DNA of 38,361 nucleotides. Origin: Nitrosopumilales archaeon (GTDB lineage: Archaea; Thermoproteota; Nitrososphaeria; Nitrososphaerales; Nitrosopumilaceae). Of this stretch, positions 1 to 38,361 are shown in pieces. The DNA is taken from the NCBI GenBank assembly GCA_016838825.1, contig JAEHKU010000007.1, forward strand, positions 1-38,361, given 5' to 3'. A program made the position numbers and the translations under genes. Position 1 is the first letter of the stretch, and each line of letters opens with the position of its first letter. The notes beneath the pieces were generated by a model. It worked only from the letters and a program-made list of their open reading frames with translations, had not been told where the DNA came from and ran no database searches.

Positions 1-108
1 TCAGTTTCAGTTTTAGGTGGTTCTATTTCAGTTTCAGTTTTAGGTGGTTCTATTTCAGTTTCAGTTTTAGGTGGTTCTATTTCAGTTTCAGTTTTAGGTG
101 GTTCAGAT
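1..108. repeat. 27-bp perfect tandem repeat, about 3.9 copies
   Basis: Copies begin at 1, 28, 55 and 82. The first three are identical over 27 bp and the fourth matches for 23 bp before diverging. The unit is a multiple of three and stays in frame in the minus-strand coding region, adding nine residues per copy. The array continues up to the window edge, so the true copy number is unknown. Confidence 0.95.
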
Positions 109-194
109 ATTTCTACCTGAGTTTTCTTTTTTAATTTTGGAGTTTCAGAAAGAATATCTTCTGCATCTGTCTGCCCTTTATCAGTAGTACTCAA
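1..194 (-). CDS. Repeat-rich acidic protein, partial (runs off left edge)
   Basis: A minus-strand reading frame is open from about 239 down to the window edge. It has no ATG or GTG, so the best start I can offer is the TTG at 192-194. The first ~30 residues are polar and charged, and a Lys cluster follows. The frame then enters nearly four copies of a nine-residue unit, EPPKTETEI, encoded by the 27-bp DNA repeat. The product is low-complexity, Pro/Glu/Thr-rich and likely disordered. It lies 38 nt downstream of the 82-residue gene on the same strand, so the two may be co-transcribed. Function is unknown and most of the protein is outside the window. The weak start leaves open that the gene really begins elsewhere. 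Confidence 0.45.
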   Translation of the reverse strand, partial: MSTTDKGQTDAEDILSETPKLKKKTQVEISEPPKTETEIEPPKTETEIEPPKTETEIEPPKTET

Positions 195-232
195 TTTATT
201 ATCGTTAAATAATCTGAAGGTTTGGTTTTTAA

Positions 233-481
233 TTAATGTTTAAGATTTTGTTTTTTGATATAATCCTCTAGTATTTTTTGCACCTCATCAGGCGTAGAAG
301 ATAGTTTGATCATATCAACAAGCTCTTTTTCCTCAATTTCATAACAGTTCAAGAAATGTTGTTCATCTTTGTACACCAAGAAGACTTTATCATTGTATAC
401 ACAGTGGTATAGTTTTTCAGATTCCATTTTTTCTGGTTTTATCTTTATACCGTCCTTCCCTGTTGATAGAGGATAATCCAT
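233..481 (-). CDS. Small hypothetical protein, 82 aa
   Basis: A small soluble protein that starts with ATG at 481. It is rich in Lys and Glu and has no signal peptide, membrane segment or metal motif. The middle alternates hydrophobic and charged residues (YHCVYNDKVFLVYKDEQHF), as in a short beta-sheet domain. The C-terminal part looks helical (EVQKILEDYIKKQ). I do not recognise the family. It is divergent from dinB (76 bp between starts) and sits upstream of the repeat-rich reading frame on the same strand, so those two may form an operon. The coding call rests on a full-length frame with a good start and ordinary composition. Confidence 0.6.
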   Translation of the reverse strand: MDYPLSTGKDGIKIKPEKMESEKLYHCVYNDKVFLVYKDEQHFLNCYEIEEKELVDMIKLSSTPDEVQKILEDYIKKQNLKH

Positions 482-557
482 AATTAACCTTAGAATAGAA
501 GATATTTAGATTATTTTATTCGATATTGTAATAAGCTAATTTTACTATTTATTAGAC

Positions 558-1652
558 ATGAATGATAGAGTTATTTTACACATAGATTTTGATTATTTTT
601 TTGCTCAATGTGAAGAATTACGTTCTCCTGAACTAAGAACTAGGCCTGTTTGTGTATGTGTGTTTTCAGATAGAGGTGGTGATAGTGGAGCGATTGCTAC
701 CGCAAATTACGTTGCAAGAAAGTATGGGGTCAAATCCGGATTACCTATTAGATTTGCAAAAAAAAGACTAGAAGGTGTTTCCAATGCAACTTTTCTACCA
801 ACTGATTTTGAATATTATTCTGAGATTTCTGGAAAAGCAATGGACATAATCAAAGAATATGCAGATATCTTTGAGTACGTTGGAAAGGATGAAGCATACT
901 TGGATGTGTCAAAAAGAACAGAAGGAAGTTTTGATAAAGCAAGCCACCTTGCTCAACAGATAAAAAATTCTGTACGTGGTTCAGTTAAACTCACGTGTTC
1001 AATTGGAATATCACCGAATAAGTTAGTTTCAAAAATTGCTTCGGACTTTCAAAAACCAGACGGCTTGACTGTTGTTCCACCTGATAAGGTACAGACTTTT
1101 TTGGATCCATTACCTATAAGAGCGATCCCAGGTATAGGCAAAAAAACCGAGGATAAATTCTCAGAGCCTGGTCTTGAATCTGTTTCTCAACTTAAAAAAC
1201 TAGATGTCTTTTCACTCACTAAACAATTTGGAAGAAAGATGGGCACATACATTTACAACTCCATAAGAGGAATTGATGAAGAACCTGTAGCAGAAAGACC
1301 AGATGCCAAACAGTATAGTAGAATAGTAACACTAAGAAAGGATTCAAAAGACTATGATTTTTTGGCCAAAAGTATTGAGACCTTATGCAAGGACATTCAT
1401 TCTACAGTTTTAAAAAACAACATTATGTTCAAATCAATAGGGATACAATTTGTTCAAACAGATCTTGCAAACAAAACAAAATCTAGAATGCTGAAGAATC
1501 CTACTTCAAGTCTTGAAGAAATGCAAAAAGCAGCCTTACAGCTTTTACGAGATGCTTTGCAAGGCCAAGACAAACTTGTTCGAAGGATAGGAGTAAAAGT
1601 TTCAGATTTGTATCATACCGTAGGCCAGGATACCTTAACACGTTATTTTTAG
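558..1652 (+). CDS. dinB: Y-family DNA polymerase IV (DinB/Dpo4 type)
   Basis: A translesion DNA polymerase that copies past damaged bases with low fidelity. It has 364 residues, the usual length for Dpo4. The N-terminal catalytic motif HIDFDYFF supplies D10, and GKDEAYLDVS supplies D111 and E112, so all three metal-binding carboxylates are present. F15 sits where Dpo4 has its steric-gate Tyr. The SIGISPNKLVSKIASD block of the palm is intact, followed by a helix-hairpin-helix-like thumb (IPGIGKKTEDKF) and the little-finger domain. The last eight residues, QDTLTRYF, form a PIP box (Q357, L360, Y363, F364) for binding the PCNA clamp. The 3' end overlaps the convergent peptidase gene by 4 bp. 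Another PIP-box repair protein (NreA) lies 1.4 kb downstream. Confidence 0.95.
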   Translation: MNDRVILHIDFDYFFAQCEELRSPELRTRPVCVCVFSDRGGDSGAIATANYVARKYGVKSGLPIRFAKKRLEGVSNATFLPTDFEYYSEISGKAMDIIKEYADIFEYVGKDEAYLDVSKRTEGSFDKASHLAQQIKNSVRGSVKLTCSIGISPNKLVSKIASDFQKPDGLTVVPPDKVQTFLDPLPIRAIPGIGKKTEDKFSEPGLESVSQLKKLDVFSLTKQFGRKMGTYIYNSIRGIDEEPVAERPDAKQYSRIVTLRKDSKDYDFLAKSIETLCKDIHSTVLKNNIMFKSIGIQFVQTDLANKTKSRMLKNPTSSLEEMQKAALQLLRDALQGQDKLVRRIGVKVSDLYHTVGQDTLTRYF

Positions 1653-2128
1653 AAAGCTATACCTACGTGAGCTGCTAATTTCTTGTGTTCCTCAGCTGTT
1701 ATCCATTCAACTTTCAAGTAATCAATGATTTCTTTGTTACTCATACCTAATCTCTTTGCTTCCTTTACAGTTATGTCGTATGCCTCAATCTCAGTTGGTC
1801 TATCTACGTAACAATATGATTTATCATATAGATTTTTTCCAGCTCTTTGTTGCTTGACATGAACTAGCTCATGAACAATATCAAGATACAAAATTTTAGG
1901 ATCAGCATCTTGAAGATGGTTTAGTCCCACCGTTATTGTGGCATCATCGTTTTTTACTGACATGTAATGATCTTTTTTTTCAACGATGACCTTAGTTTTT
2001 GCAAATACATCATCGACTTCTTTCTGGGTTTTAAAAACGTCCAACAATACTTTGCTAGGTTTTAATCCTATGAAAATTTCTTCTAGTGTGTATATTCCTG
2101 GTGTTACAAGATTCTTTATTGTAATCAA
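1649..2128 (-). CDS. Putative zinc metallopeptidase (HExxH), 159 aa
   Basis: A small predicted soluble protein with a zinc-peptidase signature: HELVHVKQQ supplies HExxH, and about 24 residues later TEIEAYD supplies a Glu suited to be the third ligand (gluzincin-like ExxAY). There is no signal peptide, so it probably acts in the cytoplasm or at the inner membrane face. The start is TTG at 2128. It overlaps the stop of the upstream archaeosortase-like gene in the sequence TTGA (2125-2128), which suggests translational coupling. The pairing hints that it acts with the sortase-like protein, but no substrate can be read from the sequence. I do not know a specific family name. Catalysis is inferred only from the motif. 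Confidence 0.7.
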   Translation of the reverse strand: MITIKNLVTPGIYTLEEIFIGLKPSKVLLDVFKTQKEVDDVFAKTKVIVEKKDHYMSVKNDDATITVGLNHLQDADPKILYLDIVHELVHVKQQRAGKNLYDKSYCYVDRPTEIEAYDITVKEAKRLGMSNKEIIDYLKVEWITAEEHKKLAAHVGIAF

Positions 2129-3063
2129 AGTGTTTGATCTTTTTTTGCTGCTTCTAGTCTTTTAAGGCGTCTTGTCTCCACAAATGTCACTATCATCAAG
2201 AAAATGAAAAGCCAGGGGAGAAACATAATTTCACCAGCAACAGAATGAAATTCTTCAAACTCTTCTGGGTTTGTTGAAACTTTAAGTGCAAAGATTGACA
2301 GAGAAAAGATTCGAATCAAATTAACTCCAATCGTCCCAATAATTCCTAACACAAAATAGACTGCTTTTCTCTTTCGTTGAATATTCATCTTGAACAAAAA
2401 GGCCATCATTACAAGTGAGTAGATTATTACGCTGTGTACTCCCGCAGAAGGCCAGAAAACTTGAAGTGCGAATGGACCATGTTCACCATTCAAAAACATC
2501 AGATTATCTCGAGCAGTAGCAACTCCTAAATCAAACAAAGTAATCAGCCACACATTTGCTTGAATCAAGGGTGGAACGACATACTGAAGTGGTCCTAGCG
2601 TATCATATGGGAAAAATGCGTCAAGCGACAAAATGATCGCACTACCTAAAAGAAATATTGGTCCTGCAGGAGAAATCCTGATCCAGCGTTTTCCAAATAA
2701 TATACTCATCGAAGCAACTACAAAGACTGCCATTACTATAAAATCCCACATCCAGATCCATGAAAATATGAGTTCTACATTATATTGTAAAGCTACATCT
2801 TCAATATAATCACGCAATCCAAATTCTAACGACACAAGATAAACAATGGTGAGGACAGCTAACGGAACAATTGCAAGTAGTCTTCCTTTTGGAATTTTTA
2901 TTTTCAATCCTACAAGTTCTGCAACAATAAATGCAAGGGCAAAAAGAAAACCACCTCTTCCTTGATTCCAACTCAAACTAAAAGTGTCAGGAAATGCTGC
3001 AAGTGCAAACAAAATTGGACTTGCAATTAGTATGATTGCAAAAATTAGATTTTTGTTTTGCAT
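2125..3063 (-). CDS. Archaeosortase/exosortase-family membrane protein (thaumarchaeosortase-like), Ser in place of Cys
   Basis: A 312-residue polytopic membrane protein with about eight hydrophobic segments. Archaeosortases and exosortases are membrane transpeptidases that cut C-terminal sorting signals of exported proteins using a Cys-Arg-His triad in transmembrane helices. Here the matching blocks are PSAGVHS (S206 at the Cys position), NLIRIFS (R251) and EFHSVAGE (H273), in the right order and spacing. A Ser-for-Cys exchange fits my recollection of the family restricted to Thaumarchaeota, but I cannot verify it here. I see no PEFG-type sorting signal on any secreted protein in this window. 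A TATA-like element near 3087-3096 lies ~28 nt before the ATG, consistent with a leaderless mRNA. It is coupled to the HExxH peptidase downstream. Confidence 0.8.
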   Translation of the reverse strand: MQNKNLIFAIILIASPILFALAAFPDTFSLSWNQGRGGFLFALAFIVAELVGLKIKIPKGRLLAIVPLAVLTIVYLVSLEFGLRDYIEDVALQYNVELIFSWIWMWDFIVMAVFVVASMSILFGKRWIRISPAGPIFLLGSAIILSLDAFFPYDTLGPLQYVVPPLIQANVWLITLFDLGVATARDNLMFLNGEHGPFALQVFWPSAGVHSVIIYSLVMMAFLFKMNIQRKRKAVYFVLGIIGTIGVNLIRIFSLSIFALKVSTNPEEFEEFHSVAGEIMFLPWLFIFLMIVTFVETRRLKRLEAAKKDQTL

Positions 3064-3099
3064 CGTCTAGACCTTGTCTGTGACCAATAAATATTGTAA

Positions 3100-4260
3100 T
3101 TAGAAGAAATCGGTTATTGATTTTTGTTTCACTTGTCTTAACATTTCTCCTTTAGCTAACCATTCGGTTTTGGCTATGCTCATTTTCTGACATGCGATAT
3201 CAAGTGCTTCGTCAAAGCTAGATGTTACGTATGGTTTCTGTTTCATTGCCATTCTTACACCTTCACGTATCTGCCAAACTCCAACAGGAACGGCATACTC
3301 AGGCCTAATTTCACGAAGGACTAGAGATGCTGCCTGGATTTTATTTCTTTTTAGGTACTCTGCAACTGCCAACTTTGCTGCAAAGTAGGCACCAGCAATT
3401 GTAGGGTAGTGGTCAATTCCTCTTGCATCTTCAAAATCTGCTCCGAATCCCACATTTCCATGCTGATCATACCATGCTTCTTCCATTTCGAACATCCATC
3501 TATGAGGAAATATGACCACTTGAAAGTAATTCCCAATATGAGAAAATGAAAAAATTTTGCAACTGTCTATTAGATCAAAATCCAATATTTCAGAAACCAG
3601 TGATCTTGAAATTATTTCATCAGTGGCAGTAATACTCCATCTAGTTGGCACTAGTTTTCTTTTTTTACCTAGCATACCAATGCTAAAGCACTTTTGAATT
3701 CTTGTGATCTCAATACCTCTATTGTAAAGCTCAGTTACAGAATCCTGTGCTAGTAAATCTTTATCGTAAAAAATTTTCTGAATACTTTTATCTGAACTAG
3801 AAGTTGAAAACTCAACACTTTTTATTTCTCCCAATGGACCAAATGGGGGGCTATACCCATCGATGGTAGTTGTAGGACTGGTATTTTTAACAAATGAAAT
3901 GTCAGAGTCAATTGATCTTGATGACATAGCAACCTCTTGTAACTTCTCAATGTATTTTCCCTCTACTTGAGAAACATTTGTTGGTTGGACACCCCTTACC
4001 AAACTTAGTCGATAGTTTACAATTTCCTCTAAACTCTTTCCTAGCCAACTTTCTGGAGAATCAAACAATGTGGTGTCTCCATGGATTGGGGGAACCATAG
4101 GACCAACAAGAACCTTCGGATATCCATAAGTGCCTACAAAAACCGAGGGAGGTGTTGAGCCACTTAGAAAGTTAGATGAAAGCAAGTTTCCGTAACGTGA
4201 CAGATATTCCTGCCAGTGAGATTCTATTGCCTTTCGTAGATCTGCTGCAGTTAATTTCAA
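3100..4260 (-). CDS. nreA: NreA-family DNA repair protein
   Basis: A 386-residue archaeal repair protein of the Nre family. In Haloferax volcanii NreA contributes to mitomycin C resistance with PCNA and the UvrABC system; the reaction is not established. The conserved N-terminal region includes FVGTYGYPKVLVGPM and SPESWLGKSLEEIV, and the C-terminal Nre region includes REIRPEYAVPVGVWQIREG. The N-terminal zinc finger of NreB is absent. The protein ends in QKSITDFF, a textbook PIP box (Q379, I382, F385, F386). The start is TTG at 4260. It lies upstream of the archaeosortase gene on the same strand, but that gene has its own TATA-like element, so co-transcription is uncertain. Confidence 0.9.
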   Translation of the reverse strand: MKLTAADLRKAIESHWQEYLSRYGNLLSSNFLSGSTPPSVFVGTYGYPKVLVGPMVPPIHGDTTLFDSPESWLGKSLEEIVNYRLSLVRGVQPTNVSQVEGKYIEKLQEVAMSSRSIDSDISFVKNTSPTTTIDGYSPPFGPLGEIKSVEFSTSSSDKSIQKIFYDKDLLAQDSVTELYNRGIEITRIQKCFSIGMLGKKRKLVPTRWSITATDEIISRSLVSEILDFDLIDSCKIFSFSHIGNYFQVVIFPHRWMFEMEEAWYDQHGNVGFGADFEDARGIDHYPTIAGAYFAAKLAVAEYLKRNKIQAASLVLREIRPEYAVPVGVWQIREGVRMAMKQKPYVTSSFDEALDIACQKMSIAKTEWLAKGEMLRQVKQKSITDFF

Positions 4261-4657
4261 TATTACTGAAAAAGAGATTCAAACTAATAATGTTGTAGGA
4301 AAAATAATCTGAAGCTCTCAGAAAAGGCAAAAACACCAATTGCACTGTTAGTACTTATTCTTCTTCTTCGCTTTCTTCAGATTCGTCAAAATCACTATTG
4401 GCTCTGTTTGGCCTAGTTGGGATGTATAAGATGGTCATACATCAATACCTAGAAACATTGGTTGATAGGTTTCAAGGTTATCAAAAGTTGCTCATTTTGT
4501 GATATATGACAGATTTCAAAGATCCCCCGATTGATTCCAAGAGGAAGCACGAGGTAGTGATTTGGAACCGTTCTCCATGAAACATAGAATAAAAATTAGC
4601 TGTTTATGGATAATAATTGAACCAAGTTGGAATAAATTTTTTAACTCATGACAAAAA
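4261..4657. other. Intergenic region between nreA and a membrane-protein gene
   Basis: Apart from the 27-codon candidate frame, the region is AT-rich and I see no RNA gene or repeat in it. An AT element (ATTATTAG) around 4287-4294 is placed to serve nreA on the minus strand. A TATA-like AATAAATTTT at 4631-4640 lies about 22 nt before the ATG at 4658 and 34 nt before the alternative ATG at 4670, serving the plus-strand membrane-protein gene. Confidence 0.5.
4355..4438 (-). CDS. Candidate acidic microprotein, 27 aa
   Basis: A short minus-strand frame from ATG at 4438 to TAA at 4355. It begins MTILYIPTRPNR and ends in an acidic tail with four closing Glu residues and several Ser. A stop codon lies two codons upstream, so the ATG is the first possible start. 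The composition (basic head, DFDESEESEEEE tail) is not typical of random AT-rich sequence. No ribosome-binding site is clear. It occupies part of the 397-bp gap between nreA and the next gene. This is a candidate only and could be chance. Confidence 0.3.
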   Translation of the reverse strand: MTILYIPTRPNRANSDFDESEESEEEE

Positions 4658-5149
4658 ATGTTATTTAAAATGTCACAAACTACAAAGATTGTTTTTTCCG
4701 ACGTAAGATACATCGTATTAGCAGCTGCAATATTTGTAGGAATGTTGGTGCCACTTTTAATTATCTCAGAATTCATCTTTTTGGAACCTTATGTGATTAT
4801 ACATGTTCCCGCTGAGGGGTTTTTCGGATTTGCATTGATAGTTGCGGTATCTTCAATGGCTGGATTAGTGCTTAGTATGAACGTGTATAGAATACGAGCA
4901 TTGCGAAATAAAAAGCGAAAAATGGGTAACGGAATTATAGGTTCGATAATTGGTGCATCAGCTGGTGCATGCAGCTGCGGTCCAATTGGTTTTGCTTTGA
5001 TTTCTACTTTCGGTGTGGCCGGCGGAGTTGCAACTGCATTCTTAACAAATTATGAAATTCCATTACGGCTTGCAGCATTAGCAATTTTAGTCGTTACATA
5101 TTTCACTACAAGAAAAGCACTAGTAGCTGAGTGTAAAATCAAAAACTAG
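4658..5149 (+). CDS. Four-helix membrane protein with CSCGP motif
   Basis: A 163-residue membrane protein with about four transmembrane segments at residues ~17-40, 55-75, 95-125 and 135-152. A basic cytoplasmic loop (RIRALRNKKRK) follows helix 2. The third hydrophobic segment is Gly/Ala-rich and carries GACSCGPIGF, two Cys separated by one residue next to Gly-Pro in the membrane, which could bind a metal or haem or be redox active. No family is recognised. The start is either ATG 4658 or ATG 4670 (MSQTTK); the later one leaves a more typical N-terminus. It is convergent with the C2H2 zinc-finger gene, with only 3 bp between the stop codons. Confidence 0.75.
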   Translation: MLFKMSQTTKIVFSDVRYIVLAAAIFVGMLVPLLIISEFIFLEPYVIIHVPAEGFFGFALIVAVSSMAGLVLSMNVYRIRALRNKKRKMGNGIIGSIIGASAGACSCGPIGFALISTFGVAGGVATAFLTNYEIPLRLAALAILVVTYFTTRKALVAECKIKN

Positions 5150-5152
5150 ATT

Positions 5153-5335
5153 TTATTTTCTTCGAAACAGTCTTGTGATTTTCTCTATTGCTACGTCAAT
5201 CGGGCAAGATTCACAATAAATTCCAGATCCATGCTCTTTTCTGTGCTCATTTAATTTTTCTTTTGACTCGAATTCCATCCCACATTGATCACATCTGGAT
5301 AGCATCTTGGGTTTTTTACTTTTGAAAGAGCTCAC
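5153..5335 (-). CDS. Small C2H2 zinc-finger protein, 60 aa
   Basis: A 60-residue basic protein with one classical C2H2 finger: C15 and C18, then H31 and H35 (Cx2Cx12Hx3H), with the hydrophobic F22 and L28 in the expected places. A second Cys pair (CESC) follows and may add a second partial zinc site. The tail is helical and basic (IEKITRLFRRK). Single-finger proteins of this kind may bind DNA, RNA or protein; the sequence does not say which. The start is GTG at 5335. It is divergent from the O-methyltransferase gene across a 54-bp region with a shared AT-rich core. Its position beside the promoter makes local regulation possible but unproven. Confidence 0.8.
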   Translation of the reverse strand: MSSFKSKKPKMLSRCDQCGMEFESKEKLNEHRKEHGSGIYCESCPIDVAIEKITRLFRRK

Positions 5336-5353
5336 ACAACAATGATACGATCA

Positions 5354-5366
5354 TATCATATAAAAT
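5354..5366. promoter_or_regulatory. Shared AT-rich promoter core for two divergent genes, with flanking inverted repeat
   Basis: The 54 bp between the GTG at 5335 and the ATG at 5390 hold one AT-rich TATA-like core (TATCATATAAAAT). Each start codon lies about 25-28 nt from it, as expected for leaderless transcripts in both directions. An inverted repeat, ATGATA at 5342-5347 and TATCAT at 5354-5359 with a 6-bp spacer, overlaps the core and could be an operator. Confidence 0.5.
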
Positions 5367-5389
5367 AATCCCCAAATCTTGTTTAACTA

Positions 5390-6058
5390 ATGGAAAACAT
5401 ACAAAATTTTTTGAATGGTAAAATATGGTCAGTATTAGATAGACTAGAAAAACAATCTAGACTTGAGAAATCACACAATTTCGATATCCCCCCTAACGAT
5501 AGAATGCTTGCGATCTCACAGGACACTGGAATTTTTTTTAATATCATGCTCAAGACGATGAAGGCAAAGAAAGTATTAGAGATTGGCACGTCTGTTGGAT
5601 ATTCTACACTCTGGTTTGCAGATGCAATAAAGCAGAATTCACAGGACATCAATGAAAAACTAATAGTTACAATAGATGAAAATCCTTCAAAAATAGAGAG
5701 AGCAAAAAGAAATTTTGGTGATGCAAATGTTGATGATATAATCGAAATAAAAGAAGGCCGAGCATTGGACATTTTAAGAAAAATACTTCATGATTATGAA
5801 GAAAACGGCAAAGTGCAAGCAGACCAGCTTGACTTTGTTTTCATAGATGCGGACAAAGAAAACTTGATTGAATATTTTGATACTGTTTTCCTAATGGTTA
5901 GAGAAGGTGGAATCATTGCAGCCGACAACATGTTATACCCAGAGGAATACCGGCCAATTATGGAAAAATATGCACATTATGTTAGAAGCAAACCAAATGT
6001 GCAGTCGGTAACATTACCTATCGGCAATGGTGAAGAATTTACTATCAAAATTCAGTAA
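5390..6058 (+). CDS. Class I SAM-dependent O-methyltransferase (family 3)
   Basis: A 222-residue methyltransferase of the caffeoyl-CoA/catechol type. These enzymes move a methyl group from S-adenosylmethionine to a hydroxyl of a small aromatic or related acceptor and need a divalent metal. The SAM-binding motif VLEIGTSVGYST has E65 and G67, and the acidic ribose ligand follows in TIDENP. The metal site is complete: D153 in FIDADKEN, and D179 and N180 in AADNMLYP. The physiological acceptor cannot be deduced. Start codon ATG 5390 lies ~28 nt from the shared TATA core, suggesting a leaderless message. It is followed by a convergent gene 17 bp beyond its stop. Confidence 0.9.
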   Translation: MENIQNFLNGKIWSVLDRLEKQSRLEKSHNFDIPPNDRMLAISQDTGIFFNIMLKTMKAKKVLEIGTSVGYSTLWFADAIKQNSQDINEKLIVTIDENPSKIERAKRNFGDANVDDIIEIKEGRALDILRKILHDYEENGKVQADQLDFVFIDADKENLIEYFDTVFLMVREGGIIAADNMLYPEEYRPIMEKYAHYVRSKPNVQSVTLPIGNGEEFTIKIQ

Positions 6059-6075
6059 ATTCATTAATTTTTAAC

Positions 6076-6447
6076 CTACACTAGATAATGAATTCTTACA
6101 TGGTTATTGTGAACGACTTCATATGGTGTTATATGGCCACAATGTGGACATGAAAATAGCCCTGTAGCATGTTTCTCAACTGGTTCAATTACTTTACCAT
6201 TTATAGACTCGATTGAAATAACATCATTTTTACAAATTACTGCAAAGTTTTGTCCTTCGTTTATGGAATCAAGAAATTCTTTGATTGCAGTAACTATTTT
6301 GCCGACGTCAATTTTTTCACCATCATTAATTTCAGACAGCATAAATTCAAATTTCTTCATTGTTGGGACTGCAACAACTTGATCAGAGACGTACACTGCA
6401 AGATCTGATTTTATGCCTAATACGGGCCTACAATCAATCGTAATCAA
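6076..6447 (-). CDS. Hypothetical protein with C-terminal Cys/His zinc site, 123 aa
   Basis: A 123-residue soluble protein. The first ~95 residues look like an alpha/beta domain (helix around KKFEFMLSEI and VGKIVTAIKEFLDSI). The last 24 residues contain C100-x2-C103 followed by H113, H116 and H120, a likely zinc-binding end (CPHCGHITPYEVVHNNH). I do not recognise the family. The start is TTG at 6447, and no better start is available. It is transcribed away from the metzincin gene's end, with 45 bp between the genes on the same strand. Function is unknown. Confidence 0.7.
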   Translation of the reverse strand: MITIDCRPVLGIKSDLAVYVSDQVVAVPTMKKFEFMLSEINDGEKIDVGKIVTAIKEFLDSINEGQNFAVICKNDVISIESINGKVIEPVEKHATGLFSCPHCGHITPYEVVHNNHVRIHYLV

Positions 6448-6492
6448 TAGTCAACACCTAGTAATATCATATCTTAGTTTAACATTTTGTTA

Positions 6493-8094
6493 TTAAGAAT
6501 TAATTATATCTGAAATTATACAGTATCCGTAAGAAGGAGTCACAGAAGGATACATTATACTATTACGGTCTGTGCTGTGTTGCAACGCAATCGTGTGTCC
6601 AATTTCATGCTTCATAATGTACTCAACTGTATCCAAGTCAAGCAGCTCGAAATCTCCATTACACGCAAAATTTCCAATTGTAACTTCAACTATTCCTTTG
6701 CCTAGTGTGGCGTGTCCTAGTGCTTCGATATCTCTTACGATCCACATTACCCATACATTTGCGTCATATTTGTCGTTAGTGTAAGTGAAGTTAAAGACAG
6801 TAGGTTTGTCATTCCAAGTAAAGTCTTGTGACGCCCAGTGATCTAATGCTTTGTCTAGAGTTGGGATATAATCAAATGGAAGTCCTAGTGGTTGATCATT
6901 AATGTAAACATTGTAGTACACAGTTACTTTACCATCTTCTTCAGTGTATGTAGGATCAGGAAGTACATCTAATGCAACCTGGATTTGTTGTTCAAGGTTC
7001 CATTTCTCAACATCACGCAAGTATTTCTTCTTTAATTCCCAGCTAGGATTTGGAGACTCTATGTATCTTTTTTCTTTAGCAATATTTTTTCTGACATCAT
7101 TAAGGTATTTTTTGAGAAAAGGTTCATCTATCTGCTGTGAGATTGAGTCTAAGGTGATTGTAGAATCACTACTATCACCAACCTGAATTATTCCATTAGC
7201 AATCAAGAATTCTACACTTGATAGAAATTCTTTGTCTGAAATCTGATTATTTGACCACCACCCAGCTGTATTCTTGACCCAATCAGGTATCTTTGCTGTC
7301 TTTTCTTCAGAAACTGATTTTGGTATAACTTTGATAATATTTTGTTTGACCAAATATTGAATTCCTTGGAGAAAATCGGATTGACCAATGTTTCCTTCAG
7401 ACCACCACTTGGCATTGTTCTTTATCCAAGAAGGCACGGATGACCCAACATGAGATTTTCCCTGCTCTATTTTTAGTGAAATGACTGATTCCTGGTCTGG
7501 GTAATACTTTGCTTTTATTGTCGTTACATAATCTTTGTAGTTTGAAGCGATTTTATTACTAGAATCTATTTCGAGTACCTTTTCAAAAAAGTAGAGCGAG
7601 TCTGCATACTCTCCAAGACTTCCAAAACCAACTCCCATGCCATTTAATGCTTGTACGTCATCACGATTAATTTCCAATACTTTGTAAAATTGTATTATGG
7701 AATCGGAATGCCGTTCAAGTTTACTCAATGCAACAGCTTTGTTCTTCAAAGCAATAGTATTTGTTGGATCAGTTTCTATAATATCATCATAAATTGAGAC
7801 TGCATTAGCATATTTTTCAAGTTTAACTAGAGAAATACCTTTAAGATTTAAAACTTGAGAATTATCAGGATCAAACCCTAAAGCCTTATCAAAATAAACA
7901 ATCGCTTCTTCAAAAAAATATTTTTTATATTTGTCAAGCCCCGCTTCTACTAATGCTTCAAAACCTGCCGACTTGATATCAATTTCTTCTTCTGATATAG
8001 AGAAAACTGGCAATATTGGAGTGATTGCATTAAAAACCAAAACAACAGAAGCGATAATTGCTAATATGGTCTTGCCTAAATTATGAGCCATCAC
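6493..8094 (-). CDS. Secreted TPR / double PDWVKN-WW module / metzincin-type protease
   Basis: A 533-residue exported protein. An N-terminal signal or anchor segment (~residues 8-31) is followed by about four TPR repeats (~45-190). Two tandem ~36-residue modules follow at ~220-256 and ~270-305, each with W(I/V)KNxAxWW and a closing hydrophobic strand; such modules are common in thaumarchaeal exported proteins. The C-terminal domain (~385-533) is a metzincin-like peptidase: H496, E497, H500 and H506 give the HExxHxxxxxH zinc site, and SIMYP with M514 gives the Met-turn. It probably cleaves proteins outside the cell or in the pseudoperiplasm. A TATA element at 8117-8123 is ~26 nt from the ATG, so the mRNA is likely leaderless. 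Confidence 0.88.
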   Translation of the reverse strand: MMAHNLGKTILAIIASVVLVFNAITPILPVFSISEEEIDIKSAGFEALVEAGLDKYKKYFFEEAIVYFDKALGFDPDNSQVLNLKGISLVKLEKYANAVSIYDDIIETDPTNTIALKNKAVALSKLERHSDSIIQFYKVLEINRDDVQALNGMGVGFGSLGEYADSLYFFEKVLEIDSSNKIASNYKDYVTTIKAKYYPDQESVISLKIEQGKSHVGSSVPSWIKNNAKWWSEGNIGQSDFLQGIQYLVKQNIIKVIPKSVSEEKTAKIPDWVKNTAGWWSNNQISDKEFLSSVEFLIANGIIQVGDSSDSTITLDSISQQIDEPFLKKYLNDVRKNIAKEKRYIESPNPSWELKKKYLRDVEKWNLEQQIQVALDVLPDPTYTEEDGKVTVYYNVYINDQPLGLPFDYIPTLDKALDHWASQDFTWNDKPTVFNFTYTNDKYDANVWVMWIVRDIEALGHATLGKGIVEVTIGNFACNGDFELLDLDTVEYIMKHEIGHTIALQHSTDRNSIMYPSVTPSYGYCIISDIINS

Positions 8095-8116
8095 TCATGT
8101 TGAAATTCTACTGAGG

Positions 8117-8123
8117 TATATAT
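8117..8123 (-). promoter_or_regulatory. TATA element for the metzincin gene
   Basis: TATATAT centred on 8120, about 26 nt upstream of the minus-strand ATG at 8094. This spacing fits an archaeal TATA box driving a leaderless transcript. Confidence 0.55.
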
Positions 8124-8168
8124 GATAAACGCAGAATTTTTACTCTTAATCATATCCTAAAAAATGCA

Positions 8169-8555
8169 ATGGGAGAATCTGAGACTTTTGGAATTGAGAA
8201 GGGTAATGGCGAAAAAGTAATTCAATGGATAAATAGTGAAGCAAAAAAACATAACTGGAAACTTGAGGCCAGACTTTATGGTTACGAGATAAAGACAAGA
8301 AATTTTGGTGATTTTGAAATGTTTTCCTGGATTGGAGATACCAAAGCAGCCAGGAATCTTGTAGCAAAGGCAAGCAAGCGGTTTAAGATAAGAGTAATTG
8401 AAAGTGGTTTTAGAACAAAAGAAAGGACATTCGGAACGAAAAAAACCGATTATGCCATGGTTCGAAAAGGCGATAAGATATTAGGTCATCTGCAATTTTC
8501 TGCCTCAAGACTTGGTAATGAGAAATGGAAGCTGGAAGCAGAAGAGCGAAAATAA
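8169..8555 (+). CDS. Hypothetical protein, 128 aa
   Basis: A basic, soluble 128-residue protein that I do not recognise. It has a helical N-terminal part (GEKVIQWINSEAKKHNWKLEA), then beta-type segments with aromatic residues (YGYEIKTRNFGDFEMFSWIGD), a Lys/Arg-rich middle and a C-terminal amphipathic stretch. No signal peptide, membrane helix or metal motif is visible. The high positive charge would suit nucleic-acid binding, but nothing specific supports that. It is the first of three same-strand genes; the next starts 16 bp after its stop behind a Shine-Dalgarno-like GAGGT, so it is probably co-transcribed with the dehydrogenase. Confidence 0.65.
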   Translation: MGESETFGIEKGNGEKVIQWINSEAKKHNWKLEARLYGYEIKTRNFGDFEMFSWIGDTKAARNLVAKASKRFKIRVIESGFRTKERTFGTKKTDYAMVRKGDKILGHLQFSASRLGNEKWKLEAEERK

Positions 8556-8556
8556 T

Positions 8557-8561
8557 GAGGT
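8557..8561 (+). promoter_or_regulatory. Shine-Dalgarno-like site before the HIBADH-family gene
   Basis: GAGGT, 10 nt before the ATG at 8572, inside the short gap after the upstream stop codon. Internal operon genes keeping such sites while first genes look leaderless is usual in archaea, and it supports ATG 8572 as the start. Confidence 0.55.
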
Positions 8562-8571
8562 TTCATAATAT

Positions 8572-9450
8572 ATGAGCAACAAAATTGGAATCATAGGAAT
8601 AGGATTCTTAGGGAAAGCAGTTGCCAAGCATCTTTTAGATTCGGGTTACAAACTTACAGTCTACAATAGAACTAAAGAAAAAGCTATGGCAATTCAAAGT
8701 CCTAATGTAACTGTAGTTAGTCAACCAAAAGATGTTGCAAGATATTGTGACTTGGTAATAATTATAGTCAAGGACGCAAAGTCCGTGGAAGAAGTTTCAT
8801 TTGGTCAAAATGGTATAGTGAAAGAAAATCATGATGGATTGGTTGTAGCTGATATGAGCACTATTGATCCTACTTCATCAAAATCTATTGCAAAAAAATT
8901 TAGTGATAATGGAATAATGAAGATTGACATACCGGTTATGGGTGGACCCCCTCTTGCTATAAAGGGCGAACTATTGATGATGATAAGTGGAGACAAGAAA
9001 GCATATGAAAAAAACAAAAAAATCTTTGATGTGATTGCAAGTAAGACCTTTTACATTGGAGGTAGCGGGTCAGCAAATGCAGTTAAACTTGCGATGAATT
9101 TACAAATATCTATGTTAGCACTTGCAATTTCTGAAGGCATAACTCTTACACGTGAGGCAGGTCTTGATCCTGAGATATTTTTGAATATACTTAATTCTAC
9201 TTACTTCAAAACGGGCATGAGTGAGAACAAAGCCTACAAGATGGTTAAGGGAAACTATAATCCCACCTTTACTCTCAAGATGTTAAAAAAAGACCTTGAC
9301 ACGATAAACCAAACTGCAAAAGAGCTTAATCTGAAACTTCCAATGGCAACTCAGGCAAATCAAATCTATCAACATGCTACAGATAGCGGTTTTGGTGAAT
9401 TAGACTATACTGGAATTCTTTCGTATTTAGAGAGAATTGTTAGGAAGTAA
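8572..9450 (+). CDS. NAD(P)-dependent beta-hydroxyacid dehydrogenase (HIBADH family)
   Basis: A 292-residue oxidoreductase of the 3-hydroxyisobutyrate dehydrogenase family, which interconverts beta-hydroxyacids and semialdehydes or oxoacids using NAD(P). The Rossmann motif GIIGIGFLG is at residues 6-14. The substrate-binding loop is PVMGGPPLAIKGEL (usually GG, then GA, then G). GGSGSANAVKLAMN carries the conserved catalytic K172 and N176. The C-terminal helical domain is intact. Members include 3-hydroxyisobutyrate, tartronate-semialdehyde, succinic-semialdehyde and glyoxylate reductases; the sequence alone does not choose. In an ammonia oxidiser a semialdehyde reductase role near the 3-hydroxypropionate/4-hydroxybutyrate cycle is conceivable but speculative. 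A short-chain dehydrogenase follows 69 bp downstream. Confidence 0.88.
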   Translation: MSNKIGIIGIGFLGKAVAKHLLDSGYKLTVYNRTKEKAMAIQSPNVTVVSQPKDVARYCDLVIIIVKDAKSVEEVSFGQNGIVKENHDGLVVADMSTIDPTSSKSIAKKFSDNGIMKIDIPVMGGPPLAIKGELLMMISGDKKAYEKNKKIFDVIASKTFYIGGSGSANAVKLAMNLQISMLALAISEGITLTREAGLDPEIFLNILNSTYFKTGMSENKAYKMVKGNYNPTFTLKMLKKDLDTINQTAKELNLKLPMATQANQIYQHATDSGFGELDYTGILSYLERIVRK

Positions 9451-9519
9451 AAAACCAAGTATCTGCTAGCCTTGTGATATCACCAAAATTGATATAGCAA
9501 TGCTTTTCGTAGCAGCCTT

Positions 9520-10281
9520 ATGAGACTGAAAGACCAAGTCGCCATTGTCACTGGCGCATCAAGCGATATTGGAATAGTCATTGTCAAAAGATTCGTAGAA
9601 GAAGGTGCGAATGTTGTCATGATTGGAAGAGACCTAAAGAAGTTGGAGAAGGCAAAATCATCTATAGGAAAAAATGATTCAATAGTTGTCATGCCATGTG
9701 ATATTACAGATGCAGCTCAGGTCATTCAAACTGTTGAACAGATTGTTGATCATTATGGAAAAATTAATGTCCTCGTGAATAATGCAGGAGCCATTAATGA
9801 CCCAATTCACTTCCATGAGATGTCAGATTCTGATATTACAAATTTAATTGATATTAACATGGTTGGAACATTCAAAATGACAAGGGCAGTACTACAAAAA
9901 ATGATAGATAAGAATGGCGGTTGCATAATCAATATAGGTTCAATATCAAGTGAGCGTGCAATTCCCAAAGTCCACCTAACAGTATATTGTTCCACAAAAG
10001 CAGCCATTACCATGTTTACAAAAGGAATTGCAGTTGAATATGCTAGGAAAAACATACGCTGCAACTGCATCAGTCCTGGAATTATCAACTCGGGTATGAT
10101 AAAACCATATCTTGATGATCCAAAAGCAAGAAAGGTACTGGAAAGCAGACAACCACTTAACAGGATTGGTGAGCCCGAAGATGTTGCAAATGCTGCAGTT
10201 TATTTAGCATCAGATGAAGCAAACTGGATTACTGGTATAATTTTAAACGTTGATGGTGGAAAATCATCGTCTGAAAGTTAG
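9520..10281 (+). CDS. Short-chain dehydrogenase/reductase (FabG-like)
   Basis: A 253-residue classical SDR that oxidises or reduces an alcohol or carbonyl with NAD(P). The cofactor motif is TGASSDIG (residues 11-18), NNAG is at 87-90, and the catalytic residues are S143, Y156 and K160 (YCSTK). The SPG element and a C-terminal NVDGG complete the fold. Length and motifs resemble 3-oxoacyl-ACP reductase, but archaea lack a standard fatty-acid synthase, so the substrate is open. In the cofactor motif the third-glycine region reads SSDIG instead of the usual GxxGIG, a mild deviation. It follows the HIBADH-family gene on the same strand and may share its operon. Confidence 0.88.
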   Translation: MRLKDQVAIVTGASSDIGIVIVKRFVEEGANVVMIGRDLKKLEKAKSSIGKNDSIVVMPCDITDAAQVIQTVEQIVDHYGKINVLVNNAGAINDPIHFHEMSDSDITNLIDINMVGTFKMTRAVLQKMIDKNGGCIINIGSISSERAIPKVHLTVYCSTKAAITMFTKGIAVEYARKNIRCNCISPGIINSGMIKPYLDDPKARKVLESRQPLNRIGEPEDVANAAVYLASDEANWITGIILNVDGGKSSSES

Positions 10282-10304
10282 TGCGATAAATAATTACATT
10301 ATGT

Positions 10305-10868
10305 TCAAAGAGCTGCATGTGCAAGCATCTGCGCTACCCTTAATGGCTCAGGAATTGCACCTTGAAGTGTAAAGACGTTCAATAGCCTTTTAGTCTCATT
10401 TAAGGAGCATCCTTCTATTCTCACAAAAATATTGTGAGATGTGTGAAGGATTATTTTTTCTCGGCTTCCAAGTTTTTGATACTCTTCTAACTTTGCTTGA
10501 TAGGAATCGGGAAAATGATTTTTTATAGCACTTTCTAGTCCTTCAGATTCTTGATAGCTCACTCCAATCACGGGGATTTTTAGACTGCGATAGATTTTCT
10601 TGATGTCTACAATGTTATACATGGAAATTACTAGTCCTGAAATCATTACAAAACTTAGATCATCTCGATGAAGTCTTTCATGCATGCTTAAAATTGCATC
10701 TGTGGCATCATCTCCTTCTAATGTAGCTGTACCAAACACAACACCATCTACAATAAAATCTCGTCGCATAACTATGCCAGCAATTTTTGATTTTTTTTGA
10801 TCTTGTTTAAAACTCTCTGCAATGGCTAGCCCTCTTAGACCTTTCTTTTCAAGATGAAGATGTTTCAT
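10305..10868 (-). CDS. DUF99 (UPF0215) family protein
   Basis: A 187-residue conserved archaeal protein of the DUF99 family, structurally related to endonuclease V-like folds; the biochemical role is unknown. Recognisable blocks are KGLRGLAIAESF near the N-terminus, GIVMRRDFIVDGVVFG with D37 and D41 (candidate acidic site), GDDATDAI, and the C-terminal IPEPLRVAQMLAHA. The length is normal for the family. The gene starts with ATG at 10868, inside the last 20 bp of an upstream 41-codon gene on the same strand, so it is probably translated from a shared message. It ends 24 bp from the convergent SDR gene. Confidence 0.85.
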   Translation of the reverse strand: MKHLHLEKKGLRGLAIAESFKQDQKKSKIAGIVMRRDFIVDGVVFGTATLEGDDATDAILSMHERLHRDDLSFVMISGLVISMYNIVDIKKIYRSLKIPVIGVSYQESEGLESAIKNHFPDSYQAKLEEYQKLGSREKIILHTSHNIFVRIEGCSLNETKRLLNVFTLQGAIPEPLRVAQMLAHAAL

Positions 10869-10974
10869 TCCTTGATCTCCTTAAATATTTTCTATAGACT
10901 AAACTTGTTACAACAATAACTATCGCTGTAACTAACGACCAGCTCAACAAAGCAGGAATGTTTACCTCACCCAT
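10849..10974 (-). CDS. 41-aa single-pass membrane microprotein overlapping the DUF99 gene
   Basis: A short frame from ATG at 10974 to TGA at 10849. The product begins MGEVNIPALLSW, has a hydrophobic segment at about residues 9-27 (valine/isoleucine-rich), then a positive patch (RKYLRRSR) and a short Ser-rich tail. This is a clean type of single-pass membrane protein with its basic end in the cytoplasm. Its last 20 bp overlap the start of the DUF99 gene in another frame, as in tightly packed operons. No family is recognised. The overlap, the charge pattern and the uninterrupted frame support it, but it is short enough to need comparative evidence. Confidence 0.5.
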   Translation of the reverse strand: MGEVNIPALLSWSLVTAIVIVVTSLVYRKYLRRSRNETSSS

Positions 10975-11107
10975 CCTTGTTGGTATATTAGAAGATCATT
11001 TTAGAGTTATGCGTTACAATGTGCCCAGAAACAAACGGAATGCAGATGAATTTAAACAAGTTTGTCGGTTCTCTCTTTTACAAACTATAAGAATAGAATA
11101 AATACGA

Positions 11108-11335
11108 TTGAACCCACAGGCCATCGTGGCCGACTGGAGTTGTCCTGATTGTGGAAAACATCTCTTTCATGAAAATGAAACGACACTTAACATAGAAAAA
11201 GTAGTTCATAGTAAATTCTGCCGAAAGAAAGAAGGTTCATCTTATAGTTTTATGCATAGAGAACAAGGAGAAAAAGAACCTATTGATGCAGAAAGATCAT
11301 ACGATTCTGATGGAAACCCCATTCTTAAAAGATAG
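11108..11335 (+). CDS. Small Cys/His protein (probable zinc binding), 75 aa
   Basis: A 75-residue soluble protein with CPDCGKHLFH near the N-terminus and HSKFCRKK about 25 residues later, giving a likely Cys2-His-Cys zinc site. The remainder is polar and acidic (EKEPIDAERSYDSDG). The TTG start at 11108 follows an AT-rich stretch (ACTATAAG at 11084-11091); a GTG at 11126 is an alternative start about 38 nt from that element. Function is unknown; small zinc-ribbon proteins in archaea often bind nucleic acids or regulators. It stands alone, divergent from the 41-codon gene and DUF99. Confidence 0.65.
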   Translation: MNPQAIVADWSCPDCGKHLFHENETTLNIEKVVHSKFCRKKEGSSYSFMHREQGEKEPIDAERSYDSDGNPILKR

Positions 11336-11432
11336 ATTTGCTCACTTTTTTAATTTTGAATTTTAGTTTATTATCATTATTTTAAAATTCGTAACCTCAA
11401 CTTTGAAATAAAAACAAACAATTTTCATTGAG

Positions 11433-12053
11433 ATGGACAAAGTAACAAAACTCTTTGACACTTGGGCTAAAGGTGGAAGATCTGAAATAATGGAAAGAGA
11501 GCATCGAAAGACAGTTACGAAATTTCTTAGATCACTTTCGTTTAAAAAATCGTTCTCATTTTTGGATGTAGGATGCGGAAACGGTTGGGTTGTAAGGGAA
11601 ATTGCAACACGAAAAAATTGTAAAATCGCTGTTGGTATAGATAAAAGTAAAAATATGATAAAAAGTGCTTTAGCTAAAAAAATATCGTCAAAAGAAAATT
11701 ACATTCAAACTGATTTAAAATCATGGGATTATCGTGGGAAATTTGATTACATCTTTTCTATGGAATCATTGTATTACTTGGTTCCGATGGAACCTCCCTT
11801 GAAGAAACTATACAAACTTCTCAAACGTGGAGGGCAGTTCTTCTGTGGAACAGACTTTTACACTGATACCAAAGTCACCAAAAGGTGGAAGGACCAAATG
11901 AAGATTCCAATGGATCTGCGGTCAAAAAAAGAATGGGTACAAATGTTTAAAGATATTGGATTTCAAACCAAAACAAATCAGATTAGAGATCCTAAAAGTT
12001 ACAAAAAATGGAAACGCGAGTTTGGGACGTTATTTATAATTGGTAAAAAATAG
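11433..12053 (+). CDS. Class I SAM-dependent methyltransferase
   Basis: A 206-residue methyltransferase. Motif I is FLDVGCGNGWV with D45, G47, G49 and G51. The acidic residue that binds the SAM ribose is D70 in VGIDKS, and motif IV/V regions follow (FDYIFSMESLYYL, then LLKRGGQFFCGTDFY). The fold is the UbiE/Methyltransf_11 type. Many Lys residues give a basic protein. The acceptor substrate is not indicated, and no neighbouring pathway suggests one. It begins with ATG at 11433 and ends 9 bp before the convergent stop of the peptide-binding protein gene. Confidence 0.85.
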   Translation: MDKVTKLFDTWAKGGRSEIMEREHRKTVTKFLRSLSFKKSFSFLDVGCGNGWVVREIATRKNCKIAVGIDKSKNMIKSALAKKISSKENYIQTDLKSWDYRGKFDYIFSMESLYYLVPMEPPLKKLYKLLKRGGQFFCGTDFYTDTKVTKRWKDQMKIPMDLRSKKEWVQMFKDIGFQTKTNQIRDPKSYKKWKREFGTLFIIGKK

Positions 12054-12062
12054 TTCAAATCA

Positions 12063-14564
12063 TTAATTCCTAACTCTCTTCCAGGAACGTTTTCTTGTTA
12101 ACCCGATTGCTGCCGCTATTACTCCAACAACAATTCCAATAAGAACGGCTACCACTTCATTATTTGAATCAGTTGGGATAATTTCAGAATACTTCTCAAC
12201 AACTGGAACTTCCTGATAATCATAGTTCACTACAAGAAAGCTCGTACTGAATACATCTGGTCTAAAAACTTCCTCAGATATAGCAAATACTTTCATGTCA
12301 TTAGCACCAGTCCCAAATAATGTAGTTTGTTCTTCTGAAAGTACAATGTTAACATTGTCATTTTTTATCTCAATCATGTCTGAGGCAACTATTTGTCCCT
12401 CAGGATTTGTAAAATAATAAAACAAATTTGATGAGTCAGATACAGAAACTGGAATTATTATCTTGTCTCCCTTCGTAATTAGTTTAGGTACATCAACATT
12501 TACAATCTTTGCAGTCCTGACATCTTCAAATTCCTGCCAATGACCTGCCTCAAATGGATAAGAAACGTCATCAAACGCTCGTATAGTAATTGTTCTGGAT
12601 TCAGGTGAATATCTTTCCATGTAGAATGGTCCATTACTGATTATAGCGTGATCATATTGTTCTATCCACGATATTGAAGAATCATATCTAGATTGATGAT
12701 AGTTTGTATCAAAACTAAAGGCTTCTAAAGCACTTGGAACAAATTCTGTTTCTTTAAATTCTTCAAGATATGATTTGACCAAGCTCGCATCATTTGGAAC
12801 AAGTAAAGAAAGCCAATTCACGTTTTTGCTAACTGAGCCAGACCGTGAAAATGATACCTTACCATCAATTACCGAATGTTCCATGGCACTGAATATTTCC
12901 CACGGTATGGATGCCCAAACTCCTGCCCAGTCAGCGATTTCGTCTTCATCAAAATGCCAAAAATCAACGTAAACATCAATCGTATTTTCGTCAATAATTT
13001 TGACTCCTACAAGTGTTTTTACAAGCTGATTTGCTTGTGGTGAATAATCATTGTCATGTGTTCTATCATCTTCTTGAGAATCAGAACCCCATTCATATAC
13101 AAAATAGAGAGAATATAGAATATCATTCATATCCATTAGTTTACCGTGATGCCAGTTAGCAAATAATAAATCAAAAGTAACTTTACTTGTTGCCTTCTGA
13201 TCTGTCCCTATTTCAATCCAGTTTTGTTGTTTGGTATCCCATCTAATGACATCGCTTGGTACATCCAATTTATTATTAGGTCCCGCTGTTTCCACCACCC
13301 AGTAAGAACGAATAGGTATGCTTGTTCCTTTGTATGGGTGTTTGAAAACACCTGGGTCTGAAACAATATCCCAGATTTGTCTGCTATATATATCAGAAAG
13401 ACCAGCTACAGGATTCCAAGCTCCTTGATAGATTTGCTTTACACCAATAGTAAGAGAGTCAGAGTCAGTTCTAGCATTAATTGGAGTGAACCTACTTGGC
13501 ACACCAGCACCAAAGTCATTAATTATTCCATCGACACCATCGTTTGAGACGTATTGATCTATTTTTGCCGCAAGAAATATTCTAACTGATTCTTTCACTG
13601 CTTCGTTTGTAGCTTGTTTGAAAAGATCAATTCTTTCTTCTGGAGAGACAAAATCTCCCACATAGATTTTCTGTGTAACTGAATCAAGGTATTCATTTTC
13701 ATAGTTCCAGTATGATGGATCACCAAATCCCGGCATATTAGAAAACCAAGGAGCATACATTTGAGCTAGACCAGCAGAATCATATCTTACAAAGCCAGAT
13801 CTCCCCCATCCTTCAGTATACAAACTCCACTCAAGATTAGCAGGGTTTGAGCCATAAACCACAACAAAGGCCTTGTTAAGATCTCCATAGTCCTTCTTCA
13901 CAATAAAACCGATTTGTTCTAATTGTGATGAAATTATTTCTCCAATTGATTTTCTTACGTGATCATCACTCCTAATGAAAAATATAATTTCAATCGGCTC
14001 AGAATTATAGTTCCATTTTCCATCAATTTTTTCCACACCAGCCTGAGAAAAAGCATCTGAAATCATTTGTTCAGCAAGAGCAGGGTTGTATCGAAAGTTA
14101 AACGACTCCAACTCATTAAGAATAGCAAGGTAGTCTGGATCAAATGGACCATAATTTGAGATCATGGGCATACCATATCCTCCCATCAGCTCGTTTACAA
14201 TCAACTTCCTATCTACTAAATAATTTAGAGCAAATCTAACTTCAGTAATTGAGAAGGGATTAAACTTTTCAGAAGACTCGGCGGGATTTACAAGAAGACT
14301 ATATGAACCACCAGTGGATTGATATACTTTCAATCCTTCTCGTGATTCTGCACTTTCAATTCTTTCTGAAGGAATTCGGTAGTAGTAAAGATCCAAGTTT
14401 TTGTTTTTCACTTCTTCTAATGCAGTATTTTCATCTATGTACTGCACAAACTGTATCTTATCCACAAATGTTCCTTGCTCAGCAAAAACTGAAACGATAG
14501 ATAGTGCGGAAAGTAAAACAAAAGTTGCTAGCGTTGACACTAGCACAACTTTCATGATATGCAT
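12063..14564 (-). CDS. Membrane-anchored family 5 (DppA/OppA-type) solute-binding protein
   Basis: A 833-residue extracellular solute-binding protein. The family captures peptides or similar solutes for ABC importers. It has an N-terminal signal segment (to about residue 28), a long SBP_bac_5 region (LVDRKLIVNELMGGYG, AEQMISDAFSQAGVEK, ISNGPFYMERYSPES), an extra beta-rich region (~700-790), and a C-terminal transmembrane helix (~804-822) followed by a basic stop-transfer tail. So it is anchored outside the cell by its C-terminus. Usual family members have 500-600 residues. No permease or ATPase gene is nearby. ATG 14564 is the first start; the ATG at 14555 (MKVVLVS) fits the promoter better, being ~25 nt from the TATA centre. 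Confidence 0.85.
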   Translation of the reverse strand: MHIMKVVLVSTLATFVLLSALSIVSVFAEQGTFVDKIQFVQYIDENTALEEVKNKNLDLYYYRIPSERIESAESREGLKVYQSTGGSYSLLVNPAESSEKFNPFSITEVRFALNYLVDRKLIVNELMGGYGMPMISNYGPFDPDYLAILNELESFNFRYNPALAEQMISDAFSQAGVEKIDGKWNYNSEPIEIIFFIRSDDHVRKSIGEIISSQLEQIGFIVKKDYGDLNKAFVVVYGSNPANLEWSLYTEGWGRSGFVRYDSAGLAQMYAPWFSNMPGFGDPSYWNYENEYLDSVTQKIYVGDFVSPEERIDLFKQATNEAVKESVRIFLAAKIDQYVSNDGVDGIINDFGAGVPSRFTPINARTDSDSLTIGVKQIYQGAWNPVAGLSDIYSRQIWDIVSDPGVFKHPYKGTSIPIRSYWVVETAGPNNKLDVPSDVIRWDTKQQNWIEIGTDQKATSKVTFDLLFANWHHGKLMDMNDILYSLYFVYEWGSDSQEDDRTHDNDYSPQANQLVKTLVGVKIIDENTIDVYVDFWHFDEDEIADWAGVWASIPWEIFSAMEHSVIDGKVSFSRSGSVSKNVNWLSLLVPNDASLVKSYLEEFKETEFVPSALEAFSFDTNYHQSRYDSSISWIEQYDHAIISNGPFYMERYSPESRTITIRAFDDVSYPFEAGHWQEFEDVRTAKIVNVDVPKLITKGDKIIIPVSVSDSSNLFYYFTNPEGQIVASDMIEIKNDNVNIVLSEEQTTLFGTGANDMKVFAISEEVFRPDVFSTSFLVVNYDYQEVPVVEKYSEIIPTDSNNEVVAVLIGIVVGVIAAAIGLTRKRSWKRVRN

Positions 14565-14575
14565 TCCTTAATATT

Positions 14576-14585
14576 CTATATAAAG
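14576..14585. promoter_or_regulatory. Bidirectional TATA element between the binding-protein and nuclease genes
   Basis: CTATATAAAG is the only strong TATA-like element in the 40-bp gap between two divergent genes. Its centre (14580) is 25 nt from the plus-strand TTG at 14605 and 25 nt from the minus-strand ATG at 14555. This symmetry suits two leaderless transcripts from one element. Confidence 0.55.
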
Positions 14586-14604
14586 AAAAGTTTTGCGAAA
14601 GTGA

Positions 14605-15234
14605 TTGGACTTGCAGTTACTAATCAGAGGCATAGAGGGAGTTACCCAAGGAGAAATTTCTGCAAAGGATTTTAGTATTGTCACTAAAACAGATGAAGAA
14701 ACTGCGAAAAATATTCTTAACAATTTCGTAGAAAATGGAATTGGTTTTTTTGAGAATGGTCTTACGTATTTTAAAGACGGTGACAAACTCAAGTCAGCAC
14801 TTTTCGCTATTAATAATGGTGCATTATTCGAAGATGCCTCTGCACTAATTAACTGGAAGGAATTCGAGGCATTAGTTTTGGAGATTTTATATGCTTTAGG
14901 TTTTCAATGTACAAAAAATATGATTCTTACAAAACCAAGAATGGAGATAGACGTCATAGGGAAAAAACTAGGAGTAACAGTGTTAATTGATTGCAAACAC
15001 TGGCAAAGGTTAAACAATTCACTGTTACAAAAAGTAGTAAAAAAGCAGATCGAGCGAACAAAATTTTACCTAAAAAAAGTAAAATCCAACGTAGCAATTC
15101 CAGTAATCGTAACGTTACATGATGAAAGAGTGAATTTTATAGATAATGTTCCAATTGTACCAATCTCACAACTTCATTCTTTTCTTGAGGATTTTTACGG
15201 AAATATGGATAAGTTGAATGCCATTAAAACATAG
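14605..15234 (+). CDS. Mrr-like restriction endonuclease-fold protein
   Basis: A 209-residue protein with a C-terminal PD-(D/E)xK nuclease domain of the Mrr type. INWKEFEALVLEILYALGF (residues 82-100) supplies the family's first helix with E88. EIDVIGK gives D116, and VLIDCKHW gives D129 and K131, the nuclease active-site lysine. The N-terminal ~80 residues are helical (SAKDFSIVTKTDEETAKNIL) and may form a winged-helix-like substrate-recognition domain. Related proteins cut methylated or branched DNA, but no methyltransferase or ATPase partner is adjacent, so restriction is not established; a repair role is equally possible. TTG start, with the TATA element 25 nt upstream. The 3' end overlaps the convergent DUF2070 gene by 11 bp. 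Confidence 0.75.
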   Translation: MDLQLLIRGIEGVTQGEISAKDFSIVTKTDEETAKNILNNFVENGIGFFENGLTYFKDGDKLKSALFAINNGALFEDASALINWKEFEALVLEILYALGFQCTKNMILTKPRMEIDVIGKKLGVTVLIDCKHWQRLNNSLLQKVVKKQIERTKFYLKKVKSNVAIPVIVTLHDERVNFIDNVPIVPISQLHSFLEDFYGNMDKLNAIKT

Positions 15235-16963
15235 TAAAAAAGAAGAAAGCTGTTGTTGCAATCAAAAATGCCTTTGTAATATTCATAGCCTTGTCTAGCG
15301 AACGTGAATATTCTTCAAACTGCTTTGAGCCCATAACTTTGACATCACTTTGGTTTTCAATTAGTTCAAAAGAGGCTGGCTCGATTTTTTTTTCAGCTTT
15401 TTTTGCTGTGTCTAGAAACCAATCTGCAATTTGTTTTGATTTAGATATACTTCCAAACGGGTGGTAACCTTGCTTATTATGTACTCTAAATGGAGAGTAG
15501 TGTGTATCTGATGTACATATTTCTAACAAATTGTATCCGCTTGATGAAAAATGATTTACCACGTCCTCTCTTACACCATTTTTCATATTGTTAGAATCAG
15601 CCCATCCAATAAAATATTTCTCACCGTTAATTTTTAAACATAGAATTCCAATACCTCCCATCCCAAGTTCAGGCACATTCAAATTCATTCCTTGTGAATT
15701 TGCGTAACCGATTTCTATTGGAAAAGTCTCTTTTGTCATTAAAGTGTCTAAATTGGATTTTGCCGCTTTAAGAAGATCATCTGAATCATTACTTGAAATT
15801 GTTTTTCCCATCGCATTATGACTATCTACAATCAAAACTTTTTCAAACCCTCTGTTCTTGGCATAATGTTCAATTTCGTTTTTAACATAAAGTGGAAGAT
15901 CTTCCATTCCATGTGGTGAAAGTGATAAAATAAGAACCACGATTTTATCAAAAAGAATTCCAACTACACGTGTTTTGTTTACTTGGACAGTTACAGGTAT
16001 TGTACATAGTCGACCTTGATGTGTAACATAACTATTAGCAAAACTTTGAATGTAAATTTCTACTTGTGCTTTGGATGGAAGATTAAGAGAGTGATCAGAA
16101 ACACTATGGAGTATCATAGCTGACGAATTCAAATTTTTATAAATTAGGTAGGTAATGTTACTTCCGCCAATGGGATGAAATGGACCTGGATGAATATCTG
16201 GTAGAACAAATCTAAAATCATTATTTTTTGTGTATAGTCTAATTTGAGATGTTGAGACTTTGGATGGATGTGAACGTTCATCCATCAATAATTCCATTTC
16301 AGTTGGTTGGTTCTGAGAGAGAGCAGAAATGTACGCTTGTAAAAATTTGTGGGTGCTTAAAAGTTTGGGTTTTCCAACTCTATCTGTTATAAAAGACCAA
16401 GCTGTTCCAAGTACTAAAAAGACTGCACCGTAACTTAGTGCCTGCCAATTTGTAAGCATCGATTCCCAATTAGCTACTGGTACTAACGCCAAGAACATCA
16501 AAAATGGTTGTATAAAACACACAACCCAAGCCATCATGATTCGAGTTCCTAACACAGATGTAAAAATTCCTATTCTAAAACTTGCAAATAGAAACATGCC
16601 TACTGTAATGTACATAGGCAATTGTTCTGTATTAGAAAACAACGAAGTAGATACTAATCCTGCTAGAAGCGTTAACAACCATAAAATGTTTCCAAATAGT
16701 GATGCGTGTATTGACTTGGAATATTCTTTTTTCTTTGTAAAAAGTGAATCAAGGTATTGGGTGGCTAACAGTATGACTATCACTGGTACCAATACAACAA
16801 AAAATTGATCATCATTTTTTAAATAACCAAACACAGTAGTTGCTACTATAGCAGAAACTACAACAACTGAAATTATTAGAGACTGATAATGTACAAAAGG
16901 ATTGAACAGTGTTAGCTTATAGCGTTTCGCAATACTAGTAACATTGTCTGAAGATTCTTTCAT
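15224..16963 (-). CDS. DUF2070 family membrane protein
   Basis: A conserved archaeal membrane protein. I choose ATG 16963 (579 aa, MKESSDNVTS) because its ATG overlaps the Sec61 beta stop as ATGA; the longer frame from 16990 would run through the end of Sec61 beta. The first ~200 residues hold about six to seven transmembrane helices. The large soluble C-terminal part has conserved His/Asp motifs (HPGPFHPIGGSN, HSVSDHSLN, DSHNAMG, TSDTHYSPF) that could form a metal site. A last transmembrane segment lies at the C-terminus. The activity is unknown. The overlap with Sec61 beta suggests co-translation and perhaps a role linked to protein export, which is inference. Confidence 0.85.
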   Translation of the reverse strand: MKESSDNVTSIAKRYKLTLFNPFVHYQSLIISVVVVSAIVATTVFGYLKNDDQFFVVLVPVIVILLATQYLDSLFTKKKEYSKSIHASLFGNILWLLTLLAGLVSTSLFSNTEQLPMYITVGMFLFASFRIGIFTSVLGTRIMMAWVVCFIQPFLMFLALVPVANWESMLTNWQALSYGAVFLVLGTAWSFITDRVGKPKLLSTHKFLQAYISALSQNQPTEMELLMDERSHPSKVSTSQIRLYTKNNDFRFVLPDIHPGPFHPIGGSNITYLIYKNLNSSAMILHSVSDHSLNLPSKAQVEIYIQSFANSYVTHQGRLCTIPVTVQVNKTRVVGILFDKIVVLILSLSPHGMEDLPLYVKNEIEHYAKNRGFEKVLIVDSHNAMGKTISSNDSDDLLKAAKSNLDTLMTKETFPIEIGYANSQGMNLNVPELGMGGIGILCLKINGEKYFIGWADSNNMKNGVREDVVNHFSSSGYNLLEICTSDTHYSPFRVHNKQGYHPFGSISKSKQIADWFLDTAKKAEKKIEPASFELIENQSDVKVMGSKQFEEYSRSLDKAMNITKAFLIATTAFFFFTMF

Positions 16964-17124
16964 GGTGCTAAGAATATATCCATAAGCCAAGAGACTACAA
17001 TTAGCCCAGTTGGTATACTGACGATAATTTTTGGGTCTATACGATATCCTTTGGTTTCGTCTTCAAAGAATCTTAATAGTCCCGCGCTTGATGCAGGTAG
17101 TGGTGCGCCCTTTTTGCTACTCAT
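16960..17124 (-). CDS. Preprotein translocase subunit Sec61 beta
   Basis: A 54-residue tail-anchored subunit of the SecYE-beta protein-conducting channel in the cytoplasmic membrane. The sequence starts MSSKKGAPLPASSAG, followed by LLRFFEDE and a conserved Asp-Pro motif (IDPKIIV). One transmembrane helix runs from about residue 33 to 52. This pattern (basic, disordered head; FFEDE; DP; helix) is characteristic of archaeal Sec61 beta. The start is ATG 17124 and the stop is TGA 16960-16962, overlapping the ATG of DUF2070. A TATA-like AGTTTTTATC at 17151-17160 lies ~30 nt upstream. It is short and easily missed by automated gene calls. Confidence 0.9.
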   Translation of the reverse strand: MSSKKGAPLPASSAGLLRFFEDETKGYRIDPKIIVSIPTGLIVVSWLMDIFLAP

Positions 17125-17166
17125 GACGTTTTTTTCATCGCTTCTAAAAGGATAAAAACTTTTGTG

Positions 17167-17517
17167 TTATTTCTTTTTCATCTTGTCTATAATCTCAATA
17201 AGTGAGTTTATGGATCTTAAAATCTCTTGTTGTTTTTCATGATCAGACTCACCGTAGAGATCTTCAGAGAGTAATTTCAGTTTTTTTTCTAGTATTTCAA
17301 GCGATGATTTAGAGGAATTACTTGATGAATTAGTTGCAACATCTAATTCAGATCTTTTTTCTGGTTCTCGACCACAGTTTACACAAAATGCAAGACCATC
17401 TTTCATAACACGAACGCCTTTACAATAGGGACAAGGGTTCTCAGAAAGAGTAGCTCCTTTTAGTAGCATTTCAACAGCTTTTTTTGTCAGATTCTTTGTC
17501 ACGAAATTTATTTTCAA
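17167..17517 (-). CDS. Zinc-ribbon protein of the SSSCA1 (Sjogren autoantigen p27) / UPF0148 family
   Basis: A 116-residue protein. The N-terminal region has the family hallmark MLLKGATLSENPCPYC, and a four-Cys zinc ribbon follows (CPYC at ~33-36, CVNC at ~50-53). A Ser/Asn-rich linker leads to a C-terminal coiled-coil (SLEILEKKLKLLSEDL to the Lys-rich end). The human homologue was described as a centromere-associated autoantigen; the archaeal role is unknown. The start is TTG at 17517. It lies upstream of sec61 beta on the same strand, 42 bp away, and is divergent from the aIF1 gene. Confidence 0.85.
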   Translation of the reverse strand: MKINFVTKNLTKKAVEMLLKGATLSENPCPYCKGVRVMKDGLAFCVNCGREPEKRSELDVATNSSSNSSKSSLEILEKKLKLLSEDLYGESDHEKQQEILRSINSLIEIIDKMKKK

Positions 17518-17596
17518 ATCCCACTAAAAAACTTAGAAAGTTTTGAATTATGTTTTAGATTTAGGAACAAAAACAGACAAGGCTTAATAGAGGGAT

Positions 17597-17610
17597 GACA
17601 GCCTTCTGTC
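17597..17610. promoter_or_regulatory. Inverted repeat GACAG-N4-CTGTC before the aIF1 gene
   Basis: A perfect 5-bp inverted repeat with a 4-bp centre lies between a TATA-like CTTAATAG (17583-17590) and the ATG at 17615. If the message is leaderless, the repeat covers the initiation region and could be an operator. If transcription starts earlier, it could form a short hairpin next to the start codon. It is short enough to be chance. Confidence 0.35.
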
Positions 17611-17614
17611 TTGA

Positions 17615-17923
17615 ATGGCAGTTATCTGCAACACATGCGGACTCCCTGAAGATTTATGCGCCTGCGGCGAACTTGATAAAGATAATCTCAAAATTGTTAT
17701 TCGAATGGAAGAGAGGCGTTTTAGGAAAAAAGGAACTATGATTGAAGGATTCGATCCTAAGATGACCGATATGAAGAGTGTTGTAAAGCAACTGAGGTCA
17801 GCTTATGCGTGTGGTGGTGCTGCCAAAGAAGGCTATATTATTTTGCAGGGTGATCATCGAGATACTATTAAAGACACGCTTGTCAAGATGGGATTTTCCG
17901 AGTCCAGTATAGAAGTACATTAG
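17615..17923 (+). CDS. Translation initiation factor aIF1 (SUI1 family)
   Basis: A 102-residue factor that binds the small ribosomal subunit and controls start-codon choice. The N-terminus has a Cys cluster (CNTCGLPEDLCACGE), a zinc-ribbon-like extension found in archaeal versions. The SUI1 core follows: IRMEERRFRKKGTMIEGF with the basic loop that touches mRNA and tRNA, then KSVVKQLRSAYACGGAAKEG, and ILQGDHRDTIKDTLVKMGF. The length is normal. It starts with ATG at 17615. The CPBP protease gene begins 7 bp after its stop and is probably in the same transcript. Accurate start selection matters in this genome, where TTG starts appear frequent. Confidence 0.93.
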   Translation: MAVICNTCGLPEDLCACGELDKDNLKIVIRMEERRFRKKGTMIEGFDPKMTDMKSVVKQLRSAYACGGAAKEGYIILQGDHRDTIKDTLVKMGFSESSIEVH

Positions 17924-17930
17924 AAAGACA

Positions 17931-18923
17931 TTGCAAAAATATGACAAGGCCCTTCAGGTTCTTGTAATTCCCTATTCTGCGTTAGTTTCAATAATTTTTG
18001 GTATGATGATTATTTCATTTCCTCTTGGTGCATATATCGTTTTTAATTCGGATGTTGGTCAAGAAATCAATTTTGAATATCCACTAGACGATTTTCACAT
18101 ATTTCTTGGGGGTATAAGCTATGAATTTCCAATACCATTTGAACTAGGTGACGTTTTTATCATTTTATGGTGCGCATATTTGGTCTTGTTTGCCATGTGC
18201 ACTATTGGCCCAAAGAAGAATTTCATAAAGTCTCTTTTTTCATTAATGAGTCATAGCAAAGCCGACGAAAAACATAATTCCATGGTAACTATGATAACAT
18301 GGTTTTCGATTCTTGTAATAGTATCTATTGCCGTTGAATTAGTTCAACAACAAGGTGGGATAGATATACAGCCACCTCAGTTTACAAATGACCTTAAACA
18401 ATTCTTTGATGTTACTCTAGCTCCTATTATTGAGGAACTTGGGTTTCGTGTAATGTTAATTGGTCTTCCATTATTTGCAATCTTTGCACGTAAAGGATCA
18501 TTCTCATTTTTCTTAAAATCTATTTGGCATCCGTCTAGAAATCTTCACGTTACAAACTACAAAATAGCTCTAACACTGATTATTGGTGTTGGAATATTCT
18601 TTGGATTTTCTCACATAATTTCTGCTGAAGCTTGGAGTATTGGAAAATTTGCACAAGCTGCAGTTAGTGGCTCGATAATAGGTTGGGTGTATTTTAGATA
18701 CGGACTTGCACCAGCAATTTTAGTTCATTGGGCAACAAACTTTTTCATCTTTTCCTATGCACTAATCATTTCTGACATTAGTCAGATTTCAGTTGAAAGT
18801 GCTTTTTCAAACTCATTTATGCAAGCTACTGAAATACTGCTAATTATTACGGGATTTTTGTCGATTATTATACTTGTTCTAAATTTTATGAATACAAAGA
18901 AAGAAGAAAGATTACAGTTGTAG
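17931..18923 (+). CDS. CPBP-family intramembrane metalloprotease
   Basis: A 330-residue polytopic membrane protein with about eight transmembrane segments. The CPBP (Abi/Rce1-like) signature is complete: E168, E169 and R173 in IIEELGFR, H228 in FGFSHII, and H266 in ILVHWATNF. Rce1 relatives cut prenylated C-termini in eukaryotes; prokaryotic members have varied or unknown substrates, including self-immunity to bacteriocins. The start is TTG at 17931, 7 bp after the aIF1 stop. The 3' end overlaps the convergent TFB gene by 12 bp. A substrate cannot be deduced from the sequence. Confidence 0.88.
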   Translation: MQKYDKALQVLVIPYSALVSIIFGMMIISFPLGAYIVFNSDVGQEINFEYPLDDFHIFLGGISYEFPIPFELGDVFIILWCAYLVLFAMCTIGPKKNFIKSLFSLMSHSKADEKHNSMVTMITWFSILVIVSIAVELVQQQGGIDIQPPQFTNDLKQFFDVTLAPIIEELGFRVMLIGLPLFAIFARKGSFSFFLKSIWHPSRNLHVTNYKIALTLIIGVGIFFGFSHIISAEAWSIGKFAQAAVSGSIIGWVYFRYGLAPAILVHWATNFFIFSYALIISDISQISVESAFSNSFMQATEILLIITGFLSIIILVLNFMNTKKEERLQL

Positions 18924-19823
18924 TGATACTTTGAGGCCCTTGTACCTATTTCGGATTGTTACCTCAGTTACACCTGCAGCTTCGGCTACATCTCTCTGAG
19001 TCTTGTTTTCTCCATTCATAACACATGCAACATAAAGAGCTGCAGCAGCAAGACCCATCGGATCCTTTCCCGCAGAAATCTTCTGTTCCTCTGCTTGTTT
19101 TAGAATTTTCATTGCTTTTCGTTTAGTTTTTTCTGAAAGTCCAGCCTTACTTGCTATCCTTGCCACACATTTTACAGGATCAACAACGGGCATTTTTAGT
19201 CCTAATTCACGGATTAAAAGCCTGTAACATCTAGCAATATCTTTTCTTTTTATGTTACTTGCGTTGCCAATGTCTTTTAGTGTTCGTGGAGTCTCGGTAT
19301 CACGACATGCAGCATAAAGTGCTGATGCAATTAATGCCGAAATTGATCTACCTCTAACCAGACCCTTTTCTAATGCCTTTCTGTAAATGTAAGCTGATTT
19401 TTCGATTACTGCGTCTCCAACTCCAAGCTTGTCTTTCAACCTATCAAGTTCGCTGAAGGCTTGCCTGAAGTTTCTATCAACTGGTTCATGAACTTGACTT
19501 CGACTGTCCCATGTTCTTAAACGCTCGATCGTACTCTTCATCGAAGCAGAAAGTGGTTTTCCTGTGGCATCCTTGTCAGTCGGACCGATTATTGTAGCAA
19601 GTCCCATGTCATGCATAGCAAGCGAAGTTGGAACTCCAGTCCTACTTCGACCCTCATGTTCTTCTTTTGAAAACGAACGCCATTCCGGGCCAATTTCTTG
19701 TATCTTATCTGTCATTACAAAGCCACAATCTCCGCAAAACGTCTCCCCGGTATTATTATCAGTTACCACTTTACCTTTACCACATCTTGGGCATTTTTCC
19801 TTCGTTCTAACTTCGTTTACCAT
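18912..19823 (-). CDS. tfb: Transcription initiation factor TFB (TFIIB homologue)
   Basis: A 303-residue factor that binds TBP-TATA-BRE complexes and recruits RNA polymerase. The N-terminal zinc ribbon is CPRCGKGKVV with FCGDCG. The B-finger/linker region includes GPEWRSFSKEEHEGRSRTG, and two cyclin repeats follow (residues ~110-205 and ~210-303), the second ending in AEAAGVTEVTIRNRYKGL, the helix-turn-helix that reads the BRE. All parts are intact and the length is normal. Archaeal genomes often carry several tfb copies; this window shows one. The promoter has a clear TATA box at 19858-19867 and a GGAG sequence upstream of the ATG, consistent with a short leader. Confidence 0.96.
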   Translation of the reverse strand: MVNEVRTKEKCPRCGKGKVVTDNNTGETFCGDCGFVMTDKIQEIGPEWRSFSKEEHEGRSRTGVPTSLAMHDMGLATIIGPTDKDATGKPLSASMKSTIERLRTWDSRSQVHEPVDRNFRQAFSELDRLKDKLGVGDAVIEKSAYIYRKALEKGLVRGRSISALIASALYAACRDTETPRTLKDIGNASNIKRKDIARCYRLLIRELGLKMPVVDPVKCVARIASKAGLSEKTKRKAMKILKQAEEQKISAGKDPMGLAAAALYVACVMNGENKTQRDVAEAAGVTEVTIRNRYKGLKVSLQL

Positions 19824-19857
19824 CTTTAATCACAAATTTCTCCAAAAATCCTTTCTA

Positions 19858-19867
19858 GTATTTATGC
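19858..19867 (-). promoter_or_regulatory. TATA box of tfb
   Basis: GCATAAATAC on the minus strand, centred about 40 nt upstream of the tfb ATG. This predicts a 5' leader of roughly 10-15 nt, long enough to hold the purine-rich GGAG before the start. The same ten bases occur upstream of cofG at 37823-37832. Confidence 0.55.
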
Positions 19868-19910
19868 ATTCCTGTTTCGTCGCTATTATATCTTGCGTAT
19901 TACTATGAAC

Positions 19911-20552
19911 CTAGGCATTCTGTTCTAATATACCTGTAATTGCGCTAGCAAGATGTGGTTTTTCATGTTGAGATTGCATGAATCTAAGATCAGTGGGAAT
20001 GTCAATGTCTAACATTATTCTTCTTATCAAGACAAGAGACGAGCACGAAGAACACGAATATGCTGTGCTTAGATGTAGTTTATAGCTGTCTTCATCATAG
20101 TGTGTGGGCATCAAATCTAGCGGGCATCTGAACAAGGCATTTGTTCCATCAAACTTTCGTGATGGTACCACTAAAGCACAGCGAGAAGGTCTTTTAAAGT
20201 CAAGTAGAAAATGGATATCTTCTATTTGGACTAATGGTATATCCTGTGGAAAGACGACGCTTGCATCGATAGGAATATTCTGCAAATATTTATCTGCTAG
20301 AGAAACAGCCTGATTTACTCCTCGTTCATCGTGATCATAAATTTGAAGTGCTCCAACTTTTTTGGAAATTTTAAATGCCAATTCATCCCTAGAAACGATC
20401 ACAATTTTCTCAAATAAACGAGATTGTGACAGTATATTCAAAACTTCTTCCAACATAATTCCACACAAGTCTTCAGTTTTTTCTACAGGTAACTGAAGTC
20501 TTTTTTTGGCTTTAGAGAAACTCTTAACTGGAACTATTGCCGAAATTTTCAA
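19911..20552 (-). CDS. cofC: 2-phospho-L-lactate guanylyltransferase CofC
   Basis: A 213-residue nucleotidyltransferase-fold enzyme that activates 2-phospho-L-lactate (or phosphoenolpyruvate in some lineages) with GTP to form the donor used by CofD in coenzyme F420 synthesis. It opens with IVPVKSFSKAKKRL, the family P-loop-like motif. VVSRDELAF, VVFPQDIPLV (metal-binding Asp) and the GTNALF block follow, and LDIDIPTDL occurs near the C-terminus. The length is typical. The start is TTG at 20552, 6 bp after the cofD stop on the same strand, so it forms an operon with cofD. Which substrate it uses cannot be read from sequence alone. Confidence 0.92.
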   Translation of the reverse strand: MKISAIVPVKSFSKAKKRLQLPVEKTEDLCGIMLEEVLNILSQSRLFEKIVIVSRDELAFKISKKVGALQIYDHDERGVNQAVSLADKYLQNIPIDASVVFPQDIPLVQIEDIHFLLDFKRPSRCALVVPSRKFDGTNALFRCPLDLMPTHYDEDSYKLHLSTAYSCSSCSSLVLIRRIMLDIDIPTDLRFMQSQHEKPHLASAITGILEQNA

Positions 20553-20558
20553 AACAAA

Positions 20559-21482
20559 CTATGGTCTTACTTGTTTTAAGATAAACGATGCCAAATCGTT
20601 TTCAGCTTGTTTGTTTTTCATTTTTATTTTTGTCTCATATATTTTCATACCAAGACTCTGAATCCTTTTTGTTTGCAATTTATCGGAAGAGTCTATAACT
20701 AAATGTGATGCAACATCACCATACATCTTTGAAAGGCCATATGCAGAAACTTCTATTCCAGCTGCTTCCATATACTTAGCAGCAGGACCACTGATTACAT
20801 TCTTACCAATTATTGGGCTTACAGCTACAACTTTCCTTTTTGATTTTGATAATTCTTTTCTTATACCCTTAATAGAAAGAATAGGACCTATACTAGTAAG
20901 AGGGTTACCAGGTGCTATTATGACAAGTTCAGCATCATGTATTGCATTTATTGCATCAGGGTTTGCACGTGCTTTTTCGGCTCCTACATATTCAAGTCCA
21001 AGAATTTTTGGTTGACCTCTGTACTTTACCCAATATTCTTGCAAATGGAGATCGCCTTTGTCTGTGTTAAGTCTTGTCTCAACAGTATTATCCGTTACAG
21101 GAATTATTTTAGCACTTATTGCAAATTTCTCACACAACCAATTGGTTATATCACTAAGATTTTTTCCATTCTTTAGCATGTTAGTTCTAGTAAGATGCAG
21201 TGCAGCATCCCTATCTCCTATTCTAAACCAAGTATCTTCTCCAAACACTTCCATCTGTCGTAAAAAACCGAATGTATCTTTCCTAATACCCCAACCTCTT
21301 TCATAATCAAGCAAATCAGCAAGCCCGTAAAGAATTGTGTCTATATCAGGACAAACATAAAGCCCGTAAAGCCAGTAATTATCACCTACGTTCGATATTA
21401 TACGCAAATCATTTGTTTGTGAAACAAGTCCACGGACAAGTTTTACAGATCCCGTTCCCCCAGCTAATATTGTTATCATCAT
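20559..21482 (-). CDS. cofD: 2-phospho-L-lactate transferase CofD
   Basis: A 307-residue enzyme that joins the CofC product to FO, making F420-0. It begins with TILAGGTGSVKLVRGL, the nucleotide-binding loop that defines CofD. Other conserved blocks are ISNVGDNYWLYGLYVCPDIDTILYGLAD, GWGIRKDTFGF, WFRIGDRDAALHLTRT (FO binding) and LVIIAPGNPLTSIGPIL. The length is as usual. Start: either of two adjacent ATGs at 21482. It is the first gene of a cofD-cofC pair; the FO synthase subunit gene cofG appears at the right end of the window. F420 serves redox enzymes and DNA photolyase in these archaea. Confidence 0.94.
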   Translation of the reverse strand: MMITILAGGTGSVKLVRGLVSQTNDLRIISNVGDNYWLYGLYVCPDIDTILYGLADLLDYERGWGIRKDTFGFLRQMEVFGEDTWFRIGDRDAALHLTRTNMLKNGKNLSDITNWLCEKFAISAKIIPVTDNTVETRLNTDKGDLHLQEYWVKYRGQPKILGLEYVGAEKARANPDAINAIHDAELVIIAPGNPLTSIGPILSIKGIRKELSKSKRKVVAVSPIIGKNVISGPAAKYMEAAGIEVSAYGLSKMYGDVASHLVIDSSDKLQTKRIQSLGMKIYETKIKMKNKQAENDLASFILKQVRP

Positions 21483-21585
21483 TGACTCCTGAAATGTAGA
21501 TTTACAATTATGTCAGTCAAATAATTACCTTCTTCATTGATTACCAAGAATCTCAAGTCTAGTGCGGGATAAGATTTAATACGAC

Positions 21586-22848
21586 ATGGTAAACAACTTT
21601 TTAGTGTTAAAAAGAGCGGTTTTTGCATCAAGTTTAATTATTCTTCTAGTTGTTGGAACTTTTTCTCCAGTTTTGGGGGCGCAACTTAATGCTAATCTCA
21701 ATCCACAGTCTGGAGTAGCTACTGTAAATTACAAGTTTCTGCGAACTGTGTTTATAGAATACAATGATGGTGGTGAAATCGCTGATCTTTTAAGAAACAC
21801 AAGCAAATCGATAAGATTTTCAGCTGACTCTAGTACACCAGGAGTTTCTGAACTTATAGCTCAAATCAATCGGAATTTATCTGCACAGCAAAGCAGTGTA
21901 ATAGTGACTGACTTGACATTAGATTTTTCTACAACTTTAATTGGCAGAGGCTTATCAGCGGCAATAGATTACAGTGTGTTTCTTAATCCAGAAATCAGGG
22001 GATATATTGTTCGTGAACAAACTCTAGCAACACCTGCTTGGATTGACGCAAATTGGCGCGGTATGTACGTGGATGGACCAATCATAATATCGACACCAAA
22101 ATATGGTGATGTTGATATAAACAAACCAATTTCATTTATTGAAAAAGAATTACCGGGGGTTTACTCAAAAATTAAAGGCACAGAAGCTGAAGCACTTCTC
22201 TCTGAGAGTTTGATTGATGCGAGGGGTATAAAAAATCAACCACTCACTAATTGGCACTTTTTGTTTGATCCTACTGGCATTAATGTAGATGCAGCTACAT
22301 ATGGATTAGCTGAAGAGTTGAAAGGTGCTGTAATTTCTATATTTACAATGGGTGAAAGCAGTATTAGAGAAGGCATACAAACGGAAAAAGAATTCGAAGC
22401 AACATTTACTGCTGATAGATCGTATACCGTTAGATCGATAGAATCAGCAGATGCAGCAAATATTGCTCTATTAGGATTTGCTAACCCTGATAGTATTGAA
22501 GGAAACGAAATCTTTGGAGTTAGTCCCACTCCACCTGAAGGTTATGCGACTACCTCAACTGGGGAATTCCCTGTTATGATAATTTATGGAATGGCCGCTA
22601 TGGGTGGAATTGGAGCAATAGCATTTCTCATTTTTAGTGGCAAAAAATTGAAATCAGAGGAAAAACTTGGTGGACAACAACAAGGAATCGATCCAAGTAG
22701 ACTTAAGGCTCAGGCAACATCTGGTCATTACCAAACAACTAGAGGTGAAGCAGTACTTATTGACGATTCTGAAGCCTCTCAACAGGGAAGCCCAGACGTT
22801 ACTGAGCAACTAAAGAAGGATAAAGGAACCCTTCCTAAAGGATTTTAA
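21586..22848 (+). CDS. Exported, C-terminally anchored hypothetical protein
   Basis: A 420-residue protein of unknown function. Residues ~10-31 form a signal peptide with a plausible cleavage after VLGA. The ectodomain (~32-325) is alpha/beta with no Cys and no recognisable catalytic motif; it contains IFIEYNDGG-like and TLDFSTTLIGRG segments. One transmembrane helix at ~328-350 (FPVMIIYGMAAMGGIG onwards) is followed by a basic stop-transfer (GKKLK) and a ~65-residue polar cytoplasmic tail. An AT element (GATTTAATAC, 21573-21582) lies only ~10 nt before the ATG; a GTG at 21604, keeping the whole signal peptide, is a candidate leaderless start. It is divergent from cofD. Confidence 0.8.
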   Translation: MVNNFLVLKRAVFASSLIILLVVGTFSPVLGAQLNANLNPQSGVATVNYKFLRTVFIEYNDGGEIADLLRNTSKSIRFSADSSTPGVSELIAQINRNLSAQQSSVIVTDLTLDFSTTLIGRGLSAAIDYSVFLNPEIRGYIVREQTLATPAWIDANWRGMYVDGPIIISTPKYGDVDINKPISFIEKELPGVYSKIKGTEAEALLSESLIDARGIKNQPLTNWHFLFDPTGINVDAATYGLAEELKGAVISIFTMGESSIREGIQTEKEFEATFTADRSYTVRSIESADAANIALLGFANPDSIEGNEIFGVSPTPPEGYATTSTGEFPVMIIYGMAAMGGIGAIAFLIFSGKKLKSEEKLGGQQQGIDPSRLKAQATSGHYQTTRGEAVLIDDSEASQQGSPDVTEQLKKDKGTLPKGF

Positions 22849-22858
22849 ACCTAAAATA

Positions 22859-23139
22859 GTGCGTGCTGGCCGTAACCCTCCTTCTGTTTTTACGATATTT
22901 AGCTATGCGGCCTACCTGAACAAGGTGCAGGAACCTATAGTTCTGTTTGGCCTTGCTCCATGTGGGTCAGACTTTTCATTCCCTAACCAGAAACCTCAGG
23001 TTTTACCATCATAGTACTCTGGGCGGGATGTGTTTCTGTTCTGGTCCAGTCATCTCTGACTATCCATCATTGGACCACATTTCCTGCATGGAGGGAGGAG
23101 TTTCCTCTGCCGTAGCAGCCGTCGTACACCAGCTCGCAC
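22859..23139 (-). ncRNA. rnpB: RNase P RNA
   Basis: The catalytic RNA that matures the 5' ends of tRNAs. On the minus strand the ends pair as helix P1: GUGCG-A-GCUGG (from 23139) with CCAGC-A-CGCAC (ending at 22859). The 5' part carries GAGGAAACUCCUCC and the 3' part ACAGAAGGAGGGUU, the two conserved regions flanking helix P4. P4 forms 8 bp (AAC + CCUCC with GGAGG + GUU) with the universal bulged U in place. The usual AAG/CUU pairs are replaced by the compensated AAC/GUU. The ~281-nt size fits archaeal molecules. Reading frames across it are overlapping noise. No strong TATA box is visible; AATATT near 23169-23174 is possible. Confidence 0.92.
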
Positions 23140-23206
23140 TTGTATATCATAACAAGTTTTAGAATTTGAATATTACGAAATTAAAAACGATGTTTGAAAA
23201 TGCGAT

Positions 23207-25561
23207 TCAAACTTTTGTATTAAAGAATTCTTCATCATATCTGCCTCGTTCACGTTTTGCTTTAATAAAGTAAGCAAGATGAACTAATTCAATGTAAATT
23301 CTGTAGAGATATTTGTTTGCTTTAAGATGTGGTGAAATAATGTGCCAAAATGATCTTGTATGCATTCTAGAAAACAAATGATTACGTATAACAAATGCAG
23401 ATTTTTTAGATTCATCAATCAGTTTAATTGTTTTATGACTAAATGCTTGATCTGCTTGATTTCCTGAACCGACTATTATAATTTCAGATTCTTGTGTCTT
23501 AAAATTTTTTAAGAGACTATCAGTTATATCCTCTGTTCTGCCATAAACTTTTTCAAAAGGAATCTTCTCTAACTCCAAATCAAACATTTTTTCATTAATG
23601 TGGCTCAAAATCTTAATTTCCTCTTCAGGTGATTCTACAACACCTCTTACGATTCTTATTTTACTATTAAGAGATTTTGACATTGCGTTTGCAATTTCCA
23701 AGCCCAAATCTGAGTGTCTTCCTTTGTCATATGATACTACAACGTGTGAAAGCTCATTTTCAAAATTCTTTTTTATTTCAACTCCAAGAATATCGCAGGT
23801 TGTAAGTGAAAGCAATTTTCTATTTCGTCGTAAAATGGAAAAGTCTATGATTAACAAGTTTATTTCTTGTTCTTCTACTGTTGCAAGTAGAGCCTCAGTA
23901 GTATCATGTGTCAATCTAACAAGATAGTGATGACGAAGTGATTGTTGTAGTGACTTTTTTAGCTGATCAAAGGACTTCATTGCAGGTTCAGCAAATCCTT
24001 GGGACATCGATAGAGGTATCTGTCTAGGTACCTTCACTGCGTTAAGAAATGATATTTCTCCTTCCTTTTCTTTTGCAATGGCAGTTCCTATTTTTGCGAG
24101 TTTTATTGCAGTCTTCTTATTGAAAAGAATCAAAACACGATAGTCTTTCCTTTCTTCTGGACCTTCCTTTAACGCCAGTGGTGCAAAGTGTTCTAGTTCC
24201 TTTTTTGAAGTGTACAACTTGTATATGAAAAATCCAATTATAATCCAGATTATTGCGATTAGCCAGCTAAGTGGATTAAAAATTAAAAGATAAACTGCTA
24301 ATGCTCCTGCACTTAACATTCCTAGAATTGGAATTAGTGGGAAGAGTGGAGTTTTGAATCCATATTCCAATTTTTTACCATAAATTCTTCTAATTGATAT
24401 TGAAGATAGATTGACTTGAGTAAAAAGAAATAGAAACATAACACTTGCAGCCATAGCAATTTGTTCAAGAGGTAGTAATACAGCTAAAACTACCATAACA
24501 ATACCAGACATAGTTATTGCAATATGTGGCGTTCTGTATTTGGAGTGAATTTCGCTAAATTTATGGGGTAAGTTATACTGTCTTCCCATTGCAAACGAGA
24601 CACGGCTTGCTGCAAAGGTTGTAGCATTTAATGCAGAAAGAGTTGACACTAGTCCCCCAATGAGAACTATCACTGCCCCATATGGAAGTAAGTATTCTGC
24701 AGCTTCAACTATTCCAAGTTCGCCACGATCACCGATGAATTTCCATGATGCTTCACCAACTTCATCTGAATTTAATCCACCAATGAAAACGAATGCAAAT
24801 ACAATGTAAAGCGTTACTACAACTCCGAGTGAGATTAGAATTGCTCTTGGTATGTTTCGTTTTGGATTTTTAATTTCTTCTCCAGCTTGTGCAATAATTT
24901 CATAACCTTCAAAGGCAATAAAGGTCAGTCCCATTGCCATAACTATACCGATTGTACCAGTAGGAAAAAAATCAACAAAATTTTCAGACCAATTAGGATT
25001 AGTGAAGGCCATTGCAAGGACACCAGCTGTGATAAGTATTGTAATTATTACAAGCTGAGATAGTGTGATAGCATTACCAACTTTGCCAGTATCTGAAGAA
25101 CCACGAATGTTAACATAAGTAAAAATAATTATTGCTATAACTGCAAACAACTTTTCAAGGGGAAAATCACCAATATCTTCTACTATTTCCATAGTCTTTA
25201 ACAAATGACCAATAAATGCACCAAATGCAACTGCATACAAGCTGCCTGCTATGGAATGAGCAAACCACGCCATCCATCCACTAATATATGCATTAGGTCT
25301 GGGAAGACCCTCTCGTATCCATCTATAACCGCCGCCCGTACTTGGCAGAGCTGAACTTAATTCAGCGTAGGTTAGAGCCGTAAATAATGTAATTATTCCA
25401 TTGATAAGAAAAGCAAGCATAAGCGCTGGACCTGCAGCCCCTATACCTGGCCCCACTAGAACGAATATGGCGCCTCCGATCATAGAAGCTATTCCTACCA
25501 TAACTACGTCTAAAAGCGAAAGACTTCTGACTAGACCTGATGGTTCGGGTTGTCCTGACAA
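23207..25561 (-). CDS. APC-family amino-acid/cation permease fused to two USP-like domains
   Basis: A 784-residue transporter. Residues ~10-450 form the 12-helix APC core, with the helix-1 substrate motif GIASMIGGAIFVLVGP, then STGGGYRWIREGLPRP and the helix-6 AFEGYEIIAQAGEEIKNP. Two cytoplasmic domains resembling universal stress proteins follow, at ~465-600 (YRVLILFNKKTAI, LLIIDFSIL) and ~605-735 (HVVVSYDKGRHSDLGLEIANAM, IIIVGSGN with the nucleotide-loop-like GSGN). A basic tail ends the protein. Such fusions could let ATP or another ligand regulate transport, which is inference. The substrate (amino acid, polyamine or ion) is not evident. The start is TTG at 25561. No ABC or binding-protein partner is needed for this family. 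Confidence 0.88.
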   Translation of the reverse strand: MSGQPEPSGLVRSLSLLDVVMVGIASMIGGAIFVLVGPGIGAAGPALMLAFLINGIITLFTALTYAELSSALPSTGGGYRWIREGLPRPNAYISGWMAWFAHSIAGSLYAVAFGAFIGHLLKTMEIVEDIGDFPLEKLFAVIAIIIFTYVNIRGSSDTGKVGNAITLSQLVIITILITAGVLAMAFTNPNWSENFVDFFPTGTIGIVMAMGLTFIAFEGYEIIAQAGEEIKNPKRNIPRAILISLGVVVTLYIVFAFVFIGGLNSDEVGEASWKFIGDRGELGIVEAAEYLLPYGAVIVLIGGLVSTLSALNATTFAASRVSFAMGRQYNLPHKFSEIHSKYRTPHIAITMSGIVMVVLAVLLPLEQIAMAASVMFLFLFTQVNLSSISIRRIYGKKLEYGFKTPLFPLIPILGMLSAGALAVYLLIFNPLSWLIAIIWIIIGFFIYKLYTSKKELEHFAPLALKEGPEERKDYRVLILFNKKTAIKLAKIGTAIAKEKEGEISFLNAVKVPRQIPLSMSQGFAEPAMKSFDQLKKSLQQSLRHHYLVRLTHDTTEALLATVEEQEINLLIIDFSILRRNRKLLSLTTCDILGVEIKKNFENELSHVVVSYDKGRHSDLGLEIANAMSKSLNSKIRIVRGVVESPEEEIKILSHINEKMFDLELEKIPFEKVYGRTEDITDSLLKNFKTQESEIIIVGSGNQADQAFSHKTIKLIDESKKSAFVIRNHLFSRMHTRSFWHIISPHLKANKYLYRIYIELVHLAYFIKAKRERGRYDEEFFNTKV

Positions 25562-25643
25562 GATTATCTATCCGTCAGGTAGAAAGAGAGCATAAATCTG
25601 TACCCATTGATTTGCACCCATTAAAAAGTCAATTGAATTAAGT

Positions 25644-26138
25644 TTAGGCCATAATTTGATATTCGTTGGCAATTGAAATTATTGCATTTTGTGATGTTGC
25701 CTTTGAATATTGTTCTAGAAGTTCTTTGTTGAGATCATAAAAGGTATGACCCCATTTGAATTTGTTGAGAAGATCAAGGGAGAGTTTTTCAAATCCTATG
25801 AGATAAATTGCGCCAGCTATCGCTTCAACTGTAGTAAGTTTATTTAATTTTGAATAATTTACTGGATTTCCTGCTAGAAGCGGAGGTAGTTTTCTATGCA
25901 CTCCTAAAAATTTTTTCTTGAATGTGTTTTCTACAAGATTCCAAGAACAATCAATTCCGGTAATAGAATTCACTATTTTTTTATCATTTTGCAAGACAAA
26001 CTTTTCTGAAAAGGGATTCAAAACCATGGTTTTTGCAGATGTCTTATTTACACAATGTGCAAGTCCAAACTTTACCAATTTTGCAGCTGTATTTTTTTTT
26101 GGATCGTCTTGTTTGAACATTACTACTTGTATACGCAT
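25644..26138 (-). CDS. Tsr3-family rRNA aminocarboxypropyltransferase
   Basis: A 164-residue enzyme of the Tsr3/DUF367 family. It transfers the 3-amino-3-carboxypropyl group of S-adenosylmethionine to a modified uridine in small-subunit rRNA (in yeast the 18S hypermodified m1acp3Psi). Hallmarks are KFGLAHCVNKTSAKTMVLNP-type strands, GIDCSWNLVE, RKLPPLLAGNPVNYSKLNKLTTVEAIAGA and KFKWGHTFYDLNKELLEQYS. Together these cover the SAM pocket and the conserved C-terminal motif. The length is normal for archaeal members. It starts with ATG at 26138. The neighbour upstream is the large lamin-tail protein gene, 35 bp away, with no functional link apparent. Confidence 0.9.
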   Translation of the reverse strand: MRIQVVMFKQDDPKKNTAAKLVKFGLAHCVNKTSAKTMVLNPFSEKFVLQNDKKIVNSITGIDCSWNLVENTFKKKFLGVHRKLPPLLAGNPVNYSKLNKLTTVEAIAGAIYLIGFEKLSLDLLNKFKWGHTFYDLNKELLEQYSKATSQNAIISIANEYQIMA

Positions 26139-26173
26139 TAAGGAAAGAAATGATTTTGGATTTCTATTTGTAT

Positions 26174-29100
26174 CTATTCAAAAGATACGTATGAAATTTT
26201 GTAGTAGAAACGAGAAAATTGGCCTTCGTCTTTCAAAACTTCTACGTTCCATGAAGAATCAGGAATTACATCGGTTTTATCTTCAGGTAGAATCGAAAAC
26301 TTTTCTAGCCTTACATCTGGACCACTGTATCTGACTTTAAAGTTTATACCATCAATTTCCACAACGTCAAAAATTTTGCCAGGCTCTCTTGTAGACTTTT
26401 TAACCTTACAATCTTCATTTTGCCCGATTATGCATATACCAGAATCAGTTGTAATTTGTATATTTATGTCTGATTCAGTGCCTTTATCAACTCTTAACGA
26501 ACCTTGTAAAACTCTTGGATTCATTATTGTATCGTCAACAGTATTTTCTACAAATGAAATAGGAATCACAGCGTCAGGAATTCTGTTAAATTTCTCAATT
26601 ATCTTTTTAGAGTACACTATTTGCCGTTCTTTGCTTACTTCAAGCTCTGGAGGTTTACTTACAACCTCAAATGGATTAGTGATTAGATCAAAATCGGTCT
26701 TTACTTGTACAGTATATGTTCCTAGGGTTTCGCTGCTTGTTGGAATTGTGTAGTCATAAGTGAATCGTCCAGTTGAATCAATATCTATTGGCACTGCTGT
26801 TCCCACGTCACCACAATAAAATTTACCACAGTTGATCACTGCTTCACTATCTTTGATCACTACAACATCTAACCTATCAACATAAACTATCTTACTTGTT
26901 CTACCAGTAACATGAACAACATCTCCAGGGTTGTAAGTTTCCTTATCAAGATCCATAATCAATGCTAATGGTATATCTTTTCCAGTGGTATCAAAAAGAT
27001 CTATTACCTCAAAGAATGTTTCAGCTGTTAAATCGAAATAATTAACTTGTACCTTGTAGTTGCCGGCTTTAAACGCTCCAGGCACCAAGTCAAGTTTAGT
27101 TTGGAATTTTTCTCCAGAATCAATGTCAACATTAGCACGTAGTACTTCTTTTACTAAATCTGCTTTTACAATAATTTGTGGTCGTTCTGGTAATATTAGA
27201 CCCTCAGTAAGTTTATCCTGCTTTATAGCATTCCCAAAAATAAAAACGGTCTCACCAGTGTTATAAGTCACTTTGTCTGTTGTGATGTCAAGTGGTACCC
27301 TTACACTTTCTTGATCAGGATTCTTTGAAACTTTAAAGAACAGTTCGGTACCGAAATCTTGTGCATCGATTTCAATCTTGTAAATTCCTACGGTTTTATC
27401 AATCACTGGAACAAAGCCAAATCTAGTATGCTGAAACTCTTCAAGCTCCGGAGCTAGATCAATCCTTGGAACCGTCCAAGTCCACGAAAATTGTTGCTTA
27501 TCATCAAGTATCGCATTGTATAGGTTTCTGTCACCATCTGGCTTTGTGAGAATTATAACTACTTCAGATCTACTCACTGGAGAGGTAATTCCACCTGTTA
27601 CATGTACTTCCTCCCCAGGCCCATAAACTTCTTTGTCGGTACCGGCTATGAGTTCTATACTCCCTAATGTCAAAGAATCAACTACAGTAATGGATGTAGA
27701 AGCCTTTAGACCTGGGTATGTTGCTTCTAAGATGTAAGTTCCTTCATTGAAAACATGTCTATACAGAGTATTAGTTAACTCAAAGTTTCCAGTAGTGTCT
27801 GGTATAGCAGTATACGAGAGCACTGCAGTTAAGGGCTCAGTACTGGATGGAGTGGGTACAGTCATTGTTGGGGAGCCTCCACCAACTTTGGTTATTGAAA
27901 TAGATACAGTTGGAAGTTCATAGCTGGATCTCTTTTTTTGTTCTACTATTTTTCCAGAAATTATAAACCGATCTCCTACTTCATAAGTAGATTTATCAGT
28001 TGAGATTGTGAATGGTAAAGTGGCAGCTACATAATCATCTGGATTTTCTACCACTGCAAAAGTTGTCTGTGCACTTCCAATGTCCTTATCTACAGTTACT
28101 AGATATTCACCATATCTCACTGGATCATTAGCTATGTTGAGTATGTATTCAAATGAGCTATCTCCAGCCAGACGTAATACATCTAAAACGTGCAAGATGT
28201 TGTCTGGGCTAGTAACTTTGACTTCTACTTTTCCTCCTCCTTCGAGTCCACTTGTACCTGTCTGTAATATTTCAAAATCTAAAGTCGAGATATGTACTTG
28301 GTTGGTCCGGCCAGAAATGGTTACAGTTTCACCAAGGCCATAAGCTGGTTTGTCAGTTCTGAGTGATATTGCTACGTCTTCTTTTACATCTTCTGATAAC
28401 TCAAATGAAGTCTGAATTTCATCCTGACCGTACGTTGCAGAAATATCATGTTTTCCATATATCGGATTAACTGTAGTCATAAAAACAGTAACATAAAATT
28501 GGGCTCCATCGGTTTTTTCAAAGCCATCTGCAAAAACTTTTCTCGTGGTTTGGTCGTTAAAGATGCTTTCCTGGTTCATCGGGAAAAGTGTACCTCCAGA
28601 AATCTGTTCTCCTTGAGGATTGATTATTTTGTATTTCATTCCTTCGAACGGAATTATTTGATCAGATAATGCCTTAATGAAGACAGTCTCTCCTGGAATG
28701 TACGAGGATTTGTCTGTGCTAATAGAAAGTGTATTTGCAATTTCTTGTTCTTCTTGTATTACTCCAGAGCGTATAGTGAATTGAGTTTGTGATGTTGCAT
28801 CACTAAATTCTGCAACGATAGAATAATTCCCTGCGTCAACATTTAGTATTTTACCAGATTTCATTTCAGTTTTGAAGTTTAGATTTAAGTCAGGATAAAA
28901 TTGCATGGTTTCTGAAAAACCATTAGGTCCTGAAATTATTAGCTTTATTTGTGCAGGTTGGAACGATGGTTTGAAGATATATACTTGCTCTGAAACCTTA
29001 CCAGTTATTTCTACAGTTTCGTTAAGAATGTAATTTTCTTTATCAGTACTGACCTCAATAGATACGCTAGATTCTACACTTTCGGTAGCAATTTTTCCGT

Positions 29101-29584
29101 TAGATGATCCTGGATTGGACAATTCAAATTTCCAGTCAGAATCTGAATCAGTATCAAAACCATCTGCTATTCTTTGCCATGAATTAAAATCATTTTTTAT
29201 ATCTGCAATTTTCAGAGTTTTATCTATCACTGTTCCCTCCGAATCTCTAAGCTCTACTACTTCGTTTATGTCAGGAAACCAAAGTATTTGGTATTGAAAT
29301 TTAGCAAATCCATCGGGAGCAATAATTGTACCAGGAGGAATCTTTAGTGTTTTTTTCAAAATTGTAGTTGATGCAATTTCCCAATTACCTATATCGACAT
29401 CATTCTCGGTGGGATTGTAAAGTTCTACCCACTCTGAAATAGATTTTGAATCGTCTCCAGGTGGATTCGTATCAATCTCATTTATTACAACATGATCAGC
29501 TATACTGTTCGATTGAGCCATAACGGGAAGGATACTTCCTAGTAACATTACGGACAACAATCCGAAAATCAAATAGTGGTTCAA
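26174..29584 (-). CDS. Giant secreted lamin-tail protein with seven repeated beta domains
   Basis: A 1136-residue exported protein. A signal peptide (~1-23, ending VMAQ) precedes a lamin-tail domain (~30-165) starting VVINEIDTNPP with WVELYNPTENDVDIGNWEI. Then come seven immunoglobulin-like repeats, each starting with a TDK-x2-Y-x2-G/N-(E/D)-x-V-x(I/V)-x-G pattern, near residues 178, 287, 408, 526, 649, 767 and 878, so one unit is ~110-120 residues. The final ~150 residues have three Cys. No C-terminal anchor or sorting signal is seen, so it is secreted or held by other surface proteins. A surface or matrix adhesive role is inferred. The start is TTG at 29584. Confidence 0.85.
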   Translation of the reverse strand: MNHYLIFGLLSVMLLGSILPVMAQSNSIADHVVINEIDTNPPGDDSKSISEWVELYNPTENDVDIGNWEIASTTILKKTLKIPPGTIIAPDGFAKFQYQILWFPDINEVVELRDSEGTVIDKTLKIADIKNDFNSWQRIADGFDTDSDSDWKFELSNPGSSNGKIATESVESSVSIEVSTDKENYILNETVEITGKVSEQVYIFKPSFQPAQIKLIISGPNGFSETMQFYPDLNLNFKTEMKSGKILNVDAGNYSIVAEFSDATSQTQFTIRSGVIQEEQEIANTLSISTDKSSYIPGETVFIKALSDQIIPFEGMKYKIINPQGEQISGGTLFPMNQESIFNDQTTRKVFADGFEKTDGAQFYVTVFMTTVNPIYGKHDISATYGQDEIQTSFELSEDVKEDVAISLRTDKPAYGLGETVTISGRTNQVHISTLDFEILQTGTSGLEGGGKVEVKVTSPDNILHVLDVLRLAGDSSFEYILNIANDPVRYGEYLVTVDKDIGSAQTTFAVVENPDDYVAATLPFTISTDKSTYEVGDRFIISGKIVEQKKRSSYELPTVSISITKVGGGSPTMTVPTPSSTEPLTAVLSYTAIPDTTGNFELTNTLYRHVFNEGTYILEATYPGLKASTSITVVDSLTLGSIELIAGTDKEVYGPGEEVHVTGGITSPVSRSEVVIILTKPDGDRNLYNAILDDKQQFSWTWTVPRIDLAPELEEFQHTRFGFVPVIDKTVGIYKIEIDAQDFGTELFFKVSKNPDQESVRVPLDITTDKVTYNTGETVFIFGNAIKQDKLTEGLILPERPQIIVKADLVKEVLRANVDIDSGEKFQTKLDLVPGAFKAGNYKVQVNYFDLTAETFFEVIDLFDTTGKDIPLALIMDLDKETYNPGDVVHVTGRTSKIVYVDRLDVVVIKDSEAVINCGKFYCGDVGTAVPIDIDSTGRFTYDYTIPTSSETLGTYTVQVKTDFDLITNPFEVVSKPPELEVSKERQIVYSKKIIEKFNRIPDAVIPISFVENTVDDTIMNPRVLQGSLRVDKGTESDINIQITTDSGICIIGQNEDCKVKKSTREPGKIFDVVEIDGINFKVRYSGPDVRLEKFSILPEDKTDVIPDSSWNVEVLKDEGQFSRFYYKISYVSFE

Positions 29585-29756
29585 TTTCCTAACCTGTACC
29601 TATGTCTCATTGCTAAAAAATGCAATTTTAGGCATTGATTGAGTAAAAGTTGAGCTGAGGGTTAAAGTCATATATCATTCCAATTTCACTATAAAAATTC
29701 CCAACTATTTGATATAAGGCGTTCGTAGAAATGATCTTTCCCATATCTTAATTTAA

Positions 29757-30011
29757 TCAGTGATTTTTTTCATCACATTGAGGGCATTTTCCTTTGATAA
29801 TTGATTGTCCACATGTAGCACAAATTCCATCACCCACTGATTTTCGTAACATCTTTTTTCGTTTGCCAACTACAACTTTTACTACAAAATAAATTGCAAT
29901 TGCAATTGCAGCTGCATATACTGGAGCAATAAATGGTATAAGCCCAATCATCAAAAACAAAAGTCCAAAGATCAGTAGAAGTTCACGTTTTTCAAAACTC
30001 AAACTATACAA
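29757..30011 (-). CDS. Small membrane protein with C-terminal zinc ribbon, 84 aa
   Basis: An 84-residue protein. Two hydrophobic segments (~10-25 and ~30-47, the latter AIAIAIYFVVKVVV) are followed by a basic turn (GKRKKMLRK) and a four-Cys zinc ribbon, ICATCGQ then CPQCDEKNH, at the C-terminus. The basic loop suggests the ribbon faces the cytoplasm. The family is not recognised; similar small zinc-ribbon membrane proteins are frequent in archaea and have no known function. The start is TTG at 30011. It lies between the lamin-tail protein gene and tRNA-Pro on the same strand. Confidence 0.7.
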   Translation of the reverse strand: MYSLSFEKRELLLIFGLLFLMIGLIPFIAPVYAAAIAIAIYFVVKVVVGKRKKMLRKSVGDGICATCGQSIIKGKCPQCDEKNH

Positions 30012-30141
30012 TCATCTAAAAAATTTTAATAAAAAGATATGCCCGAATTCAGAACCATTAGAGCAGCGTTCATCTAAATATTAGTACTTGACTCTTCTCC
30101 ATTGTCTGGCACATTATAATTTGAAAAGTTAGATAATAACA

Positions 30142-30219
30142 TGGTGGGATCGGCAGGATTCGAACCTGCGACCTCAGGTACCCAAAACCCGAATCATAAC
30201 CAAGCTAGACTACGATCCC
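30142..30219 (-). tRNA. tRNA-Pro(UGG)
   Basis: A complete tRNA on the minus strand. The acceptor stem is GGGATCG (starting at 30219) with CGATCCC, then the discriminator A and an encoded CCA. The T arm is GCAGG-TTCGAAT-CCTGC. The anticodon arm is CGGGT-TTTGGGT-ACCTG, giving anticodon UGG (30182-30184), which reads proline codons CCN. The D arm has a GUC/GAU stem with GG in its loop. No intron is present. A TATA-like CTTTAATTG at 30245-30253 is about 30 nt upstream. Confidence 0.95.
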
Positions 30220-30268
30220 GACGAGTCAGCACTTTTGTTGACCCCAATTAAAGGTTCACTGTTGATGA

Positions 30269-30277
30269 TTTTAAATA
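30269..30277 (+). promoter_or_regulatory. TATA element of the methionine aminopeptidase gene
   Basis: TTTTAAATA centred 28 nt before the ATG at 30301, consistent with a leaderless transcript. It is only ~50 bp from the divergent tRNA-Pro. Confidence 0.5.
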
Positions 30278-30300
30278 ACATTCAAAATTTAGAGTAGCTT

Positions 30301-31194
30301 ATGCAAATTGAAGATTATGTAAAGGCAGGAAAGATTGCAGGACAAGTCCGTGAAAGTGTAAGGAAGAAAAACTGGGTTGGTAGTACAGTTGAAGAAATCT
30401 GTGATAATGTAGAAAATGAAATTACCCAAAAGGGTGCGAAATGTGCGTTTCCCGTTAATACCAGTCTTAATGAAGTTGCAGCGCATTATACAGCTGAACC
30501 GAATGATCCCAAAACAATCACTGACACAGACTTGGTAAAAATTGATCTGGGAGTACAAGTTAATGGTCACATAGCTGATACTGCTGTAACCGTGTGTTAT
30601 GATCCTAAATACGATATACTTGTCCAAGCAGCCGAGGCAGCACTAAATGACGCAGTATCTATGATTAAGGTTGGTGTAAAATCAAGCAACGTAGGTAAAA
30701 CAATTGAAAATACAATAAAAGGGATGGGGTGTATTCCCATATCAAATCTTAGTGGTCATTCACTTGCACAATATACTATTCATGCTGGTAAATCTATTCC
30801 CAACATTTGGTCAATAGGTTCATTTTCATTTTCTTCAAAGGAGGCATATGCGTGTGAACCATTTGTGACAACTAAAGATGGGTTGGGTTTTGTTCGAGAG
30901 GGGAAAATAAGAAATATCTTTTCTCTTGTTTCAAGAAAGCGCACTAAAGACCCAGAAGCTAATAAGCTGCTTGATTTTATATGGGAAAACTTCAATATGT
31001 TACCTTTTGCACTAAGATGGATTGTTAAAAAATGGGAAGAGAAAAAAGCTCGTGAACTGTTAGACAATCTAATAAAAAATAAGTTAGTTCATGCATATCC
31101 CATCTTGGTAGAAGCAAATGGTCAAAGGGTTGCTCAAGCTGAACACACTTTTATTCCAACAGAAGGCGGGATTACAATTACCACACTAGAGTGA
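30301..31194 (+). CDS. map: Type II methionine aminopeptidase
   Basis: A 297-residue metalloprotease that removes the initiator methionine from new proteins. The pita-bread fold carries the metal ligands: the two Asp in VKIDLGVQVNGHIADTAVT, the His in SGHSLAQYTIHAG, the first Glu in ACEPFVTT and the second in QAEHTFIPTEGG. The ~60-residue helical insert between the last two Glu ligands (residues ~205-270) marks type II, the archaeal/eukaryotic class. No N-terminal extension is present, as usual in archaea. The likely leaderless start is at ATG 30301. Its last 9 bp overlap the convergent 57-codon zinc-ribbon gene. Confidence 0.95.
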   Translation: MQIEDYVKAGKIAGQVRESVRKKNWVGSTVEEICDNVENEITQKGAKCAFPVNTSLNEVAAHYTAEPNDPKTITDTDLVKIDLGVQVNGHIADTAVTVCYDPKYDILVQAAEAALNDAVSMIKVGVKSSNVGKTIENTIKGMGCIPISNLSGHSLAQYTIHAGKSIPNIWSIGSFSFSSKEAYACEPFVTTKDGLGFVREGKIRNIFSLVSRKRTKDPEANKLLDFIWENFNMLPFALRWIVKKWEEKKARELLDNLIKNKLVHAYPILVEANGQRVAQAEHTFIPTEGGITITTLE

Positions 31195-31359
31195 TTCTCC
31201 AAATATTTTGATAATCATAGATTTTCCACCACAAGAACATGTGCTTGTTTGGAAAACATAATCTCCCTCTTTGAATTTTCTTTTTGACATTTTTTTACAG
31301 GAAGTACATTGTTCTAATGAAAATGGGTTTATGATTTCTTCCTTTTTTTGAAACATCAT
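31186..31359 (-). CDS. 57-aa zinc-ribbon protein coupled to DUF1512
   Basis: A short frame from ATG 31359 to TAG 31186. The product has CTSCKKMSKRKF and, about 20 residues later, STCSCGGKSM, giving four Cys in a zinc-ribbon arrangement (CxxC and CxC). Charged helices flank it. Its ATG overlaps the stop of the DUF1512 gene as ATGA (31356-31359), a sign of translational coupling; an adjacent ATG at 31356 is the alternative. The end overlaps the map gene by 9 bp. No family is recognised, but the Cys pattern and coupling make it a real gene in my judgement. Confidence 0.7.
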   Translation of the reverse strand: MMFQKKEEIINPFSLEQCTSCKKMSKRKFKEGDYVFQTSTCSCGGKSMIIKIFGESL

Positions 31360-32486
31360 TGTGAAATTCCCGCTGTATTTCCAACACCTATCACAAGCGC
31401 AGACTGGCCTGCTTTGGTATTTTCCTTAATACACTCATAAATTTGAGAAGTAACATTTTCTGCAGTATCAGAAATTTTCTTCGTCATAAGCGTAATTGCT
31501 TCTTTTACTGACTGTTTTATTATTATGGCGTAGGTTGGAATTTTGTACTTTGTGGCAACTTCTTCAATTTGATATCGCTCTGTTCCTATACCACCTATAG
31601 AAGCACCAAATCCTTGAGCAATAGAAGCAGATTCTTCTCCCTCAAGCTTCAATGCGGCATCTACCATCACTATGATATCAGGCTTATTTTCTAGTACGAT
31701 TTTTTGTACAGCATCACCAAGTCTACCAACTGTTGCGATTGGTCCTTGTGCTTTCAGTAAGAGAAGCTTTCGTCCCTCGTAGTCAGATTCACTCCATACT
31801 GTTTCAAATGCGGCTGTATTTTTTTTGGTATCAAGCATCATCTTACCTATTACCAAAGAACCTATACCATCACCAATTGGTTGACCCTGTTTGAGTGCAG
31901 GTACTGCACCTTTGAGGGCTTCTGCTTCTTCCATTATGAAAGGAATCATCATTTGTAAGGGTAAAATAAGTGGATAGTTATTTTGCTTTTTTGCAGTCAA
32001 ATAAAAGTGCCTTACTACTTTGTGAAACATTTGTAATAATGTCACAACTTCGAGCATGTTTTCAATTTTACTAGCTTCAACTCTGTTCATATCATCTGAA
32101 AAAGTTCTTACTTGTGATCTAATGTAATCTTCACGAGAACGTACTATGTGCCTAATTTTAGGAACAAGTCCATTTGGATCTAGATCAACCGGCATAATTG
32201 TGAAATGCTCAAAGAATCTGTCAAGCTTAGGAGTAGGATCATTTTTTGGCTTCAGGTTTGTCTTGATGTAATCAATTAGTTCTGTTCTAGATTCTGTTTT
32301 GAATTTTTTTAGCTTTTCAAGAGATTTGGAAATTTCTGATGCAGATATTTTTAGTTGTATTCTCTGACCATAAAACATGAAAAGCACTAATGGAATTATC
32401 CAGATAAGCCACAAAAGAGGATTAGAATCCTCGCCAAAGCCGAATAGTTGTTCTATATTAAAATTAGTTAATTCCATCAAACTCAT
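31356..32486 (-). CDS. DUF1512 family protein
   Basis: A 376-residue archaeal protein of unknown function. One N-terminal transmembrane segment (~23-40, LLWLIWIIPLVLFMF) anchors it, with the rest cytoplasmic. A helical region (~45-190) includes PVDLDPNGLVPKIRHIVRSREDYIRSQV. An alpha/beta domain follows (~200-376) with GDGIGSLVIGKMML, IIVMVDAALKLEGEESASIAQG, GASIGGIGTERYQIEEVA and the C-terminal ALVIGVGNTAGI. The Gly-rich and Asp/Glu motifs suggest a ligand- or metal-binding site. Its stop is fused to the start of a small zinc-ribbon gene, hinting at a two-protein unit. It is divergent from larA. Confidence 0.85.
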   Translation of the reverse strand: MSLMELTNFNIEQLFGFGEDSNPLLWLIWIIPLVLFMFYGQRIQLKISASEISKSLEKLKKFKTESRTELIDYIKTNLKPKNDPTPKLDRFFEHFTIMPVDLDPNGLVPKIRHIVRSREDYIRSQVRTFSDDMNRVEASKIENMLEVVTLLQMFHKVVRHFYLTAKKQNNYPLILPLQMMIPFIMEEAEALKGAVPALKQGQPIGDGIGSLVIGKMMLDTKKNTAAFETVWSESDYEGRKLLLLKAQGPIATVGRLGDAVQKIVLENKPDIIVMVDAALKLEGEESASIAQGFGASIGGIGTERYQIEEVATKYKIPTYAIIIKQSVKEAITLMTKKISDTAENVTSQIYECIKENTKAGQSALVIGVGNTAGISQ

Positions 32487-32598
32487 CGGTCGTTTTTTCC
32501 AAATTAAACCTTTGTTGAGTTGCTAAGTTATTTTAATTTGGATCTAATGACAAAATGTTATTGAATCACTTTTTATTTTCAATGTTATCTGGTTTAGT

Positions 32599-33879
32599 AT
32601 GATGTATTCCTTACCTTACGGAAAAGTAGAGATTTTTTTCAAAATTCCCGAAGGATTCAAGCTAACCATTGCAGAACCAAAACTGAAATCTCCTGTAGAT
32701 AATGTCAACGCAGCCACAAAGAAAGCTCTCTTACATCCCATAAACTCCAGAAAACTTTCAGAAACTGTTAGTGGAAAAAGAACTGCGTGCATTGTTGTTA
32801 CTGATATTACAAGGGCGTGTCCTGACAAGGAACTTCTACCCCCTTTACTTGAAGAGATTGAAAAGGGAGTTAGCAGAAACAACATAACTATTCTCATAGC
32901 CTCTGGCATGCACAGAGAGATGAGTCATGAAGAGAAGATAGAGAAATATGGAAAAGATGTTGTAGCAAATTATAGAATAATAGACCACAAAGGCGATGAT
33001 AAAAGAAACCTCATAGATCTTGGGATTACAAAAAATGGAATCCCAATAAAGGTATCAAAGATTGCTGTCGAATCGGAACTTCTTGTTTCAATAGGTGTAG
33101 TTGAACCCCACCAGTTTGCTGGATACAGTGGAGGGTACAAGACTATAGCTGTTGGAGTTGCAGGAGACGAAACCATAAGTCGCATACATTCCCGTAAGAT
33201 GTTGCAAGATCCGCGTATGAGACTTGGAAACATAGAAGGAAATCCATTCCAAGAAGATATGGTTGAGATTGGTAAAAAGGTAGGATTAGATTTCATCGTC
33301 AATGTAATTCTAGGAAATAAGGAAGAAGTTGTGCAAGTACTAGCGGGAGAACCACTTGAGACGTATAAAACTCTAGTAAACGAAGCAAAGACCATTTACG
33401 AGGTGCCAATTAGAAAATCTTTTGATGTAGCTATTTGTGGAGTTGGCTTTCCAAAAGACACGAATCTTTACCAAACTAGTAGGGCTGCTAGCTATCTTTT
33501 CTTTGTCTCCAAGCCAGTGATCAAGAATGGAGGATACATAATCATCCCTGCAGTATGCCAAGAAGCAGCTGGGCAAGGAATTGGTGAACAACGATTCTTT
33601 GACATGCTAAAGAATAAAACTATAGATGAAATACTTGCTCAGAATGAATTCAAGGCTGGAGAACAGAGAGCATTCTTGATGGCAAACTTACTCAAACACT
33701 GCAAAGTGATAATTGTAGGTTCTAAAATACCGGGTGTCGTTAAAGACGCGAAAATGATTGTTGCAAATGATATGGATCAAGCCTTTAGTATAGTAAAAAA
33801 TGATTTGGGAAGTGATGTTGAAGTGCTAATGATGCGTAATGCCCTTAAGACGCTACCACTAATGCAGAGGGTGGACTAA
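32599..33879 (+). CDS. LarA-family nickel-pincer lactate racemase homologue
   Basis: A 426-residue member of the LarA family, enzymes using a nickel-pincer nucleotide to racemise or epimerise 2-hydroxyacids. All four Ni-site residues known from Lactiplantibacillus LarA (H108, H174, K184, H200) are present with identical spacing, each offset by three: H105 in SGMHRE, H171 in EPHQFAG, K181 in SGGYK and H197 in SRIHS. DITRACPDKELLP matches the family's N-terminal domain. So it is probably active, but family members act on various hydroxyacids and the substrate is unknown. No larB, larC or larE maturation gene lies in this window. The PAC2 gene begins on the very next base after its stop. Confidence 0.88.
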   Translation: MMYSLPYGKVEIFFKIPEGFKLTIAEPKLKSPVDNVNAATKKALLHPINSRKLSETVSGKRTACIVVTDITRACPDKELLPPLLEEIEKGVSRNNITILIASGMHREMSHEEKIEKYGKDVVANYRIIDHKGDDKRNLIDLGITKNGIPIKVSKIAVESELLVSIGVVEPHQFAGYSGGYKTIAVGVAGDETISRIHSRKMLQDPRMRLGNIEGNPFQEDMVEIGKKVGLDFIVNVILGNKEEVVQVLAGEPLETYKTLVNEAKTIYEVPIRKSFDVAICGVGFPKDTNLYQTSRAASYLFFVSKPVIKNGGYIIIPAVCQEAAGQGIGEQRFFDMLKNKTIDEILAQNEFKAGEQRAFLMANLLKHCKVIIVGSKIPGVVKDAKMIVANDMDQAFSIVKNDLGSDVEVLMMRNALKTLPLMQRVD

Positions 33880-34581
33880 ATGCAAATTAAGCAAACCCAA
33901 GAGTTTCACCTTAAAGACATAATTCTTATTGCTTCTCTTCCGGACATGGGAAAAGTAGGAGGAATAGTGTCAGGATATCTAGCAAAGAAATTAACGGTTA
34001 AGCCTGCGGCAACTTTGGTTGTTTCAGACAAGCCATGGGTTAATCAAAAAGATGGAGTGGTTGAACTAGCACATGACGAATACAGACTCTTAGTAGATGA
34101 AATAAATTCTATCGTGATATTTACTGGAGAAAATCAACCCCAAGAGGGGCATACGGTTTATGAAATGAGTGAACTTGTTCTTGCAACAGTTCAAAAGATG
34201 GGAAACGTAAAACTTGTAATTTCTTCTGGAGGTTATTTGCCTCGTGAGCAAGGCAATGGCAAAAAAGTCTACAGTGTAGCTACCAACAAAAAAGCCTTTG
34301 AGATGTTAAAACCATATGGCGTACAAATCTTAGGTTCAGAGGTAAGCAGCATAACTTGGTTTAATGGTCTTATTTTAGGCCATGCTAAACGACAAAATAT
34401 TGACGGAATTGGTCTTTTTGGAGAGATAAGTGATGTAGAATCTCCGCAGTATGAAGCTGCAAAAAATATTATTAAAATAATTGAAAAATTTCTGAATAAA
34501 AAAATTGATACTTCGGATCTTGAACAAAAGATACCAAATGTTCCTCCTGAACCAAAAAAGGAAGGTCCTGGAATAGGCTAA
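33880..34581 (+). CDS. PAC2-family protein (proteasome assembly chaperone-like)
   Basis: A 233-residue protein of the PAC2 family, which in eukaryotes helps assemble the 20S proteasome; archaeal members (PbaA/PbaB type) have related or unclear roles. Conserved parts are ILIASLPDMGKVGGIVSGYLAKKL at the N-terminus, IVIFTGENQPQEGHTVYE, VKLVISSGGYLPRE, then GLILGHAKRQNIDGIGLFGEIS. The C-terminus has a Pro/Lys-rich tail ending GPGIG. It starts with ATG directly after the larA stop codon (no gap), so the two are surely co-transcribed. Whether it serves LarA or protein quality control is unknown. Confidence 0.85.
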   Translation: MQIKQTQEFHLKDIILIASLPDMGKVGGIVSGYLAKKLTVKPAATLVVSDKPWVNQKDGVVELAHDEYRLLVDEINSIVIFTGENQPQEGHTVYEMSELVLATVQKMGNVKLVISSGGYLPREQGNGKKVYSVATNKKAFEMLKPYGVQILGSEVSSITWFNGLILGHAKRQNIDGIGLFGEISDVESPQYEAAKNIIKIIEKFLNKKIDTSDLEQKIPNVPPEPKKEGPGIG

Positions 34582-34908
34582 TTATTTTATTTGTGTCCCA
34601 ACAGGTACGTCTTCACTAACAGTTAACCAAACTGGCTTATTGTCAAGATCTGCTGCCAAGAGCATAGCGTTTGAATTAATTCCAGCAATCTTTCGCGATT
34701 CTAAATTTGCAACTACAACAACAGTTTTTCCTATCAAATTTTCAGGCTGATAGTATTCGGCACCGCCAATTATGACCTCGCGTTTTTCCTGTCCCAGGTC
34801 AATAACACCTTTTACTATCTTAGATTTTCCAGGAATTTTTTCTGCTGAAACAATTTTAGCAATCCTAAGATCTAGTTTTGAAAATTCATCATAAGATATT
34901 GTTGTCAC
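34582..34908 (-). CDS. tRNA-binding OB-fold protein (MetRS beta-subunit/CsaA-like)
   Basis: A 108-residue protein made of one OB-fold tRNA-binding domain, like the C-terminal domain of methionyl-tRNA synthetase. Motifs are FSKLDLRIAKIVSAEKIPGKSK, LYCLQVD-equivalent VKGVIDLGQEKREVIIGG, and the hallmark VVVVANLESRKIAGINSNAMLLAA. In many archaea this is a separate subunit that helps MetRS bind tRNA; a free chaperone-like CsaA role is the alternative. The start is GTG at 34908. The catalytic MetRS is not in this window. It is convergent with the PAC2 gene, their stops being adjacent (34581/34582). Confidence 0.88.
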   Translation of the reverse strand: MTTISYDEFSKLDLRIAKIVSAEKIPGKSKIVKGVIDLGQEKREVIIGGAEYYQPENLIGKTVVVVANLESRKIAGINSNAMLLAADLDNKPVWLTVSEDVPVGTQIK

Positions 34909-34985
34909 AAAAACATTTTTTTAGACTCATTAAAATTGATTTCGGAACACCAAGACTAATATGTACATTTGTAAAATTTTGCAAC

Positions 34986-35408
34986 ATGGCTAAAATTGAA
35001 GCCTCAGTGCAAATTCATGCGCCATTAGATAAGGTTTGGGATATTGTTTCTGACATTGATAATGAACCTAAATTTTGGAAAGGCACAAAAGAAGTAAGAA
35101 ATATCTCAAAAGAAGATAATCACATTATTCGCGAAGTGACTATTGCGTTCAAGGACTCTAAGTGCATGCAGGAAGTAACTATTTTTCCAAAAGAAAAAAT
35201 CAACATTCTTTTCACTAAAGGAATAATCAGTGGAACCAAGACGATAACTGTACAGCCACAAGATGATTTGATTCAGCTCAGTGCAGTATGGGATATCAAA
35301 CTATCCGGAATGATGGGGATGTTTACTGGTATGGTAAAAAAACATGTAAAGAAAGGAACTGAGGATGCTCTTCAATTCATAAAACAAGTAGCTGAGGAAT
35401 CTAATTGA
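34986..35408 (+). CDS. SRPBCC (START-like) family protein
   Basis: A 140-residue protein with the helix-grip fold used to bind hydrophobic ligands (polyketide cyclase, coenzyme Q-binding and START-like proteins). I choose ATG 34986 (MAKIEASVQIHAPLDKVW), since the fold begins exactly there; a longer frame from 34878 would run into the divergent tRNA-binding gene. Features are VWDIVSDIDNEPKFWKGTKEV, the Gly/Thr-rich strand GIISGTKTITV and the C-terminal amphipathic helix KKHVKKGTEDALQFIKQVAEE. Its stop overlaps the TTG start of the glycosyltransferase gene as TTGA, so both are probably translated together. A lipid-related role is inferred from that pairing. Confidence 0.82.
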   Translation: MAKIEASVQIHAPLDKVWDIVSDIDNEPKFWKGTKEVRNISKEDNHIIREVTIAFKDSKCMQEVTIFPKEKINILFTKGIISGTKTITVQPQDDLIQLSAVWDIKLSGMMGMFTGMVKKHVKKGTEDALQFIKQVAEESN

Positions 35409-36613
35409 GTCTAGGTGTAGATGTTTTCAATTATTCACTTGTGGCAATTCTCATTGGAACTTCAGCAACATGGGCATTTTTTATTAAATCAATGTGGATA
35501 TCATTTAGAGATTCCCCTTACCTGGATAAATTTCAGCCAAAGAACCATCCCAAACCCAAAGTCTCTGTGATTTTACCTGCTAGAAATGAGGAGGGCTTTA
35601 TTGAAAAATGTTTAGAGTCCTTACTAAACCAAGATTACGAGAATTACGAAATTATTGCAATTGATGATTCTTCGGAGGATGCAACTGGTCAGATTATTAG
35701 AAACATTTCGGAACAAAATTCTAAAGTAATTCATGTTTCTGCGCCACCAAAACCAGATGATTGGATAGGAAAGAACTGGGCTTGCTTTGAAGGCTTTAAG
35801 AAAGCTACAGGAGATTTACTACTTTTTACTGACTCTGACACAAACCATTCTAGAAAAATCATCTCTCTTGCAGTTTCCCACTTGTTGAGCAATGGGCTTG
35901 ACGCTCTTACAGTGGCTCCAAAAATGCTTTCTCTTGATTACTGGACAAAGATTACGATGCCGATAATTTCCACATTTTTGCACACACGATTTTCTCCCCT
36001 AAGAGTAAACGATCCATCAAAGAATACTGGTTACTTCTTTGGTAGCTTCTATATCATCAAGAAAAAAGTGTATGAATCTGTAGGAACACATGAAGGAGTT
36101 AAAGCTGAATTAGTAGAAGACGGTGCACTAGGCAAAAAAGTAAAGGAATCAGGATTCAAATTGCGAATGGTTATTGGAGATCATTTGCTTGAGGCAGTAT
36201 GGGCTAGAGATAAGCACACCTTGTGGAATGCTTTAAAACGACTTATCATTCCGCTCTACTTGAAAACTAGCAAAGTTACTTTGGGAATATTAGTTGCATT
36301 GGTTTTTCTGCTTTTCATACCTTTTCCTATACTAGTATATGCTTCATTTTTTGTAAATTCAACAAATTCATTTTCATTATTATTTGCAATCTCATTAACT
36401 TCAGTAATACTATTTTATGCTGCTGCAATTTTGCAGACAAAAAAAGGACTTGGACTAAGTGTTGGTTATGCGCTTCTTGGACCAATAGGGAGTCTTATCA
36501 TCGTACTTGCATTTGGTAACGGAATTTTAAAAGCGCGAAGTAGCTCAGCAGTGACTTGGAGAGGTAGAACCTATTCTATGGTGGATAAACCACAAAATTC
36601 TATTAATGTGTAG
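35405..36613 (+). CDS. Membrane-bound family 2 glycosyltransferase
   Basis: A 402-residue processive-like GT2 enzyme. One N-terminal transmembrane helix (~8-28) precedes the catalytic domain (~50-275): VSVILPARNEEGFIEKCLESL, the nucleotide-sugar Asp in IAIDDSSED, the metal motif TDSDTNH (DxD), and the acceptor-side LVEDGALGKKVKESG (ED). Three C-terminal helices follow (~290-385). The start is TTG at 35405, overlapping the SRPBCC stop. Related enzymes glycosylate lipids, carotenoids or hopanoids; a lipid-like acceptor would suit the adjacent hydrophobic-ligand-binding SRPBCC protein, though this is inference. Confidence 0.87.
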   Translation: MSLGVDVFNYSLVAILIGTSATWAFFIKSMWISFRDSPYLDKFQPKNHPKPKVSVILPARNEEGFIEKCLESLLNQDYENYEIIAIDDSSEDATGQIIRNISEQNSKVIHVSAPPKPDDWIGKNWACFEGFKKATGDLLLFTDSDTNHSRKIISLAVSHLLSNGLDALTVAPKMLSLDYWTKITMPIISTFLHTRFSPLRVNDPSKNTGYFFGSFYIIKKKVYESVGTHEGVKAELVEDGALGKKVKESGFKLRMVIGDHLLEAVWARDKHTLWNALKRLIIPLYLKTSKVTLGILVALVFLLFIPFPILVYASFFVNSTNSFSLLFAISLTSVILFYAAAILQTKKGLGLSVGYALLGPIGSLIIVLAFGNGILKARSSSAVTWRGRTYSMVDKPQNSINV

Positions 36614-36649
36614 TAAGAATTATACGTAAACTACAGGAACTTAAGTTTC

Positions 36650-37801
36650 TTGGATAAGGCTAGTACAATTTTGGGGGGACTTGTTGGAGGAATATCAGTT
36701 TTACTTGTATTTGCTTTTGTTCTAAATCCACCAGTGGGTATAACACCTCCAGAAGAACTTATTTTGTCGAATGGGCATGTACTAGAGATAGTTGGTGAAC
36801 AAACGCCACTAAGCATACAAAGACATGAGCTCACTTTGACAGAAATTTTTGAACAGTCTGAAAGTGGAGTAGTACGAGTTAACGTGGAAAGACAAGTACA
36901 AGACTTTTTTACTGCAGGTTCTGTTGGGTCTGGTTTTGTTTTCGATAAAAAAGGTCATATTATTACAAACGAGCATGTTATCAACGGCGCTCAAAGGATC
37001 ACTGTAACATTTCTTGATGGAACATCATATAATGCAAGAGTCGTTGGTAAGGACCCTTTTACTGATATAGCAGTTATCGGAGTAATCGTAGATAGTGAGC
37101 TATTACATCCACTTCCATTGGGTGACTCATCAAAATTAAGAGTTGGAGAACAAGTAGCTGCAATAGGAAATCCATTTGGACTTTCTGGTTCTATGACATC
37201 AGGTATTGTTAGTCAGTTGGGAAGACTATTGAATACTGAAGTAGGAGGATTTTCTATTCCAGATGTAATTCAAACTGATGCTGCAATAAATCCAGGAAAT
37301 TCTGGAGGTCCACTACTCAACATGAAAGGAGAAGTTATAGGAATTAACACTGCACTCCAATCAGGAACAGGCGAATTCGTTGGAGTTGGTTTTGCAATCC
37401 CTTCAAACACAGTTGCCAAAATAGTTCCAGTCCTTTCAGAAACTGGTGAATATAGTCATCCATACATGGGAATTAGTGGATTAGATATAGATCCTGATCT
37501 TGCGATAGCTCTTGGTTTGGATAATGCCAAAGGATTTCTAATTGTGACTGTTGTACAAGGAAGCCCTGCAGATAAGGCCGGACTACATGGCTCATCAAAA
37601 ACCAAAGAAATCAATGGTAGGAACTATCCAGTTGGTGGCGACATTATTTTATCAGTAGATGGCAAAGTCGTAAGAGAAATTGCTGACATTTTGATTCACT
37701 TACAGAGAGAAAAATCGATAGGCGATGAGATGGTTTTGGAAGTACTTCGTGATGATAATATTACAAGTGTTATTCTAATTTTAGAAGAAAGACCAAGTTG
37801 A
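36650..37801 (+). CDS. HtrA/DegP-like serine protease with PDZ domain
   Basis: A 383-residue protease. The N-terminal segment (~6-26, hydrophobic) is a signal anchor, placing the rest outside the cytoplasm. The trypsin-like domain (~65-260) has the full triad: H109 in TNEHVIN, D139 in DPFTDIAVI and S218 in NPGNSGGPL. A PDZ domain (~270-380) follows, with YMGISGLD as its first strand. The family removes or refolds damaged exported proteins. The start is TTG at 36650, and no ATG fits better. It follows the glycosyltransferase by 36 bp on the same strand. The tail end precedes the cofG promoter. Confidence 0.92.
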   Translation: MDKASTILGGLVGGISVLLVFAFVLNPPVGITPPEELILSNGHVLEIVGEQTPLSIQRHELTLTEIFEQSESGVVRVNVERQVQDFFTAGSVGSGFVFDKKGHIITNEHVINGAQRITVTFLDGTSYNARVVGKDPFTDIAVIGVIVDSELLHPLPLGDSSKLRVGEQVAAIGNPFGLSGSMTSGIVSQLGRLLNTEVGGFSIPDVIQTDAAINPGNSGGPLLNMKGEVIGINTALQSGTGEFVGVGFAIPSNTVAKIVPVLSETGEYSHPYMGISGLDIDPDLAIALGLDNAKGFLIVTVVQGSPADKAGLHGSSKTKEINGRNYPVGGDIILSVDGKVVREIADILIHLQREKSIGDEMVLEVLRDDNITSVILILEERPS

Positions 37802-37822
37802 TTTCTACATAAGTCGATACAA

Positions 37823-37832
37823 GCATAAATAC
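37823..37832 (+). promoter_or_regulatory. TATA box of cofG
   Basis: GCATAAATAC, identical to the tfb element. Its centre is 17 nt before the ATG at 37845 and 26 nt before an in-frame GTG at 37854, so a leaderless message would favour the GTG as the real start. Confidence 0.5.
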
Positions 37833-37844
37833 TCCCACTTAAGG

Positions 37845-38361
37845 ATGTCATATGTGAGAAATCTTGTCTCATACTATGAATTAGAAAATAAAGTTCTGGA
37901 AGGTAAAGAACTTTCGAAGTATGAAGCATATGAGATTTACAAAAGTTCACAAACAGATCCTTCACAACTATTCAAGACTGCACAAGTTTTAAGAAATAAA
38001 TTTAAAGGAAAAACCGTTTCGTTTTCAAAAAAAGTATTTTTTAATTTGATAAATCTCTGTAGAGATACCTGTTCTTACTGTACATACAAGTCTGAACCAG
38101 GTGAATCTAAGATATCGATGTTGTCAAAAGAGAATGTCGTCAATCTAGCGCGCCTTGGAAAAAAATATCGATGCACAGAAGCACTATTTGTTACAGGGGA
38201 AAGACCAGAGCAAAAATACGAACAAGCTAGAAAGTGGCTTGTTGATAATGGTTTTAGAAGCACTATAGAATATTTGCTGCATGCATCAGAAATTGCTCTC
38301 AAGGAGGGACTTTTTCCTCACACAAATGCAGGAAATCTGACTAAATCAGAAATAAGGGAAC
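37845..38361 (+). CDS. cofG: FO synthase subunit CofG, partial (runs off right edge)
   Basis: The first 172 codons of a radical-SAM enzyme. With CofH, CofG makes FO, the deazaflavin core of coenzyme F420, from a 4-hydroxybenzyl adduct of a pyrimidine and tyrosine. The radical-SAM cluster motif is CRDTCSYCTY (Cx3Cx2C), preceded by VFFNLINL. Family blocks follow: ALFVTGERPEQKY, ARKWLVDNGFRST, and FPHTNAGNLT. This order is typical of CofG and not of CofH. The N-terminal helical extension (~60 residues) is normal. It links to cofC and cofD about 16 kb to the left. The start is ATG 37845, or GTG 37854 if leaderless. Whether it is fused to CofH cannot be seen. Confidence 0.9.
   Translation, partial: MSYVRNLVSYYELENKVLEGKELSKYEAYEIYKSSQTDPSQLFKTAQVLRNKFKGKTVSFSKKVFFNLINLCRDTCSYCTYKSEPGESKISMLSKENVVNLARLGKKYRCTEALFVTGERPEQKYEQARKWLVDNGFRSTIEYLLHASEIALKEGLFPHTNAGNLTKSEIRE

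Follow-up and report, generated by a model that had tools for sequence, protein, structure and literature searches.

The window, by which we mean the whole stretch of 38,361 nucleotides that was analyzed, contains a gene for an archaeosortase-like membrane protein with serine in the position of the catalytic cysteine. The question raised by this locus is whether such a protein uses serine chemistry in the membrane or has another job. The archaeosortase-like identity, which a preliminary description had proposed from the nucleotide sequence, was borne out by a profile search against NCBIfam. The 312-aa protein matches TIGR04297 (thaumarchaeosortase) with 523.7 bits over residues 7–308 (curated cut-off 250 bits) and the superfamily profile TIGR04178 with 47.8 bits over residues 201–293 (cut-off 23 bits), so that significant similarity to sortase-like families is present; its score for Pfam Exosortase_EpsH is slightly below the cut-off. 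Among the other named archaeosortases, archaeosortase C (TIGR03762) comes nearest in score (33.2 bits, E 4.6e-8), but the window protein stays far under the cut-off of that profile (100 bits). The window protein is the sole exosortase/archaeosortase-family match in the assembly. A second sortase, of the Cys type, was looked for and not found in this 93% complete assembly. Judged by sequence, the window protein is clearly an orthologue of the thaumarchaeosortases, a family that has already been named and whose members are archaeal membrane enzymes that probably cut and anchor cell-surface proteins.

Coordinates of the features discussed in the text (nucleotide positions in the window; aa, residues of the window protein)
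Feature	Position	Strand	Description or basis
Thaumarchaeosortase gene	2125..3063	minus	ATG start, 312 aa, multi-helix membrane protein, TIGR04297 match
S206 codon TCT	2446..2448	minus	site occupied by the catalytic Cys in related proteins; alignment, computed from gene start 3063
R251 codon, conserved triad Arg	2311..2313	minus	invariant in alignment A1 and in the larger alignment
H273 codon, conserved triad His	2245..2247	minus	invariant in alignment A1 and in the larger alignment
Long hydrophobic helices	4-23, 37-50, 59-93, 99-130, 133-150, 163-176, 205-225, 230-262, 266-311 (aa)		AlphaFold2 model
Y-family DNA polymerase, downstream of sortase	558..1652	plus	Pfam IMS; positional landmark, no part in function assumed
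Nre family DNA-repair protein, upstream of sortase	3100..4260	minus	Pfam Nre_N/Nre_C

When the window protein is aligned with Cys-type homologues, its S206 (motif WPSAGVHS) shares a column with the catalytic cysteine (WPCAGIES and similar), which confirms the replacement first noticed in the stretch PSAGVHS. R251 and H273, already named as the Arg and His of the triad, occupy the conserved Arg and His columns, which are kept in the Ser and the Cys types. A conserved cysteine elsewhere that aligns to the active site was looked for and not found, since no column of the Ser clade contains Cys in more than 6% of the sequences, and the aligned core of the window protein and of 65 other Ser-type proteins is free of it. 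A hidden catalytic cysteine is ruled out for the window protein, which has no cysteine whatever. It thus differs from the cysteine archaeosortases of the ArtA type (MEROPS C106); it combines the TIGR04297 and TIGR04178 scores, the Arg and His residues, a polytopic architecture and PEFG-CTERM proteins in its genome.

Homologues were collected from the genomes of the phylum and from Bathyarchaeota records and aligned with the window protein using MAFFT. Position 206 is Ser in 97/97 distinct homologues of the window's order and Cys in 60/60 distinct Cys-type homologues, which nearly all lie outside this order and include Bathyarchaeota (the Cys-type set comprised 62 sequences with a complete triad, 60 of them distinct, and one fragment). 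All Ser-type sequences stem from the window's order, where they reach deep lineages with scores of 131 to 244 bits, under the TIGR04297 cut-off. The only Cys types inside the order (L154 and L155) represent a separate, distant archaeosortase. This second protein (motif DGPCTG; L154 715-1611, L155 1029-1925) was observed in the genomes G455 and G447 alongside the Ser type. A sequencing or assembly error as the source of the serine was ruled out by its recurrence in the order. Serine is the rule for the family, and nothing was found that sets the window protein apart. A thaumarchaeal subfamily with such a change, which the preliminary description mentioned, is real in the sense that every sampled member of the order carries Ser. 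The curators of the family may have recorded the serine already.

The codons give an indication of how the exchange arose. Among the 97 sequences, S206 is encoded by TCT (51), TCA (26), TCG (12), or TCC (8) and never by AGY; the Cys types use TGC (42) or TGT (18) at this position. The pattern would be explained by a change from TGY to TCY and subsequent synonymous drift without an amino acid change. No return of Ser206 to Cys was detected, though a single base separates TCY from TGY, and the presence of four synonymous TCN forms together with the lack of such a return points to strong selection for serine. In the Ser clade, 27 of 305 columns are invariant, S206, R251, and H273 among these, and no more than five columns distinguish the Ser clade from the Cys clade. 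Trees built with column 206 omitted required a minimum of one Cys/Ser change (two tree analyses) or two (one tree, in which the deepest forks are unresolved). A single origin of the serine is compatible with the sequence data (support 75 in one tree).

AlphaFold2 (60 sequences) returned a confident multi-helix model with a mean pLDDT of 94.5 and a pTM of 0.87. The fold search against the PDB yielded no match with E <0.001, the PDB sequence search none that was meaningful, and the structure copies searched yielded no solved member of the fold. The topology was derived from the helix boundaries and from the basic loops 54-61, 124-129, 225-235, and 297-311, which were assumed to be cytoplasmic. 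With this orientation, S206 and H273 would adjoin loops of the outer face, and R251 would be located in the outer half of its helix.

The neighborhood of the gene offers no functional clue. The Y-family polymerase adjoins the sortase in 59/59 Ser-type loci examined, window included, and the upstream neighbor Nre is kept in many, not all, members of the order. The constancy of the former and the frequency of the latter point to vertical inheritance of the sortase locus. A 159-aa ORF (1649-2128, minus strand) shares 4 bases with the end of the sortase gene and contains a zincin-like motif (DIVHELVHVKQQ). Searches of Pfam and NCBIfam gave no match for it at E 0.001, and only some genomes of the window's own family (L091, L095, L105-L108) have a homologue at the corresponding site. 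Further away, inspection of the translation by eye revealed a zinc-protease-like motif (HEIGHTIALQHS) near the end of a 533-aa ORF (6493-8094, minus strand, GTG start).

Candidate substrates were sought as PEFG-type C-terminal signals in the full genome, a search that the preliminary description had suggested, and six proteins match PEFG-CTERM (TIGR04296) above the curated cut-off of 25 bits. In the tails examined, an IPEFG-type motif is followed by a hydrophobic stretch and then by a basic tail, for example VVPEFGTIAMMILAVGVVSIIAFTAKTKLIPRL and IIPEFGTIAAMILAVAIISIIAVSAKAKLRILPNIR; a plastocyanin-like copper protein and a Kelch protein are among their carriers. The window protein thus agrees with the TIGR04297/TIGR04296 system in its full-length match far over the cut-off, in the tail signal, and in lineage. 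Under curated cut-offs, the sortase is present in 69 and the PEFG tail in 70 of 398 phylum genomes, and all 69 are contained in the 70. The remaining PEFG genome, G142 (L071), lies outside the order and combines a PEFG-like match (E 9.6e-8) with a Cys-type sortase. Among 250 genomes of the order, 114 have both, 17 only the sortase, 7 only PEFG, and 112 neither. The 17 sortase-only genomes, in which no PEFG match was seen at E 0.001, are mostly deep lineages or fragmentary assemblies, and six of the seven PEFG-only genomes are 66-83% complete. In the window's own family, both occur in 82/82 genomes. The genomes of genus g16 (2.8-3.4 Mb, single contigs) have neither the sortase nor a PEFG match above cut-off. 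Part of this co-occurrence among related genomes reflects shared ancestry. In deep Ser-type lineages (L172, L173, L185), three tails with a PEFP-like motif, a hydrophobic stretch, and basic residues were noticed, which are possibly the tail signal of those lineages. As regards the S-layer, it is absent from Nitrosocosmicus (PMC11559005), and a paper on the S-layer of N. maritimus mentions neither PEFG nor a sortase; we do not claim the main S-layer protein as a substrate. The homology, the conserved S, R, and H positions, the fixation of serine in the order, and the co-occurrence with PEFG are direct results.

From these results we infer that Ser206 is the nucleophile, and likewise where the tail is cut, what kind of acceptor is used, and how His and Arg contribute. 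The thaumarchaeosortase orthologue is rather probably a membrane peptidase, presumably a transpeptidase, in which Ser206 replaces Cys as the nucleophile. Its substrates would be secreted proteins that carry IPEFG, a hydrophobic helix, and a short basic tail at the C-terminus, and the tail helix would position the IPEFG site at the outer face of the membrane. There, His273 could activate the hydroxyl group of Ser206 for an attack on the peptide bond near PEFG, and Arg251 may steady the oxyanion or the substrate. The helix would be freed and an ester-linked acyl-enzyme would form on S206. Resolution of this ester by a putative lipid or glycolipid amine or hydroxyl acceptor, or by water, would leave the protein anchored to the surface or release it from there.

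No assay of any thaumarchaeosortase was found in the literature searched. The C173S variant of ArtA from Haloferax was reportedly found inactive by Abdul Halim et al. in 2018. As Cys173 is critical in that enzyme (PMC9263693), a functional serine would therefore need compensating changes. ArtA/PGF-CTERM and the system described here belong to the same superfamily (TIGR04178) and follow one overall scheme, in which a motif is followed by a helix and a basic tail. In contrast, the triad of ArtA is Cys173, Arg214, and Arg253 (PMC9263693) instead of Ser, Arg, and His, its tail motif is PGF instead of PEFG, and the PssD-type decarboxylase of the Haloferax route is absent here. In the speculative model for Haloferax, a thioester on the ArtA cysteine is resolved by an ethanolamine lipid derived from PssA and PssD (PMC7157517). 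A PS decarboxylase was not found in the window's genome, and PF02666 was detected in only 3 of 398 phylum genomes. Because the enzyme is missing from nearly the whole phylum, the Haloferax acceptor looks unavailable, and its route is unlikely in lineages of either the Ser or the Cys type. We rejected the idea that serine arose because the lipid-amine route was lost, since Cys-type lineages of the phylum also lack the decarboxylase. Rhombosortase, which we take to be unrelated in sequence to the window protein, belongs to the rhomboid family and provides a functional analogy at most. It is a membrane serine peptidase tied to C-terminal tripartite tails, in this case GlyGly-CTERM (PMC3237569).

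If the serine enzyme were a hydrolase only, it would cut the PEFG tails, water would resolve the ester, and the proteins would be released instead of anchored. Ester acyl-enzymes hydrolyse readily, and the lack of the decarboxylase in 395/398 phylum genomes would deprive the amine-lipid route of the Haloferax model (PMC7157517) of an enzyme. However, this lack does not track with the serine, as it extends to the Cys-type lineages, and sorting systems of such kind appear to keep their substrates anchored to the surface (PMC11980579). We consider hydrolysis alone unlikely. It is quite unlikely, too, that the protein is a catalytically dead archaeosortase which binds PEFG-tailed proteins or acts as their escort and leaves them uncut. 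A lost nucleophile usually marks a pseudoenzyme, and the reported effect of C173S on ArtA would agree with it. A dead site is expected to drift, though, whereas S206 does not vary even in deeply diverged members, down to about 131 bits for TIGR04297 within the order, and the Arg and His are invariant as well.

The 17 genomes of the order with a sortase and no PEFG match could also mean that the protein acts on targets other than PEFG tails and that the co-occurrence stems from shared ancestry. We regard this as very improbable given the complete co-occurrence in the window's own family, the single-contig g16 genomes without either partner, and the PEF-type tails in some deep lineages. Serine chemistry is favored over another job by the strict conservation of the residue and by the co-occurrence with PEFG. 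Chances are about equal that a wider scenario holds, in which a membrane Cys transpeptidase became a Ser transpeptidase in one archaeal order, once or twice, forming an acyl-enzyme of the ester type and using an acceptor that is not the archaetidylethanolamine suggested for Haloferax, with the Ser form extending past the TIGR04297 range to deep lineages below the cut-off, some of them PEFP-tailed.

The window protein is a member of a known family, in which the exchange of Cys for Ser is real, family-wide, and strongly conserved. As a family member it is ordinary; it is of interest as a natural Cys-to-Ser switch that putatively turned a cysteine enzyme into a serine enzyme. Should the serine be catalytic, an exchange that would be expected to inactivate such an enzyme has succeeded in nature, and the five columns separating the two clades could reveal what makes the serine work. 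A PEFG-CTERM multicopper oxidase and ammonia monooxygenase show correlated transcription in a lake population (PMC9122916). A catalytic serine would also bear on the retention of copper proteins at the surface of ammonia-oxidizing archaea.

What the first reader, a model, noticed from the sequence alone, without database searches (positions are those of the whole stretch)
15224..17124. Sec61 beta translationally coupled to DUF2070
The 54-codon Sec61 beta gene ends in TGA overlapping the ATG of DUF2070 (ATGA, 16960-16963). DUF2070 has many membrane helices and conserved His/Asp motifs but no known function. Coupling to a translocon subunit suggests a role at the translocon, such as processing or quality control of membrane proteins.
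Basis: inference. Interest (0 to 1): 0.55.

Follow-up and report, generated by a model that had tools for sequence, protein, structure and literature searches.

The report
Sec61 beta–linked membrane hydrolase, DUF2070
An archaeal gene of unknown function that sits right behind a protein-export gene looks like a membrane-anchored relative of zinc enzymes that cut fats (neutral ceramidases), with its parts in a rotated order; the pairing with the export gene is real in this group of archaea but does not by itself show that the two proteins work together.

Summary
Sec61 beta (16960-17124, minus) and DUF2070 (15224-16963, minus, 579 aa) overlap by ATGA. The exact overlap is ordinary: 7 of 39 own-family genomes have it, 32 have 3-9 bases between the genes. 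The adjacency is conserved: 39 of 39 own-family genomes with DUF2070 and 21 of 21 examined in other families of the order. Across a phylum sample the genes lie within 1.3 kb in 58 of 94 genomes, but often with an inserted gene, or convergent or divergent; in 21 they are at least 19.9 kb apart. Other phyla could not be surveyed.

The soluble domain of DUF2070, probably cytosolic and held by 6+1 membrane helices, has the neutral-ceramidase fold (VIA Z 15.4-16.6; next entry 6.1). Profile comparison says its three repeat units stand in circularly permuted order (E about 1e-9 rotated, 2e-6 native); the structural alignments do not settle this. Two invariant histidines (H258, H488) fall on the two zinc histidines of ceramidase; the Glu and Tyr ligands are not matched. 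Best reading: a membrane-bound zinc hydrolase, probably acting on lipid or acyl-amide substrates. A translocon role is possible but not shown; two of four archaeal control genomes lack DUF2070.

The parts
16960..17124 (-). Sec61 beta translocon subunit, 54 aa
   Evidence: Pfam Sec61_beta 48.8 bits over cut-off 27; NCBIfam PRK01253 51.1 bits, below its cut-off of 55
15224..16963 (-). DUF2070 membrane protein, 579 aa
   Evidence: Pfam DUF2070 434 bits, residues 12-577
16960..16963 (-). ATGA stop/start overlap
   Evidence: ATG at -4 in 7 of 39 own-family genomes
16376..16894 (-). six predicted membrane helices of DUF2070 (residues 24-196), N terminus predicted cytosolic
   Evidence: AF2 secondary structure; hydropathy peaks and alternating K/R content of the loops
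15320..16279 (-). soluble domain (residues 229-548) with neutral-ceramidase fold, three repeat units R1 229-326, R2 327-425, R3 433-548, in circularly permuted order relative to ceramidase by profile comparison
16190..16192 (-). invariant H258 (HPGPF motif), aligned with the second zinc histidine of the ceramidase family
   Evidence: invariant in 42 of 42; alignment
15500..15502 (-). invariant H488 (TDTH motif), aligned with the first zinc histidine of the ceramidase family
   Evidence: invariant in 42 of 42; alignments
15230..15328 (-). C-terminal membrane helix (residues 546-578)
   Evidence: AF2 secondary structure and hydropathy
17167..17517 (-). zinc-ribbon protein (Auto_anti-p27 family), possibly first gene of the same unit, 42 bases upstream of Sec61 beta
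   Evidence: Pfam 40.9 bits; a relative directly upstream of Sec61 beta on the same strand in 21 of 34 own-family loci, elsewhere within 4.5 kb in 6, not found there in 7

Best explanation
DUF2070 is an integral membrane enzyme. Six N-terminal helices and one C-terminal helix hold a probably cytosolic domain that is a distant, circularly permuted relative of neutral ceramidase, a zinc amidase. The unit order R1-R2-R3 of DUF2070 corresponds to units 2-3-1 of ceramidase. H258 and H488 are the likely zinc ligands, with the nearby conserved motifs (E354/D355, D380/H382/N383, D456/N458/N459, H291) completing the site. Most likely it hydrolyses an amide or ester bond of a membrane lipid or lipid-linked molecule at the inner face of the membrane. 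In the order of this archaeon it is probably made from one short unit with Sec61 beta, and in many relatives with a zinc-ribbon protein, so its amount would follow that of the translocon subunit. Shown by computation: the adjacency, the ceramidase fold of predicted models, and the permuted profile match. Inferred: co-expression, the cytosolic side, the zinc site, the hydrolase activity. Guessed: the lipid substrate.
For: Fold: the domain-only AF2 model (locus L071, pLDDT 91.9, pTM 0.92) matches the three neutral-ceramidase entries at Z 16.6, 16.3 and 15.4 (272-276 of 356 residues, 3.8-4.0 A); the next entry has 6.1. Foldseek's top hit is 2zws, E 2.7e-6, probability 1.00. The full-length window model gives the same three on top in VIA (Z 12.2, 12.2, 10.7; next 7.6). 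Sequence: hhalign of 42 DUF2070 against 15 archaeal PF04734 proteins gives 88% and E 3e-6. Ten unrelated families give E 0.074-0.41, reversed profiles 0.55-0.56. Permutation: R3 matches ceramidase unit 1 (E 5.9e-8) and R1 matches unit 2 (7.7e-5). Orders in which R3 is followed by R1 give E 4.7e-9 and 7.6e-9; the other four give 5.8e-6 to 9.9e-6. The rotation scan peaks at E 1e-9 against 2.3e-6 for the native order, and alignment A4 repeats the pattern. H258 and H488 pair exactly with the family's invariant H183 and H88. Topology. Linkage.
Against: No PF04734 match at E up to 0.1 in the Pfam scan. Ceramidase is not among the 50 Foldseek rows shown for the full-length model, and for the domain model the Foldseek superposition is poor (TM 0.40, rmsd 13.1). 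The second DUF2070 alignment gives a weaker profile match (26%, E 7e-4). The ranges VIA reports do not settle the permuted order: 316-536 on 2-298 for the window model suggests R2-R3 on units 1-2, and 26-336 on 29-490 for the domain model could also be read in native order. R2 matches unit 3 only at E 0.13 and unit 1 better, at 0.003. The Glu and Tyr zinc ligands of ceramidase do not pair with invariant DUF2070 residues: E363 pairs with H351, three to four residues from E354/D355, and Y393 with T388. Ceramide is not known from these archaea (established knowledge), so the substrate is a guess. The cytosolic side rests on a simple hydropathy and charge count.
Confidence: 0.6

Rival explanations
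1. DUF2070 is a translocon-associated factor: its hydrolase domain processes or clears nascent membrane proteins emerging near SecYE-beta, and co-translation with Sec61 beta delivers it there.
For: Adjacency in 39 of 39 own-family and 21 of 21 other examined genomes of the order, and within 1.3 kb in 58 of 94 genomes of the phylum sample. The fold is that of an amidase, and amide bonds include peptide bonds.
Against: DUF2070 is not found in two of four archaeal control genomes, both of which have SecY, nor in 7 of 101 phylum genomes, of which 5 have a Sec61 beta match over the cut-off. It is at least 19.9 kb from Sec61 beta in 21 of 94. SecY lies on another contig.
Confidence: 0.2
2. The proximity is inherited housekeeping gene order without a functional tie: both genes belong to an old neighbourhood (SHMT, MazG-like, beta-lactamase-fold, Alba, OB-fold genes) that has been rearranged locally.
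For: The pair is convergent in 7 and divergent in 8 of 58 linked genomes, and separated by a gene opposite to Sec61 beta in 62 of 67 named loci. Other neighbours recur near Sec61 beta too: MazG 39 of 67 and SHMT 25 of 67.
Against: In the own order the two are same-strand neighbours in all 60 genomes examined, with -4 to +9 bases in the own family; that is more than drifting gene order usually keeps.
Confidence: 0.3
3. The domain has the ceramidase fold but no catalytic activity; it is a ligand-binding or scaffolding domain.
For: The Glu and Tyr zinc ligands are not clearly retained.
Against: H258, H291, D355, N383, N458, N459, D486 and H488 are invariant over 42 sequences at 16-60% identity to the window protein, as expected for a catalytic site.
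Confidence: 0.15

Closest known systems
Neutral/alkaline ceramidase family (PF04734; Pseudomonas aeruginosa 2zws/2zxc, human 4wgk)
   Same: Same fold of the soluble domain in predicted models (Z 15-17); two invariant histidines at the zinc-histidine positions; profile-level similarity
   Different: Circularly permuted unit order by profile comparison; anchored by seven membrane helices with the domain probably cytosolic; Glu and Tyr ligands not clearly kept; no PF04734 profile match
DUF2070 (PF09843; recalled, not from a call: COG3356, named in the COG database as a predicted membrane-associated lipid hydrolase of the neutral ceramidase superfamily)
   Same: Full-length member, 434 bits
   Different: No function was found in the searches made: two papers hold the word DUF2070, both on other subjects by their listings, and none holds COG3356. 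The circular permutation and the Sec61 beta linkage are what is added here
NylC-type Ntn amidases and archaeal S-adenosylmethionine synthetase
   Same: Weak fold resemblance (best NylC rows Z 7.6 and 5.6; synthetase Foldseek E 8e-4 and 2e-4)
   Different: Far below the ceramidase match; the synthetase superposition fails (TM about 0.1)

Membership tests
DUF2070 (PF09843) | Pfam profile over the curated cut-off | tested here: met
   434 bits, cut-off 30, residues 12-577
Sec61 beta (PF03911) | Pfam profile over the curated cut-off | tested here: met
   48.8 bits, cut-off 27
Sec61 beta (NCBIfam PRK01253 equivalog) | score over the curated cut-off of 55 | tested here: not met
   51.1 bits; just under
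Neutral ceramidase (PF04734) | Pfam profile match | tested here: not met
   only PF09843 reported at E up to 0.1
Neutral ceramidase (PF04734) | fold of the catalytic domain | tested here: met
   Z 16.6/16.3/15.4, next 6.1; Foldseek 2zws E 2.7e-6 but TM 0.40; predicted models only
Neutral ceramidase (PF04734) | order of the structural units | tested here: not met
   profile match is best in rotated order; structural alignment ranges do not settle it
Neutral ceramidase (PF04734) | two zinc histidines | tested here: met
   H258 and H488 pair with invariant H183 and H88 of the archaeal family; metal binding itself not tested
Neutral ceramidase (PF04734) | glutamate and tyrosine zinc ligands | tested here: inconclusive
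   conserved E354/D355 lie 3-4 residues off; the Tyr column pairs with T388
Neutral ceramidase (PF04734) | secreted or extracytoplasmic location | tested here: inconclusive
   charge count predicts a cytosolic domain; a crude method
Neutral ceramidase (PF04734) | amidase activity on N-acyl lipids | not testable with these tools
   needs an enzyme assay
Translocon-associated factor | gene linked to Sec genes across lineages | tested here: inconclusive
   58 of 94 linked within 1.3 kb in one phylum sample, 21 far apart on one contig, 13 on different contigs, 2 without a Sec61 beta hit
Translocon-associated factor | present wherever the translocon is | tested here: not met
   two of four archaeal controls have SecY but no DUF2070 match; no match in 7 of 101 phylum genomes, 5 of them with Sec61 beta over the cut-off
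Translocon-associated factor | physical association with SecYE-beta | not testable with these tools
   needs an experiment

The most novel reading that the evidence does not exclude
A circularly permuted, membrane-embedded, cytosol-facing zinc amidase of ceramidase fold serves at the archaeal Sec translocon. It would cut acyl-amide or peptide bonds of substrates as they enter the membrane, with its dose set by co-translation with Sec61 beta.
Probability: 0.12. Interest if true: 0.8.

Novelty: new variant of a known kind. Interest (0 to 1): 0.45.

Why it matters
DUF2070 is a common archaeal membrane protein family (94 of 101 genomes of this phylum sample) for which the searches made here found no described function. 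Assigning it a rotated ceramidase-type zinc site turns it into a testable enzyme: metal content, two histidines to mutate, lipid and acyl-amide substrates to try. If it does work beside the translocon, archaea would couple lipid or acyl-amide hydrolysis to membrane-protein insertion. A circular permutation that places both ends of a soluble enzyme at the membrane would also be a clear case of how such enzymes become membrane-embedded.

Tried and rejected
Sequence search of solved structures with the DUF2070 profile found nothing (best E 0.43). A single-protein scan of viral contigs, which finds close relatives only, found none. The idea that the ATGA overlap itself is the conserved feature was rejected (7 of 39). 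That Sec61 beta and DUF2070 always form one operon was rejected outside the order. A Ceramidase_alk gene 1.3 kb from Sec61 beta in G050 and G093 (one family, DUF2070 elsewhere) looked like a replacement for DUF2070, but it overlaps the end of a 383-aa gene by 20 bases, as in an operon of its own, and was noticed in these two genomes only; set aside as coincidence. Methionine adenosyltransferase, Foldseek's top hit for the full model, was rejected on superposition, TM 0.09. The membrane part gave only weak matches (RND pumps, Z 5-6) and was left unassigned. Families absent from the VIA lists are not excluded by them.

Literature: DUF2070 (2 papers, on rust mitochondrial genomes and a tick virus; only the listing was seen); COG3356 (0); 'neutral ceramidase superfamily' (0); Sec61beta with archaea and gene neighborhood (0). 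Searches were seen as listings with the starts of abstracts. Three papers were opened: PMC5898192 (passages; DUF2070, ceramidase, Sec61, lipid hydrolase 0 times), PMC6393860 (passages and section 5; ceramidase, Sec61, translocon, COG3356 0 times) and PMC9258230 (term search; DUF2070, ceramidase, Sec61, PF09843 0 times).

Label error: the line headed 'column-shuffled E-values' prints hhalign probabilities (0.0-1.7%), not E-values. An earlier count said that H258 is one column off the zinc histidine; reading the printed alignments from the line end, shows that they pair exactly.

Full report
What is there. On the minus strand, Sec61 beta (16960-17124, 54 aa) runs into DUF2070 (15224-16963, 579 aa) with a four-base ATGA overlap. 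Both assignments exceed Pfam's cut-offs. A zinc-ribbon protein of the Auto_anti-p27 family lies 42 bases upstream on the same strand (17167-17517), so the unit may have three genes. A relative of it lies directly upstream of Sec61 beta on the same strand in 21 of 34 own-family loci, elsewhere within 4.5 kb in 6, and was not found there in 7.

How far the linkage goes. Of 101 phylum genomes, 94 have DUF2070. With Sec61 beta positions, the profile matches lie within 1.3 kb of each other in 58 of the 94: 43 same strand with Sec61 beta upstream, 7 convergent, 8 divergent. In 21 they are at least 19.9 kb apart on one contig, in 13 on different contigs, and in 2 no Sec61 beta was found. By family, 15 of 29 have at least one linked genome. 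Six of the linked Sec61 beta genes (family f6) score below the Pfam cut-off; two of them, read in L045 and L064, match a profile built from the loci themselves. In the own family, 39 of 39 genomes have DUF2070 with Sec61 beta directly upstream, the DUF2070 start lying 4 bases before to 9 bases after the Sec61 beta stop; 7 of 39 have ATGA. In other families of the order, 21 of 21 examined genomes have the same arrangement, with ORF gaps of -55 to 390 bases. One further genome with a split DUF2070 (G149) was not examined, and G141 and G143 have no DUF2070 match.

Named loci. The 80 loci are titled mostly Bathyarchaeota, Bathyarchaeum or Bathycorpusculum, with a few uncultured archaeon, Crenarchaeota, Nitrososphaerota and one Methanomethylicia; L071 at least is also in the unnamed sample. 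Sec61 beta was recognised in 67; the 13 others, several on short contigs, were dropped. In 65 of 67 it is upstream on the same strand, in 2 on the opposite strand. In 62 of 67 a gene of about 95 codons lies between the two, on the strand opposite to Sec61 beta; one copy scanned has no Pfam match. So the linkage exceeds chance, but outside the order it is neighbourhood more than translational coupling.

Limits of the linkage argument. The control genomes carry DUF2070 in Haloferax volcanii and Sulfolobus acidocaldarius but not in Methanocaldococcus jannaschii or Methanosarcina acetivorans, while SecY rings in all four. SecY of this genome is on another contig. Other neighbours recur near Sec61 beta as well, such as a MazG-like gene (39 of 67) and SHMT (25 of 67) in the named loci. 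Those loci were found through DUF2070, so its own frequency there is no unbiased count. Other archaeal phyla could not be reached.

What DUF2070 is. In 42 sequences H258, G260, H291, D355, N383, N458, N459, D486 and H488 are invariant, apart from the start methionine. Hydropathy and K/R content predict six N-terminal helices, a cytosolic soluble domain and a C-terminal helix, in line with the secondary structure of the AF2 model of the window protein (pLDDT 82, pTM 0.78). VIA-align puts neutral ceramidases 2zxc, 4wgk and 2zws on top (Z 12.2, 12.2, 10.7; next 7.6); the 50 Foldseek rows shown for the full model hold no ceramidase. A domain-only model of a Bathyarchaeal relative (pLDDT 91.9, pTM 0.92) gives Z 16.6, 16.3 and 15.4 with 272-276 aligned residues at 3.8-4.0 A, the next entry having 6.1, and Foldseek then ranks 2zws first (E 2.7e-6, probability 1.00, though TM 0.40 and rmsd 13.1).

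Independent sequence evidence. Profile comparison of DUF2070 with 15 archaeal PF04734 proteins gives 88% and E 3e-6; with the second DUF2070 alignment it gives 26% and E 7e-4. The soluble domain contains three similar units (R1-R2 E 0.0015, R2-R3 5.8e-4, R1-R3 0.066; against the membrane part 0.53-0.95). R3 matches ceramidase unit 1 (5.9e-8) and R1 matches unit 2 (7.7e-5); R2 matches unit 3 only at 0.13, and unit 1 at 0.003. Of the six unit orders, the two in which R3 is followed by R1 reach 4.7e-9 and 7.6e-9, the other four 5.8e-6 to 9.9e-6. A rotation scan peaks at 1e-9 (starts 349-409) against 2.3e-6 for the native start. The second alignment repeats the pattern (2.9e-7 against 3e-4 to 7e-4). 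Ten unrelated families give 0.074-0.41, reversed profiles 0.55-0.56, and 20 column shuffles probabilities of at most 1.7%. The rotated domain aligns over 255-290 columns at E 1.5e-9 to 3.3e-8, against 1.2e-5 and 2.2e-5 for the native order. H258 pairs with H183 and H488 with H88 of the archaeal family, which correspond to H204 and H97 of the P. aeruginosa enzyme by the alignment; that these bind zinc is recalled. The Glu and Tyr ligands are not matched by invariant residues.

Against the permutation. The structural alignments do not show it. For the window model VIA's range (316-536 on 2-298) suggests R2-R3 on units 1-2; for the domain model (26-336 on 29-490) both a native and a permuted reading fit. 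The three-unit pseudo-symmetry allows several superpositions, and no residue-level structural alignment was available.

Reading. The fold assignment is strong, the permutation well supported at profile level only, and the zinc site plausible. Activity and substrate are inference. From memory, and from no call, the COG database already names this family a predicted membrane-associated lipid hydrolase of the neutral ceramidase superfamily; the searches made here found no paper that says so. The translocon role remains possible, most of all in the own order, but the evidence favours an envelope enzyme that is co-expressed with Sec61 beta over a translocon component.

Noticed in passing
window 17167-17517: Zinc-ribbon (Auto_anti-p27) gene 42 bases upstream of Sec61 beta on the same strand; a relative is directly upstream in 21 of 34 own-family loci.
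   Followed up: partly
L095:3706-3993, L022:909-1196, L059:4596-4949: A protein of about 95-117 aa lies between Sec61 beta and DUF2070, opposite to Sec61 beta, in 62 of 67 named loci; the L095 copy has no Pfam match, and by eye it resembles an Sm-like RNA-binding protein.
   Followed up: partly
window 14605-15234: An Mrr_cat-domain gene converges on DUF2070 and overlaps its 3' end by 11 bases.
   Followed up: no
L214:5887-7179, L240:4479-5771: In one family where DUF2070 is not linked to Sec61 beta, a Ceramidase_alk gene lies about 1.3 kb from Sec61 beta.
   Followed up: partly
L140, L145: Sec61 beta lies 2.1-3.2 kb from DUF2070 in convergent orientation in two Bathyarchaeal contigs, suggesting a local inversion.
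   Followed up: no
window 17615-18923: A SUI1-domain gene followed by an Rce1-like membrane protease on the plus strand, divergent from the Sec61 beta unit.
   Followed up: no
L210, L213: Where DUF2070 is unlinked, a CBS-domain gene overlaps or abuts Sec61 beta on the same strand.
   Followed up: no
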